Assembly (NCBI RefSeq): GCF_026191725.2
Contig: NZ_CP120863.1
Span: 2,336,001-2,400,000, forward strand
Origin: Roseibium porphyridii
GTDB lineage: Bacteria; Pseudomonadota; Alphaproteobacteria; Rhizobiales; Stappiaceae
Reading direction: 5' to 3'
Length of the DNA stretch: 64,000 nucleotides
Numbering within the stretch: the first letter of the stretch is position 1; each line of letters begins with the position of its first letter. The notes below the pieces were generated by a model, which was given only the letters and a program-made list of their open reading frames with translations, was not told the DNA's origin and searched no databases. Positions 1 to 64,000 of the stretch are shown here, in pieces. Position numbers and translations under genes: made by a program.

Positions 1-1
1 A

Positions 2-26
2 AAAGGGCGGCCACTGGCCGCCCTTT
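2..26 (-). terminator. Intrinsic terminator of the giant fibre-protein gene
   Basis: A perfect 11-bp inverted repeat (AAAGGGCGGCC, loop ACT, GGCCGCCCTTT) lies 25 bases beyond the stop of the minus-strand gene at 52-5562. Read on the minus strand the right arm ends in a T run, as expected for factor-independent termination. Confidence 0.8.
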
Positions 27-51
27 CTTGATATTCGAGGCTACAAGTTGA

Positions 52-3000
52 TCAGTCGAGACGACCGCTTGCATGTGCCAGCATTGTATAGACCTTGCCG
101 GTGTCGGAGGTCAGGTATGTCTGGCCTAGCATGTTGTCACGGTCGTTGCGGGAAACCTGAGCCAGCAATTGCTCGAAATCCGCAACATAACGCTCTACTG
201 CAGTCCGGAATTCAGGGTCGCGGGAATACTTCTGACGAATTTCGTCGAAGGTCTGCTGGCCCTGAAGGGTGTAGAGGCGGCGTGTAAACACGTGCCTTTC
301 ACCAGCGCGATAGCGGTTCCACAAGTCAATGAATGTCTCGTGGTCAATTGCACGTGCAATGTCGACGGAAAGCGAGTTGAGACTTTCAACAGTCTGCAGC
401 GGTGTCCGGCTCAAGTCTGTGTCAGAGCCGGCATCGTCGTCACTCGAGGCACGGCGCAAGAGATCCGCAACCCATCCTTTGCCGCTTGAACCGCCACTGG
501 CAGCCGGGGCCGGTTTTTGACGGCGTGGCTCGGCCGGGCGTGTTTGCTGCGGGCGCTGCTCGCTTGCAGGCGCTATCGGAGCAAAGCTTGCCGGGGCAGC
601 TTGCGGAGCTGGCTGTGGAGCCGGTTGCGGGGCGGGGGCCGCACTCGCCGTTGCTGCCTGAGCCTGGGGCTTAGAGATATCCAGAGCATTGGACTGTTTT
701 GCGACAATCTCTGAAAGCTCGGTCAGGGCGCGAATCTGCTCGTTGACCACCTTGCGGAGGGCTGCAGAAGACTCTTCCGCTTCATCCGGCAGATTAAGAA
801 CGCCCTGTTTGAGTTCGCTGCGCGTTGCCTCCAGCTCGTGATGCACTTCGCGTGCAACGTCACGCATGCGGCCGGCAGCATCGTTGAAGCGTTCGGAAGC
901 GTCGCTGACGGTGCGGGTCATCTCAGAGATGATGTCATCCTGAGCCGACCGGATGGCGTCTCTTGCCTTCTGGCCTTCCATACCTGCCGTCAGGCGCATC
1001 GATTCAAACTGCTCGGCAACCTGTTTGGATGCAGCTTCTGCTGCTGCACCCAGCATGTTGGCCGCATCGCGGGCCTTGTCGTCAGCTGACTCAAGCGTTT
1101 CCGACAGCGTCTGCGTAAAGGACCGCATCAGCGTATCAACCGCCTCCGTTTTTGCCAGCAACGTGTCGGCAACATCCTCAATGGCTGTGCGACGTTCGGA
1201 AACACGGCTCTCCACGGAGCTGTTTGTGTCTTCCAGGTGACGTGCAGCCTTGGTCAGTTCTTCTGACTGGTCGGTGAAGCGGCCGGTCAGGTTCCGGATA
1301 TCGGCAAGGGTCGTGTCTGTAACATCCCGCAGATTGGAAACCTGTTCGCCGATCAGCGATGTTGTGGAGTTGGTTTCCTGTACGGCGCGATCGACGGCGG
1401 AGCGGAACTCGCCTGCACGACGTGCCAGATTGCCTTCCACTTCCGTCAGGTTCTCGCCAGCGACACTGACGATTGTCTGGAGGTTGGAGTTGGAGTCCTC
1501 GATCTTGTTGAGGATCTCGGTCACATCCGCTTCCAGCCTGCGCTTTGTGTCGGTAAGCAGCGTCGTGGCCTGATCGCTGCGCTCGTTGATGCTGGCAACA
1601 ATCCGGTCACCTGCTTCGACGAGCGACCGGGTCGCGTCGAGGCCAGTGTGGGCAAATGTGTCAGTGACATCGCGACCCTTGACGGTGATGGCCTCAAGGA
1701 TGGCGTTGTGGACTTCCGAGAGACGGCCGGTGAGGTCGTTGGCACGGGTTTCGATCGCGTTGATCAACTCGTTGCCATCCGCGCCAACAATCTTGGCCAA
1801 CTCGCCGGAACGTGCGCCAAACGCCTCGTTCAAGCTGGTGGCCTTGCTCAGCAGCTCGTTCGCCACTTCGTTTCCACGGCCAACCAGAAGATCGGCGGCT
1901 TCCGCAACCGCGCTGTTGACGCGGGCGCGGACCATGCCAGCTTCGTTCGACATCTGGCCACGGATTTCTTCCAGTGTCTTTGCCAGGGTCAGGCGTGCCT
2001 GTTCGCTTTCCGCCGAAAGGTTGCCGGAGATTTCGGCAATCAGACCGGACAGTTCGCCGCGAACTTTCTCGCTTTCGCCGGTGAGGGATCCTGTGAATTC
2101 GGCCAGCGTACCGGCATAGAGCGTGCGGGCTTTTTCGCTCTCGGCGCCCATGGCCCGCGCTGCATCGGTAACTGCGGCCAAAACCAGCTCGCGGATCTTG
2201 CCGCTTTCGCCGGACATTGCCCCGGTCGCCTGCTGCATCGCTGCTGTAACCGCATCAGCTGCTTTTTGGCTCTCGCCGGCCAGCACACCGCGCGCTTCGC
2301 CAACGGAGCCCAGAACGATCTGACGCATGCGATCGCCTTCGCCGGTGAGCTTTTCGGTCGCCTGGTTCAAGGCGCCGTCAACAATCTCGACGGTTTTCGT
2401 GCGCTCGTCGGCAAGTGTCTGAACTGCAGCTGTGACCGCTTCCTGAACCACATCGCGCAGACGTGTGCTCTCGGTGGACAGGGTGGCGCCAGCTTCGGAG
2501 ATCACGGCCGTCAGGATATCCCGTGCACGCTCACTTTCTCCAGTGAGTGTGCCCGAGATGCTCTCCAGGCGTTCGTTGAGGAGTGTTTCCAGCTGCGTTG
2601 CGCGGCTGTCGAGTGTTTCAGCAACTTCGAACACCTTGGCACCGAGCGAAACGTTGATTTCCGCAATGCGCTCAGAAAGGGACTCCGTCAGTTGTTCACT
2701 CTGCTTGCCAAGGACGTTGCCGGCTTCAGCAAGTCTGTTGTCGAGCGCCGACGTCATTTCGTCCTGACCTTCCACAAAGGCCTGGGCGATTTCCTTTGTG
2801 CGGGAAATAAGCGTTTCGGAAATCTGACGCGCACGTGCATCCAGAGTTTCATCGATACGATCGGTGCCGCTGGTCATTGAAGCCGAAATGAGCTCTGCCT
2901 TGTCGGCCATTGCCGTCGCGGCACCATCAACACGGGTCGACAGGTTCTGACCGATTTCCTCGGCGCGGTCGGCAAGCGTATTGCCGGCAGATTCGATCCG

Positions 3001-5562
3001 CTGACCGAGTTGCAACGTGATCGCATCGGAGCGGTCCGCCAGAACGTCGGTGATGTTGCGGGTCTTTTCTTCCAGCGCTTCGCTGATCCCGGTCGTCCGG
3101 TTCTCGATGGCGTCGGACAGGATCTGGGTGCGGGCTTCGAGGGTTGCTTCAAAGGCAGCTGTGCGCTGATCCAGCGTCAGGTCCAACGTGTTGATATGGC
3201 TGCCGAGCGAAGAGTCCATCGTGGCGATACGCTCGCTAAGCGAACTGTCCAGAGATCCGACGCGCTGTTCCAACGATGCATCCATGGTGCTGATGCGGTC
3301 GGTGAGCGTTGCGTCCATGGTTGAGAAACGCTGGTCGAGAGAGGTGTCCATCGCGGTGAGGCGATTGCCGAGCGATGCGTCCATCGTGTCGATGCGCGAT
3401 GCGAACGTCGTATCGAGTGTGGACAGGCGTGAATCGAGCGCTTCGGACAAAAGAAGCGTCTTGGTATCGAACGCGTCGACCAGTTGACCGCCCTTGTCGG
3501 TGACGATGGATTCCAGTTCGGTAAGCCGTGTTGAAAGGCCTTCTTCGAGGGCCAGTCCGCGCACTTCCAGTGTTTCTGCGATCTTGCCGCTGATCTGGTT
3601 GATATCACCTGCCACGCGGTCGCCGCGGCTGCCGATGAGTTCAGCCAGCTGTGTGCCGGTTTCAGCCAGTTTGTGTGTCAGGTTACCAGTCTGTTCGCCG
3701 AGGCTTGCAGCAAACTGAGTGGAGACGCCTTCCAGCGTGTCGCGGAAACCGACCGTCTGCTGCTCGAGCATGGTCGCCATTTCGTTGCTGCGAGCGGTCA
3801 AACGCTCATCAAGCTCGGCGCCATTGATCGAAATTGCGGTGTAGATCCGCTCGGAAATCGTATCGAGCTTCTCCGCCAATTCACCACCGCGAACGGAAAT
3901 GGTCTGGGTGAGAGAACCGGCCGTTTCATCCAGCTTGGATGCAATCTCACCGCCGCGCAGCGACAGATCGACCACAATGCTTTCGCCTGTCCCGCGCAGG
4001 ATTTCAGCAACCTCGGTTGAGCGGCTGGACAGCGTTTCGACGATTTCAGCGCCCCGGATGGAAATGGTGTCGGTGACTGCCTGACCTTTTTCGGAAATGC
4101 TGTCGACGACCCGGGTTCCCGTCTCCGCGAGAGACTGATCGAGCGTGTTGACGCGTGTGTCGACCGTGGACACCAGCTCTTCAGTGCGGGAAGTGATTGT
4201 GTCGATCAGGCGTCCTGACGTCAGGGACAGGTTTGCGTTGATCTCTTCACCGCGTTGGGTGATCACTTCGCCGACGGAATTGCCGGTTGTTTCCAGAGTA
4301 AGCCGGAACTCGTCCGCCTTGCTGCTCAACGTGTCGATCACCGACGTGCTGGACGTGGTCATCGTGTCGTTGATTTCGGTGCTGCGGGCGGAAAGTGTCT
4401 CAACAAACGTATTTGCGGTATCGGCAAACCGGTCGTTGACTTCGTTGCCACGTGTCGAGAGCGTTTCCCACATTGTGGAGCCGGTTTCGGCCAGGTTGTC
4501 GACCAGTTCATTGCCGGTGCTGGACAGGCGGGCAACATAGTCTTCTGCGCGCACTGTCAGGCTGTCGACCAGTTCGTTGCCGGAGGCATTCAGGGTTGCA
4601 CCAAGAGATTCAATGCGCGAGTCGACGGTCGCGGTAAGCTCTTCCACGCGATTGTTGACTGCGTCAGTCAGGCGTTGAGTGGCCTGATCGACCGTTGTTC
4701 CCAGTTCACCGGATGTGTCGGACAGCTGCGAGGAGAATTTCTCATGCGCTCCGGCAATGGTTTCACGAACGCGCTCGGCATTCATGACGATGGATTCGCG
4801 CTGGCTGACCAGTTCCTCGATCAGGCCGCGGATTTTTAGCTCATTGTCATTGTAAGAGCGCTCGAGTGAGGAAACCTCATTGTGCACGAGGACTTCCAGC
4901 TCGCTTGCGCGGGCAATCGCCCTTTCGATGCCGTCGCCCATGGCCGCTACTTCGCGGCGGATGGCCTGGCCGACACTGAGAATGGATTCCTTCGCCATAT
5001 CTTCTGGTTCAGCAAGGCGCAAGGCGACTTCGGTCATACCACGGGCGACGATGCGCATTTCCTGCGCGCGCCAGATCATCATGGCCATGACAAAGAAGAA
5101 GATAATGGGGACGACAATTCCGACGATGGCCAGGATGACTTCCGGTGAAGACGTTAGTACCTGCGGATCAGTGAGCGAAGAGACCTTGTCGGAAAAGGCG
5201 GTCATGAAGAGACTGCCGCCGAGCGCTGCCCACACGGCACTCAGGGCGAGAGCGCCCCAGAACGGTGCCGAAGAGGGGCGGCGCTGAAGTGCATAGATAA
5301 GACTGCCGATGTTCCGACGATCGTCATTGGCTGCCGGCGGTCGTCCGCCGCGACCACGCCTGCGGGACTGGCGCTCCTCGCGCTGGGATGACCGGTTGTC
5401 CGCCTGCTGACTGCGCGCTGGCTCTGCATCAGCTGCTGCGCTCGCCTCAGGTGCCGCTTCCGCAGTCCCGGCTTCAGGGCCACCGAAATCGAGTTTCAGG
5501 GCTTCTTCAACCGCAGACAGTGCCGCTTCCGCCGGATCTTTCGCCTTTGTCGGATTTGCCAT
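52..5562 (-). CDS. Giant membrane-anchored hendecad-repeat fibre protein, 1836 aa
   Basis: Not recognised as a characterised protein; similar alphaproteobacterial proteins tend to be labelled apolipoprotein- or kinesin-like. Residues 1-100 are a charged, probably disordered head with an Arg/Gly-rich patch near 67-74. Two hydrophobic helices at about 101-122 and 141-164 suggest a hairpin anchor with both ends in the cytoplasm. From residue 261 to about 1338 the protein is an unbroken series of 11-residue repeats (pattern RxxEIxxxLxx), continuing less regularly to about 1393. Further helix follows to about 1625, then a Pro/Ala/Gln-rich linker (about 1633-1690) and a compact C-terminal domain (about 1717-1836) rich in Trp, Tyr and Phe. 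The likely role is a long intracellular cable or spacer tied to the inner membrane, which is inference. The ATG at 5562 is chosen because it opens the charged head. The gene appears monocistronic, with its own terminator. Confidence 0.85.
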   Translation of the reverse strand: MANPTKAKDPAEAALSAVEEALKLDFGGPEAGTAEAAPEASAAADAEPARSQQADNRSSQREERQSRRRGRGGRPPAANDDRRNIGSLIYALQRRPSSAPFWGALALSAVWAALGGSLFMTAFSDKVSSLTDPQVLTSSPEVILAIVGIVVPIIFFFVMAMMIWRAQEMRIVARGMTEVALRLAEPEDMAKESILSVGQAIRREVAAMGDGIERAIARASELEVLVHNEVSSLERSYNDNELKIRGLIEELVSQRESIVMNAERVRETIAGAHEKFSSQLSDTSGELGTTVDQATQRLTDAVNNRVEELTATVDSRIESLGATLNASGNELVDSLTVRAEDYVARLSSTGNELVDNLAETGSTMWETLSTRGNEVNDRFADTANTFVETLSARSTEINDTMTTSSTSVIDTLSSKADEFRLTLETTGNSVGEVITQRGEEINANLSLTSGRLIDTITSRTEELVSTVDTRVNTLDQSLAETGTRVVDSISEKGQAVTDTISIRGAEIVETLSSRSTEVAEILRGTGESIVVDLSLRGGEIASKLDETAGSLTQTISVRGGELAEKLDTISERIYTAISINGAELDERLTARSNEMATMLEQQTVGFRDTLEGVSTQFAASLGEQTGNLTHKLAETGTQLAELIGSRGDRVAGDINQISGKIAETLEVRGLALEEGLSTRLTELESIVTDKGGQLVDAFDTKTLLLSEALDSRLSTLDTTFASRIDTMDASLGNRLTAMDTSLDQRFSTMDATLTDRISTMDASLEQRVGSLDSSLSERIATMDSSLGSHINTLDLTLDQRTAAFEATLEARTQILSDAIENRTTGISEALEEKTRNITDVLADRSDAITLQLGQRIESAGNTLADRAEEIGQNLSTRVDGAATAMADKAELISASMTSGTDRIDETLDARARQISETLISRTKEIAQAFVEGQDEMTSALDNRLAEAGNVLGKQSEQLTESLSERIAEINVSLGAKVFEVAETLDSRATQLETLLNERLESISGTLTGESERARDILTAVISEAGATLSTESTRLRDVVQEAVTAAVQTLADERTKTVEIVDGALNQATEKLTGEGDRMRQIVLGSVGEARGVLAGESQKAADAVTAAMQQATGAMSGESGKIRELVLAAVTDAARAMGAESEKARTLYAGTLAEFTGSLTGESEKVRGELSGLIAEISGNLSAESEQARLTLAKTLEEIRGQMSNEAGMVRARVNSAVAEAADLLVGRGNEVANELLSKATSLNEAFGARSGELAKIVGADGNELINAIETRANDLTGRLSEVHNAILEAITVKGRDVTDTFAHTGLDATRSLVEAGDRIVASINERSDQATTLLTDTKRRLEADVTEILNKIEDSNSNLQTIVSVAGENLTEVEGNLARRAGEFRSAVDRAVQETNSTTSLIGEQVSNLRDVTDTTLADIRNLTGRFTDQSEELTKAARHLEDTNSSVESRVSERRTAIEDVADTLLAKTEAVDTLMRSFTQTLSETLESADDKARDAANMLGAAAEAASKQVAEQFESMRLTAGMEGQKARDAIRSAQDDIISEMTRTVSDASERFNDAAGRMRDVAREVHHELEATRSELKQGVLNLPDEAEESSAALRKVVNEQIRALTELSEIVAKQSNALDISKPQAQAATASAAPAPQPAPQPAPQAAPASFAPIAPASEQRPQQTRPAEPRRQKPAPAASGGSSGKGWVADLLRRASSDDDAGSDTDLSRTPLQTVESLNSLSVDIARAIDHETFIDLWNRYRAGERHVFTRRLYTLQGQQTFDEIRQKYSRDPEFRTAVERYVADFEQLLAQVSRNDRDNMLGQTYLTSDTGKVYTMLAHASGRLD

Positions 5563-5841
5563 TTAGGATCGCCTCACGTCCGTACTCATTACACACCGGT
5601 ATTTCAGCGAAGCTGCAAAAGCAGCTCCAAACAGTACCTACCGGATGCGTCGCTTCTGGGGCTGTTACACAGAATGCAACGCCACAAAATCTGTTCTTAG
5701 AGGAGGGCCGCCGCTGACCGACCGCGAACTTTCCGTTCGACGGTTCACTCCCCATCTTGCCGCATCAGTTACTGTAATGGCACAATCTCTCCTAACGAAC
5801 AAGAAACGGCAATAGCGTGAGTCACTTAGGGGGCAGTTTGA

Positions 5842-6156
5842 ATGCCGGAATCGAAGCAGGTCAGAGTCTCGAAAGACACTGGAAAAGGAGCAGTTTCCGC
5901 TTCGCTTAAAGCGGGTAATCTGACGGCTCCCCAAAAGCGTTGGTTGAAAAAAGGCCTTTCGCAACCGGGTGGCAAGCTGCCGCTCTTCGACGATAACGGG
6001 CGGGAAATTCCAGCCCGCACCATCCGTGCCTGTATAGAGGCAGGCTGGGCAGAGCCTTGGTTTTCCAACCCAATCAAGCCTGACTGGCTCGTTTGCAAGC
6101 TGACGCCTGCCGCGATTGATGTGCTTTCCGCAAGTCAAAAAAAGGGAAAAAGTTAA
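5842..6156 (+). CDS. Conserved-looking hypothetical protein, 104 aa
   Basis: I do not recognise this gene. It encodes a small basic soluble protein with no signal peptide or membrane segment. The N-terminal 25 residues are Lys/Ser/Thr-rich, followed by a compact part with two Trp-containing stretches (KRWLKKGL near 34-41, EAGWAEPWF near 66-74), which suggests a folded domain rather than random reading. An AGGGGGC Shine-Dalgarno-like sequence lies about 8 bases before the ATG. It is divergent from the fibre-protein gene, with 279 bases between the two starts. A helix-turn-helix or nucleic-acid-binding role is possible from the charge but cannot be shown. Confidence 0.6.
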   Translation: MPESKQVRVSKDTGKGAVSASLKAGNLTAPQKRWLKKGLSQPGGKLPLFDDNGREIPARTIRACIEAGWAEPWFSNPIKPDWLVCKLTPAAIDVLSASQKKGKS

Positions 6157-6410
6157 CGGCGGAACCTGAATTCAGGAAATTGCAACTTCGGGGAAATGAC
6201 GGAATTGCAAGGACTTTTTTAATCTCTCTTTAAGTGCTGACTGAAACTGCGTTAACCAAGATTTCAATTTTTTGGGGACATCAGCCGCTTCTGCGCCTTT
6301 GACGAGCTGATTTAACCCGGTGTTTGCGGCTTGGAGGGCACGCTCAATACCAGAAATTGCTTGCGGCCGGGTGCCGTCAGGCAGGTATTGAGTATTTTGG
6401 AGCACCCCTC

Positions 6411-7240
<830 letters not shown>

Positions 7241-7353
7241 TCGTTCGTCTTCGCGCGATCTGTTTTCAGTGTTTGATTGACGATTTTCGGGTCACGGGGC
7301 TGCGATAGACGCAGCCTCGAACTCGCTGTTGGTGTCAGCTTGTCCCAGGTGCG

Positions 7354-8580
7354 TTATTCGGCCGGCTGGGCTGATTGCTTGCGAAACCAGAAATCGACCT
7401 CATTGCCTTCATCCGGATTGCTCGGGATCATCGTGGCCAGGAACAGGCTGATTGCAGCCATTGCGGCACCGGCCAGGAAAACGGCTGCTGGCGAAATGAG
7501 CCAGATGAAACCGAACAGCACCGGTATGAACACCGCTGCAATGTGGTTGATGGTGAAGGCAACACCGGCGGTCGGGGCAATATCCGCCGGATCACCGATC
7601 TTCTGGAAATAGGTCTTGATCGCGATCGCAATCGCAAAGAACGCATGGTCGATCACGTAGAGGCTTGCCGCCAGTGTCGCGTTGGTCACGAAGGCGTAGC
7701 AGACAAAGACCCCGATCAGACCAATATATTCCAGAATCAGCGCCTTTCGCTCTCCAAAACGTACAATCAGCTTGCCGATCTTCGGGGCCAGCACCATGTT
7801 GAATGCGCCATTGAGCAGAAACAGAGCAGCCACTTCGTGGACGTCATAGCCGAAACGTTCGACCATGAGGAAACCGGCAAAGACGGTAAAAATCTGCCGG
7901 CGGGCACCGGCCATGAAGGTGAGGGCGTAGTAGAGCCAATACCTTTTTCTCAGAATAAGCTTCTTGTGCTGCGGCACGCCTTCCCGGAAGTGCGGGTAGG
8001 CCATCACCAGGAAAGCAAGCACAATAAGGGTCAATCCACCCGCTATTGCGAAGACGGTCGCAAACGACAGATCGAATGTCTTCCACGCAATGAAGATCAG
8101 GCCATAGGCGATTAGCTGAGCAAACGCACCGACTGAGATTATCTTGCCCAGGCTTGCTGCTGCCGTGGCCTTGGGCAGCCACTGCAGAGACAGCGACTGT
8201 GCCATCGTCTCGTAATAATGGAAGCCGATCGACATGATCAGCGTGGTTATGTAAAAGCCCATCGCTGTTGGGAAATAGCCGGTTATGGCAACCCCGAACC
8301 CGAGCAAAAGCAAGGATAAATAGGCAAGTGTTTGCTCGCGCATGACGAAGAGCAGATAAACGGCCAAAAAACTCAGGAAGCCCGGAATCTCGCGGATGGA
8401 TTGCTGAATTCCGATCTCGCGGCCAGAGAAGTCCAGCTCATTGACCGCAAAATTGTTCATCAGGTTCCACCAGGCAGCAAAGGAAAGCTGCATGGCCCCG
8501 GCCATGATCATCAACAAGACAACAGGAGAGCGCCAACCCGTGATTTCATTTGGGTGGGCATTTTGCGTGAAATAGGTCAT
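7354..8580 (-). CDS. Major facilitator superfamily transporter, 408 aa
   Basis: An inner-membrane secondary carrier with about 12 hydrophobic helices in two halves, separated by a basic cytoplasmic loop (HKKLILRKRYW). Features of MFS proteins include a conserved Arg-rich turn after helix 2 and a second such turn around RFGERKA. The substrate cannot be read from sequence. It is transcribed divergently from the AraC-family regulator gene at 8802, with 221 bases between starts, so it is a plausible target of that regulator (inference). The C-terminal tail is short and acidic. Confidence 0.85.
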   Translation of the reverse strand: MTYFTQNAHPNEITGWRSPVVLLMIMAGAMQLSFAAWWNLMNNFAVNELDFSGREIGIQQSIREIPGFLSFLAVYLLFVMREQTLAYLSLLLLGFGVAITGYFPTAMGFYITTLIMSIGFHYYETMAQSLSLQWLPKATAAASLGKIISVGAFAQLIAYGLIFIAWKTFDLSFATVFAIAGGLTLIVLAFLVMAYPHFREGVPQHKKLILRKRYWLYYALTFMAGARRQIFTVFAGFLMVERFGYDVHEVAALFLLNGAFNMVLAPKIGKLIVRFGERKALILEYIGLIGVFVCYAFVTNATLAASLYVIDHAFFAIAIAIKTYFQKIGDPADIAPTAGVAFTINHIAAVFIPVLFGFIWLISPAAVFLAGAAMAAISLFLATMIPSNPDEGNEVDFWFRKQSAQPAE

Positions 8581-8801
8581 TCAGAAACCGTCGAGGAGAA
8601 ACTGTCCATCAGCGAAGTGACTTGCTTCTAACTTCAAAAAGAAACTGCGTGTTAGCGCTGTTTTGTCATGATATGTTTCCGAGTTGCCAAAACTGCCGCA
8701 TGAAACGAGCTTCGCGACTGCCTCAACCACAAGGAAATGAGGTGTCAAGACGTGTTCGGGCAGCGCATTCTTGAAGCTCACCGATTGATTGGAGATCGTA
8801 C

Positions 8802-9593
8802 ATGGCCATTCATCCGGAGTTGTCAGAGTTTCCGGTGGGAGCTGTTTCGGGTCCGCTCATTGGTTATGCCAACAACGCCCCCGCCGGCATAGGTCACAAT
8901 GGCTGGCATTCGCACGACAGCGCGCAATTGTTTCACGTGGTCAAGGGATCGATTGCAATCGACACCGAGATGGGCACGTTCTTTGCGCCTCCAGAGCGTG
9001 CGGTCTGGTTGCCTCCACGTGTGGAGCATCAGACGAGATACCTCACCGAGACCGAGATACGGTATGTTTATGTTCAACTTGATTACGCAAGAGATCTGCC
9101 GACCACACCTCAGGTGATACAGGTGACCACGCTGCTCAGAGCCTTGATTTTGGAGTTCATGTCCTACCCGAGATCTGAAACCGAAGGCGGTCCGGCGGGC
9201 CGACTGGCAGCGGTGATTTTGGATCAACTCAAGATGCTGCCGGCCGCCCCCTTGCAGTTGCCGATGCCGCAGGACGCAAGGCTTCGGGATTTGTGTGAGG
9301 CGGTGGTCCGTTGCCCGGCGCATATTCCTTCGCTTGAAGAAGCTGCCGGCCGTTGCGCCACATCCGTTCGCTCTTTTGAAAGGCGGATCAAGACAGAGAC
9401 CGGCTTGAATTACCGGACCTGGTGCCGTCAGGTGAAGCTGTTCAGAGCGCTCGAATTGCTTGCTGCAGGGCGCAGCGTCTCAGATGTTTCGCATAAACTC
9501 GGCTATGAAGGGCCGAGTGCATTCGTTTCAACATTCAAGAAAGCTTTCGGGGTAACGCCGGGCCGCTATTTTGGGGACCTTTCAGGGGATTGA
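8802..9593 (+). CDS. AraC-family transcriptional regulator with cupin sensor, 263 aa
   Basis: The N-terminal half (about 1-150) is a cupin-like ligand-binding fold, with GHNGWHSHDSAQLFHVVKG and PPRVEHQT carrying the usual His/Gly pattern. The C-terminal half (about 160-258) holds the two helix-turn-helix motifs of AraC/XylS proteins, including the signature region SDVSHKLGYEGPSAFVSTF and FGVTPGRYF. It likely binds the intergenic region shared with the divergent MFS gene. Its effector is unknown. Confidence 0.9.
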   Translation: MAIHPELSEFPVGAVSGPLIGYANNAPAGIGHNGWHSHDSAQLFHVVKGSIAIDTEMGTFFAPPERAVWLPPRVEHQTRYLTETEIRYVYVQLDYARDLPTTPQVIQVTTLLRALILEFMSYPRSETEGGPAGRLAAVILDQLKMLPAAPLQLPMPQDARLRDLCEAVVRCPAHIPSLEEAAGRCATSVRSFERRIKTETGLNYRTWCRQVKLFRALELLAAGRSVSDVSHKLGYEGPSAFVSTFKKAFGVTPGRYFGDLSGD

Positions 9594-9663
9594 TCTGCCT
9601 CATGGCGAATTGTGCCATGGAACGCCAAGAGTATGGCAACACCACTCTTCAGGGAGACTTGCC

Positions 9664-10092
9664 ATGTTCAAGAAAATCCTCGTTCCCGTCGATCCCGGCG
9701 AACCCGCATTTGCAGAGCAAGCGCTTGCAAAAGCTGCACAAATGGCGCGCGACTATGGTTCCAAGATCCACTTGATGGCGGTCTGTCCGGAAGTGCAGAG
9801 CTTTGTTGCCAGTCAGCTCCCGGATGGCTGGCAGGAGAGAGAATTCAAGGAAACTGCAACGGTACTTGAGCAGATCGGTTCGAAACTGGATGTCCCGGAA
9901 GGAACAATCGACCTGATGGTTCGAATGGGGTCCGTCTATCATGAGGTGATTGAAGAGGCGACGAAGTCGGACTGCGATCTCATTTTGATGACGTCGCACA
10001 AGCCTGGCTTGTCAACATACTTCATCGGTTCCAACGCAGCACACATCGTCCGTCATGCGCCATGTTCGGTGCTGGTTTTGCGCAGCAGCTGA
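9664..10092 (+). CDS. Universal stress protein UspA family, 142 aa
   Basis: A single Usp domain. The N-terminal strand FKKILVPVD and the C-terminal nucleotide-binding signature G-S-N-A-A-H-I-V-R-H-A-P-C-S-V-L-V-L are both intact, as in ATP-binding Usp proteins. The ATG at 9664 follows AGGGAGA by about 7 bases and gives the standard length; in-frame codons upstream would overlap the AraC gene. The gene stands alone and is followed by a GC-rich hairpin. It probably acts as a cytoplasmic stress or nucleotide-sensing protein; the trigger is not visible. Confidence 0.92.
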   Translation: MFKKILVPVDPGEPAFAEQALAKAAQMARDYGSKIHLMAVCPEVQSFVASQLPDGWQEREFKETATVLEQIGSKLDVPEGTIDLMVRMGSVYHEVIEEATKSDCDLILMTSHKPGLSTYFIGSNAAHIVRHAPCSVLVLRSS

Positions 10093-10127
10093 CGACCCGA
10101 CACCAGCTTAATGATGATGACCCGGAG

Positions 10128-10157
10128 TGCGCCGCTCTCGATGAGAGAGGCGGCGCA
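10128..10157 (+). terminator. Probable terminator after the universal stress gene
   Basis: The inverted repeat TGCGCCGC ... GCGGCGCA has an inner CTC/GAG pairing and is followed by a short T-rich stretch, 36 bases past the usp stop. The T run is weak, so rho-independence is probable rather than certain. Confidence 0.55.
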
Positions 10158-10359
10158 TTCTTCGTTGGACAGGTCTTTCCTTCATACTTGTCGATGATGA
10201 GGAAATTACTTTTGCTGTGTAGTACACAGAAATGAATTGTTAATGATAATTTCGATGGTTTTGAATTTTTAGGTAAAATTGTCACCTTCATTTTCAGCGT
10301 TACATAAGTCAATTTTAACAACTTTAAGTAAAGCTCCGTGCGCTGGTATGGAGTTAAAG

Positions 10360-12363
10360 ATGCGCATGCGTTCGGCTTTTCGTTATTCAATCACCGCCAA
10401 ATTGTTGGGTATTGTCGCGATCTGTGTCGGGTTTGTTGTCGCCGCGTCGGGTGTTGGCGTCTATCAAATCCGGAAAATCGGCCAGGAAATCGAGTTCATC
10501 GCAGAAGCCGAGGTTCCGCTGACGGATGCAATCGGTCACGTTACGGCCCACAGGCTTGAGCAGACATTTCTTGTCGAACGTCTGATGAGAATGAGTTTGA
10601 TTGGCATTGAAGGCCGGGAAGTCGGAAGCGAAGAGGAACGGGCCCAGACAGAAGCCAGGCTCCTCTACCTGGGTGGGAAGATAACCAGCGAATTCGCCGA
10701 CGTTGCCGAAATTGCCGAGCAAGGCATTTCACTTGCGAGCACAGAGGCACAGGTCACGGAATTTCAAACCGTTCTGAAAACCATCAGAGCGATCAGTCAA
10801 GAGCATGAAGACTACTCCGTTGCGATTTCCAAAATACTGAGCAAGTCCAAACGAGGTAACAGCCTTGAAGCGGAGAACCTGCTGCAGCAGGTGAGCGGAA
10901 CTCATTCCAAGTTCAATATGGAACTGGAACAACTTTTGTTCCGCGTGCAGGCGCTTGCCGAAAGCGCAGCAAAAGCGGCGGCTAAGCACGAGCAGAATGC
11001 CATACGTTTCACAATTCTGATTTCGTTGGGCGCGGCCGGATTTTCCGTCCTGTTGGCAATGTGGCTCGGAAGGTGGGCAATTGGTGTGCCTTTGCTTGAA
11101 GTCGTGAATGCCCTTCGCCGACTTTCCAGAAATGACTTTGACGCTGAATTGCCCGTGGACCGGAATGATGAAATCGGGGATATCGGCCGCGCTTTCAAGG
11201 CTTTCAAGGCGCATCTGATCAGAGTCAAGGAACAGGAACGCATTGAGATTGAAAGACAGACGGAGCTGACGCGGGAAATTCGCCTTTTGTCCGAGCTGAA
11301 CGAATGGCTGCAGTCGAGCAGCTCGCTGGACGAGCTGTTTGAAATGGTCAGCCTGTTCATGACCAAATTGCTGCCGAGCAGTGCGGGCGCCGTCTATGTT
11401 TACTCAAACTCGCGCGATGTGCTGGACGGAGCTTGTACCTGGAATGGCGGTATCCTGGAAGCGCATATTCGCCCCAACTCCTGCTGGGGACTGCGTCGTG
11501 GCAGGCCCTATATCTACGGCGACAACGAAGTCAGTTTCCGCTGTAGCCACGTCGCTCCAGATCTTGAAGACGATGTGTATCTTTGCTTGCCGATCCTGGC
11601 ACATGGAGAAACCGTTGGTTTGATGCATCTTTCTCCGGCTGCTGGCGCTAGCGATGAGGACTTTCTATCTCAGCGTAAACTTGCCCAGATGGCCGCAGAG
11701 CAAGTGAGTCTTGCAATCGCGAATACGCGCATGCGCGATGAACTTCACAACAAGTCGATAAGAGATCCTTTGACAGGCCTCTTCAACAGGCGGCATTTCA
11801 TTGATGTGTTGAGATCAGGGCTTGAACGCTCTCAGCACAATGGACAACCGATCTCACTGGTTTCGATTGACGTCGATCACTTCAAGAAATTCAACGACAA
11901 CTATGGTCACGATGCAGGTGACATGGTGTTGCGTGCGGTTGGATCGACGTTGGAAGAAGTCTGTGATGGCGATCAAATGCCGTGCCGTTTGGGCGGTGAG
12001 GAATTCATGGTTCTTCTTCCCGAGACATCCCTGTCTCACGCCGAAGACGTTGCCGAAATGGTCCGGGTTGCTATTGAAAAAATCGTGGTGCGTTACGGCG
12101 AAAAAAGCCTGCCGAAAATCACGGTTTCATGCGGTGTTGCGGGGTATCCAGACCATGGGCGCATACCTCAGGATCTTATGAAGTCCGCAGATGATGCCTT
12201 GTACCTTTCCAAAGACAATGGCCGGAACCGTGTCACGGTCGCCAGATCTGATTTTGATGAAACGGAAGACGATCTTGAGCTCCTGAGGGAAGATGCTGCA
12301 CAAGATCAGGAGACCGTTGCAATGAAACAAGGCGATGTCGCACACAAGGAAAATGCTGCCTAG
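10360..12363 (+). CDS. Membrane sensor diguanylate cyclase (HAMP-GAF-GGDEF), 667 aa
   Basis: Predicted to make cyclic di-GMP. One N-terminal membrane helix (about 13-35) and a second near 217-238 flank a helical periplasmic sensor. These are followed by a HAMP linker (about 239-290), a GAF domain (about 320-455) and a C-terminal GGDEF domain (about 465-630). The active-site loop is GGEEF at 545-549, a catalytically competent form. The inhibitory RxxD site expected nine to six residues before it is absent (D and Q occupy those places), so classical product inhibition is unlikely. The ATG at 10360 is favoured over the ATG at 10348 because GGAG lies 6 bases before it. Its stop overlaps the stop of the convergent methyltransferase gene. 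It may link c-di-GMP to the motility genes nearby (inference). Confidence 0.92.
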   Translation: MRMRSAFRYSITAKLLGIVAICVGFVVAASGVGVYQIRKIGQEIEFIAEAEVPLTDAIGHVTAHRLEQTFLVERLMRMSLIGIEGREVGSEEERAQTEARLLYLGGKITSEFADVAEIAEQGISLASTEAQVTEFQTVLKTIRAISQEHEDYSVAISKILSKSKRGNSLEAENLLQQVSGTHSKFNMELEQLLFRVQALAESAAKAAAKHEQNAIRFTILISLGAAGFSVLLAMWLGRWAIGVPLLEVVNALRRLSRNDFDAELPVDRNDEIGDIGRAFKAFKAHLIRVKEQERIEIERQTELTREIRLLSELNEWLQSSSSLDELFEMVSLFMTKLLPSSAGAVYVYSNSRDVLDGACTWNGGILEAHIRPNSCWGLRRGRPYIYGDNEVSFRCSHVAPDLEDDVYLCLPILAHGETVGLMHLSPAAGASDEDFLSQRKLAQMAAEQVSLAIANTRMRDELHNKSIRDPLTGLFNRRHFIDVLRSGLERSQHNGQPISLVSIDVDHFKKFNDNYGHDAGDMVLRAVGSTLEEVCDGDQMPCRLGGEEFMVLLPETSLSHAEDVAEMVRVAIEKIVVRYGEKSLPKITVSCGVAGYPDHGRIPQDLMKSADDALYLSKDNGRNRVTVARSDFDETEDDLELLREDAAQDQETVAMKQGDVAHKENAA

Positions 12364-13484
12364 GCTTTCCGAGTCAGCAGCATGGCAACCCCAATGTAGC
12401 GGAACGGATATGCGTCCGGGTTCGCCATCAGCAACTCCAGCGCCTTGGTGTAAACCTTGTTAACGAGCTTGTCCCGCCTGGGGCTGTCAGGCAGGGCATT
12501 TATTAAAACGGCTTCGGTAAAGGCGCGAAAGAAATCGACGTATTGCGCTGCGTACTCTGTCAGATTGCCGTTTCGCTGAAACGCTTCGTTGAATGGAACC
12601 GGCACTTCATAGGACATGCTTTGGTCGAGCTTGAACAAGTCTGAAACCGCGTATGAGGGATCGGTTGCAGGAGCGGTCAATTCTTCCAGCGACCTCATGT
12701 AAACGGGCTGGTAATAACGCGCATAGGCGTCTCTTGAGATTTCACCGTTTTCAACGAAAGCAAGAACCGCGTCATTGAGCAGGTCATAGATGCCGTCGCT
12801 GGTGCTCGCATCACTGTCACGTCCAAAGACCTGCACAATCAGCTTCCCGCCGGGAGCCAACTCACGAGCACGGACTTTTAGGAAACTGGCGACGTCCTGT
12901 TTGGCAAGCTCGGCAAATGCTTGACGATCGGTTTCGGAAACCTTCCCGTTTGACCGCACGGCGCTTGGGCCATTTGGAAAAATGTAGTCAGGCAACTGTG
13001 ACAGGGGACGGCGCGAGAGGAAGCCAATCGCATTGAAAGTTGTTGCCAGATGAAGAGAGCCATCGGGAACCAGCTGGTCATACATGGAGCCCGCCACAAC
13101 GCAGGAAAAGACCTTTTCGCTGCCAAATACGCTCCGGCCATCTGAGCGAATGTTCAAGAGCAGCTTTGAGAAGTCGTTTGTCGGCAGATCCGAGTGGATC
13201 GTCTGGATGGAACGTGTTGTGCGAGGCAACAAGGTATCGAGCGCTTCAGCCATGACCGCAATGGAATTGTGCCCTTCTGAGCAGCCGAAGTCGGCAAGCC
13301 TGATCGTCCCTTCACCTTCAACTTCAAGAGTTGCCATTGCATTTGTGATGAGTGGAAAGACAGCTTCAATCGCACGCCATTGAGGCGCTGAGTTCGCATC
13401 ATAGAAGCCGCCGCCCACCATCCCGGTTGTCGTGGCATGCGAGGCTTGTGTCGCTTTCGTGGATTGTCTGTCCGTTTCCGTCAC
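12360..13484 (-). CDS. SABATH-family SAM-dependent methyltransferase, 374 aa
   Basis: Resembles the SABATH carboxyl/N-methyltransferases best known from plants (salicylate, jasmonate and caffeine enzymes). Numbered from the GTG start, blocks in the family order are: the N-terminal GMVGGGFYDANS (21-32), the SAM-binding ADFGCSEGHNS (64-74), HSDLPTNDF (97-105), GSMYDQLVPDGSLHLATTF (132-150), and ELAPGGKLIVQVFGR (208-222). Length agrees with the family. A GTG at 13484 is chosen because TGGAG stands before it and the homologous region starts soon after; longer in-frame reading upstream overlaps no recognisable domain. An ATG 21 codons later is an alternative start. The methyl acceptor is probably a small carboxylic acid by family analogy. 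The stop overlaps the convergent cyclase stop by 4 bases. Confidence 0.85.
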   Translation of the reverse strand: MTETDRQSTKATQASHATTTGMVGGGFYDANSAPQWRAIEAVFPLITNAMATLEVEGEGTIRLADFGCSEGHNSIAVMAEALDTLLPRTTRSIQTIHSDLPTNDFSKLLLNIRSDGRSVFGSEKVFSCVVAGSMYDQLVPDGSLHLATTFNAIGFLSRRPLSQLPDYIFPNGPSAVRSNGKVSETDRQAFAELAKQDVASFLKVRARELAPGGKLIVQVFGRDSDASTSDGIYDLLNDAVLAFVENGEISRDAYARYYQPVYMRSLEELTAPATDPSYAVSDLFKLDQSMSYEVPVPFNEAFQRNGNLTEYAAQYVDFFRAFTEAVLINALPDSPRRDKLVNKVYTKALELLMANPDAYPFRYIGVAMLLTRKA

Positions 13485-13642
13485 GCAATTCACTCCACTG
13501 ATCTGCACTATGTGTGTGTGCCGGCAATGAGACCCGTCAAGGACTTTTGGGGGCAAGAGCAGGACGCTATTTCGAACTTGCGCAAACGATGCGGATTTGT
13601 TGATCCATCGACGCGGAATTCGTGAGGCTTTTGGCGCAGTGA

Positions 13643-14818
13643 TCAACGCGCCAATTCCTTCATGGCCTCCGAGAGACCCTCGACGGTCATCGGGAACATG
13701 CGACTTTCCATGAGTTCGTTCAGCATTTGTATGGAATGTGTGTAGGTCCAATGTTCTTCGCGCACGGGGTTCAACCACACTGCACTTTTGTAGAGGCCTG
13801 TCACGCGCTGCATCCATGTCGCCCCGGCTTCTTCATTCCAATGCTCGACAGACCCTCCCGGATAGGCAATTTCATAAGGGCTCATCGATGCATCGCCGAC
13901 AAAGATGATCTTGTAGTCGGCCGGATATTTGTGCAGCACATCCATGGTTGGAATGCGTTCCGTGTGGCGGCGGCGATTTTCTTTCCAGACATATTCATAG
14001 AGGCAATTGTGGAAATAGAAATGCTCCATGACCTTGAATTCAGACCGCGCCGCTGAAAACAGTTCTTCGCAAACCCTGATGTGGTCGTCCATCGAACCGC
14101 CGATATCGAAGAACAAAAGCACTTTGACTGCATTGTGCCGTTCCGGACGCATCTTAATGTCCAAAAGCCCTTTATGTGCGGTAGACCGGATAGTGTCATC
14201 GAGATCAAGCTCATCTGCCGCGCCTGTTCTTGCAAAATTGCGCAGGCGTTTCAGGGCGACTTGAATGTTTCGTGTGCCGAGGAGCTGGTTGTCATCCAGA
14301 TCCTTGAAGTCTCTCTTGTCCCAGACCTTGACCGCACGCCGGTGCCGACTTTCGTGCTGACCGATGCGCACCCCTTCGGGATTGTAACCATAAGCGCCAA
14401 AGGGCGACGTGCCGGCGGTGCCGATCCATTTGTTTCCGCCCTGATGGCGCTTTTGTTGCTCTTTCAGGCGTTCGCGCAGAGTTTCCATCAATTTGTCGAA
14501 ACCACCCAAGGCTTCGATCTGCGCTTTCTCTTCTTCGCTCAGGTGCTTTTCTGCCAGGCGGCGGAGCCATTCTTCGGGAATGTCTTCAGAGGGAACCTCG
14601 CTCAGAAGATCAAGACCTTTGAAGACGTGTCCAAAAACGCGATCAAACTTATCCAGGTTGCCTTCATCCTTCACCAGGCAAAGGCGCGCCAGATAGTAGA
14701 AGTCTTCGACGCTTTTTTCCGCAAGATCATTGTCCAATGCTTCCATGAGCGTGAGATATTCCCGCAAGGAAACCGGAACGCCGGCAGCTTTCAGCTCAGA
14801 AAAGAAATTGATGAACAT
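13643..14818 (-). CDS. CoxE-like von Willebrand factor A domain protein, 391 aa
   Basis: A cytoplasmic VWA protein of the CoxE-like type. The metal-ion-dependent adhesion site reads DIGGSM at 238-243, with Gly in place of the first Ser of the classical DxSxS. The N-terminal 130 residues are helical, and a basic Gly/His segment precedes the VWA fold. Such proteins typically work with MoxR-type AAA ATPases in maturation or remodelling of protein complexes. A MoxR gene lies 3.8 kb upstream on the same strand (18662-19507), separated by four other genes, so a functional pair is plausible. The client is unknown. Confidence 0.85.
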   Translation of the reverse strand: MFINFFSELKAAGVPVSLREYLTLMEALDNDLAEKSVEDFYYLARLCLVKDEGNLDKFDRVFGHVFKGLDLLSEVPSEDIPEEWLRRLAEKHLSEEEKAQIEALGGFDKLMETLRERLKEQQKRHQGGNKWIGTAGTSPFGAYGYNPEGVRIGQHESRHRRAVKVWDKRDFKDLDDNQLLGTRNIQVALKRLRNFARTGAADELDLDDTIRSTAHKGLLDIKMRPERHNAVKVLLFFDIGGSMDDHIRVCEELFSAARSEFKVMEHFYFHNCLYEYVWKENRRRHTERIPTMDVLHKYPADYKIIFVGDASMSPYEIAYPGGSVEHWNEEAGATWMQRVTGLYKSAVWLNPVREEHWTYTHSIQMLNELMESRMFPMTVEGLSEAMKELAR

Positions 14819-14925
14819 TTCAGGAAATTATCCGGCTACCGGGGGCATGTCGAGCCAATGCGCAACAGGGCCGACAGGCAACACTGTTTCAACGGGGGAG
14901 GTTATGAGCAACCTTTGGGCGGAAT

Positions 14926-15972
14926 CTAGTTGGTGTCTTGTGGGTCTTCCTTTTTTGCCAGAGACACCAATTCACCCATGAAGTCGGAAATTGAAGGTCC
15001 GGTTCCGGAGACGAAAGGTGCAGGTCTGCAGACATCGATTGCCGCGATGCCGATGCGAGCAGTCAGGAGCCCGTTTACGACACCTTCGCCGAGCCGTGCG
15101 GACAAGCGCGCGGCCAGTCCGTGACCGAGAACCTGCGAGGCCAGGCTGTCGCCAGCCGCCATGCCTCCTGTCACCGCAAGGTGCGTGAGAACCTGCCTTG
15201 CCAAGCGCAGGAAGCCGAGTGTTCCAGGGCGTCCGCCATAAAGTGCAGAGAGGCGGCGTATGGTTCTCAGATTTTCAAAAAGGACTGCAAGGAGGTCGAC
15301 CAGCGCGCGTGGGCTGACGGCCGTGACGATGGACACCCGTTTGGCGCTGTTCATCACAATACGCCTTGCTTCGAGGTCGAGCGGACCTAAGAGGTCCCGC
15401 TCCGCAAGTTTGATCAGGTCCCGGCCATCGATCACTTCACGCATGTGACCGGCCAGAGCCTTGCGACCCTGCGCCGTTTCCGGTCTGTCGCGATAAAGAG
15501 CCAAGAGTTCTTTCAGTCCACTTGTCGCGGCGCTGGCATTGTCGTTTTCAGCAGCTTCGGACAGTCTTTCACGCAACTTGTCGATTTTTCCAAGGCGCAT
15601 CAGTCCGGCGACTTCACGCAAAGCCAACCCCAACAAACCGAGTGCGGCAAGCGTTGCGAGTGCAACGCCCAGCCATCCCAGCCAGTCAGTGCGGGCAAAA
15701 AGATCCCGGATCAGACTATCGACAGCCAGACCGATTGTCAGCGATACGAGGCCGGACAGCCCGATTATCAGCCACTTGCCGAATTTGAAGCCGGACTTGG
15801 GTGTGCTGGCAGTACGTGGCAGGCGCGGTTCGTCGTCTTCCAGAAAGGCCTGGGTAATGAGTGCCTCGTCAGCTGAAGGCATTTTGTCTTCGTCGTCGGT
15901 CAGGCGAACCTTGCGGTCGTCAAGTCGAAACGCTGTCGGACGACGTCCAGCAGGGGGAGGGGTTCCGGTCAT
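14926..15972 (-). CDS. YcjF/TIGR01620-type membrane protein (DUF697), 348 aa
   Basis: Two adjacent hydrophobic helices (about 67-86 and 97-118) follow a Pro/Arg-rich head, and the C-terminal half holds the Ala/Gly-rich DUF697 region. The start overlaps the end of the YcjX gene by 4 bases (ATGA), indicating translational coupling, and YcjX-YcjF is a widespread pair. The biochemical role is unknown; in other bacteria the pair is linked with envelope stress. About 105 bases without an obvious element separate it from the VWA gene. Confidence 0.88.
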   Translation of the reverse strand: MTGTPPPAGRRPTAFRLDDRKVRLTDDEDKMPSADEALITQAFLEDDEPRLPRTASTPKSGFKFGKWLIIGLSGLVSLTIGLAVDSLIRDLFARTDWLGWLGVALATLAALGLLGLALREVAGLMRLGKIDKLRERLSEAAENDNASAATSGLKELLALYRDRPETAQGRKALAGHMREVIDGRDLIKLAERDLLGPLDLEARRIVMNSAKRVSIVTAVSPRALVDLLAVLFENLRTIRRLSALYGGRPGTLGFLRLARQVLTHLAVTGGMAAGDSLASQVLGHGLAARLSARLGEGVVNGLLTARIGIAAIDVCRPAPFVSGTGPSISDFMGELVSLAKKEDPQDTN

Positions 15973-17483
15973 GCGAGTCGATCTCCGATCAGGAATTCCA
16001 GGGCACGGTCCAATCGAATATGCGGAAGCGACAAGGTGAGACCCTCTGCCGTCGTGTCCAGCTCCGGTGGTCTGAATCTCAGAAACTGAAGATCTGCCTG
16101 AGCAGATTGAAAGCTTGGTCGAACCCCTTCATGCAGTGATTCATCTTTGTCAAAAAGTGATTCAGGATCCTGGGGTAAGTCTCCGGGAAACATCGCGATT
16201 TCGGTTCTGCCGTCATAGGTGTCTCCGTTCAATCGCTCGCCAGGCAGGGGTGTTCCCAAAATAGCAGGTAATGCCTCGCCGCGGTGTTTGACCGTGGCTT
16301 CGCGTGTCGCGCGCACTGCAGCCATGGCCAGGACGTCGACTTCAGCGCCTTTAAACCTGGCTTTTTCTTCAGCCCTTGAGACCAGCCTCTTCAAAATTGC
16401 CTCGAGCCGGTCGTGGTCTGAGCTGTGAAGGTGATCCGCTTTGGTTGCGGCAAACAAGATCCGGTCGATGCGGCGCGTTAGGATTGACGACAGCCAACTT
16501 CGCTTGCCTGGCCTGAAAGCGCCAAGCACTTCGCTGAGCGCGACCTCTAGATCTGCCACCGCGTCTGGACCGGCATTAAGGGCGTTCAAAACATCGACAA
16601 GCACGATCTGGCGATCCAGTCGGGCGAAGTGGTTGCGGAAAAAGGGGCGAACGACATGGGCTTTGTAGGCCTCATAACGCCGCTCCATCATAGAACGCAA
16701 CGTGCCGGTCCGCGCTGCACCGGCGTCTGCGGGAAAGTCCAATGGTGCAAAGGTCAGGGCTGGGGAGCCGTCCAGATCGCCGGGCATGAGGAAGCGTCCT
16801 GGCGGCAGCATGGAAAGAGCGTGCGTGTCGGCTCTGCATCCGGCAAGGTAACTCTTGAATGCCGCAGAGAGTTCCTGGGCTGCCGGTTCGTTTTCCTCCG
16901 TGTCGGGTGACATTTTGCCGACGACTTCCAGAAAAGGAGACGCGATTTCAATGCGGTTTGTTGCGCGGGCGCGCTGTAAGGCTTCTGCCGAAAAAGTGGC
17001 GTAATCCTTGTTCAGCAGCGGCAGATCCAGCAGCCATTCACCGGGATAGTCGATCAAATCGACATGCAGGCGACCTGGACCCAGCTTGCGATAGAAATAG
17101 GACGCGCTCTCATAGTCTATTGTCAGCCGAAGCTCAGCAACTTGCCGAGTCGAATCCGGCCAGACCCGATCATCGACCAGGGCGCGCACGTGGGCTTCGT
17201 AGTCGAAGCGTGGAACTGCGTCATCGGGTTGCGGCTGCAGGCGGGCACCGGTCATCCTGTGTCCGGCAGCTGCGCTGAAGACAGGAAGCCGGCCGCCGTG
17301 GACCAGATTGTGGACAAGAGCCGTCAGGAAAACTGTTTTGCCCGAGCGGGCAAGTCCGGTCACCCCGAGCCTTACGCTTGGAACTGCAAGATCGGTTGCA
17401 GCATCCGCCAGGTTGGCCAAGGTAAGACGGGATTCCTCCGTCAATGTGGTCAATGGGTTCAAAATCGCCTCCAGCGCGTTCAT
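15969..17483 (-). CDS. YcjX-family GTPase-like protein (DUF463), 504 aa
   Basis: A predicted P-loop NTPase. The Walker A motif GLARSGKT lies at 43-50 in the context VRLGVTGLARSGKTVFLTAL, and LHVDLIDYPGEWLLDLPLL supplies the Walker B/G3-like region (D-x-P-G). The ATKADHL stretch resembles the base-specificity G4 motif (TKxD). Length is typical for the family. It is coupled to the YcjF gene by an ATGA overlap. It is likely a cytoplasmic GTPase acting with YcjF at the membrane; the process is not known. Confidence 0.9.
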   Translation of the reverse strand: MNALEAILNPLTTLTEESRLTLANLADAATDLAVPSVRLGVTGLARSGKTVFLTALVHNLVHGGRLPVFSAAAGHRMTGARLQPQPDDAVPRFDYEAHVRALVDDRVWPDSTRQVAELRLTIDYESASYFYRKLGPGRLHVDLIDYPGEWLLDLPLLNKDYATFSAEALQRARATNRIEIASPFLEVVGKMSPDTEENEPAAQELSAAFKSYLAGCRADTHALSMLPPGRFLMPGDLDGSPALTFAPLDFPADAGAARTGTLRSMMERRYEAYKAHVVRPFFRNHFARLDRQIVLVDVLNALNAGPDAVADLEVALSEVLGAFRPGKRSWLSSILTRRIDRILFAATKADHLHSSDHDRLEAILKRLVSRAEEKARFKGAEVDVLAMAAVRATREATVKHRGEALPAILGTPLPGERLNGDTYDGRTEIAMFPGDLPQDPESLFDKDESLHEGVRPSFQSAQADLQFLRFRPPELDTTAEGLTLSLPHIRLDRALEFLIGDRLA

Positions 17484-17545
17484 GTAAGCGCGGGCAGGGG
17501 TCGGATCAACGGGAAATCAGTTGGAAAAGGGTCTGAGACGACACC

Positions 17546-18070
17546 CTAATCTGGTTCGTCCTTGAGGTCTCTCGGTTTGACAAATCGTTCCAGGTGACCG
17601 GTTTTCGGCCCCAACTCTGACCAGTCGGCAATATCAAAGTCCAGAACAGAGAGCGCTGCGGTCGGATATTTTTCTTCAAGATCAGCCAAAGCCTCTGGCG
17701 CTGCCGTGCCTGTCAAACTGAGGGCTGTGTCCTCGGTGGCTGGATTGTGACCGATGACCATCAGGTTTTGCGCTCTGCCGCCATACTTGCGTATCAGCGG
17801 CGTGTAGTCGTCTTCGCTTTGTCGGTAGAGATCCGAGATGAGGTGGATCTGCGCTTCCTGCGGCAAAAACTGCAGAACGCGTGAAAGTGTTTCTCGAGTG
17901 CGCTGCGACGTTGAGCACATAATCTGATTGGGCAGAAGGCCGTTTTGTTGAAGATAGCGGCCCATTTTCATGGCTGCAGCCTTGCCGCGGCTGTTTAGCG
18001 GACGATCAATATCCTCCAGATCGTCGTCGCCCCAGTCCGACTTTGCATGTCTGAGAAGAAGTAGCCGCAT
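17546..18070 (-). CDS. SixA-like phosphohistidine phosphatase, 174 aa
   Basis: A short histidine-phosphatase superfamily protein. The catalytic LLLRHAKSDW carries His8, and VIGHNPATED holds the second catalytic His108. The conserved arginines of the phosphate pocket (Arg7 and Arg58 in SQRTRET) are present. E. coli SixA removes phosphate from histidine phosphotransfer proteins, so a role in damping a phosphorelay is possible, although many alphaproteobacterial members are uncharacterised. It sits 62 bases upstream of the YcjX start on the same strand. Confidence 0.88.
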   Translation of the reverse strand: MRLLLLRHAKSDWGDDDLEDIDRPLNSRGKAAAMKMGRYLQQNGLLPNQIMCSTSQRTRETLSRVLQFLPQEAQIHLISDLYRQSEDDYTPLIRKYGGRAQNLMVIGHNPATEDTALSLTGTAAPEALADLEEKYPTAALSVLDFDIADWSELGPKTGHLERFVKPRDLKDEPD

Positions 18071-18109
18071 GACGCTTCCAGTTGTTGTTTTGCCGTTTGG
18101 TGCCGCGCG

Positions 18110-18652
18110 TCAGTTCTGATCAGCCAGTGCGCTTGTGAAGACTTCGATGGCCGGTCCGACTTCAGCTTCTTGAGTCGGCAGTGTATAGGAAAGCCAGAGC
18201 GTATAGTCAGCGTCTGTCCCGGAAAAATACCACAAAGTCTCGCAAAGACTTGTCGGCGTCCAGTTGCGGGTACGGAATGAAATACCTGTAGAGGCTGCCC
18301 CGCTCAACGTGATTGGCTCAAAACCTGCTGCCTTGTAGCTTCTGGAAAAGGTAAGGGCTTCGCGACGCCCGGTGCCTTGAGTGTGTTTGCGCAACACGGC
18401 GGTGATGCCATCGCGACCTGTGTAGATGCAGCTTGCCTGACTGACGGCATCGCCTTCCATGACTTTGATGCGCGAGAACGCACCGATCGTGTCAGGACAA
18501 CGCAACCCGGTAAAATGACGAAGTCCACTGACATCACTCTGCCACCCGGCATCCTTTTCCGGTGGAACCTGTGCCACAGCCGACCCTTGCGTCACAGCGA
18601 TCGCCAGAGCCAGGCCTGAAACCACACGTAGGACTGAATGCCGTTTCGACAA
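18110..18652 (-). CDS. Small secreted hypothetical protein, 180 aa
   Basis: I do not recognise a family. A clear Sec signal peptide is present: basic start (SKRH), hydrophobic core (about 9-26) and an AVAQ-like cleavage site near 27-28. The mature part is about 150 residues with three cysteines, several Trp residues and mixed beta character, so it is probably periplasmic. It lies 9 bases downstream of the MoxR stop and is very likely in the same transcript, which makes it a candidate client or partner of the MoxR system (inference). Confidence 0.7.
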   Translation of the reverse strand: MSKRHSVLRVVSGLALAIAVTQGSAVAQVPPEKDAGWQSDVSGLRHFTGLRCPDTIGAFSRIKVMEGDAVSQASCIYTGRDGITAVLRKHTQGTGRREALTFSRSYKAAGFEPITLSGAASTGISFRTRNWTPTSLCETLWYFSGTDADYTLWLSYTLPTQEAEVGPAIEVFTSALADQN

Positions 18653-18661
18653 AAAGGTCTC

Positions 18662-19507
18662 CTAGGATCGTTCGCGCCGTGCCATGAAGGCAAGACGCTC
18701 GAATAGATGCACGTCCTGTTCGTTCTTCAAAAGTGCGCCGTGCAGCGGTGGTATCAGTTTGGAGCTATCTTGTTGACGAAGGGTTTCCGGATCAATGTCT
18801 TCATTTAGCAGCAATTTGATCCAGTCGATCAGTTCGGAAGTGGATGGCTTTTTCTTTAGTCCCGGCACGTCCCGCACATCATAAAAGAGACGCAAGGCTT
18901 CCGATAACAAGCGCTGCTTGATGCCTGGAAAATGAACCTCGACGATATCGGTCATGGTTTCGGCGTCCGGGAACTTGATGAAATGGAAAAAGCACCGGCG
19001 AAGAAAGGCGTCCGGCAGGTCTTTTTCATTGTTGGAAGTGATGATCACGACCGGACGCTGCCTGGCACGAACCGTTTCGCCTGTCTCATAGACGTGAAAT
19101 TCCATCCGATCGAGTTCGAGGAGCAAATCGTTCGGGAACTCGATATCTGCTTTGTCGACCTCGTCAATCAACAGCACGGGTTTTTCAGGCGCTTCAAAGG
19201 CATCCCAGAGTTTGCCCCTTCGAATGTAATTATTGATGTCCTTGACCCGCTCGTCCCCAAGTTGGCTGTCGCGCAATCGCGACACTGCGTCGTATTCGTA
19301 AAGACCCTGCTGAGCCTTGGTTGTCGATTTGACGTGCCATTCTATCAAGGGCGTGTTGAGACTTGCCGCCACCTGCTGTGCGAGGACGGTCTTGCCGGTT
19401 CCCGGCTCACCTTTGATCAGGAGTGGCCGTTCAAGTGCTATCGCAGCATTGACCGCGATCCTCAGATCCTCGGTCGCGACGTAGTTTTCAGTTCCCTCAA
19501 AGCGCAT
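18662..19507 (-). CDS. MoxR-family AAA+ ATPase, 281 aa
   Basis: An AAA+ chaperone-like ATPase. Walker A GEPGTGKT lies at 33-40, Walker B is in PVLLIDEVDKAD, the sensor-1 region is ITSNNEKDLPDAFLRRCF, and the arginine finger lies in the same segment. MoxR ATPases commonly act with VWA-domain proteins to mature enzyme complexes; a CoxE-like VWA protein is encoded further along the same strand. The gene heads the minus-strand group ending near 13.6 kb and is divergent from flgE with a 311-base intergenic region. Confidence 0.92.
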   Translation of the reverse strand: MRFEGTENYVATEDLRIAVNAAIALERPLLIKGEPGTGKTVLAQQVAASLNTPLIEWHVKSTTKAQQGLYEYDAVSRLRDSQLGDERVKDINNYIRRGKLWDAFEAPEKPVLLIDEVDKADIEFPNDLLLELDRMEFHVYETGETVRARQRPVVIITSNNEKDLPDAFLRRCFFHFIKFPDAETMTDIVEVHFPGIKQRLLSEALRLFYDVRDVPGLKKKPSTSELIDWIKLLLNEDIDPETLRQQDSSKLIPPLHGALLKNEQDVHLFERLAFMARRERS

Positions 19508-19818
19508 TTGGTCGTCCGTTCAACTTGAATTTCCGGCGAAAGTGACAGGACGTTGAGAAGGACGCAAGCCCGCAAAAGGAATGCAATGGGCCCGGCTTCA
19601 TGCGGACAGACTTGCCCATTGCGGGGGGAAGAAATTGCCTTCCTGTCCGATCCTTGCCGGGGTGACGGACTGCCGCTTACACTATTGAAATGAGTTAAAT
19701 TATTGTAAAATATATATTTTTCTTGATGTGTGTGAGTTGGCACGTCCCTTGCGGGTATGTGGCGGATTATGGGCGCAAGCCCGCGTCAGCAGTGCCCGAG
19801 CTATCAAGAGGACCGAAT
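19508..19818. other. Intergenic region between moxR and flgE
   Basis: This 311-base region separates divergent genes. It contains an AT-rich stretch (about 19680-19725) and, nearer flgE, the sigma-54-type element listed separately. No small gene or hairpin convincing enough to annotate was seen in the moxR-proximal half. Confidence 0.7.
19737..19753 (+). promoter_or_regulatory. Sigma-54-type -24/-12 promoter of flgE
   Basis: TTGGCAC-GTCCC-TTGCG matches the RpoN consensus (TGGCAC-N5-TTGC) exactly. The -12 GC lies about 66 bases before the flgE ATG, leaving a normal 5' leader. In Caulobacter the hook gene is likewise sigma-54 dependent, activated by FlbD. Confidence 0.85.
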
Positions 19819-21201
19819 ATGGGTATTTATGGGGCTATCAACTCAGCCGTTTCCGGACTGGCTGCGCAGGCAACAGCACTGGAAAACATTTCCGGTAATG
19901 TTGCCAACTCGCAGACCACCGGTTTCAAGCGGTTGGATACTACCTTCTCCGATCTTGTGTCCGGTGGCGGTGCCACGCAGGCTGCGCAGGTTTCCGGTAC
20001 GACCTTTGCCACATCGCGCGCAACCAACACAGTGCAGGGCGATATCACGTCTGTCGATGTGGACACCTACATGGCGATTAACGGCGAAGGCTACTTTGTC
20101 GTGACGCAGGCATCGGATGTTGTCGATGGGTCGACAACCTTTGCCGATGAGACCTATTACACCCGCGCGGGCGACTTCGAGCGGGATAAGGAAGGTTATC
20201 TGATCAATGCGTCAGGCTATTACCTTCAGGGTTTCCCGCTTGATCCGGACACTGGCAATGCCATTGGCGACAATCCAACAGTTGTCCGAATCGAGAATCA
20301 GCCGCTATCGGCATCTGCGACAACCACCGTTGAATATCAAGCCAACCTTCCGCGCATTCCGGACACGACCGACTATGACGGCACTACTGATGCGTCCGCC
20401 CTTTTGGATGCAGGTGTCGGTACCAGTGACATTGCTGTGGCGGATGAGCAAGACTTTCTCGATACTTCCGTTTCTGGCGGTTCGATTACCATTTATAATG
20501 AAAATGGTACTGCGATGAATGTCGAAGTTCGCTATGCAAAAACGGCGAACTACAACTCAACCGGTCCGGTCTTTGATGAGTGGACGATGTATATCGGTTC
20601 CGGAGGCGATGCGACCAACGCCTGGTACGACGTAGGTGATGTCACCTTCGATACAACAGGTGAGCTGAACGGTATGACAGCTGGCTCTATCGGCACTGTC
20701 AACGGTACCAGCGACGGCTTCACAATTGCGTCTCTCAATATCGGCGGAACGACTGCAGCGAATGTTGAGTTCTCCTTCGCTAATGGGTCGTTGACGCAAT
20801 ATTCAGATCCCGATGGAACGACGAGTTCTGTGTCCCTCGATCAGGACGGCTATCCTGCCGGTGAACTGACCGGCGTTGCGGTGGACGAATCCGGCCGCGT
20901 TATCGCCAGTTACTCCAACAGTCAGCAACGCGCGGTTTATGAAATCCCATTAGCGACTTTCGAAGCTGAACAGAACCTTCGGCGTGTCGACGGTGCCGGT
21001 TTTGCCGCCACAACGTCCTCCGGCGAGGCAGACTTGACCGGTGGTGGTCAGATCCTGGCCAAAAAACTCGAACTTTCCAATGCCGACATTGCCGATGAAT
21101 TCTCGAAGCTGATCGTTACTCAGCAGGCCTATTCGGCAAATTCGCGGATTGTTACGTCCGCGGACGAGATGTTGGACAGCGCGCTCAACATGGTCCGGTA
21201 A
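19819..21201 (+). CDS. flgE: Flagellar hook protein FlgE, 460 aa
   Basis: The hook subunit. The N-terminal rod/hook signature (YGAINSAVSGLAAQATALENISGN region) is followed by the TTGFK motif, and the C-terminal helix ends with VTQQAYSANSRIVTSADEML, both typical of axial proteins. The variable outer domain between about 100 and 400 is Thr/Asp/Gly-rich, as in alphaproteobacterial hooks. The ATG at 19819 follows AGAGGACC and gives the canonical start MGIYGAI. It is transcribed from a sigma-54-type promoter and followed by flgK, flgL. Confidence 0.97.
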   Translation: MGIYGAINSAVSGLAAQATALENISGNVANSQTTGFKRLDTTFSDLVSGGGATQAAQVSGTTFATSRATNTVQGDITSVDVDTYMAINGEGYFVVTQASDVVDGSTTFADETYYTRAGDFERDKEGYLINASGYYLQGFPLDPDTGNAIGDNPTVVRIENQPLSASATTTVEYQANLPRIPDTTDYDGTTDASALLDAGVGTSDIAVADEQDFLDTSVSGGSITIYNENGTAMNVEVRYAKTANYNSTGPVFDEWTMYIGSGGDATNAWYDVGDVTFDTTGELNGMTAGSIGTVNGTSDGFTIASLNIGGTTAANVEFSFANGSLTQYSDPDGTTSSVSLDQDGYPAGELTGVAVDESGRVIASYSNSQQRAVYEIPLATFEAEQNLRRVDGAGFAATTSSGEADLTGGGQILAKKLELSNADIADEFSKLIVTQQAYSANSRIVTSADEMLDSALNMVR

Positions 21202-21211
21202 GACCATCAAC

Positions 21212-21237
21212 GCCGGCGGGTCTGCCCGCCGGCTTTT
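21212..21237 (+). terminator. Hairpin between flgE and flgK
   Basis: A perfect 9-bp GC-rich stem (GCCGGCGGG, loop TCTG, CCCGCCGGC) followed by TTTT, 11 bases past the flgE stop and 38 before flgK. It has the form of an intrinsic terminator inside an apparent operon, so it may partially end transcription and keep hook protein in excess over the junction proteins. Confidence 0.75.
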
Positions 21238-21275
21238 CTGGCTAAGTCGCAGCGTTTTACGAAGGAGAAGCCGCC

Positions 21276-23129
21276 ATGGGTCTGATGAGTGCCATGAATA
21301 CCGCGGTCTTCGGGATTCAATACAATCAGCGTCAGTTGGATGTAACGGCAACCAACATCGCAAACGCGGATACAGCCGGGTATTCCAAGAAAACGATTTC
21401 AGCCGAGGTTTATTTCGATGGGCTCGGCAACGTAGCTGGTATGAATGCGACGGAAGTCCGTCGCGTCATGAACGAATATGTTCAAGCCGACTACTTCAAT
21501 TCTTTGTCGGATACGAACTACGCAAAACAAATCAACGACTTCACAGACCGTCTCGACGATATTTTCGGTACGATCAATGACAGCAGTAGTCTGACATCCC
21601 TTGCCGGACAATTGTCCTCCGCATTGTCTGTCCTGATCAATGATCCGGGAAATTTTGCGGCCCAGAATGATGTTGTGTCGATTGCAGATTCCTTCGCAAG
21701 GCAACTCAACAGCTCATACGAGCGCATTGACGATCTGCGTCAGGAAGCCGACAACGCACTTTCAACACAGACCGACACCGTCAACGGGCTTTTGAAGAGC
21801 ATCGAAGACATCGATGATGCCATTCGAGATGCCTATCAGTCCGGCATTTCGACCGCTGACATGGAAGACGAGCGGGATCGGCTGGTCGAGCAGCTTTCAG
21901 GGTATCTTGATGTCAATGTCTCCAAAGGCGCAAACGAGACCTTGTTCATCCAGACAGCTGATGGGCAGCAGCTTTATGCGGACAACCAGGCCTCCACACT
22001 GAGCTTCACACCGTCCCACATCCTGCGGCCGGGAGAACCCGGCAACACGGTAATGGTAACGACACCTGGCGGCACGTCGTACGATCTGATCGCTGCCTCG
22101 AACTCTGGCGCAATGGTGGCGACGGCGGAACTGCGTGACGACATACTTGTCGAGGCTCAGGCGCAGCTGGACACGATCGCCGCGGAAATGTCTCTGGCAT
22201 TTTCCAACGTGACCGTTGAGAGTAGCGACGTCACCGTTGGCCTGGACAGCGGTTTTGATTTGGATGTCTCTGCGCTTCAGTCAGGCAATACAATAACCCT
22301 GGAGTACACGGACACTGGCGGTGTCGCCCAAACGGTAACATTGGTTGCTGTTGAAGATGCGTCGCTTTTGCCGCTCGACAATTCAGCAACCGCCAATCCG
22401 AATGACACAGTATTCGGGATAGACATTTCAAGCGGAACACCGTCGACCTACATCACCAACATCGTCGCCGCACTTGGCAGCACAGGCTTGCTGGTCAGCA
22501 ACAACGGTTCCGACGAGTTGCGTGTCCTTGGCGATAATACAGGTCCGACCACAGTTGAAAGCCTGAATGCAAATGTGACTGTGACCGCCAATAGCGATCA
22601 AGGCCTTGGACTGGCAATCTTTGTCGATAGCCGGGATTCCCCTGTTGAGTTCACCGACGCGCTGGAAGACGGTGGTCAAAGGCTCTCCTACGCGAACAGC
22701 ATCGCGATCAATCCAGATCTCTTGGCCGACAGTGCACTGCTGGTCAATTACCAGACGACCCCGACTGCAAATACTGCCAATGATCCGGCGCGTGCCCAGT
22801 TTCTCGCTAGTGCCCTGACATCGTCATCGACCTATTTCGATCCTGACACAGGCATCGGTAGCGGCTCTACCCCATTCCAGGGCAGTGTCATCGATTTCGT
22901 CAATCAGACAGTTTCGTACCAGGGAAACCAGGCTGAAGACGCTGCGACCTATGCAAAGTCAAAAGAGACGCTGACCATGAACCTCGCGATCCGCTACGAA
23001 GAGAGCTATGCGGTCGATCTGGATACAGAATTGGCCTTCATGGTTCAGCTGGAAAACGCCTACGCGGCCAACGCCCGCGTGATGCAGACCATCAACGAGC
23101 TCTTCGATGAGCTTCTGAATATCGTCTAA
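21276..23129 (+). CDS. flgK: Flagellar hook-associated protein 1 FlgK, 617 aa
   Basis: The first hook-filament junction protein. The N-terminal axial-protein region (GLMSAMNTAVFGIQYNQRQLDVTATNIANADTAGYSKK, read in parts) and the C-terminal coil (VDLDTELAFMVQLENAYAAN) match FlgK. The long central part, about residues 200-530, is the variable surface domain. GAAGGAGAAG lies 7 bases before the ATG. It is followed by flgL after 11 bases, indicating one transcript. Confidence 0.96.
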   Translation: MGLMSAMNTAVFGIQYNQRQLDVTATNIANADTAGYSKKTISAEVYFDGLGNVAGMNATEVRRVMNEYVQADYFNSLSDTNYAKQINDFTDRLDDIFGTINDSSSLTSLAGQLSSALSVLINDPGNFAAQNDVVSIADSFARQLNSSYERIDDLRQEADNALSTQTDTVNGLLKSIEDIDDAIRDAYQSGISTADMEDERDRLVEQLSGYLDVNVSKGANETLFIQTADGQQLYADNQASTLSFTPSHILRPGEPGNTVMVTTPGGTSYDLIAASNSGAMVATAELRDDILVEAQAQLDTIAAEMSLAFSNVTVESSDVTVGLDSGFDLDVSALQSGNTITLEYTDTGGVAQTVTLVAVEDASLLPLDNSATANPNDTVFGIDISSGTPSTYITNIVAALGSTGLLVSNNGSDELRVLGDNTGPTTVESLNANVTVTANSDQGLGLAIFVDSRDSPVEFTDALEDGGQRLSYANSIAINPDLLADSALLVNYQTTPTANTANDPARAQFLASALTSSSTYFDPDTGIGSGSTPFQGSVIDFVNQTVSYQGNQAEDAATYAKSKETLTMNLAIRYEESYAVDLDTELAFMVQLENAYAANARVMQTINELFDELLNIV

Positions 23130-23140
23130 GGTTTAGTGTA

Positions 23141-24676
23141 ATGCCTGTCTCGTCCATTACCACATCCCGGACTTACCTGACCCAGCAGCTGGGTGCGCTG
23201 AATGACAAGCTTGCGGAAAAGACTACGCAGCTTGCAAGCGGCAAGGTGGGATCGACCTACGGAGAAATCGGCGACCGGCGCTTGCTCGATATCGAGTTGA
23301 CCCAGAAAGTCAGCATGATCGAAACCTACCAGCAGACGATCACGGTCGCGAACCTTCATCTAGAAACGGCGACGATGTCGCTGGAACGGCTCGAAGACAT
23401 CCGGCGAGACGCCAAGTCGGCGCTCGATACCAACGACTTCGTCATTCAAGACGACGGGCAGACGCAGACGCAATCCCGCGCCGAGTTGCTGTTGAGCGAG
23501 ACCCTGAATATTCTGAATACCGAGATCGCTGGCTATTATGTGTTTGGCGGCACGGATGCCATCAACGACCCTGTGGCGCCGCTCGATGACATCTTGAACG
23601 GGTCAGGGTCGCTGTCAGGACTGCGCGACTACATGGACGAGTTTGCGTCGGCCAACCTTGGGTCTGCCAACACCGGCAGAACGACGACCTCCGCTTTGAC
23701 CACGAATTATGCAGGTCTGGTGCCGACAGATTCCACCTTCACGATCGCTGAGGACGGAGCGCACGACTTCGGATTTGATATCGCCTCGGTGACGTCCACA
23801 CTATCCAATGTCGCTATCACCGGTCCGCTGGCAGCCGATCCGGACAGTTTCGATGTCCAGTTTACCGGTCAACCGGCCTTGGGCGAAACAATTTCCGTAG
23901 AACTGAGCCTGCCGCCCGATCACACCGAGACCATCTCGATTGAGTTCACTGCCGCTTCAAATACGGAAGAGGAGGGGACCTTTCAGATCGGTGCCGATCT
24001 TGAAGAAACTGCCCAGAACCTGCGAGACGCGCTGGCTACCGAGATCGAAGCACAAGCGCAAACAACGCTGCGGGCTGTCTCTGATGAATGGGCGGCAGAA
24101 GAGTTTTTCAGCACCTACAACGGTGAGGAGCCCCAGCGCATCGACGGCCCGCCCTATGACACGGCAACCGCACTGACTGCGGGTGGATCGACAACGGTGG
24201 AGTGGTACACCGGTCGCAATACAACAACAACAGACCCGAGAACCGACAAGAATGCTGTCGTCGACCGCAATCTAACGGTTGAATACGGGATGCGCGCGAA
24301 CGAAACGCCTCTCAAGGAGTTGGTGCAGTCCCTGGCCGCATTTGTCGCTGCCGACTTTTCTGGCGGAACCCAGACTGACGAGGAATACTACAACGCGCTT
24401 TCTTCGAAACTTCGGACCACGCTGCAACCACCAGGTGTCGATCAATCGGGGATCGTCGATATGTCGACAGATATTGCCATCTCCTACCGAACCGCATCCC
24501 TGACCAACGACCGTCACGTTCAAATTAAAAGCAGTTACGAGGGAACGATTGCAGAGATTGAAGGTGTCGACAAAGATCAGCTGGCGGCGGAAATCCTCAC
24601 GTTGCAAAACAATATCGAAGTTTCCTACAGGGCATCGTCGATTGTATTCAATCTGAGCCTCTCCGATTACCTCTGA
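23141..24676 (+). CDS. flgL: Flagellar hook-associated protein 3 FlgL, 511 aa
   Basis: The second junction protein, flagellin-like at both ends. The N-terminus has TTQLASGKVGSTYGEIGDRR, like the flagellin ND0 helix, and the conserved EIAGYYVFGGTDAINDP appears near 125-145. It is longer than many FlgL proteins because of an inserted central beta-rich region (about 180-400). The C-terminal helix ends AEILTLQNNIEVSYRASS-like, as expected. The gene ends the flgE-flgK-flgL group and is followed by a strong terminator. Confidence 0.93.
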   Translation: MPVSSITTSRTYLTQQLGALNDKLAEKTTQLASGKVGSTYGEIGDRRLLDIELTQKVSMIETYQQTITVANLHLETATMSLERLEDIRRDAKSALDTNDFVIQDDGQTQTQSRAELLLSETLNILNTEIAGYYVFGGTDAINDPVAPLDDILNGSGSLSGLRDYMDEFASANLGSANTGRTTTSALTTNYAGLVPTDSTFTIAEDGAHDFGFDIASVTSTLSNVAITGPLAADPDSFDVQFTGQPALGETISVELSLPPDHTETISIEFTAASNTEEEGTFQIGADLEETAQNLRDALATEIEAQAQTTLRAVSDEWAAEEFFSTYNGEEPQRIDGPPYDTATALTAGGSTTVEWYTGRNTTTTDPRTDKNAVVDRNLTVEYGMRANETPLKELVQSLAAFVAADFSGGTQTDEEYYNALSSKLRTTLQPPGVDQSGIVDMSTDIAISYRTASLTNDRHVQIKSSYEGTIAEIEGVDKDQLAAEILTLQNNIEVSYRASSIVFNLSLSDYL

Positions 24677-24722
24677 TCAGCTGTTCCGGGATCAACGGAC
24701 AAGTCTGAAGCAAACAGGAATC

Positions 24723-24759
24723 AAAAAAGGCCGGTCGCGATACGCACCGGCCTTTTTTG
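24723..24759. terminator. Bidirectional terminator between flgL and flaF
   Basis: AAAAAAGGCCGGT ... ACCGGCCTTTTTT forms a 12-bp or longer stem with a 10-base loop and T tracts on both strands. It can end flgL transcripts on the plus strand and flaF transcripts on the minus strand. Confidence 0.88.
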
Positions 24760-24776
24760 ATTTCGAAACTGTTTGC

Positions 24777-25151
24777 CTATTCGGGTTGGGCTCTTAGGCC
24801 TTCTGCAATGGCTCTGTTGATGCTGATAAGCGAAGAAACCTTGTTAGGGTCATCTGAAGACATCACACTCACGGTTTGCCTGAAAACGAAAACGCCCAGT
24901 GATGCGATGTTGTTTTTGATGTCCTGAGGCAACTGACTTTCAGCACCAGTCGCAGAGGTTACCAGAATTGTCCAAAGCTTTCGATTATAGGTGAGCACGT
25001 CGTCCTTTTCCGCGAGGGAGGCGTCTGCCCATTCATCCTTGATCAATTGAAGCCGGGCTGCGGCTTTCATCAGCAGATTCGCTTCCAGTTCCCTCGGTGA
25101 CACTGCCACCTGGCTGGTCTTCTGATAAGCCTGCGCTGCCTGTTTGTACAT
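24777..25151 (-). CDS. flaF: Flagellin regulator FlaF, 124 aa
   Basis: A small helical FlaF-family protein. The hallmark start MYKQAAQAYQKTSQ and SPRELEANLLMKAAARLQ are clear; FlaF in Caulobacter and Brucella is needed for flagellin secretion or synthesis and opposes FlbT. Its first 119 bases overlap the end of flbT in a different frame, so the two are translationally tied. The conserved N-terminal motif makes the ATG at 25151 firm. Confidence 0.93.
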   Translation of the reverse strand: MYKQAAQAYQKTSQVAVSPRELEANLLMKAAARLQLIKDEWADASLAEKDDVLTYNRKLWTILVTSATGAESQLPQDIKNNIASLGVFVFRQTVSVMSSDDPNKVSSLISINRAIAEGLRAQPE

Positions 25152-25527
25152 GACCGATCAGCGTCCCTTCATACTCAATGAGCTTGCGTGCTTCTTTCAG
25201 TGCTTTATAGAAGGCGCCGGTTAGGATGGCGTTACTAATTCTTGTAACGTATGGAATCGTACTCGGTGCGGCCTTCACGATATCGTTGACGAGGGTGAAG
25301 TAGTTCTCCTGAATCCTCTCCAAGTCGGTAGACAGATACATCAGCTGCACGGCCAAATAGACCCGTTTGGCTGGCGTATCCGCAGTGGCCGGCGTGAGAA
25401 TGTCCTTTTCTCGCAGAATAGGTGCCTGGCCTTCGATAAAAAGGCGAGTCCGCTGGTTATCATTCGTAATGACACTGTCACCAATGATAATTCGCTCGCC
25501 CGGTTTTAGCTCGACCTTGAGCGCCAT
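25033..25527 (-). CDS. flbT: Flagellin mRNA regulator FlbT, 164 aa
   Basis: FlbT controls flagellin translation or mRNA stability after transcription. The conserved core runs from MALKVELKPGERIIIGDSVI through LYLSTDLERIQENYFTLVNDI to ALKEARKLIEYEGTLIG (about residue 118). The remaining tail, about 45 residues and Gly/Ser/Asp-rich, is encoded by the sequence that also encodes the start of FlaF. The ATG at 25527 has GGAGGT 6 bases upstream, which decides against in-frame codons further out. It is transcribed with flaF, just downstream of the flagellin genes. Confidence 0.93.
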   Translation of the reverse strand: MALKVELKPGERIIIGDSVITNDNQRTRLFIEGQAPILREKDILTPATADTPAKRVYLAVQLMYLSTDLERIQENYFTLVNDIVKAAPSTIPYVTRISNAILTGAFYKALKEARKLIEYEGTLIGHVQTGSAGLSEDQPGGSVTEGTGSESADESRSPASIDQG

Positions 25528-25618
25528 TCTGTGACCTCCACACATGAGTATCGCCATGAAACGTTAACGAATTGGTTAACGACCATCACTGATACCTTAA
25601 TGAAATTTACCAACTGTG

Positions 25619-27112
25619 TTAACCAAACAGGCTCAATACGCTCTGATCTGCCTGGTTCGCGAGGGACAGAGCGGTCGAGGAGAGCTGCTGGCGTGTCTGC
25701 AGAGCCAGCATGTTCGCACCTTCTTCGTTCATGTCGGCAATGGTGAGCTCACCTGCGCCGACCTCAAGCGTATTGATCAGATTCTGGGTAAAATCGGTTC
25801 GTACTTCAACAGTCGATAATGATGTACCCATTGCCCGAGCAGCCGATCTGAGTTCATCCAGTGCCGCATTGATTGCCTGAAGCGTCCTGTCGATATCTGT
25901 ATCAGTTTTGAATTCAGAAGCTGCCGCAGACAGTCCAACAGTTCCCACAGTGCTTGCGAGTGTCGTCCTGTTGAAATCCGAATTGCTGCTGTCAATGTTG
26001 AACGAGACTTCACCAATCAGACTGATGCTTCCTCCAGAGAAAGAAGCATCTAGACCTTTGACATTGTCAATGAATGTCACCAGATCGCTGACGGTTGTTT
26101 CGGCGTCGATTTCAAGAGACGCAGGTTCAAACCCGTTACCGTCTGTGATTGTTATCGTATCACCAGCTTGAAAACCGCCGGAAACCACGAGAGTGGACGT
26201 GGAACTCAGGGCCGAAACCGACAGTGTCGAAGTCGTTCCACCGGTAGCGCTTCCGTCCGTAGCGGTGCCGCCGCCGGCATTGTCTTTCGAGATGGAGATC
26301 GCGTTATCAAGACCGGATGTAATCGATATTGAATCGGTTGCTTCATCAAAAGTTGCGTGCGCACCATTCAAATCATTTACAGCGTCAACGTAGTCTTGCA
26401 CGGTCGTAATATCAGTACCGACAGTTAGCGTTGTTGTTCCTGAACTATCGGTAATTGTGACCTGATCACCGTTCGCCCAGTCACCTAAATCAGTCAAATT
26501 TGACGAAGCTTGCAGCCCAGTCATGGCCAATGTTGTTGAGCCACCGAACAGGTTGAATGAAGACGTCCCGGTTCCGCCGGGGTCAAGATCGTCCAGATTA
26601 AGACCGTCATCAAGTGATGTGTCTGTAAAATCGACTGGTTCGACTGTCAGATTGGATGTGCTGTCCTCGTTGAAGATAACTTCAAGTTCGTTGCCAGCGC
26701 CTGCTAGCAGGTTTTTACCTTTGTAGCTGGAATCACGGGCCATATCCTCGATCTGCTCGAGGAGGTCGTTGTACTGGCTTGTAAACTGCTTGCGTTCGTA
26801 CTCACTCGACGTTTGGAGCGCTTGGTTGGCGATCGCTTTGGCCGATTCAACCAGTTTTGTGATCGATGTGATGCCCTTATCCGCAGCGCGAATAGTTTGA
26901 ACGGCCTGTCCCATATTGTCCAAAAGATTGGAAAGATCGCTGGCTCTGTCGTTTAATGACTGCGCCGTAAAGAACGAATTGGGATTGTCGAGTGCCGTGT
27001 TTACTTTCAGGCCTGTGGCCAGGCGCGTTTGCGTGACTGATTGAAGATCGGCTGTTTGCTTCAGCGACAGGAGGTTGTCCCGGACCGCGCTTGAAAGAAC
27101 AATATCAGGCAT
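25619..27112 (-). CDS. Flagellin, 497 aa (flagellin 1)
   Basis: A filament subunit. The conserved ends are MPDIVLSSAVRDNLLSL with LATGLKVNTALDNPNSFF at the N-terminus, and NEEGANMLALQTRQQLSSTA with NQADQSVLSLFG at the C-terminus. The central domain (about 150-400) is Thr/Ser/Asp-rich with many DSxxTxTxG repeats, as in surface-exposed flagellin domains, and differs from the other three flagellins. It lies 91 bases upstream of the flbT start on the same strand. Only Asp/Asn/Thr-rich, lysine-poor sequence faces outward, and cysteines are lacking. Confidence 0.95.
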   Translation of the reverse strand: MPDIVLSSAVRDNLLSLKQTADLQSVTQTRLATGLKVNTALDNPNSFFTAQSLNDRASDLSNLLDNMGQAVQTIRAADKGITSITKLVESAKAIANQALQTSSEYERKQFTSQYNDLLEQIEDMARDSSYKGKNLLAGAGNELEVIFNEDSTSNLTVEPVDFTDTSLDDGLNLDDLDPGGTGTSSFNLFGGSTTLAMTGLQASSNLTDLGDWANGDQVTITDSSGTTTLTVGTDITTVQDYVDAVNDLNGAHATFDEATDSISITSGLDNAISISKDNAGGGTATDGSATGGTTSTLSVSALSSTSTLVVSGGFQAGDTITITDGNGFEPASLEIDAETTVSDLVTFIDNVKGLDASFSGGSISLIGEVSFNIDSSNSDFNRTTLASTVGTVGLSAAASEFKTDTDIDRTLQAINAALDELRSAARAMGTSLSTVEVRTDFTQNLINTLEVGAGELTIADMNEEGANMLALQTRQQLSSTALSLANQADQSVLSLFG

Positions 27113-27328
27113 GAGACTTCACCGTTTTTCCTATTCAGTACTCTCAAAGGGGCGTACTTGTTGTTTCAAGATCAGGACGCTCCCTCGTCGTAAATCTAAA
27201 TGGAAAGTTAAGCGGTCGTGCACTCATTAACCTGCTGTAAATAAAAGTTACCAAAAGCTTTCTTTTAACATATTGATTTTTCGTGTGATTTTTTTGAGTC
27301 GAAATTCAGTAATCGAGAATAAAAACAA

Positions 27329-27355
27329 AAACGGCGGACCGAGGGCCCGCCGTTT
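27329..27355 (-). terminator. Terminator of flagellin 2
   Basis: AAACGGCGG ... CCGCCGTTT forms a 9-bp stem. On the minus strand it is followed by a T-rich run complementary to the A tract at 27321-27331, and it lies 46 bases past the flagellin 2 stop. Confidence 0.85.
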
Positions 27356-27401
27356 CTGATTGTCAGCTTGTGAGTCGTGCGTCTGACTGATTCTCTTTTT
27401 A

Positions 27402-28898
27402 TTAGAAGAGAGATAGCACTGTCTGATCCGCCTGCGATGCGAAGGACAGTGATGTCGAAGCCAGCTGCTGACGGGTCTGAAGAGCCAGCAGGTTTGCACC
27501 TTCTTCGTTGGTATCAGCCAAGGTCAAGAGACCTGCACCTTCCTGCAAAGTATTGATCATCGTCTTTGTGTAGTCTTGACGGATCTCAACAGTCGAAAGG
27601 TTCGTACCGAATTCAGAAGCCTGGGATCTCAGGTTTGAAAGCGCAGTGTTCAACCTGTCTACAACCCGGTTGATGTCATTGTCAGTGGCAAACCCGCTGT
27701 CGCTGAGTGCTGAAACTGTGACGCCGGACGTGTTTGCTGTGAAGCCGCTGCTGGCGAAGTCAGTGTTGTCACTTGTAAGCGAGAGGTCTGTTTCTGACGT
27801 AATGTTCAACCGACCGGAGCCAGAGTCGAATGACGCGCTAACGCCGTTGAAATCATTCACGAAACTTTCGAGATCATCAACCGTTGTGTCGGCTTCAATT
27901 TCAAGCGATCCAAGCTCAAAATCGTTCCCGTCTGTCAAGGTCAATGTGTCGCCAACTGCAAATGATCCTGTTTCGGCAAGCAACGCACTTGTTGTTGCCA
28001 GAGCCGTTGCATCAACTGCAAATGTCGACAGCGCTGCTGAGTGTGTCGATGCATCGTCGGAGATATGAAAATCTTCGTCGCTATAGATCGTAAGCTCGCC
28101 ACTTGTGTCGTCAAATTCTGCTCGCACACCTGCGACGGAATTCAATCCGTCAACTAGATCCTGTACAGTGGCGCCGCCAGTTACCGTTGAGCCCACAACT
28201 ACATTAGGAGATGCCGCAGCATCAACAAATTCAAGTGTCATGCCCGCTGTGATGACGTTCGAATCTGAGAGTGCCGAACTGGAGTTGAGGGTCGATGTAC
28301 CGTCGGTAAGAGTGATCGTTTGTTTGCCACCTTGCAAATCAAAGGAAGTCGCGCTTCCCTGACCTTCAGCCAGGTCCGAAAGGTTGAGACCGGTCGATAG
28401 GGCCGTATCGGTATAGTCGACGGCTTCGATGGTCAGCTTGGAGGTTGCATCTTCGTTGAAGATTGTCGTCAGGTCGTTGCCGTCGCCAGCGAGCAGGTTT
28501 TTACCCTTGTAGGAGCTGTCTTTCGCAACATCTTCGATCTGCTCAAGAAGATCGTTGTACTGTTCTGAGAATGTCTTGCGCTCATACTGACTTTGGGTCT
28601 GCAATGCCTGGTTGGCTTTGGCTTTCGCAGTTTCGACCAGGTCAGTGATGGTTTGAATACCTTTGTCGGCCGCCTTGATGGTCTGAAGCGATTGGCCCAT
28701 GTCATCAAGCAAGTTGCTCAAATCGCTGGCACGTGAGTTCAGGCCGGATGCGGTGAAGAAGGAATTCGGATTGTCCAGCGCAGAATTCACTTTCAATCCA
28801 GTCGCCAGCTTGTTCTGGACGCCGGACATCATGTCTGCGGTGGATTGAAGTGTGAGAAGGTTCTGCCGCACGGCAGCTGACAGGGTGATGTCCTGCAT
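27402..28898 (-). CDS. Flagellin, 498 aa (flagellin 2)
   Basis: A filament subunit with the same conserved ends as its neighbours: LSAAVRQNLLTLQST and LATGLKVNSALDNPNSFF at the start, NEEGANLLALQTRQQLAST and SQADQTVLSLF at the end. Its central domain resembles flagellin 1 in length and style (Asp/Thr/Ser-rich, with LTLTDGNDFELGSLEIEAD-like strands) but not in detailed sequence. It has its own promoter region with an exact CtrA-like box and a TATAAT, and its own terminator, so it can be expressed independently of flagellins 3 and 4 upstream. Confidence 0.95.
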   Translation of the reverse strand: MQDITLSAAVRQNLLTLQSTADMMSGVQNKLATGLKVNSALDNPNSFFTASGLNSRASDLSNLLDDMGQSLQTIKAADKGIQTITDLVETAKAKANQALQTQSQYERKTFSEQYNDLLEQIEDVAKDSSYKGKNLLAGDGNDLTTIFNEDATSKLTIEAVDYTDTALSTGLNLSDLAEGQGSATSFDLQGGKQTITLTDGTSTLNSSSALSDSNVITAGMTLEFVDAAASPNVVVGSTVTGGATVQDLVDGLNSVAGVRAEFDDTSGELTIYSDEDFHISDDASTHSAALSTFAVDATALATTSALLAETGSFAVGDTLTLTDGNDFELGSLEIEADTTVDDLESFVNDFNGVSASFDSGSGRLNITSETDLSLTSDNTDFASSGFTANTSGVTVSALSDSGFATDNDINRVVDRLNTALSNLRSQASEFGTNLSTVEIRQDYTKTMINTLQEGAGLLTLADTNEEGANLLALQTRQQLASTSLSFASQADQTVLSLF

Positions 28899-29000
28899 CT
28901 GATAAATCCCTTTCCTGGGTCACAATGTACTTCTGCTCGTCCTGAGCAGGTTGATTAGGATCATCTCCTGTTAACCCTAATCATTGGTTAATTGGATCGC

Positions 29001-29025
29001 ATTATAGGGTTAACGAGGTGTTAAC
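29001..29025 (-). promoter_or_regulatory. CtrA-like box and -10 element of flagellin 2
   Basis: Minus strand: GTTAACACCTCGTTAACC (29025-29008) is a perfect TTAA-N7-TTAA site, followed 2 bases later by TATAAT (29006-29001). This fits a CtrA site overlapping the -35 region of a sigma-70 promoter. The flagellin 2 ATG is about 103 bases downstream of the TATAAT. Confidence 0.65.
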
Positions 29026-29100
29026 GCCTTGAAGTCGATAGCGATTTTGGAAAGGGGCGGGGGAGAGGGCAGCTTTTGCGAACAAAGCGCCCAAAAGCAA

Positions 29101-29126
29101 AAAAGGCGAGCCGAAGCCCGCCTTTT
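29101..29126 (-). terminator. Terminator of flagellin 3
   Basis: AAAAGGCGAGC, loop CGAA, GCCCGCCTTTT: an 11-bp stem with one mismatch and a T run on the minus strand, 23 bases past the flagellin 3 stop. Confidence 0.85.
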
Positions 29127-29148
29127 CAGTGATGTTTTTGTGCCTGAC

Positions 29149-30300
29149 TTAGAACAGTCGCAGCACGTTCTGGTCTGCCTGAGCTGCCAGAGACAGCGAA
29201 GTAGAGGCAAGAGATTGCTGGGTCTGCAGAGCCAGCAGATTTGCACCTTCTTCGTTTGTATCCGCCAGGGTCAGTTTGCCAGCACCTTCTTCCAACGTGT
29301 TGATCAGGGCATTCGTGAAGTCCTGCCGATTCTCAACGATGGAAAGGTTGGTACCAAACGTGGAAGCCTGTGCACGAAGCGTGTCCTGAGCCTTTGTCAG
29401 CGATGACAAAGTGCTTTCAATGTCCGAGTCGGTCGCGAATCCATTTGCCGTGGATGGCGTAACAGAAACGTCTGACTGTGCACCATCTGAGGACAGAGTG
29501 ACGCCAATGTCAGCTTGAATAACAACACCTGTTCCAACGCTGGCGGAAACGTCGCTGCTGGAGTTGCCAATGAAATCAGACACGTCTTGAACCGTCGTCG
29601 ATGCCGTGATTTCCAACGTACCAAGTTCAGTGCCGGTAGAATCAGTCAATGTCAGCGTGTCGCCAGCCGTAAAATCATCATCGGAGACGACAGTAGCATT
29701 TGCTGTCAACGCGGCAGCACCAGCAGTTCCGTTTGTCAGGGCCAGAGTAGCGGTTCCATCGGCAGCTGTTGCCAAATCTGAAAGATTCAGACCGGTAGAG
29801 GAGGTGGTGTCCGTATAGTCGATCGAAGAAATCGACAAAGAAGAAGTGCCATCTTCGTTGAATATGACCGAAAGGTCATTTCCGGTGCCGCCGAGCAGAT
29901 TTTTGCCCTTGTAACCAGCATCCTTGGCCAGATCTTCGATCTGAGTCAGGAGCTCATTATACTCCGCAGCAAAATCCTTGCGTTCAGACTGACTGGACGT
30001 TTGCAGAGCCTGGTTTGCTTTAGCTTTTGCTGCATCTACGAGATCGGAGATCGCGCTGATGCCTTCGTCCGCTGCTTTCAGGGTTTGAACCGATTGGCCC
30101 ATGTCATCAAGCAAGGTGGACAGATCGCTTGCACGGTTCTCAAGACCTTTTGCCGTGAAGAACGAATTCGGATTATCAAGAGCCGAATTCACTTTCTTGC
30201 CCGTTGCAAGTTTTTCTTGCACGGAGCTCATCAGCTGAGAAGTGGATTGAAGTGCGTTAAGGTTCGAGCGCACAGCACTCGAGATAGTGATGTCTGGCAT
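29149..30300 (-). CDS. Flagellin, 383 aa (flagellin 3)
   Basis: A shorter flagellin with the conserved ends ITISSAVRSNLNALQST and LATGKKVNSALDNPNSFF, and a C-terminus with NEEGANLLALQTQQSLAST and LAAQADQNVLRLF. The central domain is compact (about 150-280), with LTLTDSTGTELGTLEITAS. It is nearly identical to flagellin 4, most strikingly in the central part, where DNA identity is unbroken over long stretches. It has its own leader and terminator. Confidence 0.95.
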   Translation of the reverse strand: MPDITISSAVRSNLNALQSTSQLMSSVQEKLATGKKVNSALDNPNSFFTAKGLENRASDLSTLLDDMGQSVQTLKAADEGISAISDLVDAAKAKANQALQTSSQSERKDFAAEYNELLTQIEDLAKDAGYKGKNLLGGTGNDLSVIFNEDGTSSLSISSIDYTDTTSSTGLNLSDLATAADGTATLALTNGTAGAAALTANATVVSDDDFTAGDTLTLTDSTGTELGTLEITASTTVQDVSDFIGNSSSDVSASVGTGVVIQADIGVTLSSDGAQSDVSVTPSTANGFATDSDIESTLSSLTKAQDTLRAQASTFGTNLSIVENRQDFTNALINTLEEGAGKLTLADTNEEGANLLALQTQQSLASTSLSLAAQADQNVLRLF

Positions 30301-30394
30301 TTTGTTTCCCTTCTAGGAATACGCGATAAAGAACCCTTCCTGGGTTCGACAGACATCAAGACGCTCAACAGGAAAACAACCTGTAAAGATATAT

Positions 30395-30411
30395 GGTTAG
30401 CACACTTTAAC
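30395..30411 (-). promoter_or_regulatory. Shared upstream element of flagellin 3
   Basis: Minus strand GTTAAAGTGTGCTAACC, followed at once by ATATATC, lies 95 bases before the ATG. It aligns with the element before flagellin 4 and, with a one-base shorter spacer, with the exact CtrA-like box before flagellin 2. Confidence 0.45.
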
Positions 30412-30431
30412 CTTAATGATTGGTAAGCAAA

Positions 30432-30466
30432 ACGAAGGCGGCGAACCGGTTGGTCGCCGCCTTCGT
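30432..30466 (-). terminator. Terminator of flagellin 4
   Basis: A 13-bp perfect stem, ACGAAGGCGGCGA with TCGCCGCCTTCGT and a 9-base loop, 32 bases past the flagellin 4 stop. On the minus strand it is followed by a TTTTG-type run. Confidence 0.82.
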
Positions 30467-30497
30467 CAGTGTGTTTCGTTCCTGTGAAGGAGAGGGC

Positions 30498-31649
30498 TTA
30501 GAAGAGCCGCAGTACGTTCTGGTCTGCCTGAGCTGCCAGAGACAGCGAAGTCGAGGCAAGTGTCTGCTGGGTCTGAAGGGCCAGCAGGTTTGCACCTTCT
30601 TCATTTGTATCCGCCAGGGTCAGTTTGCCAGCGCCTTCTTCCAACGTGTTGATCAGGGCCTTGGTAAAGTCCTGCCGGTTCTCAACAATAGAAAGGTTGG
30701 TACCAAATGTGGATGCCTGAGCACGAAGAGTGTCTTGCGCCCGGGTGAGCGATGACAAAGTGCTTTCAATGTCCGAGTCGGTCGCGAATCCATTTGCCGT
30801 GGATGGCGTAACAGAAACGTCTGACTGTGCACCATCGGAAGACAGTGTGACGCCAATATCGGACTGGATAACAACGCCTGTACCGACGCTTGCAGAAATA
30901 TCACTGCTAGAGTTGCCAATGAAATCAGACACGTCTTGAACCGTCGTCGATGCCGTGATTTCCAACGTACCAAGTTCAGTGCCGGTAGAATCAGTCAATG
31001 TCAGCGTGTCGCCAGCCGTAAAATCATCATCGGAGACGACAGTTGCATTTGCCGTCAGCGCAGCAGCACCAGCTGTACCGTTTGTCAGGGCCAGAGTAGC
31101 GGTTCCATCGGCAGCTGTTGCCAAATCTGAAAGATTCAGACCGGTAGAGGAGGTGGTGTCAGTGTAGTCGACTGCAGAAATCGACAGAGAAGACGAGCCG
31201 TCTTCGTTGAAAGTCACTGACAGGTCATTTCCGCTGCCACCAAGGAGGTTTTTACCCTTGTAACCAGCATCCTTTGCCAGATCTTCGATTTGGGTCAGGA
31301 GTTCATTGTATTCTGCCGAAAAGTCTTTGCGTTCAGACTGACTGGACGTTTGCAGAGCCTGGTTGGCTTTGGCTTTTGCTGCATCTACGAGATCGGAGAT
31401 CGCGCTGATGCCTTCGTCCGCTGCTTTCAGGTTCTGAACCGACTGGCCCATGTCATCGAGCAGGGTGGACAGGTCGTTTGCACGGTTTTCAAGGCCTTGG
31501 GCCGTGAAGAAAGAATTCGGATTGTCCAGAGCCGAATTCACTTTTTTGCCGGTTGAAAGCCGTTCCTGCACGGAGCTCATCAGCTGAGAAGTAGCCTGAA
31601 GAGAATTGAGGTTCGTGCGCACCGCGCTAGAAATGGTGATATCACCCAT
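30498..31649 (-). CDS. Flagellin, 383 aa (flagellin 4)
   Basis: Same length and almost the same sequence as flagellin 3, with ITISSAVRTNLNSLQAT and LSTGKKVNSALDNPNSFF at the start and LALQTQQTLAST, LAAQADQNVLRLF at the end. Most differences sit in the N-terminal 25 residues and at silent sites near the ends. The ATG at 31649 follows AGAAGGAAC by 7 bases and is preferred over the GTG codon immediately before it. It is the most upstream of the four flagellins and is preceded by a long AT-rich leader. Confidence 0.95.
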   Translation of the reverse strand: MGDITISSAVRTNLNSLQATSQLMSSVQERLSTGKKVNSALDNPNSFFTAQGLENRANDLSTLLDDMGQSVQNLKAADEGISAISDLVDAAKAKANQALQTSSQSERKDFSAEYNELLTQIEDLAKDAGYKGKNLLGGSGNDLSVTFNEDGSSSLSISAVDYTDTTSSTGLNLSDLATAADGTATLALTNGTAGAAALTANATVVSDDDFTAGDTLTLTDSTGTELGTLEITASTTVQDVSDFIGNSSSDISASVGTGVVIQSDIGVTLSSDGAQSDVSVTPSTANGFATDSDIESTLSSLTRAQDTLRAQASTFGTNLSIVENRQDFTKALINTLEEGAGKLTLADTNEEGANLLALQTQQTLASTSLSLAAQADQNVLRLF

Positions 31650-32058
31650 CACAGAGTTCCTTCTGTAGTATTGACGCCATTCTTCCTGAATGACTTGGGA
31701 ACACTGTCAGTTAAACTTATATCGAATCCTAAGTAATTTGGTTAGTGCGTTTTAACTTTAAGTATGTGTAAAAAAATATAGTTAATTTGCTTGGTTAATT
31801 CTTATTTTTTACTTATAGTTAAGGTAGAGTAAACCAGCTGATTCATAAGAAGAATCAGGGTGTTTTATTCTTAATTCAAAAAGTGGGGGGAGGGATTTGC
31901 CGGAAAGAGTGCTGTCAGATTCAGTGCCGAGATAGTCTTGAAACCGACTAACAAGCGTCGATGTACGCACCTTTCCGCGACTTTACTCCCGCGGAGAGCA
32001 GCTCTACACAGTGCTGTTAGCGTGACTTGAGGGCGATAGAATGCGCGCGAACTTCTTG
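31650..32058. other. AT-rich region upstream of flagellin 4
   Basis: 409 bases without a gene. The flagellin-proximal 200 bases are very AT-rich with many GTTAA/TTAAC half sites, and hold the probable flagellin 4 promoter. The remaining part, next to the FlaG-like gene stop, shows no gene and no clear terminator. Confidence 0.6.
31740..31756 (-). promoter_or_regulatory. Shared upstream element of flagellin 4
   Basis: Minus strand GTTAAAACGCACTAACC lies 91 bases before the ATG. Its outer halves are identical to those of the flagellin 3 element while the inner six bases differ, which suggests the halves are what is conserved. Confidence 0.45.
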
Positions 32059-32451
32059 TTAGGCCGTGCGTTCTAGGATCTGAGATCTCGGGGAGGGCTG
32101 CTGCTGATCTATTGTTTCTGCGTATGCGCGCAGCCTGCGAAGGGTTTCGCTTGGAACCTGGCGTACGACTTCACCTGTGTCGATGTTTGTGGCGACATAG
32201 ATGAAGCTGCCGCTTTCCGGATCGGCAACATTTCGTCTCTCGAGCCGTTGAGCCTTGTCCTCAAACAAAGAACGCTCATTCTCATAAGTCGCAGATCGTT
32301 GACTGCCGGAAGATTCGCTAGACGGCGTAACTGTCTCTTCTGCAGGCAATTCGGTTGCCGCAGCAGATTGGTTTCTTTCCGGAGCCCGCGTAGCCGGCGT
32401 GATCGCCGTGTAGGTCGGCGATGGCGGCCGGGCAATTCCCGTATCCAACAT
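32059..32451 (-). CDS. FlaG-like flagellar protein, 130 aa
   Basis: The N-terminal two thirds are low-complexity and polar (Ser/Thr/Pro/Glu). The C-terminal 45 residues carry a FlaG-type pattern: FIYVATNIDTGEVVRQVPSE followed by LRRLRAYAE. FlaG proteins affect filament length in other bacteria, and the position beside the flagellins agrees. No signal peptide or membrane segment is visible. Similarity is confined to the tail, so the family call is moderate. Confidence 0.65.
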   Translation of the reverse strand: MLDTGIARPPSPTYTAITPATRAPERNQSAAATELPAEETVTPSSESSGSQRSATYENERSLFEDKAQRLERRNVADPESGSFIYVATNIDTGEVVRQVPSETLRRLRAYAETIDQQQPSPRSQILERTA

Positions 32452-32647
32452 CTTTCCCTCCGGGTTACGAAATACAAATACCCGTTACCTATGCAAGATA
32501 ACGTATGGGAATGAATCCTCCGTTAACGGAATGATTAGATTTGGATAGACCTTTGCGTTGCAGGTTGTAGGTGTTCCTGATTCGTTGCCGTGCTTGGTTG
32601 CAGAGGAAAGTGCGCCTCAGGGAAACCTTCTATCCACACGCTTGAAC

Positions 32648-32674
32648 AAAAAAGGCTCTCCGTAAGAGAGCCTT
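32648..32674 (-). terminator. Terminator of the flgI-flgJ-flgN operon
   Basis: AAGGCTCTC, loop CGTAA, GAGAGCCTT forms a 9-bp stem, with a T run on the minus strand from the A tract at 32648-32653. It lies 44 bases past the flgN stop. Confidence 0.85.
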
Positions 32675-32717
32675 GTATTTGTTTGCAATTTTTGTTTCGC
32701 AGCGACGTGCTAGCGGC

Positions 32718-33212
32718 CTATAGCGCTTGATTGACTGCGATGCCTCGCGCTGATTGTGGGCCCTCGGGAGCTGCGCCGGTTCGGCCATATGTGGTTGGAG
32801 CCGTGGCGTTTTTAGCTCCCGCTGCCTTGGCAACAGTCGCGACCAGATTGGTGGCGACGTCCCGTGCCGTCGACAACACAGCCAAGTTTATTCTGAGAAC
32901 CGGCTGAAACTCCCCATGCTGTCTTCTCAGTGACTGAGTGGCCGCCGGGGCGAGGTTGCCAAGAGCTACGGCATGTTCCTTGGCGGTCATCATTCCGCGC
33001 GTATATTCGTGGATCAGCCGTGCCTTGTCCGCTTGCAGCTCACCCGCTTCTTTCAGTTTCCCGGCTCTGACAAGGTCGGTTTCCATCTCTATCACCGACA
33101 GAAGTGCTTCCATTGTGCCAGACAATGCAGAACAAAAGCCTTCGGCTTCTTGAGGATTGCTCGGCCGATCAAGGGAAAACGGGAAAGAAGTGTTGTTCGG
33201 TTGAGCTGTCAT
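32718..33212 (-). CDS. FlgN-like flagellar chaperone (FlbY type), 164 aa
   Basis: A helical protein resembling the alphaproteobacterial FlgN/FlbY group, which is thought to chaperone the hook-associated proteins FlgK and FlgL. The region 20-105 forms amphipathic helices with ALSGTMEALLSVIEMETDLV and a conserved LQADKARLIHEYTRGM. The tail is Ala/Gly-rich and probably disordered. Its start overlaps the flgJ stop by 4 bases (ATGA), and the order flgI-flgJ-flgN parallels flgI-cheL-flbY of Caulobacter (from memory). Confidence 0.75.
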   Translation of the reverse strand: MTAQPNNTSFPFSLDRPSNPQEAEGFCSALSGTMEALLSVIEMETDLVRAGKLKEAGELQADKARLIHEYTRGMMTAKEHAVALGNLAPAATQSLRRQHGEFQPVLRINLAVLSTARDVATNLVATVAKAAGAKNATAPTTYGRTGAAPEGPQSARGIAVNQAL

Positions 33213-33517
33213 CTGGACCCCTCCTGCAGAGCAATCAGTTCGCGTTCGACACTGTCGGCCAGCCCGATGCCGCCGGATTCAGCGATCGTACGAGCGTATT
33301 CGTCAATCAAGAGGCTTTGCCACGCATCTGCCCCATGACCCTTGCCCCAGGTTCCACCTTCGCCGAGCCCGGTGAACATGTTCTGAAGCATTGTGTTCAG
33401 GAACACGGCTTCGAATTCTTCAGCCGCCTGGCGGACTTCCGTCTTGTCAGAGGTAACGTTGTTTTGAGGATTGGTTTGCGGTGGCAGCTGGTTCAGAGCG
33501 GTCGAAAAAAGTTCCAT
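33209..33517 (-). CDS. flgJ: Rod-binding protein FlgJ (N-terminal domain type, CheL), 102 aa
   Basis: A short rod-capping protein without the peptidoglycan-hydrolase domain that gamma-proteobacterial FlgJ carries. Recognisable parts are AAEEFEAVFLNTMLQNMF, the Gly-rich GLGEGGTWGKGHGADAW, and the final helix LIDEYARTIAESGGIGLAD. A separate hydrolase would be needed to open the wall; none is encoded in this operon. The gene lies between flgI and flgN, overlapping flgN by 4 bases. Confidence 0.92.
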   Translation of the reverse strand: MELFSTALNQLPPQTNPQNNVTSDKTEVRQAAEEFEAVFLNTMLQNMFTGLGEGGTWGKGHGADAWQSLLIDEYARTIAESGGIGLADSVERELIALQEGSR

Positions 33518-33519
33518 GA

Positions 33520-34662
33520 CTACAGCACCTCGATATCCGCTTGAAGAGCACCAGAGGCTTTGATTGCCTGCAGGATTGAAATCATGTCGCGAGGGCCGAT
33601 GCCCAGGGCATTCAATCCGTCAACAAGTTGCTTCAAAGTGACTGTTTCAGGAACGATCGCGAGCTTTGTTCCATCCTCGTCCACACCAACCTCCGAGCGC
33701 GGCACAACTGCTGTCTGACCGTTTGCGAAGGGAAGAGGTTGAGATACTTGCGGCGATTCTGCAATCGTTACAGTCAAGTTGCCCTGTGCGACCGCAACCA
33801 TCGAAACCTTCACATCCTGCCCCATCACGATAATGCCGGAGTTTTCATCGATCACGATCCTGGCTGCCAAATCCGGTTCGACGATCAACTGTTCGATGTC
33901 GGTCAAAAGATCGACAATGTTGCCATCGTATTGACGTGGAAGATCAAGGCGAACTGTCGATGGATCCAACGGTTCCGCCGTTGGCATGCCGATGAGTTCG
34001 TTGATGGAAAGTGCGATCCGGCGCGCCGTTGTCAGGTCGGGATTGCGAAGGGCGAGACGCAGTGTAGTCAGAGACGCGAGCCTGAACTCCAGTTCCCGTT
34101 CAACAAGGCCGCCGTTTGCGATCCGGCCAGATGTCGGCACGCCGCGTACGACCGACGCTGCATCGGCCTGGGCGGAGAAACCACCGATTGCAACAGATCC
34201 TTGTGCAATAGCATAGACTTCGCCATCGGCACCGACCAGCGGCGTCACAAGGAGCGTTCCACCTTGCAGCGATTCAGAATCGCCAAGTGCACTCACATTG
34301 ACGTCTATCCGGGTTCCCTGCGTGGCAAAGGGCGGCAGGTTTGCCGTAACCATCACTGCCGCGACCGTGTCGGTATTCAGATCCACGTTTCTTGTGTTGA
34401 CGCCCAACCGTTCAAGCATTGCCTGCAGGCTCTGCTGGGTAAACGGGGCATTGTTAAGCGAGTCGCCGGTGCCGTTCAGGCCGACAACAAGACCGTAGCC
34501 GATCAACTGGTTTTCACGAATTCCCTCAAAGTCGGCGATATCCTTGATCCGGGAAGCTGCTGACGCCGGCGTCAAAAGCCAGACGGTCACTGCGCAAAGG
34601 ACCATAAACAGCAGCGTAAGCTGCGTTTTCCATCCAGAATGTGTTTTGCCCGTCTGTCGCAT
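33520..34662 (-). CDS. flgI: Flagellar P-ring protein FlgI, 380 aa
   Basis: The periplasmic ring around the rod in the peptidoglycan layer. A Sec signal peptide (hydrophobic core in LTLLFMVLCAVTVWLL, cleavage after TPASA) is followed by ASRIKDIADFEGIRENQLIGYGLVVGLNGTGDS-type sequence (read in parts) and the C-terminal LVDGLNALGIGPRDMISILQAI. The ATG at 34662 is preferred over in-frame codons at 34770 and 34827 because a sigma-54-type promoter (34748-34732) lies between them, and because the signal peptide begins here. Confidence 0.95.
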   Translation of the reverse strand: MRQTGKTHSGWKTQLTLLFMVLCAVTVWLLTPASAASRIKDIADFEGIRENQLIGYGLVVGLNGTGDSLNNAPFTQQSLQAMLERLGVNTRNVDLNTDTVAAVMVTANLPPFATQGTRIDVNVSALGDSESLQGGTLLVTPLVGADGEVYAIAQGSVAIGGFSAQADAASVVRGVPTSGRIANGGLVERELEFRLASLTTLRLALRNPDLTTARRIALSINELIGMPTAEPLDPSTVRLDLPRQYDGNIVDLLTDIEQLIVEPDLAARIVIDENSGIIVMGQDVKVSMVAVAQGNLTVTIAESPQVSQPLPFANGQTAVVPRSEVGVDEDGTKLAIVPETVTLKQLVDGLNALGIGPRDMISILQAIKASGALQADIEVL

Positions 34663-34989
34663 AAGCTGTTTCTGATCCGTCTCGTAAACCCTGGTCAAAC
34701 CTGGCGGTTCGCTTGTTTGCCAATTGCGTAATGCGAGAGCCGTGCCAGTTTTCCAAGTGTGTTCGGACATGGATAAAAAATGACGGGATTCTGCGCCGGA
34801 TGCTGGTATGTTTGTGGCGATATCCACGCAAACTTCAGGTATTGAGTTGATGAAACGCCTTGTGGGCCCGGCAAATATTGCCTGATGTGCAAGGACTCAT
34901 TTACCCTTACCGGCAGAATCTGACAGGCTCCGGGAACGCGCAATCAACTTGGTGCCATTTGTGCCGCAAGGCGGACTGGAAGAACCAAT
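34663..34989. other. Divergent promoter region between flgI and fliX
   Basis: 327 bases between divergent genes. It contains the flgI sigma-54-type promoter listed separately. The fliX side holds TTGGTGCCATTTGTGCC at about 34949-34965, which keeps the GG-N10-GC spacing of sigma-54 promoters but is otherwise a poor match; no CtrA-like box was found. Confidence 0.6.
34732..34748 (-). promoter_or_regulatory. Sigma-54-type promoter of flgI
   Basis: Minus strand CTGGCAC-GGCTC-TCGCA matches the RpoN consensus except for T to C in the -12 element (TCGC for TTGC). The -12 GC is about 70 bases before the flgI ATG at 34662. Confidence 0.7.
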
Positions 34990-35409
34990 ATGCGGATTAC
35001 AGGCAATAAACCGATCACAGGCGTGCAGGGCAGGGGCGCAAAAAAGCGAACCGACGCAGGTTCGGATAGTTTTGCGCCTGATTTGGGTTCTGAGGTAACT
35101 CAAAGCGCGCAAACTGCAGGCGGCGCGGCAATCCAGGGGATGGACGCATTGCTCGCCTTGCAGGAAGTCGATGCGCTTTCAGAGCGGCGCAGGAAAGCGG
35201 CCAAACACGGACATCAGCTGTTGGATAACCTTGAAACTCTTCGGGCCGACCTTCTTGGAGGACATCTATCTGAAGACCGCCTGGAGCTGCTGTCTCGTCA
35301 GGTGTCGGACCGCCAGAACAGCGGCGATCCGCAGGTCGATTCGGTTCTTGAAGAGATCGAATTGCGAGTGAAAGTGGAACTTGCAAAGCTCGGCCGATTC
35401 CCGGATTGA
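34990..35409 (+). CDS. fliX: Flagellar assembly regulator FliX, 139 aa
   Basis: FliX is the alphaproteobacterial regulator that couples completion of the early flagellar structure to the FlbD/sigma-54 stage. Recognisable are the start MRITGNKPITGV, the middle GMDALLALQEVDALSERRRKA, and the helical end with LLSRQVSDRQNSGDPQVDSV. GGAAG lies 7 bases before the ATG. Its position divergent from flgI is the same as I recall for Caulobacter, and sigma-54-type promoters in this window are its expected output targets. Confidence 0.9.
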   Translation: MRITGNKPITGVQGRGAKKRTDAGSDSFAPDLGSEVTQSAQTAGGAAIQGMDALLALQEVDALSERRRKAAKHGHQLLDNLETLRADLLGGHLSEDRLELLSRQVSDRQNSGDPQVDSVLEEIELRVKVELAKLGRFPD

Positions 35410-35574
35410 AGCCCATCGTCCCAAATCAAAATTTCCATCTAAATGCGTGCAATTCGGTGCAACAGGTTGAAAGTTATTAACTTTCTTTAATCTGTGTTTT
35501 CGCAAATGAACCGTTGTCGACTGGAGGAACCGGCTATATATTGCGCCCGGCATAACGGTAAACCGGAGCTATCG

Positions 35575-35991
35575 ATGACGGTTGAAATTGAGTCTGAATA
35601 TCGACCCTCGGAAGACGAGCCGTTCATGAACGACAGGCAGCGTGAGTATTTTCGAAACAAGCTGCTTGCCTGGAAGGAAGAGATCCTGAAAGAGAGCAAA
35701 GAGACGCTCACAAATCTTCAGGAAGAAAGCCAGAACCATCCCGATTTTGCTGACCGTGCGTCGTCTGAAACGGATCGCTCGATTGAGCTGCGTGCCCGGG
35801 ACCGTCAACGGAAACTGATTTCGAAGATCGATGACGCTTTGGAACGTATTGCGGACGGGAGTTATGGCTATTGCGAGGAGACTGGCGAACCGATTGCAAT
35901 TCGGCGCCTGGAAGCTCGACCGATTGCGACCCTGTCCATTGAGGCTCAGGAAGCGCATGAACGTCGGGAAAAGGTCTATCGCGACGACTGA
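35575..35991 (+). CDS. dksA: DksA-type RNA polymerase-binding protein, 138 aa
   Basis: A DksA/TraR protein that modulates transcription through the secondary channel of RNA polymerase, usually with ppGpp. The coiled-coil part runs from about 20 to 95 and holds the acidic tip DFADRASSETDRS. The C-terminal zinc-finger fold is kept (YGYCEETGEPIAIRRLEARP) but only one of the four zinc cysteines remains, as in other alphaproteobacterial forms. The ATG at 35575 follows CCGGAGC by 8 bases; upstream in-frame codons would add a tail unlike DksA. It is followed by a strong terminator. Confidence 0.92.
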   Translation: MTVEIESEYRPSEDEPFMNDRQREYFRNKLLAWKEEILKESKETLTNLQEESQNHPDFADRASSETDRSIELRARDRQRKLISKIDDALERIADGSYGYCEETGEPIAIRRLEARPIATLSIEAQEAHERREKVYRDD

Positions 35992-36046
35992 ATTCCGGAA
36001 AACGGCCGATCCGCTGAACTACAAGGCGGATCCGAAAGACTTTCAG

Positions 36047-36075
36047 AACCTTCCCTAAACGGGAAGGTTTTTTTT
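36047..36075 (+). terminator. Terminator of dksA
   Basis: AACCTTCCC, loop TAAAC, GGGAAGGTT followed by eight T: a textbook intrinsic terminator 56 bases after the dksA stop. Confidence 0.93.
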
Positions 36076-36145
36076 GTTCTGATGTCCGAATGTCGGACCC
36101 ATGGCACGTGGCAACTGAAATTGCTCACGTCGCACAGGAAAGCCC

Positions 36146-36167
36146 GGGCGGGCCTCCAAGCCCGCCC
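36146..36167 (-). terminator. Probable terminator of the cyclic phosphodiesterase gene
   Basis: GGGCGGGC, loop CTCCAA, GCCCGCCC forms an 8-bp GC stem about 60 bases past the stop of the minus-strand gene at 36227. The following T-run is weak. Confidence 0.5.
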
Positions 36168-36226
36168 AAGTGGTCTGATGACAGCTTGCTCAGAAACTGA
36201 GAGAGCAAACCTACAACTCTCCAATA

Positions 36227-38209
36227 TCAGAGCTTGATGCGATACTGAGCGAAACCGTCTGTTCCGTCGCCAGCAGGCTCAATGCTGACACCTTCAACGG
36301 AACCGGCATGCTCAGTACCGCCCGGGCCCGTTTCGAACAAAACCGTGGTGTCCGGCACAGGTTTGAACGACCAGTTTGCGTCCGCAGACGGGTTGATGGT
36401 GCCCTGTTCGACGATAAAGCGCACGAGAACGTCCCGGTTGGTGTCCGGTCCAACGAAAACGACAACATCGTCATTGATGCCGGGGAAATTTCCGCCGCCG
36501 CCAGCACGGTAATTGTTGGTGGCGACAACAAATGTGTCGTCCATATTGAGCGGTTCACCATTGAATTCAATCTTGACGATGCGGTTGGCGTCCGGATTGA
36601 TCAATTCACCATTCGGGTCGTATTTCGATGGCTGGGTAAGGTCGATCTCGTAAGTGATGCCATCAATGACGTCGAAATTGTAGCTCGGAAATTCCGGGTT
36701 GATCAGCGGCTGATCTTTGCCGCCTTCCTCTACCTGCTGGAAAATCCCTGCAGATCTTTCAAGCCACTCCTTGACCGTGCTTCCCTTAATGGCAACGGCG
36801 CGCACCGTGTTTGGGTAGAGGTAAAGGTCTGCAACATTCTTGATGGCAACGTCGCCGACAGGAACATCGGTGTAATAGTCCGGACCGCCGCGACCTCCCG
36901 CTTTGAAGGGAGCTGCTGCGGAGAGGATTGGCAGGCCTTCCCACTCCGTGCCCTTCATCATCTGATCAATGTACCAGGTCTGGGCTTGTGAAACGATCTG
37001 GACACTCGGATCATCTGCGACGAGTGCAAAATAAGAGTGAAGCGGTGCAGATGTCTTGCCAACCGGTCGCCTAACGTAGGCAAGGGTTGCTTCGTGATCT
37101 TCCTTGACGGCGTCGAGAACGTCCTGCTGGCTTTCGACCAGAGGCGTGACCTTGCGACCTTCTTTTTCGTAGATCGGGCGTGCTTCTGTCATGAAGTTGG
37201 CGATCCGCCATCCATTGCCGTCCCTTTCGACCATCAGATCGATAACGCCAAGATGCGAGCCCCAGAAGCCACCCATTGCGGCCGGTTTCCCGAAGAGCGT
37301 GCCTTTTTCAAAGTCGACACCCGGGAGACCTTCGTAGTCGGGACCTGGGAAAACGCGGTGATGGTGACCCGTAAAGACCGCATCAATGCCGTCAACCGCC
37401 GCCAGGTGCAGCGATGCATTTTCCATGCCTTCGGAATAGTCGGTTGCATCAATGCCCGAGTGGGAAAGTGCTATTACAAGGTCACAGCCCTGTTCACGCA
37501 TCTCCGGAACGAATGCCTTGGCAGCGTCGACAATGTCGCGTGCATTGGCATTCCCCTCAAGATGTCGCCTGTCCCAGTTCATGATCTGTGGTGGAACGAA
37601 GCCGATAAAACCGATCTTGATCGGGTGGGACTGACCGGCACCGTCGGTGACTTCCTTTTCGACGATTACGTAGGGCTTCAGGAACAGGTCGTCTCCACGT
37701 GCATTTGAGGCAAGTGTCGTACCCTTGACCAGGTTGGCACAAACTATGGGGAAATTGGCGCCATTGAGGACTTTCATCATGAAGTCCAGGCCATAATTGA
37801 ATTCATGGTTGCCGAGTGCAGCCGCGTCGAAATCAAGGACATTCATTCCCTTGATTACCGGATGCATGTCGCCTTCGCGCATGCCGCGCTCATAGGCAAC
37901 AAAATCACCCATGGGGTTGCCTTGGAGAAAGTCTCCATTGTCGACCAGGACAGAGTTGGTTGCCTCGTCGCGGATCTGCCGGATCAATGTGGCTGTCCGC
38001 GCCAATCCTGCCGTATCGATTGGACGATCGCTATAATAATCATAAGGAAAAACATGAACGTGGAGATCCGTTGTCTCCATCAGGCGGATATGGGCAGTGC
38101 CTTCTTTGGCCAGCACGGAGTAAGGATGAAGTACAGCGGAGAAGCCCGTTGCCGCGGCGCCCATAAGCAATGTACGGCGGGATAAGGATAGATTTTTGAT
38201 GCTGGACAT
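36227..38209 (-). CDS. cpdB: Periplasmic 2',3'-cyclic-nucleotide phosphodiesterase/3'-nucleotidase, 660 aa
   Basis: A two-domain nucleotidase that salvages nucleotides outside the cytoplasm. A twin-arginine signal (SRRTLL at 10-15, then a hydrophobic stretch) suggests Tat export in folded, metal-loaded form. The N-terminal metallophosphatase motifs TTDLHVHVF (Asp48, His50) and ALGNHEFNYG are intact, and the C-terminal 5'-nucleotidase domain has YRAGGGGNFPG for substrate binding. The ATG at 38209 has AAGGAG 7 bases before it; in-frame TTG further out is rejected. It lies inside the flagellar region but has no known flagellar role. Confidence 0.93.
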   Translation of the reverse strand: MSSIKNLSLSRRTLLMGAAATGFSAVLHPYSVLAKEGTAHIRLMETTDLHVHVFPYDYYSDRPIDTAGLARTATLIRQIRDEATNSVLVDNGDFLQGNPMGDFVAYERGMREGDMHPVIKGMNVLDFDAAALGNHEFNYGLDFMMKVLNGANFPIVCANLVKGTTLASNARGDDLFLKPYVIVEKEVTDGAGQSHPIKIGFIGFVPPQIMNWDRRHLEGNANARDIVDAAKAFVPEMREQGCDLVIALSHSGIDATDYSEGMENASLHLAAVDGIDAVFTGHHHRVFPGPDYEGLPGVDFEKGTLFGKPAAMGGFWGSHLGVIDLMVERDGNGWRIANFMTEARPIYEKEGRKVTPLVESQQDVLDAVKEDHEATLAYVRRPVGKTSAPLHSYFALVADDPSVQIVSQAQTWYIDQMMKGTEWEGLPILSAAAPFKAGGRGGPDYYTDVPVGDVAIKNVADLYLYPNTVRAVAIKGSTVKEWLERSAGIFQQVEEGGKDQPLINPEFPSYNFDVIDGITYEIDLTQPSKYDPNGELINPDANRIVKIEFNGEPLNMDDTFVVATNNYRAGGGGNFPGINDDVVVFVGPDTNRDVLVRFIVEQGTINPSADANWSFKPVPDTTVLFETGPGGTEHAGSVEGVSIEPAGDGTDGFAQYRIKL

Positions 38210-38412
38210 CTGGAGGCTCCTTGTCGGCTTTGAGGCCGGTCTTTTGGTTTGATGCAATCAGAAACAACGGCAGAAACCTGGGGCATTCTTCCCTTCAGGG
38301 TCCAAATACCCCAGCTCCTGGCTGAACCCGGTTTTGCGCTGCCGGAGTTACAACTTTATGACGGCAAAACTGCGACTGTCACTCGCGAAATGGCCGGACG
38401 CCAAAGATCAAG

Positions 38413-39219
38413 TCAACTGCCGATCTTTTCCGCCATAACCGAGATCGTCTGAACGTAGACGCTGGCTTTGTTCCACTTCTTCAGAACCCGATAGTTCGCC
38501 GTTCCAGGTCCCCATGGTTGACCGCGGCGCCAACCGTGTTTTTGGAGGTAGTTGGCGGTGGAAGCCAGTACATCGGGAATTGAGCGAACGAGGTCCCGCT
38601 TGCCATTTCGGTCCCAATCGACTGCGTATTTCATGTAGGAAGAGGCGAGAAATTGGGTCTGACCGATTTCTCCGGCCCAGGCGCCTTTCATTTCGGCGGG
38701 GGTCATGTCACGGCGTTGAACAATCATCAAAGCGTTCACAAGCTCGTTCGTGAAGAACTTTGACCGCCTGCAATCGTAAGCAAGAGTTGCCAACGAACGC
38801 AGGACCGACATGTTTCCGGAAAAGCTGCCATAATTGGTTTCCAGTCCCCAGATCGCCAGGATCACTGGTGCCGGGACGCCGTATTTGCGCTCAATCCCAT
38901 TGAAGATACGGGCATAAGTCTTGCCCAGCTTCTGCCCGCGCTTGATCATCGCATTGTTGACCCGCTTGGCATAAAACTGCTTGAAACTCAGCTTGAATGA
39001 CTTCTGGTTCCGGTCTAGCCGGACAACCTTTTTGTTGTAGGTGAGGCCCTGAAGTGCCTTCTTCACGACACGCTCTTTCAAACCATAGCTTGAAGAGTTT
39101 GCGATGAAGGATTGTTTCCAGGCTTCGTAGCCACCCGGCCCATTGCCACACGTGGCGCTCAAGGCTGGCGTGACGCTCATGAAAAGGATTGTAAAGAGAG
39201 AGAATAGAGCAATGCGCAT
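38413..39219 (-). CDS. Lytic murein transglycosylase (MltB-like), 268 aa
   Basis: A peptidoglycan-cleaving enzyme with a Sec signal peptide (hydrophobic core about 4-16, cleavage near SA at 21-22). The catalytic region is AIWGLETNYGSFSGNMS with catalytic Glu127, followed by IGQTQFLASSYMKYAVD and DVLASTANYLQKHGW, as in the soluble MltB family. Because this FlgJ lacks a hydrolase domain and the gene lies between flagellar operons, it could open the wall for rod passage (inference). It has its own start 53 bases outside any neighbour. Confidence 0.9.
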   Translation of the reverse strand: MRIALFSLFTILFMSVTPALSATCGNGPGGYEAWKQSFIANSSSYGLKERVVKKALQGLTYNKKVVRLDRNQKSFKLSFKQFYAKRVNNAMIKRGQKLGKTYARIFNGIERKYGVPAPVILAIWGLETNYGSFSGNMSVLRSLATLAYDCRRSKFFTNELVNALMIVQRRDMTPAEMKGAWAGEIGQTQFLASSYMKYAVDWDRNGKRDLVRSIPDVLASTANYLQKHGWRRGQPWGPGTANYRVLKKWNKASVYVQTISVMAEKIGS

Positions 39220-39396
39220 GGGGACCCCGTCGAGCCGATAAACTTATGGTCTTAGTGTAGCTGAAATTACCTTCACGTCATCCCGACAATCGGGCAAAAG
39301 CGATCACATCATTTTTGTTTCCGGCAGAATGTTTGGGCAGTCGAACACTGTCAGACTGTTATTGCCCAAGTTGTCGGAGAGCCGGAAACTAAGAGA

Positions 39397-39434
39397 ACGG
39401 GCATGGCGCTCAGGGAGCGAGACGCCATGCCCGT
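39397..39434 (-). terminator. Terminator of the flgF-flgG-flgA-flgH operon
   Basis: A perfect 12-bp stem, ACGGGCATGGCG with CGCCATGCCCGT and a 14-base loop, 74 bases past the flgH stop, followed on the minus strand by TCTCTTAGTTT. Confidence 0.7.
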
Positions 39435-39508
39435 CATCAGCCGATATCTGCAACGCTTCTAGAACACGTCACCGACAGCCGGCCGGGGGACTGAAGAAGC
39501 GATCAGCG

Positions 39509-40258
39509 TTAGAACGGCAACAAGATGTCCAAAACCTGATTGCCGACGCGTGGTTGCTGAACCGTCGTGATCTGTCCGCGGCCACCGTAGCCAATGCGGG
39601 CTTCAGCAATTTGTTCGCTGGCAATGCGGTTGTTTGCAGTGATGTCTTCCGGCCTGACGATGCCGGCAACGATCAACTCACGAACCTCGAAGTTGACCCT
39701 GACTTCCTGACGGCCTTCGATTACCAGGTTGCCGTTCGGCAGAACCTGGGTCACGACGGCTGCGATCGTTGTCTCGAGGGTTTCTTCTCTGTCGACGCTG
39801 CCTTGACCCTGGAATGTGGAATTGCTGTTCACGTTCGCAAGATCGCTTGCCGCGGTGGTCGCAGGCATAAAGATTGTGTCGATTGCGGTGCCAAGAGCGC
39901 CTCCAACACCGGCGCCACTGGCTTCTGTGCGGCTGCGTTCGGTCTCGTTGTCGATCTGCGCTTCGTCGTCGATGGTGACAACGACTGTGAGAATGTCGCC
40001 TACCTGGCTCGCGCGCTGATCCTTGAAAAACGCCCGGCTGCCGGATTGCCACAGGGAATTCGGATTGTAGTGGGCTTGCTGGGGTTCAGGCATCGGCATC
40101 TGCACGGGCCGATAGCCAGGCTGTGTTGTTGGGTCTTGAATGGCATTCAGCGAGGGCTGTTTGCCCACTTCGGCAAGCTGATCTGCGGTGCTGCAGCCTG
40201 CGGCGAGGGCGGCGAGCGCAATGCCCGCCAGCATTTTTTTGTGAGAAGTGCTCAACAT
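39509..40258 (-). CDS. flgH: Flagellar L-ring lipoprotein FlgH, 249 aa
   Basis: The outer-membrane ring of the basal body. The lipobox LAAGC lies about 22 residues in, so the mature protein is lipid-anchored. The mature part carries the family stretch SLWQSGSRAFFKDQRASQVGDILTV (read in parts), the QGSVDREETLETTIAAVVT region, and the C-terminal VVRPEDI and GRGQITT segments. The ATG at 40258 overlaps the flgA stop by one base (TGATG), so translation is coupled. In-frame TTG one codon earlier is an alternative. Confidence 0.95.
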   Translation of the reverse strand: MLSTSHKKMLAGIALAALAAGCSTADQLAEVGKQPSLNAIQDPTTQPGYRPVQMPMPEPQQAHYNPNSLWQSGSRAFFKDQRASQVGDILTVVVTIDDEAQIDNETERSRTEASGAGVGGALGTAIDTIFMPATTAASDLANVNSNSTFQGQGSVDREETLETTIAAVVTQVLPNGNLVIEGRQEVRVNFEVRELIVAGIVRPEDITANNRIASEQIAEARIGYGGRGQITTVQQPRVGNQVLDILLPF

Positions 40259-41250
40259 CAATTGGTCTCGCTGTTCAGGCTTGCAACGATGGGATTGGCG
40301 GCATGTACACGTACGTGGCCGCGTGAAGTGATGGTTGCAGGGACGATGCGCCGTGACTGCAGGTTCATCACATCGATGACGTCACCTTTTGCGCCTTCAT
40401 CGATGGCCTTGGCTCGTGAGGTCAGCTTCATGCCGGGCATTTCGAAAGTGACTGTGACTTTCTCTCCCCGGTCCACGAGGATCGGGCGCTGGAAGTTTCT
40501 CCGGGCCAGAGGCACATTGGCGCGCAGGTTCACGCGTGCTGCCATCCCGACAATGCTGTCAGCATCGATCAGTGCTCCGGACGGAACTTTCGTTCTTGCC
40601 ATGCGGATTGTGACCAGATCCTCTTCCCTGAGGACGTCCTCCCGCTGCAACGGCTGGGCGAGGGCAGCCACATGCACCATCTCGATTGCAGTCCCAAGAA
40701 GGATCAATGGTTCGGTGCCATGTTCCACAGCCACTGTTGCGCGGAGCTTGAAGTGTCCTGTGGTTTGCGACCAGTCGAAGCCATCAACGCGAACCGGATC
40801 CTGAACCTTCGGGTCAGCAAGAATGCGATCCGGCGCCTGGGTCAGTTTGATCTCCAGGTTTTTCGGATCGATGCCGGCAACCCGCGCTGCAAGAGCGGAG
40901 CGAACGAGCCCGGACAGCTGATCGCGGTTCAATGTGGTTGCGCCCCTATGAACGACCACGGTGCGCAAGCCATCGGTTCCTGCATTCTGTAGTCCGGCGG
41001 CGCGGGCGCGATCAGCAACCTGCTGAGCCGGTACGTTGCCCGATGTTCCCATATCTGGAGACCGGAACAATGGTTTGGAGGCCAGGAGACCCGCATTTGA
41101 ATAGAAATCGCCAACTGTCACGATCTCTGACAAGGTCATGACCTGAGAGCGCAGCACCGGGCGGTCATCCGCTAAGGATGCGGCGCTGGTGATCGCCACC
41201 AGTAGAAAGCCGCCGATGGCCTTTTTCAGATATTTCATCATATCAGCCAT
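40258..41250 (-). CDS. flgA: P-ring assembly chaperone FlgA, 330 aa
   Basis: A periplasmic chaperone for P-ring assembly. A Sec signal peptide (core GGFLLVAITSAASLA) is followed by the long form typical of this group; the C-terminal SAF/ChapFlgA domain has LQREDVLREEDLVTIRMART and the end VMNLQSRRIVPATITSRGHV. It is longer than enterobacterial FlgA by an extra N-terminal domain. Starts at 41241 and 41238 are also possible; 41250 is used because it lies just after the flgG stop. Confidence 0.93.
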   Translation of the reverse strand: MADMMKYLKKAIGGFLLVAITSAASLADDRPVLRSQVMTLSEIVTVGDFYSNAGLLASKPLFRSPDMGTSGNVPAQQVADRARAAGLQNAGTDGLRTVVVHRGATTLNRDQLSGLVRSALAARVAGIDPKNLEIKLTQAPDRILADPKVQDPVRVDGFDWSQTTGHFKLRATVAVEHGTEPLILLGTAIEMVHVAALAQPLQREDVLREEDLVTIRMARTKVPSGALIDADSIVGMAARVNLRANVPLARRNFQRPILVDRGEKVTVTFEMPGMKLTSRAKAIDEGAKGDVIDVMNLQSRRIVPATITSRGHVRVHAANPIVASLNSETN

Positions 41251-41255
41251 CCCAC

Positions 41256-42038
41256 TTAGCGGAGGTTCGTGGTGGTGGAGTACATCTCGTCAGCGGCCTG
41301 GATGATCTGTGAGTTCATCTCGTAAGCACGCTGGGCGGAGATCAGGTCGGCGATCTCGGTCACAGCGTCGACATTGGCCATTTCAAGAAAATACTGCTGA
41401 ACGCTGCCAAACCCCTGATCGCCGGGGTTTCCATTTTCAGCAGCGCCACTGGCGTCTGTTTCGAGGAACAAGTTGTCACCAATGGCTTCCAGACCGGCCT
41501 TGTTCACGAACCGGGCCAGCTGAAGCTGACCGAGCTGGACTGTGTTGCCGCCCTGGTCAACACCCTGGACAACTCCGGTGTTGGATATCGTGATGTCCTG
41601 CGTGTTCTCCGGAATGGTAATGCCTGGATTGATCGTGTAGCCATCAACGGTCACCAGCTGGCCGTTTGCGTCGCGCTCAAAGGAGCCGTCGCGTGAGTAG
41701 GCGGTCGTACCGTCCGGAAGATCAATTTGGAAGAAACCTTCTCCGCGAATGGCAACGTCCAGTTCCTTGCTGGTCTGTTCCAGAGAGCCCTGGGACATGA
41801 TGCGTGCGGTTGAAGCCAGCTTCACGCCGGACCCGATCTGAATGCCGGTCGGAACGATCGTGCCGGCTTCTGAAGTCTCCGTGCCCATGCGGCGCAGGTT
41901 TTGGTAGAGAAGGTCCTGAAAGTCGGCGCGCTGTTTCTTGAAGCCGGTCGTGCGCATGTTGGCGACGTTGTTCGAGATGACCTCGACGTTCAGTTCCTGG
42001 GCCTTCATGCCCGTTGCGGCGATATGGAGTGCTTTCAT
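41256..42038 (-). CDS. flgG: Distal rod protein FlgG, 260 aa
   Basis: The distal rod subunit. The start MKALHIAATGMKAQELNVEV with VISNNVANMRTTGFKKQRADF and the end SAQRAYEMNSQIIQAADEMY are diagnostic, and length is the standard 260-262 residues. It is the second gene of the flgF operon, 22 bases after flgF, and is followed by flgA after 5 bases. Confidence 0.97.
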   Translation of the reverse strand: MKALHIAATGMKAQELNVEVISNNVANMRTTGFKKQRADFQDLLYQNLRRMGTETSEAGTIVPTGIQIGSGVKLASTARIMSQGSLEQTSKELDVAIRGEGFFQIDLPDGTTAYSRDGSFERDANGQLVTVDGYTINPGITIPENTQDITISNTGVVQGVDQGGNTVQLGQLQLARFVNKAGLEAIGDNLFLETDASGAAENGNPGDQGFGSVQQYFLEMANVDAVTEIADLISAQRAYEMNSQIIQAADEMYSTTTNLR

Positions 42039-42060
42039 TTTTCTGCTTCCCTAAAGCGCG

Positions 42061-42801
42061 TCAGGCCTGAAATCTGCCGAGTGTGGAAATGGCTTGCTGT
42101 CTCAACTCATCGAGGTCTTTGACAACTTTTGAAGTCGCGTTGTAGGCGCGGGTAACTTCGACAAGACGCGTCACCTCGGTGACGCCATAGACATTGGAGT
42201 TTTCGAAAGCACCCTGAACCATGCGTGGTGCCAGAACAGGTTCCGCATCTTCGCCCTTGAAGAGCGTGTCGCCGATTTTTTCCAGCTCACGTACATCTTC
42301 AAAATCGACGACGCGGATCTTGCCACGAATGCCAAGCTCGGTTGCGATTGTTCCGTCTTCCGTGATCTGTACGCCGCCATCTTCAACGGAGAAGGTGATC
42401 GGACCGCCTTCGGTCATGACGGGCTCGCCGCCCGCAGTCACCAGTTGCCCGGTGTCATCGAGATGGAATGTGCCGCTGCGTGTGTAGGCTTCAGTGCCAT
42501 CAGGCATCTGCACAACGAAAAAACCGTCGCTGTTCAAAGCAAGGTCAAAGTCGTTGCCGGTCGTCTTGATCGAGCCGGGTGTGAAGTCGGTCCGCGTCGT
42601 GAACATATCGACGTAGGATATGGTCTGGTCCGCCGGCTCGAAGGCGGACCCTTCGGCGATCGGCATCAGGTATTCTGTAAAATGCAAGTTCTGCGATTTG
42701 AAGCCCGATGTGTTCAGGTTCGCCATGTTGTTGGCGATCACATCAAGATGATTCCGCAAGATCGATTGCCTTGATAAGGCGACTAACTGAGCGTTCTCCA
42801 T
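42061..42801 (-). CDS. flgF: Proximal rod protein FlgF, 246 aa
   Basis: A rod subunit. The N-terminus has SRQSILRNHLDVIANNMANL and TSGFKSQNLHF; the C-terminus has VTRLVEVTRAYNATSKVVKD. It is the first gene of a flgF-flgG-flgA-flgH operon with tight spacing, transcribed from the sigma-54-type promoter upstream, and divergent from fliL. Confidence 0.96.
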   Translation of the reverse strand: MENAQLVALSRQSILRNHLDVIANNMANLNTSGFKSQNLHFTEYLMPIAEGSAFEPADQTISYVDMFTTRTDFTPGSIKTTGNDFDLALNSDGFFVVQMPDGTEAYTRSGTFHLDDTGQLVTAGGEPVMTEGGPITFSVEDGGVQITEDGTIATELGIRGKIRVVDFEDVRELEKIGDTLFKGEDAEPVLAPRMVQGAFENSNVYGVTEVTRLVEVTRAYNATSKVVKDLDELRQQAISTLGRFQA

Positions 42802-42874
42802 GGTGAACGTATCCCTTCATGCTCCCCGATGAGCCGGCCAAATCTCCCCAGATCTGCGGGCTCGTTAAGGTTAA

Positions 42875-42891
42875 TGCACGAGGCGTGCCAG
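42875..42891 (-). promoter_or_regulatory. Sigma-54-type promoter of the flgF operon
   Basis: Minus strand CTGGCAC-GCCTC-GTGCA matches the RpoN consensus with one mismatch (GTGC for TTGC). The -12 element lies 74 bases before the flgF ATG. Confidence 0.75.
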
Positions 42892-42999
42892 TTTTTAAAT
42901 CCTTGGGAAATCTGGGTAAAAGCCAAACGAGGCGGATGCGTGCGGCAAGAGATTCCGGCAGAAATTAACCGCTTGGCAATTTTTGCCCGGTGACTCGCG

Positions 43000-43044
43000 T
43001 TAATGGCTTGGTAACCTTTCGTTAACCATTAACTCTTTAGTAAT
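43000..43044 (+). promoter_or_regulatory. Cluster of CtrA-like half sites upstream of fliL
   Basis: GGTAA-CCTTTCG-TTAACC (43010-43027) differs from the CtrA consensus TTAA-N7-TTAAC by a single base. A further TTAA precedes it by seven bases (43000-43003), and TTAA-N7-GTAA follows (43029-43043). The cluster ends about 42 bases before the fliL ATG. Confidence 0.55.
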
Positions 43045-43085
43045 AAATAGACGCGCGCGTGACGCCCGCTTGAGCGGAGTTCCGG

Positions 43086-43595
43086 ATGACTGATGAAAAC
43101 GCCGCAGCCGATGACGAAGGCGAGAACGAGGCGGAATCTGCCGGTGGTGGCAAGAAAAAGCTGTTCCTGTTCGGCGGAATCGGTCTGGTCGTTCTGCTGG
43201 CTGCAGGCGGTGCCGCATATTACTTCCTGATGGGAAGCAGTGCGCCAATGGTCATGTCGGGTGATCCTGAATCACCGCAGGCCGTGCAAAAGCCGGTTGT
43301 CTTTTACGACCTTCCGGAAATGACAGTGAATTTGGCGACTGACGGGCGAACGACCTACCTGAAGGTTCGCATCGCTCTGGAAGTCGAGAATCGGGCAATG
43401 ATCGATCAGATCCAGCCGTATCTGCCACGCATTCTGGATGCGTTTCAGATCTATCTGCGAGAACTGCGCCCAGCGGACCTGGAAGGGTCTGCCGGTTTGT
43501 TTCGTCTGAAGGAAGAATTGCTCAGACGGATCAATTTGTCGGTCTATCCGGCGAAGGTGGAAGGGGTGCTGTTCAAGGAAATCCTTGTTCAGTGA
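43086..43595 (+). CDS. fliL: Flagellar basal body protein FliL, 169 aa
   Basis: A single-pass membrane protein that supports stator function around the motor. An acidic cytoplasmic tail (1-20), a Lys-rich edge, then one membrane helix (about 25-48) and a periplasmic domain with DLPEMTVNLATDGRTTYLKV and YLPRILDAFQIYLRELRPADL. GGAG lies 7 bases before the ATG. It heads fliL-fliM-DUF6468-motE-TPR, all in the same direction with small gaps or overlaps, apart from a 94-base gap before the last gene. Confidence 0.95.
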   Translation: MTDENAAADDEGENEAESAGGGKKKLFLFGGIGLVVLLAAGGAAYYFLMGSSAPMVMSGDPESPQAVQKPVVFYDLPEMTVNLATDGRTTYLKVRIALEVENRAMIDQIQPYLPRILDAFQIYLRELRPADLEGSAGLFRLKEELLRRINLSVYPAKVEGVLFKEILVQ

Positions 43596-43603
43596 CAAAT
43601 TGA

Positions 43604-44842
43604 ATGGCTGATGTCGACGACGAAGACGATCTGTCCGAAGAGGATATGGCCGACGCTTGGGGTGCTGCCCTGGCGGAGCAGGGCGCAGGCGGTGACGATG
43701 ACGAAGATCTCGCCGCAGCCTGGGGCGCTGCTCTAGAGGAGCAGGGAGCCGGCAGTTCCGATGACATGGCAGCCCAATGGGCCGCGATGATCGACGACAG
43801 CGAGCCTGATCTGGAAAACGCGACCCGCGGCGCTGACCGTGTGTTGAACCAGGAAGAGATCGACAATCTCCTCGGATTCAACATCGAAGATACAATCGCC
43901 GGCGATCAGAGCGGGATCCGTGCACTGATCAATTCGGCGATGGTCTCCTATGAGCGTCTGCCGATGCTGGAAATCGTGTTTGACCGCCTTGTGCGGCTGA
44001 CCACGACGTCCTTGCGCAATTTCACCTCGGACAACGTCGAAGTTTCACTCGATTCAATCAGTTCCGTACGGTTTGGGGACTATCTCAATTCCATTCCGCT
44101 GCCTGCGATTCTTGGCGTATTCAAAGCCGAGGAATGGGACGGCTTTGGATTGATTACCGTTGAATCTAGCCTGATTTACTCGATCATTGACGTTCTTCTG
44201 GGCGGCGGTCGCGGAACGTCCGCAGTGCGTGTTGAAGGGCGGCCTTACACCACAATTGAAACCGGCCTCGTTCAGCAGATGGTGGCACTGATCCTTCAGG
44301 ATGCCGAGCAGGCTTTTGCTCCGTTGTCCCCGGTCCATTTCAATCTGGAGCGGCTTGAGACAAATCCGAGATTTGCGGCCATTTCCCGGCCGGCCAATGC
44401 GGCGATCCTCGTGGAATTGCGGATCGACATGGAAGATCGCGGCGGTTCCGTCGAGATCATGATGCCCTATGCAACGCTGGAGCCGATCCGCGATCTGCTG
44501 TTGCAGATGTTCATGGGCGAAAAGTTCGGCCGGGATCCGATCTGGGAAGGTCACCTTGCAACGGAAATCCACGCGGCAGAAGTCGACATAGATGCCGTTC
44601 TTCACGAGACCTATCTGCCACTTGGCCGCGTGTTGAGTCTGGATGTTGGGCAAACGCTTGTTTTTGATGTTGAACCCTCGGATTCGGTCACCATCAAATG
44701 CGGCAATATTCCCTTGACGGAAGGGACGCTTGGAAAAGTGGAAGACGCGATTGCAATCCGTGTCGCAAAGAATTTGCGCAAGCCGAAAATGACCCTGGCT
44801 GCTTTCGAGCGTGCCATGCAAAACGAAATGGACCAACCATGA
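43604..44842 (+). CDS. fliM: Flagellar motor switch protein FliM, 412 aa
   Basis: A C-ring switch component that receives CheY-P. The core (about 95-320) contains GIRALINSAMVSYERLPML and the C-terminal SpoA-like domain with LGRVLSLDVGQTLVFD. Unusually, the N-terminus has about 80 extra residues of acidic sequence with near-repeats of AWGAALxEQGAG; the LNQEEIDNLL motif, which resembles the CheY-binding/FliM start of other bacteria, is therefore at 81-90 rather than near residue 1. The stop overlaps the next gene's ATG (ATGA). Confidence 0.95.
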   Translation: MADVDDEDDLSEEDMADAWGAALAEQGAGGDDDEDLAAAWGAALEEQGAGSSDDMAAQWAAMIDDSEPDLENATRGADRVLNQEEIDNLLGFNIEDTIAGDQSGIRALINSAMVSYERLPMLEIVFDRLVRLTTTSLRNFTSDNVEVSLDSISSVRFGDYLNSIPLPAILGVFKAEEWDGFGLITVESSLIYSIIDVLLGGGRGTSAVRVEGRPYTTIETGLVQQMVALILQDAEQAFAPLSPVHFNLERLETNPRFAAISRPANAAILVELRIDMEDRGGSVEIMMPYATLEPIRDLLLQMFMGEKFGRDPIWEGHLATEIHAAEVDIDAVLHETYLPLGRVLSLDVGQTLVFDVEPSDSVTIKCGNIPLTEGTLGKVEDAIAIRVAKNLRKPKMTLAAFERAMQNEMDQP

Positions 44843-45414
44843 GCACATTGCCACTCGGAATGATCATCGAAGGGCTGGTCGCCGTACTTTTGCTGATCAC
44901 GATCGGATACTGCTGGATGCTGAACCGCAGACTGCAGAGGCTTCGCGCCGATGAAGAAGTGCTTCGGGCAACCATTTCCGAACTCATGACGGCAACAGAA
45001 ATCGCTGAACGGGCAATCCTGGGGCTGAAGACTACGGCGGCCGATGCCGACAAAACCCTTGGTAGCCGCCTGAAACAAGCAGAAACAATGTCCAGTGCGC
45101 TGGTCTCGCAGATCGGTGAAGGAGAGAAGATCTTCACCAGGATCACCCAGATTGCCGAAGCTGCGCGTTCCGCAAGTCCCGGTCATGCGATGGGTGGGCG
45201 AGGCGAAGCCTATCCGGTGCGCGCTCCGTCAGAGCAAACGCAATATGGCGGGCCTACACCGCCAGCATATACTGATCCATATCAAGCGCCGATGGCGCCG
45301 GCGGCTGAGCCGGAACGCACCAGAAACAGCCGAGCTTCGGACATCAGAAGCGCTGCGGCGGAAGCAACAGCGCGTCTTGAACAGTTCCGCAAACGCAACG
45401 GTGCCGCTGCATGA
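44839..45414 (+). CDS. DUF6468-type single-pass membrane protein, 191 aa
   Basis: A protein found between fliM and motE in alphaproteobacteria; its function is unknown. It has one N-terminal membrane helix (about 7-27, GMIIEGLVAVLLLITIGYCW), a coiled-coil region with LRADEEVLRATISELMTATE and AERAILGLKTTAADADKTLG, then a Pro/Ala/Tyr-rich disordered stretch and a basic end (ARLEQFRKRNG). The ATG lies inside the fliM stop (ATGA). The family name is from memory and should be checked. Confidence 0.75.
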   Translation: MSTLPLGMIIEGLVAVLLLITIGYCWMLNRRLQRLRADEEVLRATISELMTATEIAERAILGLKTTAADADKTLGSRLKQAETMSSALVSQIGEGEKIFTRITQIAEAARSASPGHAMGGRGEAYPVRAPSEQTQYGGPTPPAYTDPYQAPMAPAAEPERTRNSRASDIRSAAAEATARLEQFRKRNGAAA

Positions 45415-46124
45415 ACCTGAGATTGCTTCCATTGCTGGGGATCTCTGCAAGTGCTTTGCTTGCGCTCAAGCTTCTCGGGTTTGTCGCGGGACCTGAAAGC
45501 GCAAGTCTTCCCATCAATGCCGCGCTTGCTCAGGAGACCGAAGGTGCCGAGGCTGAAAATGCAGCAGCCGATGCACCAGCGCCGCCAGCGCCACCTGGCG
45601 GAGGAACCCCTCCGGACCAGCCTGTCTTGCCGGACAGCCTGGAAATCGGTGGCTCAGCAGCCGAGCGAGCAGTACTGGAAAGCCTGGGCAAGCGTCGCGA
45701 GACGTTGCAAGAGCAGGAAGGTCAACTTGATCTTCGCGAAAAACTTCTACAGGCGACCGAAGAACGCATACAGAAGCGTCTTGATGAGCTCAAGAAGCTT
45801 GAGCAACGCATCGAAAAGACCGTCGGAAAGAATAAGCAAAAAGAAAAGGATGAGATCGCTGACCTTGTGACCATGTATGAAAACATGAAACCCAAGGATG
45901 CAGCGCGCATATTCAACCGGCTCAGTCTGCCCATTCTCATGAAGGTCGTTCAACAGATGAAGCCGCGGAAGATGGCGGCGATCCTGGCGAAGATGTCTCC
46001 GGAAGCTGCTGAAAAGCTCACTGTGGCGATTGCCAGCAATTCGACGAATGTGCCTGAGCCAGAGAAACAGATGCAGGCAAAGGCTCCAACGAGCGACACG
46101 CTCCCAAAAATACCGTCAAATTGA
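45411..46124 (+). CDS. motE: MotE-family periplasmic protein, 237 aa
   Basis: MotE in rhizobia acts as a chaperone for the periplasmic motility protein MotC. A hydrophobic N-terminus (about 4-24) exports the protein. After an Ala/Pro-rich spacer comes a long coiled coil (about 85-150: QEGQLDLREKLLQATEERIQ) and a helical MgtE-N-like domain with MYENMKPKDAARIFNRL and MKPRKMAAILAKMSPEAAEK. It is coupled to the DUF6468 gene by a 4-base overlap. The MotC partner is not identified; the following giant protein is a candidate. Confidence 0.85.
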   Translation: MNLRLLPLLGISASALLALKLLGFVAGPESASLPINAALAQETEGAEAENAAADAPAPPAPPGGGTPPDQPVLPDSLEIGGSAAERAVLESLGKRRETLQEQEGQLDLREKLLQATEERIQKRLDELKKLEQRIEKTVGKNKQKEKDEIADLVTMYENMKPKDAARIFNRLSLPILMKVVQQMKPRKMAAILAKMSPEAAEKLTVAIASNSTNVPEPEKQMQAKAPTSDTLPKIPSN

Positions 46125-46218
46125 GCAGGAATGAGCGGATTTAAGAGGATCGCGTAAGAGCACGTTAAGGACAGCTCATTAACAATAGCGTGTTGGCGTC
46201 GTTTGAGGACAGGGCAAC

Positions 46219-49200
46219 TTGCGGGTACCGTTCTTGACATTGCAGAAGAATGACGGATCTGTCGGGCTTGGCAGTGCAAGCCCTTTGCTGCGTCTTCTTC
46301 ACGCTGCACTTCTTTGCTTGATACTGTTCACCGCAGCGGCGAGCGTAACAGCCAATGCTGAAACGCTCGAGCCGGTGGAACTCGATGCCATTCAGGAAGA
46401 GCGCTACGGGCGGATCGTCCTGACTTTCAAAGACCGTACGCTGTTGCCGATCTACGATGCGGTGATCACGGGCGGCGTTCTCAGAATATCCTTCGAAGAA
46501 CCGATCGACATCAAAGTTGATGATGTGCCGCTTGATCTTGGCGATTATGTCACGATCGCCCGCCGGGACCCGGACGGCAGCGCGATCCGTTTTGCGCTCA
46601 AGAATCAATTCCAGATCAACACGCTGGAAGCGGGCGAGAAGCTCTTTGTCGACATTTTGCCAATGGATTGGCAGGGGCTTCCTCCGGGGCTTCCGGACGA
46701 CGTCGTTCGGGAACTGGCCAAGCGTGCTGAAGCTGCAATGCGCAAGGTGCGTGCGCTTGAACAAGCCCGGCTGAAAGCCCAGGAAGGGCCGGAAGTTACC
46801 TTGCACGTGGGAGAACATCCGACTTTCACACGCCTTGTGTTTGACTGGTCAATCAAGTTCGACACCGCTTTCGTGCGGGAAAACGACATCATCAAGCTGA
46901 CGTTCAATCATCCGGCCCAGCTCGACATTGCTCACTTGCGCGCTCACCTTCCTCAAGGTGTCATTGATGCAACGTCTTTTCTGGATAAGGGCAAGCTCAA
47001 GTTTCTGATGCGTGTCGAACCCTCGGTCGATATCCGTGCTTTCCGCGAGGAACAGACCTACGTTATCGACGTCACGCCTGAGAACATGCAGGTGAATGAC
47101 CCGGCCAACGCGTTGATCAACAAAGAGCTGTCGGTTGAAGACAATCAAAACCGTAAGAACATGATCAGCGCGCCCGGTTTGCGCGATACACGTGAAGTCG
47201 ACGATCCACGAGGTCTGCCTCCGGCACAAACATCAAGCGCCAGTGGCGGTGTTTTGAAGGAATCGACGGCGGACGACTCGCCGGCCTATACCGTTGTTCC
47301 AATCGAGCGCGGCAACAATGGAGCGGCGACGCCAGAAGCGGCGGTCCCGCAGGCACAGCAATCTGATCAGGCCGCCGCGGTGTTCCCCGAGGTGCCGACT
47401 GATGCTGAGGCGATCGATGTTCCGAACCAGCAGATTGCCATGGTGCCACGCACGAAACCCAACCTTGAGGAACCAGCCCCGCCGCAGCTGACGGCAGAGG
47501 CGGGGCCACCGGCCAATGTTCGATCGGCTGACGCGCAGATCGACATCCTTCCGCAAGTTGCCACAACGACCGCTCCGGCGGTCGAAACGCTTCCTGCACC
47601 AGAAGTTGTTGCATCTGGTTTGCTTGTTGCCGGTAACGCACAAGGCGAAGACGACGACCTGACCACAGCGACAATTGCCAGCACTACAGAGGCGGACAAT
47701 GAGCCAGCACCGATGGTGTTGGCGCAGGCCGAGACTGGCGCTCAGACAGGGGAGGAAACGCCGACCGGAGACGAAGTCGTCCGCAAAGCGCCTATGTTGG
47801 ACCTTTCCAAGCAGAAGCCTGGTCAGACGCAAGCCACGCCCGTGAGCAATGGCATTCCAACATTGGAGCCTGTCGAAGCCGCTGTGCCGGACAGCCAGCC
47901 TGAGGTGCCCGTTCCAAATGGAGCTGTGCAGGTTCAGGAGCAGCGCACGTTTGGCGGCGGTGAGGTGCCTGCAGGTATTCAACTGCCTTCACGCCCGGAA
48001 AACGCACCAGAGGTCTGGCGCGCCCAAGGCGGCCGCGAGGCCAACGAGATGCCTTCACCGGAAACGCCGCCAGCGAGTTTTGCGGCAGAAGCCCGTAAGA
48101 TCGTGTCTGCCGAAGCGCGCCGGATCGGCAACACGGTAAGAGTTGTCTTTCCGTTTTCAGAACCTGTTTCCAGTGCAGTCTTTCGCCGCAATGACAGTAT
48201 CTGGTTGGTTTTCGACACCGATGCCACCATCGATACACGGGGCATGGCGGCAGCGCTTGCCGAGACGGTGGACGCCATCGCTGTCAAGCACTTCGAAGAC
48301 TACCAGATCCTCCGCCTTGACATGAACGATCCGGTTCTTGCGACTGTTGGCGCAGACGGAAATGCATGGTCGCTGGTTATCGGGGACATGATCCTGGAAC
48401 CTTCCCGGCCTCTGCAGCTGGAACGGACCGTGCGCGGCGATGGCGGTTCAGTGCTCCGCGTTCTCTATCAGGACCCTCAAAATATTCGTCAGGTTGTCGA
48501 CCCGTTTGTGGGAGACAAGATTTCACTTGTCACCGGCTTCGGACCTCCCAGAGGTTTGTTGAAGCAGCAAAGCTTTGTTGAACTCGATGCACTGAGTTCC
48601 GCGCAGGGTATCGCCATCGTCGGGAAATCCGACGAATTGAAGGTGAAGATCCTTGGCGACGATGTGATGATTGAAAAAGAAGGCGGTCTCTCGCTTTCAA
48701 ATCGGCATTTGCGCGGCGGCACTGGCGCTTTCAATTCAATCATTGCGCCGGATGACAGCAACAATGTCGAATTCGTCTCGTTGAGCACGGAAGGTCCGGG
48801 TGCGTACCGGTCAAGGTTGCTGGAGTTGCAGGCAAAGCTTGCAAGATCTCCGGAAGGCAAGCGCCGCAAACCTCTCATGGCGCTGTCGCGTTTCTATCTG
48901 GCGCATCAGTTTGCACAGGAAGCGCTCGGGTTGATGAAGCTGGCGCTCGAGGAAGAGCCTGCACTTGCCGAAGACAGCTCGTTCAATCTGATGATGGGCG
49001 CGGCCCAGACAATGGCTGACCGTCCTCAAGAAGCCTATATGCACCTGAACCGGCCAGATCTGAAAAACAGCCCAGACGCTGCGGTCTGGCAGACAATTGT
49101 GGACGTCAAGCTCGGCAAATGGACACCGGCACGGATCGCGATGCCACGTGGCCGCGCGGTTGTTGGCAATTATCCATCTGCGATACAGACCGAATTCAAG

Positions 49201-50505
49201 CTTGCAGCTGCGCAGGCGATGGTCGAGGTCAACGATTTTGGACTTGCCAACGGTATTCTGGCTGAAATTGAACCGAGTGAAGTCACCCAGGCGCAGGCCG
49301 CACGCTATGACATTTTGCGCGGCCGGGTCGCCGATGCCTCGGGCCGGTCCCAGGAAGCGCTTACGGTGTTTGACCTTGTCACGCGATCTGACGACCGTCC
49401 ACGCTCAGCTGAGGCAGAGTACCGGGCCTTGAGAATCCGGTACCGCGACGGTGAAATCGACAATGATGAAACGATCGAGCGGCTTGCCAGCCTCGCCACT
49501 TCCTGGCGCGGGGATGAAATCGAGCTCAAGACGTTGCGTTTCCTATCGCAGCTTTATGCGGAACGGGGGCAATATCGGGAAGCCTTTGAGGCCATGAAAT
49601 CGGCTGTTCAGGCAGAACCCGACTCCGACACAACGCGTCTCTTGCAGGAAGAGATGAACGGCCTCTTCAATGCGCTGTTCCTTGACGGCAAAGCAGATGA
49701 GATGCAGCCCGTCAAAGCGCTGGCTCTTTACTACGACTTCCGCGAAATGACGCCGATTGGGCGCCAGGGCGACGAGATGGTGCGCCTTTTGGCCAAGCGA
49801 CTTGTCGAAGTGGATCTGCTTGATCAGGCGACGGAACTGCTGCGCCATCAGGTGGACAATCGCCTGAAGGGAGCAGCGCGTGCACAAATTGCTGCAGACC
49901 TTGCGGCCATCTATCTGATGGATCGGAAAGCCGACGAAGCACTTCGGGTCCTGAACAGGACCCGGCAAGCAAGTTTACCCTCGACGCTGGAGCGGCAACG
50001 CAACATCGTCGAGGCGAGGGCACTCACCGAAAATGGCCGTCCTGACCTTGCATTGGAGCTGGTCCGCAACATGCGCGGGTCTGATGTCGACCGGTTGCGC
50101 GCAGATACGTTCTGGGCCGCGGAAAGCTGGAGAGATGCGGGCGAACAGCTGGAGGCCATGCACGGTTCACGCTGGTCTGACAATATTCCCCTGGGCGAGC
50201 TTGAGCGCCGTGACATACTGCGCGCCGGTATTGCTTACTCCCTTGCTGGCGACCAATTGAGTTTGGAACGCCTGCAGACGAAATACATGAAGAAAATGGC
50301 GGACAGCCAGGAAGCGATGGCCTTTGAGGTCGTGACCCGCCCGGTTGAGACGCAGGGTGTGGAATTCCTGGAAGTGGCCAATGCTCTTGCAGATGTCGAT
50401 TCACTTGAAACCTTCCTGAAAGAGTATCGCCGTCAGTACATGTCGCCAGACAGCAACAGGGGACAGGCGGCGGCCGGCCCCGAGGCTGAGGAAGCAGCGG
50501 GCTGA
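46219..50505 (+). CDS. Giant exported TPR protein in the fliM operon, 1428 aa
   Basis: Not recognised as a named protein. A TTG start at 46219 is used because a Sec signal peptide begins there (hydrophobic core about 24-42, probable cleavage after TANA near 47) and no ATG precedes the conserved start; AGGG lies just upstream. Domains: AMIN-like beta repeats at about 50-270 (twice EERYGRIVLTFKDR-like) and again near 640-760; an acidic, Pro/Ala-rich linker about 300-620; and a C-terminal array of TPR-like helical repeats about 855-1400. It lies 94 bases after motE in the same direction. A periplasmic scaffold for the motor or flagellar envelope parts is plausible (inference). Confidence 0.8.
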   Translation: MRVPFLTLQKNDGSVGLGSASPLLRLLHAALLCLILFTAAASVTANAETLEPVELDAIQEERYGRIVLTFKDRTLLPIYDAVITGGVLRISFEEPIDIKVDDVPLDLGDYVTIARRDPDGSAIRFALKNQFQINTLEAGEKLFVDILPMDWQGLPPGLPDDVVRELAKRAEAAMRKVRALEQARLKAQEGPEVTLHVGEHPTFTRLVFDWSIKFDTAFVRENDIIKLTFNHPAQLDIAHLRAHLPQGVIDATSFLDKGKLKFLMRVEPSVDIRAFREEQTYVIDVTPENMQVNDPANALINKELSVEDNQNRKNMISAPGLRDTREVDDPRGLPPAQTSSASGGVLKESTADDSPAYTVVPIERGNNGAATPEAAVPQAQQSDQAAAVFPEVPTDAEAIDVPNQQIAMVPRTKPNLEEPAPPQLTAEAGPPANVRSADAQIDILPQVATTTAPAVETLPAPEVVASGLLVAGNAQGEDDDLTTATIASTTEADNEPAPMVLAQAETGAQTGEETPTGDEVVRKAPMLDLSKQKPGQTQATPVSNGIPTLEPVEAAVPDSQPEVPVPNGAVQVQEQRTFGGGEVPAGIQLPSRPENAPEVWRAQGGREANEMPSPETPPASFAAEARKIVSAEARRIGNTVRVVFPFSEPVSSAVFRRNDSIWLVFDTDATIDTRGMAAALAETVDAIAVKHFEDYQILRLDMNDPVLATVGADGNAWSLVIGDMILEPSRPLQLERTVRGDGGSVLRVLYQDPQNIRQVVDPFVGDKISLVTGFGPPRGLLKQQSFVELDALSSAQGIAIVGKSDELKVKILGDDVMIEKEGGLSLSNRHLRGGTGAFNSIIAPDDSNNVEFVSLSTEGPGAYRSRLLELQAKLARSPEGKRRKPLMALSRFYLAHQFAQEALGLMKLALEEEPALAEDSSFNLMMGAAQTMADRPQEAYMHLNRPDLKNSPDAAVWQTIVDVKLGKWTPARIAMPRGRAVVGNYPSAIQTEFKLAAAQAMVEVNDFGLANGILAEIEPSEVTQAQAARYDILRGRVADASGRSQEALTVFDLVTRSDDRPRSAEAEYRALRIRYRDGEIDNDETIERLASLATSWRGDEIELKTLRFLSQLYAERGQYREAFEAMKSAVQAEPDSDTTRLLQEEMNGLFNALFLDGKADEMQPVKALALYYDFREMTPIGRQGDEMVRLLAKRLVEVDLLDQATELLRHQVDNRLKGAARAQIAADLAAIYLMDRKADEALRVLNRTRQASLPSTLERQRNIVEARALTENGRPDLALELVRNMRGSDVDRLRADTFWAAESWRDAGEQLEAMHGSRWSDNIPLGELERRDILRAGIAYSLAGDQLSLERLQTKYMKKMADSQEAMAFEVVTRPVETQGVEFLEVANALADVDSLETFLKEYRRQYMSPDSNRGQAAAGPEAEEAAG

Positions 50506-50610
50506 TAAGCACTTGGATTTGTGATCTTCTAGCTCGCTAAAGCCAGGTCAATTGCCCTTCACGCACCGACAGGCGCACGAAACAAGTTCTCTTAAATCTT
50601 GAATTGAAAG

Positions 50611-51681
50611 TTAGTTGGCAGCGCGTTGCAATTGCGGTGCGGCCTGGGTATGGCGCGGACTTTTGAGCTCCGCCTTGTATCGCATGACCAGTTCAGGGAT
50701 AGATCGGCTGCTACGGTCCAGCCAGCCACATCTTGCTTTCAGGAAATCGCGATAGGTTTTGTCGTCGATGCCTGTCTGCAACATCAGCCTTAGAATTGCG
50801 CCGTCTGCGTCCGACTTCAGAGTGTCGGCCACAACATCATCTGCCAGATTGATCTTGCGGCTGATCAGCCAGATTGCAGCATCCATGCGGTCCTGTTCAA
50901 ACAAGGTTCGCAGGATTGCATCAAAGGACAGCTCGCCGTTGGCTATCTGGATGCTGGCCTCATGCCTGGAATAGAGAAGCCCATCCAGTTCAATGTCACC
51001 TTCGCGTTCCGGATCGTCGATCCTGGACGCCAGTCTTTTCAGCTCGCCTGACTCCAGCGCCTTTTTGAGAGGCGCAGGGATGAGCGGGCAGTTGGTTTCC
51101 AGAATATGCATCTGGGTTTCCAGAAACTCTTCATCCTTGATCGCGCGCTTTGCGATGCCTGCAAGGATTTCCGCCTCTGTATTGGCGAAGATGAGCAACG
51201 CCAGTGTTCCGCGTACGGAGAAAGGGGCATCCAGATTTTCAAGGAGCGCATTGACCACATTGCGGCTGCTACGGGCAATCAATGTGTCGGTGATCTCTTC
51301 GCTGAGATCCTGACGTCGTGCAACGGACAGCCGTTTGTTGTTCCCGCCGGCTTTCGCGATCTGCATCAACTCTCCCTGACTGATCATGGGCGAGCATTCA
51401 ATGACGGGCTCAGAAAGCTCGTAGTCTTCTTTTGCCAGACGGTCAGCGAGATCTGGAATGATGCGATCTGTTTTGGCAAGCCGAACGACAAGTTCGTATC
51501 GTGCCGAGCGGTCAAGTTGTTCAAAGACGGACAGGACGATCCGGGAAAACAGTTCACGCTCCGTTTCCGAGGGGTCGTGATCCTCAGAGCGGGCATATTC
51601 GCCAACGAGCGTTCTGATGAGCCTTGACCTTGCTTCCGGCTCTCGTATCCGGGCAAGTTGCTCAAGTTGTTCCTGTATCAC
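50611..51681 (-). CDS. DUF2336 protein, 356 aa
   Basis: A predicted soluble all-helical protein of the DUF2336 type, common in Hyphomicrobiales and of unknown function. Typical stretches are LEQLARIREPEARSRLIRTL at the start, VVELNAL-like repeated helices, LISRKINLADDVVADTLKSD, and the region LEALLENLD followed by RGTLALLIFANTEAEILAG. No signal or membrane segment. It stands alone between the TPR gene and fliP, convergent with the former, so a flagellar role is possible only by position. Confidence 0.75.
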   Translation of the reverse strand: MIQEQLEQLARIREPEARSRLIRTLVGEYARSEDHDPSETERELFSRIVLSVFEQLDRSARYELVVRLAKTDRIIPDLADRLAKEDYELSEPVIECSPMISQGELMQIAKAGGNNKRLSVARRQDLSEEITDTLIARSSRNVVNALLENLDAPFSVRGTLALLIFANTEAEILAGIAKRAIKDEEFLETQMHILETNCPLIPAPLKKALESGELKRLASRIDDPEREGDIELDGLLYSRHEASIQIANGELSFDAILRTLFEQDRMDAAIWLISRKINLADDVVADTLKSDADGAILRLMLQTGIDDKTYRDFLKARCGWLDRSSRSIPELVMRYKAELKSPRHTQAAPQLQRAAN

Positions 51682-51780
51682 CGATCTTCCAATAGATTAC
51701 ACGGGCGGAACAGCCCGAAGATTAAGAATAATAGTTACATTACTATGTTAATTTTCTTCTACTTTTAAAGTTAGCCGTCT

Positions 51781-51807
51781 GTGCCTGGATTTGCGAAATT
51801 CAGGCAC
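51781..51807 (-). terminator. Hairpin downstream of fliP
   Basis: GTGCCTGGATTT, loop GCG, AAATTCAGGCAC: a 12-bp stem with one G-U pair, 13 bases past the fliP stop. A T run is lacking, so termination or mRNA end protection are both possible. Confidence 0.5.
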
Positions 51808-51820
51808 TCCTTTGAAGACG

Positions 51821-52591
51821 CTAACCGCCCCCGAAACTCTTCACCAAAGAGCCGGCAACCAGGTTCCAGCCATCAACCAGAACAAAGAAAATCAGCTTGA
51901 AGGGTAGCGAGATAACAACCGGAGGCAACATCATCATACCCATGGACATGAGCACTGAAGCGATTACGAGATCGATGATGAGAAAGGGAAGATAAAGCAG
52001 GAACCCGATTTCGAAAGCCCTGCGCAACTCCGAGATCATGAAAGCAGGAATGAGCGTTGCCATCGCAAGATCATCCGGGCTTTCGGGTGCATCGCGCCCG
52101 GAGAGTTCCTGAAACAGGGCAAGGTCCTTTTCGCGGACCTGTGACAGCATGAAATCCCGGAAAGGTTCCGACGCGCGTTCATATGCCTGGTCAAACTCAA
52201 TGTCGCCATCGATCATGGGCTGAACGCCGGCTTCATAGGCAGCCTGCAATGTTGGCATCATGATGAACGCGGACAGAAACAGCGCCAGACTGACCATCAC
52301 CATGTTGGGAGGCGCAGTCTGCAGACCAATTGCCGACCGCAGCAGCGACAGCACAACGACAATTCGGGTAAAGCTTGTGACCATTACGAGAATGGATGGT
52401 GCGAGCGACAGTATGGTCAGCAGTATGACCAGCTGAACGGCGCGTTCCGTCAGTGTCGCGTCTTCGCCGAAACCGACGGAAATTTCTTGTGCGGCTGCGG
52501 GAAATGCAAAGACGGCCAAAAATACGGCCGTCAGCATTGCAACCAAAGACCACCGGTTCCACCGCATCGTGCGACTGAGTCCTGACATCAA
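51821..52591 (-). CDS. fliP: Flagellar export gate protein FliP, 256 aa
   Basis: A core protein of the flagellar type III export gate. A cleavable signal peptide ([21 protein letters not shown]) is followed by four membrane helices; [21 protein letters not shown], the [12 protein letters not shown] stretch, and the C-terminal [20 protein letters not shown] are characteristic. The gene overlaps the end of fliO by 4 bases and lies on the minus strand, convergent in function with fliQ-fliR-flhB, which lie 3 kb away on the plus strand. Confidence 0.96.
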
Positions 52592-54147
52592 TTCGGCTGT
52601 CCGCCCAGTTCATCGAGAATTTTAGCCATCTCGTCTTCGATCGGATTTTTGTCGCCAAGTCCTTGCGTGGGTTTTGGTGCCGGCCTTACAGGCGCGACGG
52701 CAGGGCCGGTCGCCGGCTCTTTTGGTTCCTTGATTGCCCGCAGCGTGTCCAGGCTCTGGGACTGTTCCTGAACCTGGTCGTCACTCTTTGCCTCAACGAC
52801 CGGTTCAATCAGGTCATCCATTTCCAGTTTGATGTCATGCGTCTGTGCCGCTTCACCGGGGGTTTCAACAGGTGGCACGTCTGTCGAAAGCTCATTATCC
52901 GATGCTTGCGCAGTCACCGTCTCAGACGCATCGGTCTTCTCAGCGGATTCCTGATCATTGTTTTGAACTTCATGCGATGACATCTCATCAGCTGCTTCGG
53001 TGTTGTTCTCAACAAGCTCTGCGAGGAGTGCCGTTTCCGTGACCTGGCTGCCGTCATCGGTCGACACAGAAACTTCAGGTGTATCTTCTGAACTCTGTTC
53101 GATTACGGTGATCGAAGGAGCAGTGTTTCCCGGTTCATCTAATTTGACTTCGATTTCGGGCATCTCCGACGCTTCGTTTGTTACGTCGGTCTTTACTTGC
53201 GGCTCTACCGGTTTGACCAACGCTGTTTTTGCTCGTGCAGCCGGACCAGATGCAGGCGGTGTAATCGACTGGGTGCCGTAGGATGGCCTGTCCTTTGGCG
53301 AAAACGGGCGCGCCAGTGTCTTGAAAGTTGTCGGGGTCTTTCCGGCGGAAGGTGCGGCTTGTTTCGAGGTCTCAGGTTTAACTTCTGGCGCTTGAGTGGG
53401 GGCTGCCGGAGCCGTTGGTTCCGTCGCTGCTGCTTCGCTTCCAGGGGGCTGCGACCGGGAAAAACCGTTTTGCGTCGCCGCCTTGAGCAGGTCGGCCGCG
53501 CGGTTCTGGCCTGATACGGTTTCTGATCTGGGTGCTGGGTTAGGCGCAGAAGGGTTTCGTTGAGCCGAAAGCGATGGCGTTGGCGACGCGGTCGTCGTCT
53601 TGCTTTCCAAGGATGCTGCTGGGGCCTTGCCTTCATTGACGCTGGCCGGTTTGGATATCGGAGGCGAGACTGCCGGTGTTGGAAGAGGGGCTCGCGCCTG
53701 AGGCGGTGCTGCAGGAACCGGCTCCATGTCAGGCATCAGTTCGTCGGGTCTTGCCGGTATGTCTGGCCCCGGTGCGCTTGGTCCCTTGACCTGACCGTTT
53801 CCGCCATGGGCAGGATACCCGGCGGATCGGCCGCTCGGAAGCGGACTGTTGCGGACGATATTCTGTTCTACTACGACATCGCTTGGACCACCGACCAGTA
53901 TCAGGTGTTCGATATTGTCTCTCCGGATTAGGATCAAGCGACGGCGTGCATCGACGCTTGCGCTGTCCATGACCGCGATCCGGGGTTGCCTGCTCCGGTT
54001 CTGCGGGGCTCGTGCACCCATCAGTCGTTTCAAGATGAAAATAAAGAGACTGAACAGCAGCAAAACGACTGCGAGAGCGAGCACGACGGCAATTGCCTGC
54101 GTAACGCCTCCGCTCACGTTGAAAGTCGATTCAATCCAATTGTACAT
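52588..54147 (-). CDS. fliO: Flagellar export protein FliO with long acidic tail, 519 aa
   Basis: FliO helps assemble the FliP ring. The recognisable part is short: one membrane helix (about 18-40, [21 protein letters not shown]) and a small cytoplasmic domain ending [15 protein letters not shown] at about 95. After that come some 420 residues of Pro/Ala/Glu/Ser/Thr-rich sequence, mostly disordered, with Lys/Pro-rich parts near 250-320 and acidic parts near 340-470. Long tails occur in rhizobial FliO, but this is large. It is coupled to fliP by a 4-base overlap and is divergent from flgB. Confidence 0.85.
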
Positions 54148-54569
54148 TTTACCCTCGTGCCGCCCCGCCAGCGGGATGATTGCGATTTCCGGATAGTTGG
54201 TGTTGCTGTCTCAATTGAGGAAAATTGGTTCTTATCCCCAGTAATTCAGTTTCCGGCATTCGGACTTGTTCGTCGCATCAAGTCACTTAGTTTTCTAAGG
54301 TTTCGTGTGACTGGATGTTCTTGTTCGCTTCCTGCAATTCCTCGTATCCGGTTGCTGATCCCTCGCGAATCTCCCTAGGAATCAAAGTTAACAGAAGCAG
54401 GCAATTTTTGCCTGCTGGGGGCAGCTCGGATTTCGCGAAATGCAAAGGAAATTGAGCTCTTCCACTGGTTTTTGAAGGGTTTCAGGCTGTCGGGGTAAGG
54501 GTCTGTTAACTTTTCATTAACCAATTGAAAGGCAATCATTGCCTACTTGGTTAACGATTGGTGAATGCC
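54148..54569. other. Divergent promoter region between fliO and flgB
   Basis: 422 bases. It holds the CtrA-like box next to flgB listed separately, plus AT-rich stretches; the fliO side shows no strong promoter match and no small gene. Confidence 0.6.
54505..54522 (+). promoter_or_regulatory. CtrA-like box upstream of flgB
   Basis: GTTAA-CTTTTCA-TTAACC is an exact match to the CtrA consensus TTAA-N7-TTAAC, on both strands. It ends 47 bases before the flgB ATG; as a near-palindrome it could also serve the divergent fliO gene. Confidence 0.7.
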
Positions 54570-54974
54570 ATGACGATGACGGATCTGCCGCTGTTTCAGG
54601 CGATCAAATCAAAGATGCGATGGCACCAGACCCGCCAGGGAGTTCTGGCGGAAAACATCGCGAATGCGGATACGCCTGGTTTTGGTGCCAGTGACGTCAA
54701 AGCCTTCTCGTTTTCGGATCACATCGGCCGAGAGACATTCGGGCTGGCGACCTCAACGACGAAAGCCGGGCACATATCGACAAGCATATCCGGGGTCGGG
54801 TCTGCCAAAATCGTGAAAGACGACGGTTTTGAAGTCACTCCGAGCGGCAACAACGTCAATCTGGAAGAGCAAATGATGAAGCTCACTGAAAACCAGATGG
54901 ACTACCAGGCGGCGACAACGCTCTACACCAAGAGCCTCGGTCTGATCCGCACCGCGCTGTCGAAAAGCGTTTGA
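54570..54974 (+). CDS. flgB: Proximal rod protein FlgB, 134 aa
   Basis: A rod subunit. FQAIKSKMRWHQTRQGVLAENIANADTPGFGASDVK (read in parts) is the FlgB N-terminal signature, and EEQMMKLTENQMDYQAATTLY is the C-terminal helix. The ATG at 54570 is used; GTG and TTG codons at 54561 and 54558 are alternatives. It heads the flgB-flgC-fliE-fliQ-fliR-flhB operon. Confidence 0.95.
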   Translation: MTMTDLPLFQAIKSKMRWHQTRQGVLAENIANADTPGFGASDVKAFSFSDHIGRETFGLATSTTKAGHISTSISGVGSAKIVKDDGFEVTPSGNNVNLEEQMMKLTENQMDYQAATTLYTKSLGLIRTALSKSV

Positions 54975-54991
54975 ACTAGAGGACCGTTGAG

Positions 54992-55402
54992 ATGGACCTG
55001 ATCAAATCCCTGTTCGTTTCCGCCAGCGGGCTTAAAGCCCAAAGCGGACGCATGCGGATCATTTCGGAAAATATTGCCAACGCAAATTCCACTGCGCGAA
55101 CGCCGGATGAAGAGCCTTACCGGCGCAAGGTTCCGACCTTCAAAAGCCAGTTCGACAAGGAACTGGGGGCAAAAACAGTTGAGCTTGGCAAGGTGGAGGA
55201 GGATACGTCTGACTTCAGATCGACCTTCATGCCAGGGCACCCGGCAGCTGACCAGAACGGGTATGTGCTCCAACCGAACGTAAACACATTGATCGAGACG
55301 ACCGATATGCGCGAGGCACAACGGTCCTACGAGGCCAACCTCAATGTGATCGACACCACCCGCAAAATGCTGCAACGGACCATCGATATTCTGAAAGCCT
55401 AA
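54992..55402 (+). CDS. flgC: Proximal rod protein FlgC, 136 aa
   Basis: A rod subunit. KSLFVSASGLKAQSGRMRII and SENIANANSTARTPDEEPYR are the conserved start, YVLQPNVNTLIETTDMREAQ and RSYEANLNVIDTTRKM the end. AGAGGACC lies before the ATG. 17 bases separate it from flgB. Confidence 0.96.
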   Translation: MDLIKSLFVSASGLKAQSGRMRIISENIANANSTARTPDEEPYRRKVPTFKSQFDKELGAKTVELGKVEEDTSDFRSTFMPGHPAADQNGYVLQPNVNTLIETTDMREAQRSYEANLNVIDTTRKMLQRTIDILKA

Positions 55403-55439
55403 CGGTTTCAGGGGCTGACAAGGGGAAGGGACCCGTCAC

Positions 55440-55757
55440 ATGTCTACCGCGTCAATTGCCAACAACGCCTATCAGATGGCTGCTAAGCTGCAGCAGCAGG
55501 CACGCGCAGTCGAGGACACGGCGCCTCAGCAGACCGACATGGTCGATTTCGGCCAGATGGTGAAAGAGGCGGTTGATACCGTCGTTGACAAGGGGCAGGC
55601 AGCCGACAGTCAGGCGCTAAACATGATTGAGGGCAAGGCAGATGTGGTCGATGTGGTGACGGCTGTTGCCGAAACCGAAGTTGCCCTGGAAACAATGGTC
55701 GCCGTTCGTGATCGTGTCATTTCAGCCTACGAAGAAATCATGAGGATGCCGATCTGA
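55440..55757 (+). CDS. fliE: Rod adaptor protein FliE, 105 aa
   Basis: A small helical protein connecting the MS ring to the rod. The region DMVDFGQMVKEAVDTVVDKG and the end VVTAVAETEVALETMVAVRD with VISAYEEIMRMPI are typical. The first 20 residues are Gln/Ala-rich. It lies 37 bases after flgC and 24 bases before fliQ. Confidence 0.94.
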   Translation: MSTASIANNAYQMAAKLQQQARAVEDTAPQQTDMVDFGQMVKEAVDTVVDKGQAADSQALNMIEGKADVVDVVTAVAETEVALETMVAVRDRVISAYEEIMRMPI

Positions 55758-55781
55758 CCGAATTTTCGCAAAGGATGCGCC

Positions 55782-56048
55782 ATGACCGGAGGTGAAGTTC
55801 TCGATATTGCCCGGGAAGGTGTGTGGACGATGATTCTGGTGGCAGCCCCGGCCATGGTCATTGGGCTGCTTGTCGGTGTGGTGATCGCGCTTTTCCAGGC
55901 TCTCACTCAGATCCAGGAAATGACCTTGGTGTTCGTTCCAAAGATCCTGGCGATTTTTGTAACGATCCTTGTCACCTTGCCTTTTATGAGCCAGTTGCTT
56001 CAAGCCTTCATGAGCCGCGTCACCGAGATGATCCTGAATACCGGCTAG
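55782..56048 (+). CDS. fliQ: Flagellar export gate protein FliQ, 88 aa
   Basis: A two-helix membrane protein of the export gate. TGGEVLDIAREGVWTMILVA, GLLVGVVIALFQALTQIQEM and FVPKILAIFVTILVTLPFMS match FliQ throughout, and the length is standard (88-90 residues). It is followed by fliR after 13 bases. Confidence 0.97.
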   Translation: MTGGEVLDIAREGVWTMILVAAPAMVIGLLVGVVIALFQALTQIQEMTLVFVPKILAIFVTILVTLPFMSQLLQAFMSRVTEMILNTG

Positions 56049-56061
56049 GACACCAGGGTCA

Positions 56062-56835
56062 ATGACGATACAGCTTGATTTTCTACCCGACATGGCCGCC
56101 GCATTCATGCTTATGTTTGCGCGACTCGGGACGATGGTCATGCTGCTTCCCGCGCTTGGGGAGACGACAATACCAACACGCTTTCGTCTGACGATCGCTC
56201 TGGCGCTCACCATGGTCCTTTATCCGATAGGAGCCCCGCTCTATCCGGCCAACCTGACGGCGAATGCCCCGCAATTGCTGACGCTTCTTGGCGGTGAGCT
56301 CGCGATCGGGTTCGGCATCGGCCTTTGTGCCAAACTGATTACGTCGGCGCTTCAGACCGCAGGTGTCATCATCGCCAACCAGTCAGGGCTGGCCTTCGCC
56401 CTTGGGTCCGATCTTGCCAATGATGGGCAGCAAGGTGCGCTTTATGGAAACTTCATGTCGCTGCTCGGCATCACAATGGTTTTCGTGACCGACACCCACT
56501 ATCTGGTGATCGCGGCCCTTCATGACAGTTTTTCCGTCTTTCCGCCTGGAATTGCGCCGCCTGTTGGCGACTTTGCAGCAAATGCCACGGAAACCGTGGC
56601 GCATGTCTTTTCCATTGCCGCACGGATGAGTGCGCCGTTTCTGGTTGTGGGTCTGGTGTTTTATTTCGGCCTCGGACTTTTGAACAAGCTGATGCCGCAA
56701 ATGCAGATCTTCTTTATCGCCATGCCCGTGAATATCGCGATTGGCATGTTTCTTCTCATGGCGCTGATTGCGACGCTGATGATGTTCTATCTGGAGCATT
56801 TTCAGGAATCGCTCGGCAAGTTCATCGTGGGGTAG
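56062..56835 (+). CDS. fliR: Flagellar export gate protein FliR, 257 aa
   Basis: A membrane component of the export gate, with six hydrophobic helices. Conserved parts include FARLGTMVMLLPALGETTIP, the RFRLTIALALTMVLYP stretch, GVIIANQSGLAFALGSD, and the C-terminal GLLNKLMPQMQIFFIAMPVN. Standard length. flhB begins 9 bases after its stop. Confidence 0.96.
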   Translation: MTIQLDFLPDMAAAFMLMFARLGTMVMLLPALGETTIPTRFRLTIALALTMVLYPIGAPLYPANLTANAPQLLTLLGGELAIGFGIGLCAKLITSALQTAGVIIANQSGLAFALGSDLANDGQQGALYGNFMSLLGITMVFVTDTHYLVIAALHDSFSVFPPGIAPPVGDFAANATETVAHVFSIAARMSAPFLVVGLVFYFGLGLLNKLMPQMQIFFIAMPVNIAIGMFLLMALIATLMMFYLEHFQESLGKFIVG

Positions 56836-56844
56836 TGCCTTCAG

Positions 56845-57924
56845 ATGGCTGACAATACCGACGACTCGGAGAAAACTGAGGACCCCACGCAAAAGCGCTT
56901 GAGGGATGCGCATCAAAAGGGGGACGTACCGAAATCGCAGGAAGTAAGCACCTGGTTCACGCTGGCCGGGGCGACGCTGATGATTGCGATATTTGCACCG
57001 GGAACCGCAGTTTCGCTCGGAGAATTGCTCAAAGGTTACATCGAACACGCTCACCAGATTCCTATGGACGGGTACGCGCTGAAGGTCCTTTGGCGGGACA
57101 CCGGACAGTCGGTTGCCTTGATTGTCGGTTTGCCTCTGATTGCGCTCGTTCTGATGGCTGTTGCCGGAAATCTGGTGCAGCACCAGCCCTTGTTCACGGT
57201 GGAGACCATCAAGCCGAAACTATCGAAAATCTCGCCAATTTCCGGATTTAAACGCCTGTTTTCGCTGGACAGCCTTGTGAACTTCGCCAAGGGCATGGCG
57301 AAGATCTGCCTTGTCGGGGCGATCATGGTGGTGGTGTTATGGCCGCACCGGGATGAGGCGGACATCATCATATTTGCTGAAACGTCCATCATCTTGCCCG
57401 AGGTGAGGGTGCTGGTCTTGCAGCTGCTAGCTGCGATTCTTGCCCTGATGACAGTCGTTGCTGCGGCCGATTTTGCGTACCAGAAGAACAAATGGTTCAA
57501 CAAACAGAAGATGTCGCTGCGCGAGGTCAAGGAAGAGTTCAAGCAGACGGAAGGTGACCCGCAGGTCAAAGGCAAGATCCGTCAGCTGCGCATGGAGCGC
57601 TCGCGCAAACGCATGATGGCTGCGGTTCCGCAGGCCACAGTCGTGGTCACGAACCCGACCCACTTTGCCGTTGCGCTCAAATATGAAGATGGTATGGGCG
57701 CGCCGCTTTGTCTGGCCAAAGGCACGGATGCAGTTGCACTCAAGATGCGGGAAATTGCCAAGGAGAACGAGGTTCCGGTGGTTGAGAACCCACCTCTGGC
57801 CAGGGCGCTTTACGCGACTGTGGACATCGATCAGGAAGTGCCTGAGGAACACTACAAGGCCGTGGCGGAAGTCATCGGCTTCGTTTTCCGCATGCGCAAA
57901 CGTGCGTCTTGGCGCGCAAATTAA
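56845..57924 (+). CDS. flhB: Flagellar export specificity switch FlhB, 359 aa
   Basis: Switches the export apparatus from rod/hook to filament substrates. Four membrane helices occupy about 30-215. The cytoplasmic domain carries the self-cleaving NPTH at 270-273, in TVVVTNPTHFAVALKY. The start DSEKTEDPTQKRLRDAHQKG is typical. It ends the flgB operon; 150 bases separate it from cckA. Confidence 0.97.
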   Translation: MADNTDDSEKTEDPTQKRLRDAHQKGDVPKSQEVSTWFTLAGATLMIAIFAPGTAVSLGELLKGYIEHAHQIPMDGYALKVLWRDTGQSVALIVGLPLIALVLMAVAGNLVQHQPLFTVETIKPKLSKISPISGFKRLFSLDSLVNFAKGMAKICLVGAIMVVVLWPHRDEADIIIFAETSIILPEVRVLVLQLLAAILALMTVVAAADFAYQKNKWFNKQKMSLREVKEEFKQTEGDPQVKGKIRQLRMERSRKRMMAAVPQATVVVTNPTHFAVALKYEDGMGAPLCLAKGTDAVALKMREIAKENEVPVVENPPLARALYATVDIDQEVPEEHYKAVAEVIGFVFRMRKRASWRAN

Positions 57925-58074
57925 GCCTTCGTTTGAAGATCATCTGTCAAAGAGTGCGCAAACAGGTGAATTTCAACAGGTACAGGCTTCATATCAGTTG
58001 AAATTAGCTAGTAAGCACAGAATGCTTAAGCGCGGCCCTTTTTAGAAGCGAATCGGGCCTGGGAGACACAATGG

Positions 58075-60627
58075 ATGAGTGACATGGACGGAGCGCCAAG
58101 CGGGCCCATGATCAGCCGGCCCGAGCGATCCGGGAATATCGGCCTGCTGATTGGTCTGGCCCTTTTGCTCGTCGGAGCGGCAGCAGCCTTTGCGGTCATG
58201 GACCGTGAAGTGGCGCAGCCGTTCATCCTCGCACTACTTGGTATTCTTGCTGTTGTCGGTGTCTTCTGCCTTTTTGCAGGGGCTATCGGCTTTCTGCGCC
58301 TGTCCGCGCGGCCTGGCGAATCCAATCCACTTGCGTCTGCCTTTGTCGATACGCTTGAAGACGGGGCCTTGATCACGGATGTCGAGGGCCGGCTCGTTTA
58401 TGCCAACAAGTCCTATGCGGATCTGACCGGTGCTGAGACGTCCGCCGATATCAAGGTCGTGGAGCGTGTTTTCTCCTCCGACCCGGATGCAGCCGATGCG
58501 ATTTTCCGTCTGTCGCAGGCCATGCGTGACGAGCGCAAAGCCCAGGAAGAGATCCGCATGCCGTTTCCTCTCGGCCGTGCTGAGGGAACAGCCCGCTGGT
58601 ACAGGGTTTTGATACGTCCGTTGCAGGTTTCCAAGGATCGTGGCGGTGGCAAGCCGATGGCGGTCTGGCAGATTGCCGACATCACGCGAGACAGGGCAGA
58701 GCAGGAAAACTCCTTCCAGGAACTTCAACGGGTAATCAATTTTCTGGACCATGCACCGGCAGGGTTCTTTTCCTGCGACGCCAACGGTCGCATCGTCTAC
58801 CTGAATGCGACACTGGCCGATTGGCTCGGTTATGATCTTGCCCAGTTCGATGCCGGCGATCTGGACCTGTCTAGCATCGTGCGCGGAGACGGTACCGAAC
58901 TGATCCGTTCCATCAAGGGGCAGGCGGGTGAGGTCAAGAGTGAAACCTTTGACCTCGACTTCGTGACCCGAAACGGACGCGGGCTGCCGGTTCGCTTGCT
59001 GCACCGGGTCCCGTTCGGTGAGAATGGACAGCCCGGCGACAGCCGTACGCTGGTGCTCAATCGTTCGCGCGGAGAGGAAGTCTCCGAGGCACTGCGAGCG
59101 GCTGAAGTGAGGTTTGCAAGGTTCTTCAACAACACGCCGATGGCGATTGCCTCGCTCGACAAGGAAGGCCGTGTACTGCGCACCAACGCTCCCTTCCTCA
59201 AGCTGTTCGGTGCAGTCGATACAGGAGACGAAGCTCCCAAGCTGGAAGCCTACGTTGCCGACAGTGGCCGGGAAGACCTTTCCAAAGCCCTGTCCGCTGC
59301 AGCCCATGGGATTGGTGAAATAGCACCCGTCGATATTGCGCTTGTCGAAGGCAATGACCCTCGCTCGGCAACCTTTTATGTTTCGGCCGTCCAGGAAGGT
59401 GAAGGGGACGGCGAAGCGGCGATTATCTATGCGCTCGAAACGACGCAACAACGTGCGCTGGAAGCTCAGTTCGCCCAGAGCCAGAAGATGCAGGCGATTG
59501 GCCAGTTGGCAGGTGGTGTCGCCCACGATTTCAACAACGTTCTGACCGCCATAATCGGGTTCTCCGATCTTCTGCTGGCCAGCCACAGGCCAACCGATCC
59601 GTCCTTCCAGGACATCATGAACATCAAGCAGAATGCCAACAGAGCTGCCGGCCTGGTTCGTCAGCTCCTGGCCTTCTCCCGGCGTCAAACCCTGAGGCCC
59701 CAGCAACTTGAACTCAACGACGTTCTGGCGGATCTGTCGATCCTGCTCGATCGCCTGCTTGGCGAGAAGGTCGAGTTGAAGGTGATCCATGGCCGCGACC
59801 TCTGGCCGGTAATGGCTGACCTGAACCAGCTGGAACAGGTGATTGTCAATCTGGCTGTGAATGCCGGTGACGCAATGGCCGACGGTGGCCGCCTGACCAT
59901 CCGCACTCGCAACGTGGAAGAGGCGGAAAGTACTCAGTTCGAAAACACCCGTGGTATGCCCCCTGGCGAATATACGCTGGTTGAAGTGGATGACACCGGA
60001 CACGGCATGCCGCCCGATGTGATGGAAAAGATTTTCGATCCGTTCTTTTCCACCAAGGAAGTCGGCAAGGGTACCGGGCTCGGTCTTTCAACGGTTTACG
60101 GTATCGTCAAACAGACCGGTGGCTTCATATTCTGCACTTCCGAAGTAGATGCCGGAACAACGTTCCGCCTGTTCCTGCCGCGCCACATTCCGCAGGTCGT
60201 GGAAGAGAAAAAGCCGGAACCGAAGGAAAGCGAGCCGGAAAAGGTCGCAGACCTCACTGGATCCGCGTCCATTCTGCTGGTTGAAGATGAGGAAGCGGTC
60301 CGAGCCTTCGGCGCACGGGCGCTGGCGTCGCGCGGGTATACTGTCTACGAAGCCGGGTCGGGCAATGAAGCGCTCGAGGTCATGGAAGAGACGGACGGTG
60401 AGATCGATCTTGTGGTCTCTGATGTCGTCATGCCGGAAATGGACGGGCCAACACTTCTAGTGGAATTGCGCAAGACCCGGCCGGATCTGAAGATCATTTT
60501 TGTCTCCGGCTATGCTGAAGATGCGTTTGAAGAAAACCTGCCGCCAGGTGAAAAGTTCTTCTTCCTGCCAAAACCGTTCACGCTCAAGCAGCTTGCAACC
60601 ACCGTGAAGGATGTCCTGAACGGTTAG
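58075..60627 (+). CDS. cckA: Hybrid sensor histidine kinase CckA, 850 aa
   Basis: The kinase/phosphatase at the top of the CckA-ChpT-CtrA phosphorelay. Two membrane helices (about 21-41 and 49-72) are followed by PAS-type domains (about 85-200, 220-330 and 345-460). The HisKA region [20 protein letters not shown] has His484 as phosphoacceptor; the ATPase boxes [10 protein letters not shown] and [20 protein letters not shown], with [17 protein letters not shown], are complete. A C-terminal receiver has Asp783 in [18 protein letters not shown] lies about 9 bases before the ATG; an overlapping out-of-frame ATG at 58071 is closed after three codons. The order fliQ-fliR-flhB-cckA is also what I recall in Caulobacter. 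Confidence 0.93.
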
Positions 60628-60736
60628 CGGGCACACGTCCAGAGAAACAATGATCCGTTGCGAATAGGCTTGCTCCGCGTTGCCGCAACATGCAAATCTT
60701 GTCGCCTACAATTCAGCTTTGGGAGTGGCAAGCGCA

Positions 60737-61072
60737 ATGGAATTACCTGAATTCATAAAGAAATTTCCGGCGCTGGATATCCCTTTTCCCGATGATGTGG
60801 TGACGTCTCATGCCATTCGCTCGGATGCCGGGTTGGTGGTCTTCTTCGACTTCGTAAAAGACATGGTGCTGCCGCCACATTCTCACCTTGCACAGTGGGG
60901 AACCGTGCTCAGCGGTGAAATCGAATTTACGATTGCCGGTGAAACCAAGACACTTGGACCGGGTGCGATTTATGACATCCCGAGCGGGGCAGAACATGGC
61001 GCGGTGATCAAGGCGGGAACCAAGGTAATTGACGTGTTTGAAGAGCCAGACAGGTATCCCTTTAGGACCTGA
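60737..61072 (+). CDS. Small cupin-domain protein, 111 aa
   Basis: A single cupin barrel. Metal-binding His/Glu pattern: PPHSHLAQWGTVLSGEIEFT and the second motif IPSGAEHGAVIKAGTKVIDV. The ATG at 60737 has GGGAG about 11 bases before it and gives a compact domain; a TTG at 60680 would add an unstructured 19 residues. The substrate is unknown. It stands alone between cckA and the convergent lipid operon. Confidence 0.82.
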   Translation: MELPEFIKKFPALDIPFPDDVVTSHAIRSDAGLVVFFDFVKDMVLPPHSHLAQWGTVLSGEIEFTIAGETKTLGPGAIYDIPSGAEHGAVIKAGTKVIDVFEEPDRYPFRT

Positions 61073-61156
61073 TCGTTCTGTCGTCGGGGTTTCGACCCGT
61101 AACGGTTTTCGTTTTGCGCTCCTTGGAAGCAGCGCTGGCCATCAGCTAACGATGCG

Positions 61157-61726
61157 CTACCATCCGACCATCGCGAAGTAGAACACATAAAACAAAATCC
61201 AGAGCGTCAGACAAAGCGCAAGCATTGCGGCGTTGGACATATGCCCGCGGGTCAATCGGCTTAGGCTCCAGGTGACAAGAACAATTACGGCAAATCGCGG
61301 CAATCTTGCGAGCGGCGACAGCAGCAGGAAGAGCACTGGGTTGAGGTTTGTGCTTCCGGCTTCAGCAGCAAAAATCTTGTATGGTACACCCGTGAAGGCG
61401 CCGATCACCATCCCGGAATAGGTGCCGTTCGATAAGAGTTGGCCCACTTTGTTGAAGGTGGTTTGCGAGATGCCGGGCACCCATAAGAGTACGGCCTTTG
61501 TTTCCTGCGGATAGCTACTGATCATCAACCAGACCGTGATGCCGCCGAAAGCTGCTGCAAGTGATGCCCATATACAGGCGAGAAGAGCCTTTTTGAGCGA
61601 TGTCAGGGCAAGGCTCGACAGAAGCACATCCGGAACAATGAAGAACAAAGTTGCTTCGGCAAAACCCCAGATGGCCGCGTAGGTGCTACTCCCAGGGCGC
61701 AAAGTTCTTTTCAGATGAAAGTTCAT
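61157..61726 (-). CDS. Small integral membrane protein, 189 aa
   Basis: I do not recognise a specific family. It has four to five hydrophobic helices (including ALLACIWASLAAAFGGITVW and AALALCLTLWILFYVFYF-like), and SYSGMVIGAFTGVPYKIFA, which resembles the SNARE-associated (VTT/DedA-like) fold weakly. Its first 41 bases overlap the end of the acyltransferase gene, so the genes are co-transcribed; a role in handling the phospholipid product is suggested by context only. Confidence 0.65.
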   Translation of the reverse strand: MNFHLKRTLRPGSSTYAAIWGFAEATLFFIVPDVLLSSLALTSLKKALLACIWASLAAAFGGITVWLMISSYPQETKAVLLWVPGISQTTFNKVGQLLSNGTYSGMVIGAFTGVPYKIFAAEAGSTNLNPVLFLLLSPLARLPRFAVIVLVTWSLSRLTRGHMSNAAMLALCLTLWILFYVFYFAMVGW

Positions 61727-62315
61727 TAAACCGGTCTTTCAACGTCGTCATAAATTGAATCCGGTCTCCGGTCCAAGTGATTGGTTCTCCAACGAAAATA
61801 TCACAGAAGAAGGGAACCAGAAGAAAGGATCCCTTCGGCAGTGCCTTGCCGAGGCCATGCGTGAAAACTGGAACGGTCGGCGCATCCGGAAAGCGTGCCG
61901 CCAGATAGGAGACGCCCTTTTTCAGGTCCGTCATCTGTTCCGGTTCGCCGCGCGAACCTTCTGGAAAGAGGACGAGCACTTTGCCTTCGGACAGTGCGTC
62001 GTAGCAACCCTGGAGCGGATCGCTCGATTTGTTGGTGCCGCCTCGCTCAACGGGGATGATGCCCAATATGTTTTCAGACAGCCATGCTTTGAGGGGAGAG
62101 GAAAAGAAATAGTCTGCCGCTGCGACCGGTTTGATGTCCTGGAGCCTCGACAAGGGCATCAGCGCCATCAACACCATCGTATCCAGATGACTGTTGTGGT
62201 TGGCCACCACTATCGCGGGGCCTGTCGAAGGCAGGAGCTCCTTGCGCCGGACATTTAGTCCGAGCAGAAATAGCACCGCAATCTTGATGACTAAGTAAAA
62301 GGCCTTCTGGAGCAT
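61686..62315 (-). CDS. PlsC-like 1-acylglycerol-3-phosphate acyltransferase, 209 aa
   Basis: An acyltransferase of the PlsC type. The catalytic NHNSHLD (HX4D) is followed by GIIPVERGG and FPEGSRGEPEQM, the blocks that bind the phosphate-containing acceptor. One N-terminal hydrophobic helix. It is the third gene of a four-gene minus-strand operon beginning at 63857, 7 bases downstream of the CdsA-like gene, so it probably acylates a lyso-phospholipid or glycerol phosphate in the same pathway. Confidence 0.85.
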   Translation of the reverse strand: MLQKAFYLVIKIAVLFLLGLNVRRKELLPSTGPAIVVANHNSHLDTMVLMALMPLSRLQDIKPVAAADYFFSSPLKAWLSENILGIIPVERGGTNKSSDPLQGCYDALSEGKVLVLFPEGSRGEPEQMTDLKKGVSYLAARFPDAPTVPVFTHGLGKALPKGSFLLVPFFCDIFVGEPITWTGDRIQFMTTLKDRFNELSSEKNFAPWE

Positions 62316-62322
62316 AGCGGGC

Positions 62323-63249
62323 TCAATAGTAGAAATAGCGGGTGAAATGGAAGAACAGGGGGGCTGTGAAAGTCAGGCTGTCAATGCGGTCGAGAATGCC
62401 GCCATGGCCTGGGATCAGGCTGCCCGTATCCTTGACCCCCAGATCTCGTTTCAAGGCTGACACGGTGACATCCCCCACAAACCCGGCAACGGGAATGAGA
62501 AGACCTGCAGCTGCCGCATGAAGCATACCGAAAGGGGTCACCAGGGGAGCGGTCACCAGGGCCAGAACGAAAGTCGTTGCAACCCCTCCCAGAAATCCTT
62601 CCCAGGTTTTGTTCGGGCTGACACCTGGAATAATTTTGTGCCGACCGAAGAGTTTGCCCCAGGTGTATTGGGCAACATCGTTGAACTGGGTCAAAAAGAT
62701 CAGGAAGAGGAGCAGTCCGGCACCGCCGGACATGTTTTCCGGTGTGGGTGGAAGGATCAAAAGAAATGCGGCATGGCTGATCGAAAAGACGCACAGCATC
62801 AGGCCCCAGTTCAGGGTTCCGACAGATTTCAGGAACCCGTCCGTCTGCTGTGACAACAGGCTGGCGAACGGCAAAAACAGGAACATGTAGACAGGAATAA
62901 ACACCGCAAACATGCCGTAATAGCTGTCATAGACCCAGAAATACTGCACGGGAATCGAGAGGTATGCCCAGAAAAGGACGCGCCGGTCGGTGCGCCTGGT
63001 CGGGATCATCGAAAAATATTCCTTCAGTGCAAGGAAGCTGATGAGTGCAAAAACAATGATGGAAATCGTTTTGCTGACCAGGAAGGCGAGCGTGAAAATC
63101 GCCACCATGACCCACCAGCTCTGGGTCCGCTGAACAAGTTCGCTCATGTCCTTGTTCGAGCGCTTTGCGACGGCAAAGACAATGACACTCGCCAGCCCCA
63201 GAATGCCCCAGATGCCAATGATAACCCAATGAATTGTATCAAGTGTCAT
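62323..63249 (-). CDS. CdsA-like phosphatidate cytidylyltransferase, 308 aa
   Basis: Makes CDP-diacylglycerol-type intermediates. Six to eight membrane helices, and the C-terminal family signature SALKRDLGVKDTGSLIPGHG with GILDRID, which contains every conserved position of the CdsA pattern. The ATG at 63249 is preferred because it overlaps the stop of the preceding gene (ATGA); upstream in-frame codons lie inside that gene. It is probably a second, operon-specific paralogue rather than the housekeeping enzyme, which usually lies near uppS and dxr (inference). Confidence 0.9.
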   Translation of the reverse strand: MTLDTIHWVIIGIWGILGLASVIVFAVAKRSNKDMSELVQRTQSWWVMVAIFTLAFLVSKTISIIVFALISFLALKEYFSMIPTRRTDRRVLFWAYLSIPVQYFWVYDSYYGMFAVFIPVYMFLFLPFASLLSQQTDGFLKSVGTLNWGLMLCVFSISHAAFLLILPPTPENMSGGAGLLLFLIFLTQFNDVAQYTWGKLFGRHKIIPGVSPNKTWEGFLGGVATTFVLALVTAPLVTPFGMLHAAAAGLLIPVAGFVGDVTVSALKRDLGVKDTGSLIPGHGGILDRIDSLTFTAPLFFHFTRYFYY

Positions 63250-63857
63250 GCGGAGGCCCGCTCCTTCAATGCCGCTTTGGCGCGGTTCCAGATTGTCAAC
63301 GCGGAGAGCAGGAGACCTGCTGCAAACAGCACCAGGAACAGAATGCTGGACTGAACGCCCAGCCCTATCAAAAATCCGCACAAACCGAAGAGTACCGCCC
63401 GGTCGCTCTTGCCAAACGGACCATCATATCGCCGGCTTGCGCCGATCTGCACACCTATGACGCCGGTCATTTCGCCGATAATGCCGAGCACCACCAGTCC
63501 GACAACAAGTTCGCCCGATACAAAAGCCAGAGCGGCAAACGGGAGATAAAGCGCTGCATCGGCCAGAACGTCGCCCAATTCATTCAAGATCGCGCCGAGA
63601 TCCGACTTCTGGTCGTGCTCGCGGGCAAGCATGCCGTCAATGGCGTTTAACCCCATGCGTAAAAACAGGATCAGAGGCAGAAGCAGGAACGGCAACGCTG
63701 ATCCTGGAAAATACCAAAGAGCTGCGCCTTCCATAATCGACAGGACTAGGGCGGCAAGTGTCACTTGATTTGCAGTTATTCCGGCTGTTGCCAGTTTCTT
63801 GCAAAGAGGGCGGAGAAGATCCTGAAAACGTGATTTCAGCTGATAAACGGTGGGCAT
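63246..63857 (-). CDS. CDP-alcohol phosphatidyltransferase family protein, 203 aa
   Basis: A membrane enzyme of the family that joins CDP-diacylglycerol to an alcohol head group. The catalytic region is NAIDGMLAREHDQKSDLGAI followed by LNELGDVLAD. Compared with the family pattern DxxDGxxARx8GxxxDxxxD, the first and third aspartates are asparagines while the second and fourth remain. About five helices. It is first in the four-gene operon, coupled to the CdsA-like gene; E. coli ynbA-ynbB is a comparable pairing (from memory). The head group is unknown. Confidence 0.85.
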   Translation of the reverse strand: MPTVYQLKSRFQDLLRPLCKKLATAGITANQVTLAALVLSIMEGAALWYFPGSALPFLLLPLILFLRMGLNAIDGMLAREHDQKSDLGAILNELGDVLADAALYLPFAALAFVSGELVVGLVVLGIIGEMTGVIGVQIGASRRYDGPFGKSDRAVLFGLCGFLIGLGVQSSILFLVLFAAGLLLSALTIWNRAKAALKERASA

Positions 63858-63920
63858 TCTTAAAACCGATTGAATGTGTCTGTTTCATATAAGCATGGAC
63901 GACCGAATTGCACACAACGA

Positions 63921-64000
63921 ATGACAGAGGTCACCTTGCAGAAAGACAGACCCTCCATCAACAGCTTGCCAATCCGTGCGTTCGACGCTACTCTTGATTG
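63921..64000 (+). CDS. Start of an unidentified gene, cut by the window edge
   Basis: An ATG at 63921 opens 26 codons that run to the end of the window (MTEVTLQKDRPSINSLPI and on). It is divergent from the lipid operon with a 63-base gap. Too little is visible to identify it; an internal TTG at 63936 could also be the start. Confidence 0.4.
   Translation, partial: MTEVTLQKDRPSINSLPIRAFDATLD

Follow-up and report, generated by a model that had tools for sequence, protein, structure and literature searches.

A long hendecad repeat protein of the GPR/RgsE family in Roseibium porphyridii as a probable growth-pole scaffold

The 64,000-nucleotide stretch of the Roseibium porphyridii chromosome analysed here (contig NZ_CP120863.1, positions 2,336,001 to 2,400,000; hereafter the window) begins with a minus-strand gene for a giant membrane-anchored protein, the middle part of which consists of about a hundred 11-residue blocks. 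The locus raises the question of what this protein is and what the repeats are for. The initial annotation, made from the sequence alone, proposed a tether or cable inside the cell and called the function unknown. The latter does not hold, as orthologues have been studied under the names GPR (Agrobacterium) and RgsE (Sinorhizobium, Brucella) and act in growth at the pole; a scaffold rod is a better fit than a tether or cable. The features of the gene and its neighbours are as follows.

52..5562, minus strand: gene of the GPR/RgsE orthologue, 1,836 aa (open reading frame call, genome match, alignments)
5194..5265, minus strand: transmembrane helix TM1, residues 100-123 (hydropathy, model)
5071..5145, minus strand: transmembrane helix TM2, residues 140-164 (hydropathy, model)
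4786..5070, minus strand: conserved juxtamembrane helix, residues 165-259 (61-protein alignment, 61% identity to Agrobacterium sp. with TM2 included, model)
1492..4776, minus strand: rod of hendecads that keeps a single register throughout, residues 263-1357 (block division, periodicity, register HMM)
1549-4782, minus strand: the 98 blocks of the initial annotation, residues 261-1338, inside the rod gene
676..1491, minus strand: residues 1358-1629, a helical region that is near-heptad in places and lacks a constant hendecad register
703-837, minus strand: conserved LKRG/LKQG-type motif, residues 1576-1620, within that helical region
478..675, minus strand: proline/alanine-rich linker, residues 1630-1695
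445..483, minus strand: short stretch with a GW-type motif, predicted to be helical (residues 1694-1706)
55..399, minus strand: predicted C-terminal helical domain, residues 1722-1836 (helix prediction, moderate confidence)
6324..6773, plus strand: neighbouring Hpt-domain protein
6824..7240, plus strand: neighbouring 2Fe-2S ferredoxin

The protein is single-copy, with one match only in its own genome (5.94 Mb), and is almost certainly the orthologue of GPR/RgsE, given the identity of its anchor and C-terminal domain, its size, the proline linker and the gene order. Compared with the counterpart in Agrobacterium sp. AGB01 (2,127 aa), TM2 and the juxtamembrane helix are 61% identical over 120 residues and the C-terminal domain 74% over 112 residues; full-length alignment of the repeats gives 27%. 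In all identity figures the characterised proteins Atu1348 and SMc00190 are represented by congeneric ones, and the AGB01 protein was taken from the best 80 of 135 named relatives, which come from Rhizobium, Sinorhizobium, Agrobacterium, Mesorhizobium, Phyllobacterium, Tianweitania and other Rhizobiales. The Sinorhizobium homologues are 2,119-2,155 aa long, counted from the most upstream start; one of them is 42% identical to the AGB01 protein, the same value as published for RgsE and GPR (PMC7327166). Homology outside the repeats, in the anchor and the C-terminal domain, is also seen in alignments of 25 and 21 sequences.

One flank of the gene carries the Hpt protein and the ferredoxin, and the other a Mla-type transporter (MlaE, ATPase, MlaD and an auxiliary lipoprotein). 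Among ten named loci, some with short flanks, matches at E <= 1e-10 show that all 10 have the ferredoxin, 7 the Hpt protein, 7 the auxiliary lipoprotein and 6 MlaE. The Agrobacterium sp. AGB01 locus has gpr and Hpt as an inverted pair, with the Mla genes on one side and the ferredoxin on the other. The host Mla-type locus itself (L208:6640-11242, on the chromosome left of the window) is tail-to-tail with gpr, and its MlaE carries a STAS domain. Two other genes of the window were recorded in passing. The 485-aa product of 12363-13817 (minus strand) matches PF03492 (E 7e-39), a SAM-dependent carboxyl methyltransferase family known mainly from plants, and NCBIfam gave nothing for it at 1e-3; a 1,428-aa open reading frame at 46219-50502 (plus strand) has weak NCBIfam matches, far under cut-off, and no Pfam match at 1e-5.

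The two-helix anchor proposed by the initial annotation is backed both by hydropathy and by an AlphaFold2 model of residues 60-330 (single chain, block pLDDT 67-93, pTM 0.34), in which TM1 and a short loop are followed by a single helix comprising TM2 and the juxtamembrane region (residues 140-280). Basic residues flank the anchor before TM1 and after TM2, which suggests that both ends of the protein are in the cytoplasm, as also stated for RgsE (PMC7327166) and GPR (PMC8262873). As to the folded C-terminal domain proposed at the same time, a helical domain is predicted there with moderate confidence.

The repeats obey a strict register. Residues 261-1338 indeed divide into 98 consecutive blocks of 11 residues with zero insertions or deletions. 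Position 9 of the block is occupied by LIVMF in 97 of the 98 blocks and position 5 in 80, while position 2 is G, A, S or T in 66; the 2-5-9 spacing (3, 4, 4) is the hendecad pattern. The LIVMF spectrum of this segment has its maximum at 3.666 residues, and its power at 11/3 is 152, compared with 6.2 for the top of 2,000 shuffles. The check on 7-residue spacing was run on the same spectrum: power is 0.1 at 7 and 0.4 at 3.5, such spacing is absent and the hendecad model survives, whereas a heptad or SMC-like coil was rejected for these residues. For part of residues 1394-1640, with spectral peaks at 3.608 and 3.528, a heptad coil is possible. A register HMM recovers one unbroken run from residue 263 to 1357 (1,095 residues; 1,103 under a slightly different background), the longest run in 200 shuffles being 23 residues; trained on the window protein, the HMM is circular in favour of that protein and not circular for others. 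Both proline and cysteine are absent from residues 261-1338.

Sequence identity exceeds expectation 3.07-fold at lag 22 and 2.26-fold at lag 11, which points to a 22-residue super-repeat superposed on the hendecads. Lag 22 also exceeds lag 11 in 52 of the 57 rods measured, that is, in those of 80 intact proteins that have a locked segment of at least 300 residues. At the DNA level the repeats must be old, since Tandem Repeats Finder reported three short arrays in window positions 1-6000 (periods 12, 7 and 18) and no 33- or 66-base unit there. Recent DNA repeat expansion was ruled out, these arrays not being of the repeat unit. Antisense open reading frames of up to 410 aa lie opposite the repeats (window 1648-2880, plus strand) and are probably a by-product of the codon pattern of the rod gene.

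The initial observation is thus sound in substance, and partly confirmed: the 11-residue register is real over about 1,100 residues, and the hendecad rod is backed by periodicity and the register HMM. Several of its details need correction. The motifs said to describe most blocks, RxxEIxxxLxx and TGxxLxxxLxx, match literally in 5 and 1 of the 98 blocks, and the loose pattern ....[LIVMFA]...[LIVMFY].. is satisfied by 96. Five further blocks were said to keep the phase to residue 1393; both core positions are kept in one of the five, and the local spectral peak of 3.58 and the register break at 1357/1358 also contradict this. That the count returns to 1836, offered as proof of phasing, is mere arithmetic. 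The estimated length is arithmetically correct: at the alpha-helical rise of 0.15 nm per residue, 1,095 residues would reach ~164 nm if fully extended. Taken overall, the interpretation put on the repeats is partly supported.

The register is widespread in Rhizobium's order. The longest run found there has 1,653 residues, the window protein ranks 9th among the 80 intact proteins, and runs of at least 660 residues occur in 30 of them. Hendecad content ranges from 22 to 2,225 residues and a few proteins have little register; rod length thus varies widely and no single length is required. Whether homologues keep the 11-residue phase had been suggested as a check: within the order they mostly do, and Mesorhizobium-type rods do so only in part, being built of 29- and 36-residue units in which steps of 11 alternate with steps of 7, so that "always 11" is not the rule. 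Similar units, readable as 11+11+7 and 11+11+7+7, are seen at L178, L187 and other Mesorhizobium loci. Unlike these, Rhizobium rods are mostly hendecad. Nineteen of the loci L100-L119 come from outside the order; 10 of them have zero register, and the maximum run there is 183 residues (L117, with 535 hendecad residues altogether).

Gap sizes in alignments of close relatives follow the same register. We counted gap intervals, which are not strictly independent events, in 67 proteins. Of the 80 named loci, 6 had been dropped before the count for cut or broken reading frames, and of the 74 full-length proteins that were left, L173-L177, L181 and L183 were too few or too distant. By chance about 49% of the lengths from 1 to 59 can be written as 7a+11b; from 60 upwards every length can, and such gaps were excluded. 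All 38 rod intervals shorter than 60 aa have this form, compared with 2 of 65 in the C-terminal tail. On the rod side, before the LKRG-type motif, it holds in 22/22 intervals in Rhizobium, 3/3 in Sinorhizobium and 13/13 in Mesorhizobium; on the tail side, after the motif, in 2/40, 0/2 and 0/23, respectively. Gaps of 1-6 residues number 0 in the rod alignments and 54 of 65 in the tail. Pairwise alignments of 751 related pairs contain a single misfit, of 4 residues, among unique rod indels shorter than 60. Rod length in the compared close relatives therefore shifts by steps that preserve the helical pattern. Whole-unit slippage may be part of the cause; it leaves the lack of small indels unexplained.

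A function at the growth pole is expected from the orthologues. Agrobacterium GPR forms a ring at the growth pole, and cells without it are round (PMC8262873). RgsE is found at the growing pole with TolQ, RgsA and RgsS as partners (PMC7327166), and Brucella RgsE is at the new pole, where a C-terminal fusion is also polar; the latter placement shows no distance between the two protein ends. In the complementation assay, loss of the last 221 residues of GPR abolished function; GPR lacking the last 332 still made paired foci and was affected more mildly (PMC8262873). The deletions fit a C-terminal domain acting beyond the rod, and a simple rod-plus-head model does not predict that the larger one is the milder. 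Foci also persisted when GPR with predicted coiled-coil segments of about 20 residues deleted was expressed alone (PMC8262873), which weighs against the rod reading.

The best explanation, to which we give a probability of about 0.6 as a whole, is that the protein scaffolds the growth pole as a hendecad coiled-coil rod anchored in the membrane. The setting is a GPR/RgsE orthologue in a member of Rhizobium's order that has no full-score MreB. The two-helix hairpin would hold the protein in the inner membrane and leave both of its ends on the cytoplasmic side, and TM2 is predicted to run on unbroken into the conserved juxtamembrane helix, followed by the rod, in which the register is directly observed. 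Through the 2-5-9 stripe, with a small residue at 2 and aliphatic ones at 5 and 9, several copies would probably pack in parallel, forming an almost straight coiled coil up to ~165 nm long. Past the rod would come the less regular helical region, the proline linker and the small helical C-terminal domain. Judging by the Agrobacterium and Sinorhizobium orthologues, the expected site is the growing pole, where the protein would scaffold envelope synthesis and the rod would fix reach or spacing from the membrane to the C-terminal domain. That the extended, register-dependent rod is the working form we regard as an even bet.

The rod charge and the D value favour a coiled coil and speak against a helix that lies flat on anionic lipids. 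Net charge is -7.3 per 100 residues in the window rod and negative in 57 of 57 rods measured, in which D, computed by the HeliQuest formula, is at most 0.07. The GPR authors proposed instead that apolipoprotein-like amphipathic helices, folded back on themselves, serve to bind lipids at the growth pole or to sort them there, a reading that we consider unlikely. They modelled two regions as apolipoprotein-like helix bundles and argued that the protein must fold, as its foci are 50 nm wide (PMC8262873). In the window protein PF01442 scores 236 bits against a cut-off of 90, the top PDB sequence match is apolipoprotein A-IV (E 2e-5), and a Mla-type lipid transporter is among the neighbour genes. 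The 236 bits are spread over 12 stretches, each below the cut-off by itself, and below-cut-off PF01442 matches also occur in 7 of 14 control genomes; the match may thus be one of periodicity only, and descent from apolipoproteins is not established by it. The rod helix carries a narrow 2-5-9 stripe, the charge and D values just given speak against the lipid-binding proposal, and a strict register without small indels would be needless for loose lipid-binding helices. The focus argument also loses force, because the functional GPR fusion carries GFP at its N terminus (PMC8262873), near the membrane, so that focus size probably reports mainly the membrane end. The figure of 600 nm that the GPR authors state for an extended helical stretch of 1,700 residues (PMC8262873) compares with about 255 nm for an alpha helix of that many residues.

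Two further readings seem to us very improbable. In one, the rod is a ZorA-like signal-carrying tail that couples a TolQ-type motor complex to cytoplasmic partners via the TM2-juxtamembrane helix. RgsE does interact with TolQ (PMC7327166), TM2 and the rod form one continuous helix in the model, and there is a weak ZorA profile match (E 1.3e-8). The ZorA scores are, however, 33.6, 20 and 18.3 bits against cut-offs of 190, 500 and 250, too low for membership of that family; the ZorA models also match coiled-coil stretches of relatives, and a Pfam search of the protein found no motor domain. The other reading takes the rod for a flexible or phase-separating spacer, with repeats and whole-unit indels arising from unequal crossing-over and not from selection on register. 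In its favour, no gap size is as frequent in the Rhizobium alignment as 44 residues (9 of 26 intervals), some lineages have repeat units that resemble one another, and disordered GPR ends have been suggested to promote condensates (PMC13170164). In the window, however, the DNA repeats have decayed and the register is retained, and the predominance of 1-6-residue gaps in the tail has no counterpart in the rod. We keep to the membrane-anchored coiled-coil rod.

A wider form of the scaffold reading, which we advance tentatively and hold to be doubtful as a whole, makes GPR/RgsE a mast: a length-tunable, straight, register-locked hendecad coiled coil of ~25 to 250 nm depending on the species. Its length would evolve by quanta of 7 and 11 residues that preserve the helix, and it would have grown giant only in lineages that had lost MreB, where it took over the spatial organisation of polar wall synthesis, at a single pole. 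The 50-nm foci are compatible with such a mast, as the functional fusion is tagged at the membrane end. Of the 101 genomes of the order, 14 have an MreB that scores above cut-off, and the host genome has none that does. More than 850 hendecad residues are reached by the rods of 50 of 67 MreB-less genomes and of 0 of 12 MreB-bearing ones (Fisher p 1e-6, kinship between genomes ignored), and 17 MreB-less genomes carry short rods. The comparison covers 81 of the 97 genomes with a C-terminal domain match; the 16 left out include G441, which has MreB, and the table is without G456 and G470 (incomplete reading frames) and G283 (outside the MreB search). G393 was scored as MreB-less despite a partial match of 95.9 bits, perhaps cut by a contig end, and moving it does not affect the pattern. 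Most short rods cluster in the gene tree, in which the outgroup is not monophyletic and some supports are low, with MreB-less lineages among them. The link between MreB loss and giant rods is therefore a lead only, as it may reflect one or two independent changes.

The C-terminal domain is more widespread than the rod. It is present in 97 of 101 genomes of Rhizobium's order and in 144 of 385 genomes of the class, in proteins of very different length. A Pfam/NCBIfam search with E up to 1 found no model with its best stretch in this domain; PF28217, a newer Pfam entry, is listed, without coordinates, for some relatives. L209, L210 and L211 encode relatives of 861-874 aa that have the C-terminal domain in common. 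L210 belongs to Erythrobacter (Sphingomonadales) or a close neighbour of it. Its record and several relatives (Erythrobacter, Aurantiacibacter) are labelled "ATPase", apparently a wrong annotation for what is a coiled-coil protein.

Already described in print are the family, its polar position and the helical, apolipoprotein-like character of its members (PMC8262873, PMC7327166, PMC9938171, PMC8546619, PMC13170164, PMC9731437). The breadth of the C-terminal domain, the order-wide register and the quantised gaps appear to be new descriptions of it; no paper in the open-access literature searched treats hendecads jointly with a growth pole ring, ZorA or Rhizobiales. In bacteria without MreB that grow at one pole, GPR/RgsE is a leading scaffold candidate, and the register-locked view with its 7/11 gap steps makes the function of the rod genetically testable. 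Two printed readings are thereby questioned, namely that the repeats indicate apolipoprotein kinship and that 50-nm foci force folding.

Among known systems, the apolipoproteins have helical repeats of 11 and 22 residues, and apolipoproteins A1, A4 and E (PF01442) share helical repeats and the profile match with the window protein, which differs from them in its membrane anchor, far greater length, narrow stripe and negative net charge. ZorA of Zorya defence has a long helical tail that resembles the rod; the window protein falls far below the ZorA cut-offs and is without a motor domain match. GPR is said to resemble Caulobacter TipN (PMC8546619), a polar landmark like GPR/RgsE, of 882 aa according to PMC13170164. 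TipN appeared neither among the best 80 of 135 named relatives, which do not cover Caulobacter, nor in protein searches. Any likeness to TipN in sequence would be drawn through short relatives from outside the order, which share the anchor region and C-terminal domain with the window protein; unlike the window rod, these relatives have little or no hendecad register.

The closest counterparts are GPR and RgsE themselves. GPR of Agrobacterium tumefaciens (Atu1348, 2,115 aa) has two N-terminal membrane helices and PF01442-like repeats along most of its length, as does the window protein, and a proline-rich stretch at 1,890-2,000, corresponding to residues 1630-1695 here (PMC8262873); it exceeds the window protein by 279 residues. 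The words hendecad, 11-mer, 22-mer and repeat do not occur in the GPR paper (PMC8262873). The longest register run of the Agrobacterium sp. AGB01 protein is 806 residues, in contrast to the one unbroken run of the window rod. RgsE of Sinorhizobium meliloti (SMc00190, 2,089 aa; PMC7327166) shares its layout with the window protein, and the three Sinorhizobium relatives that stand in for it have longest runs of 608-672 residues.
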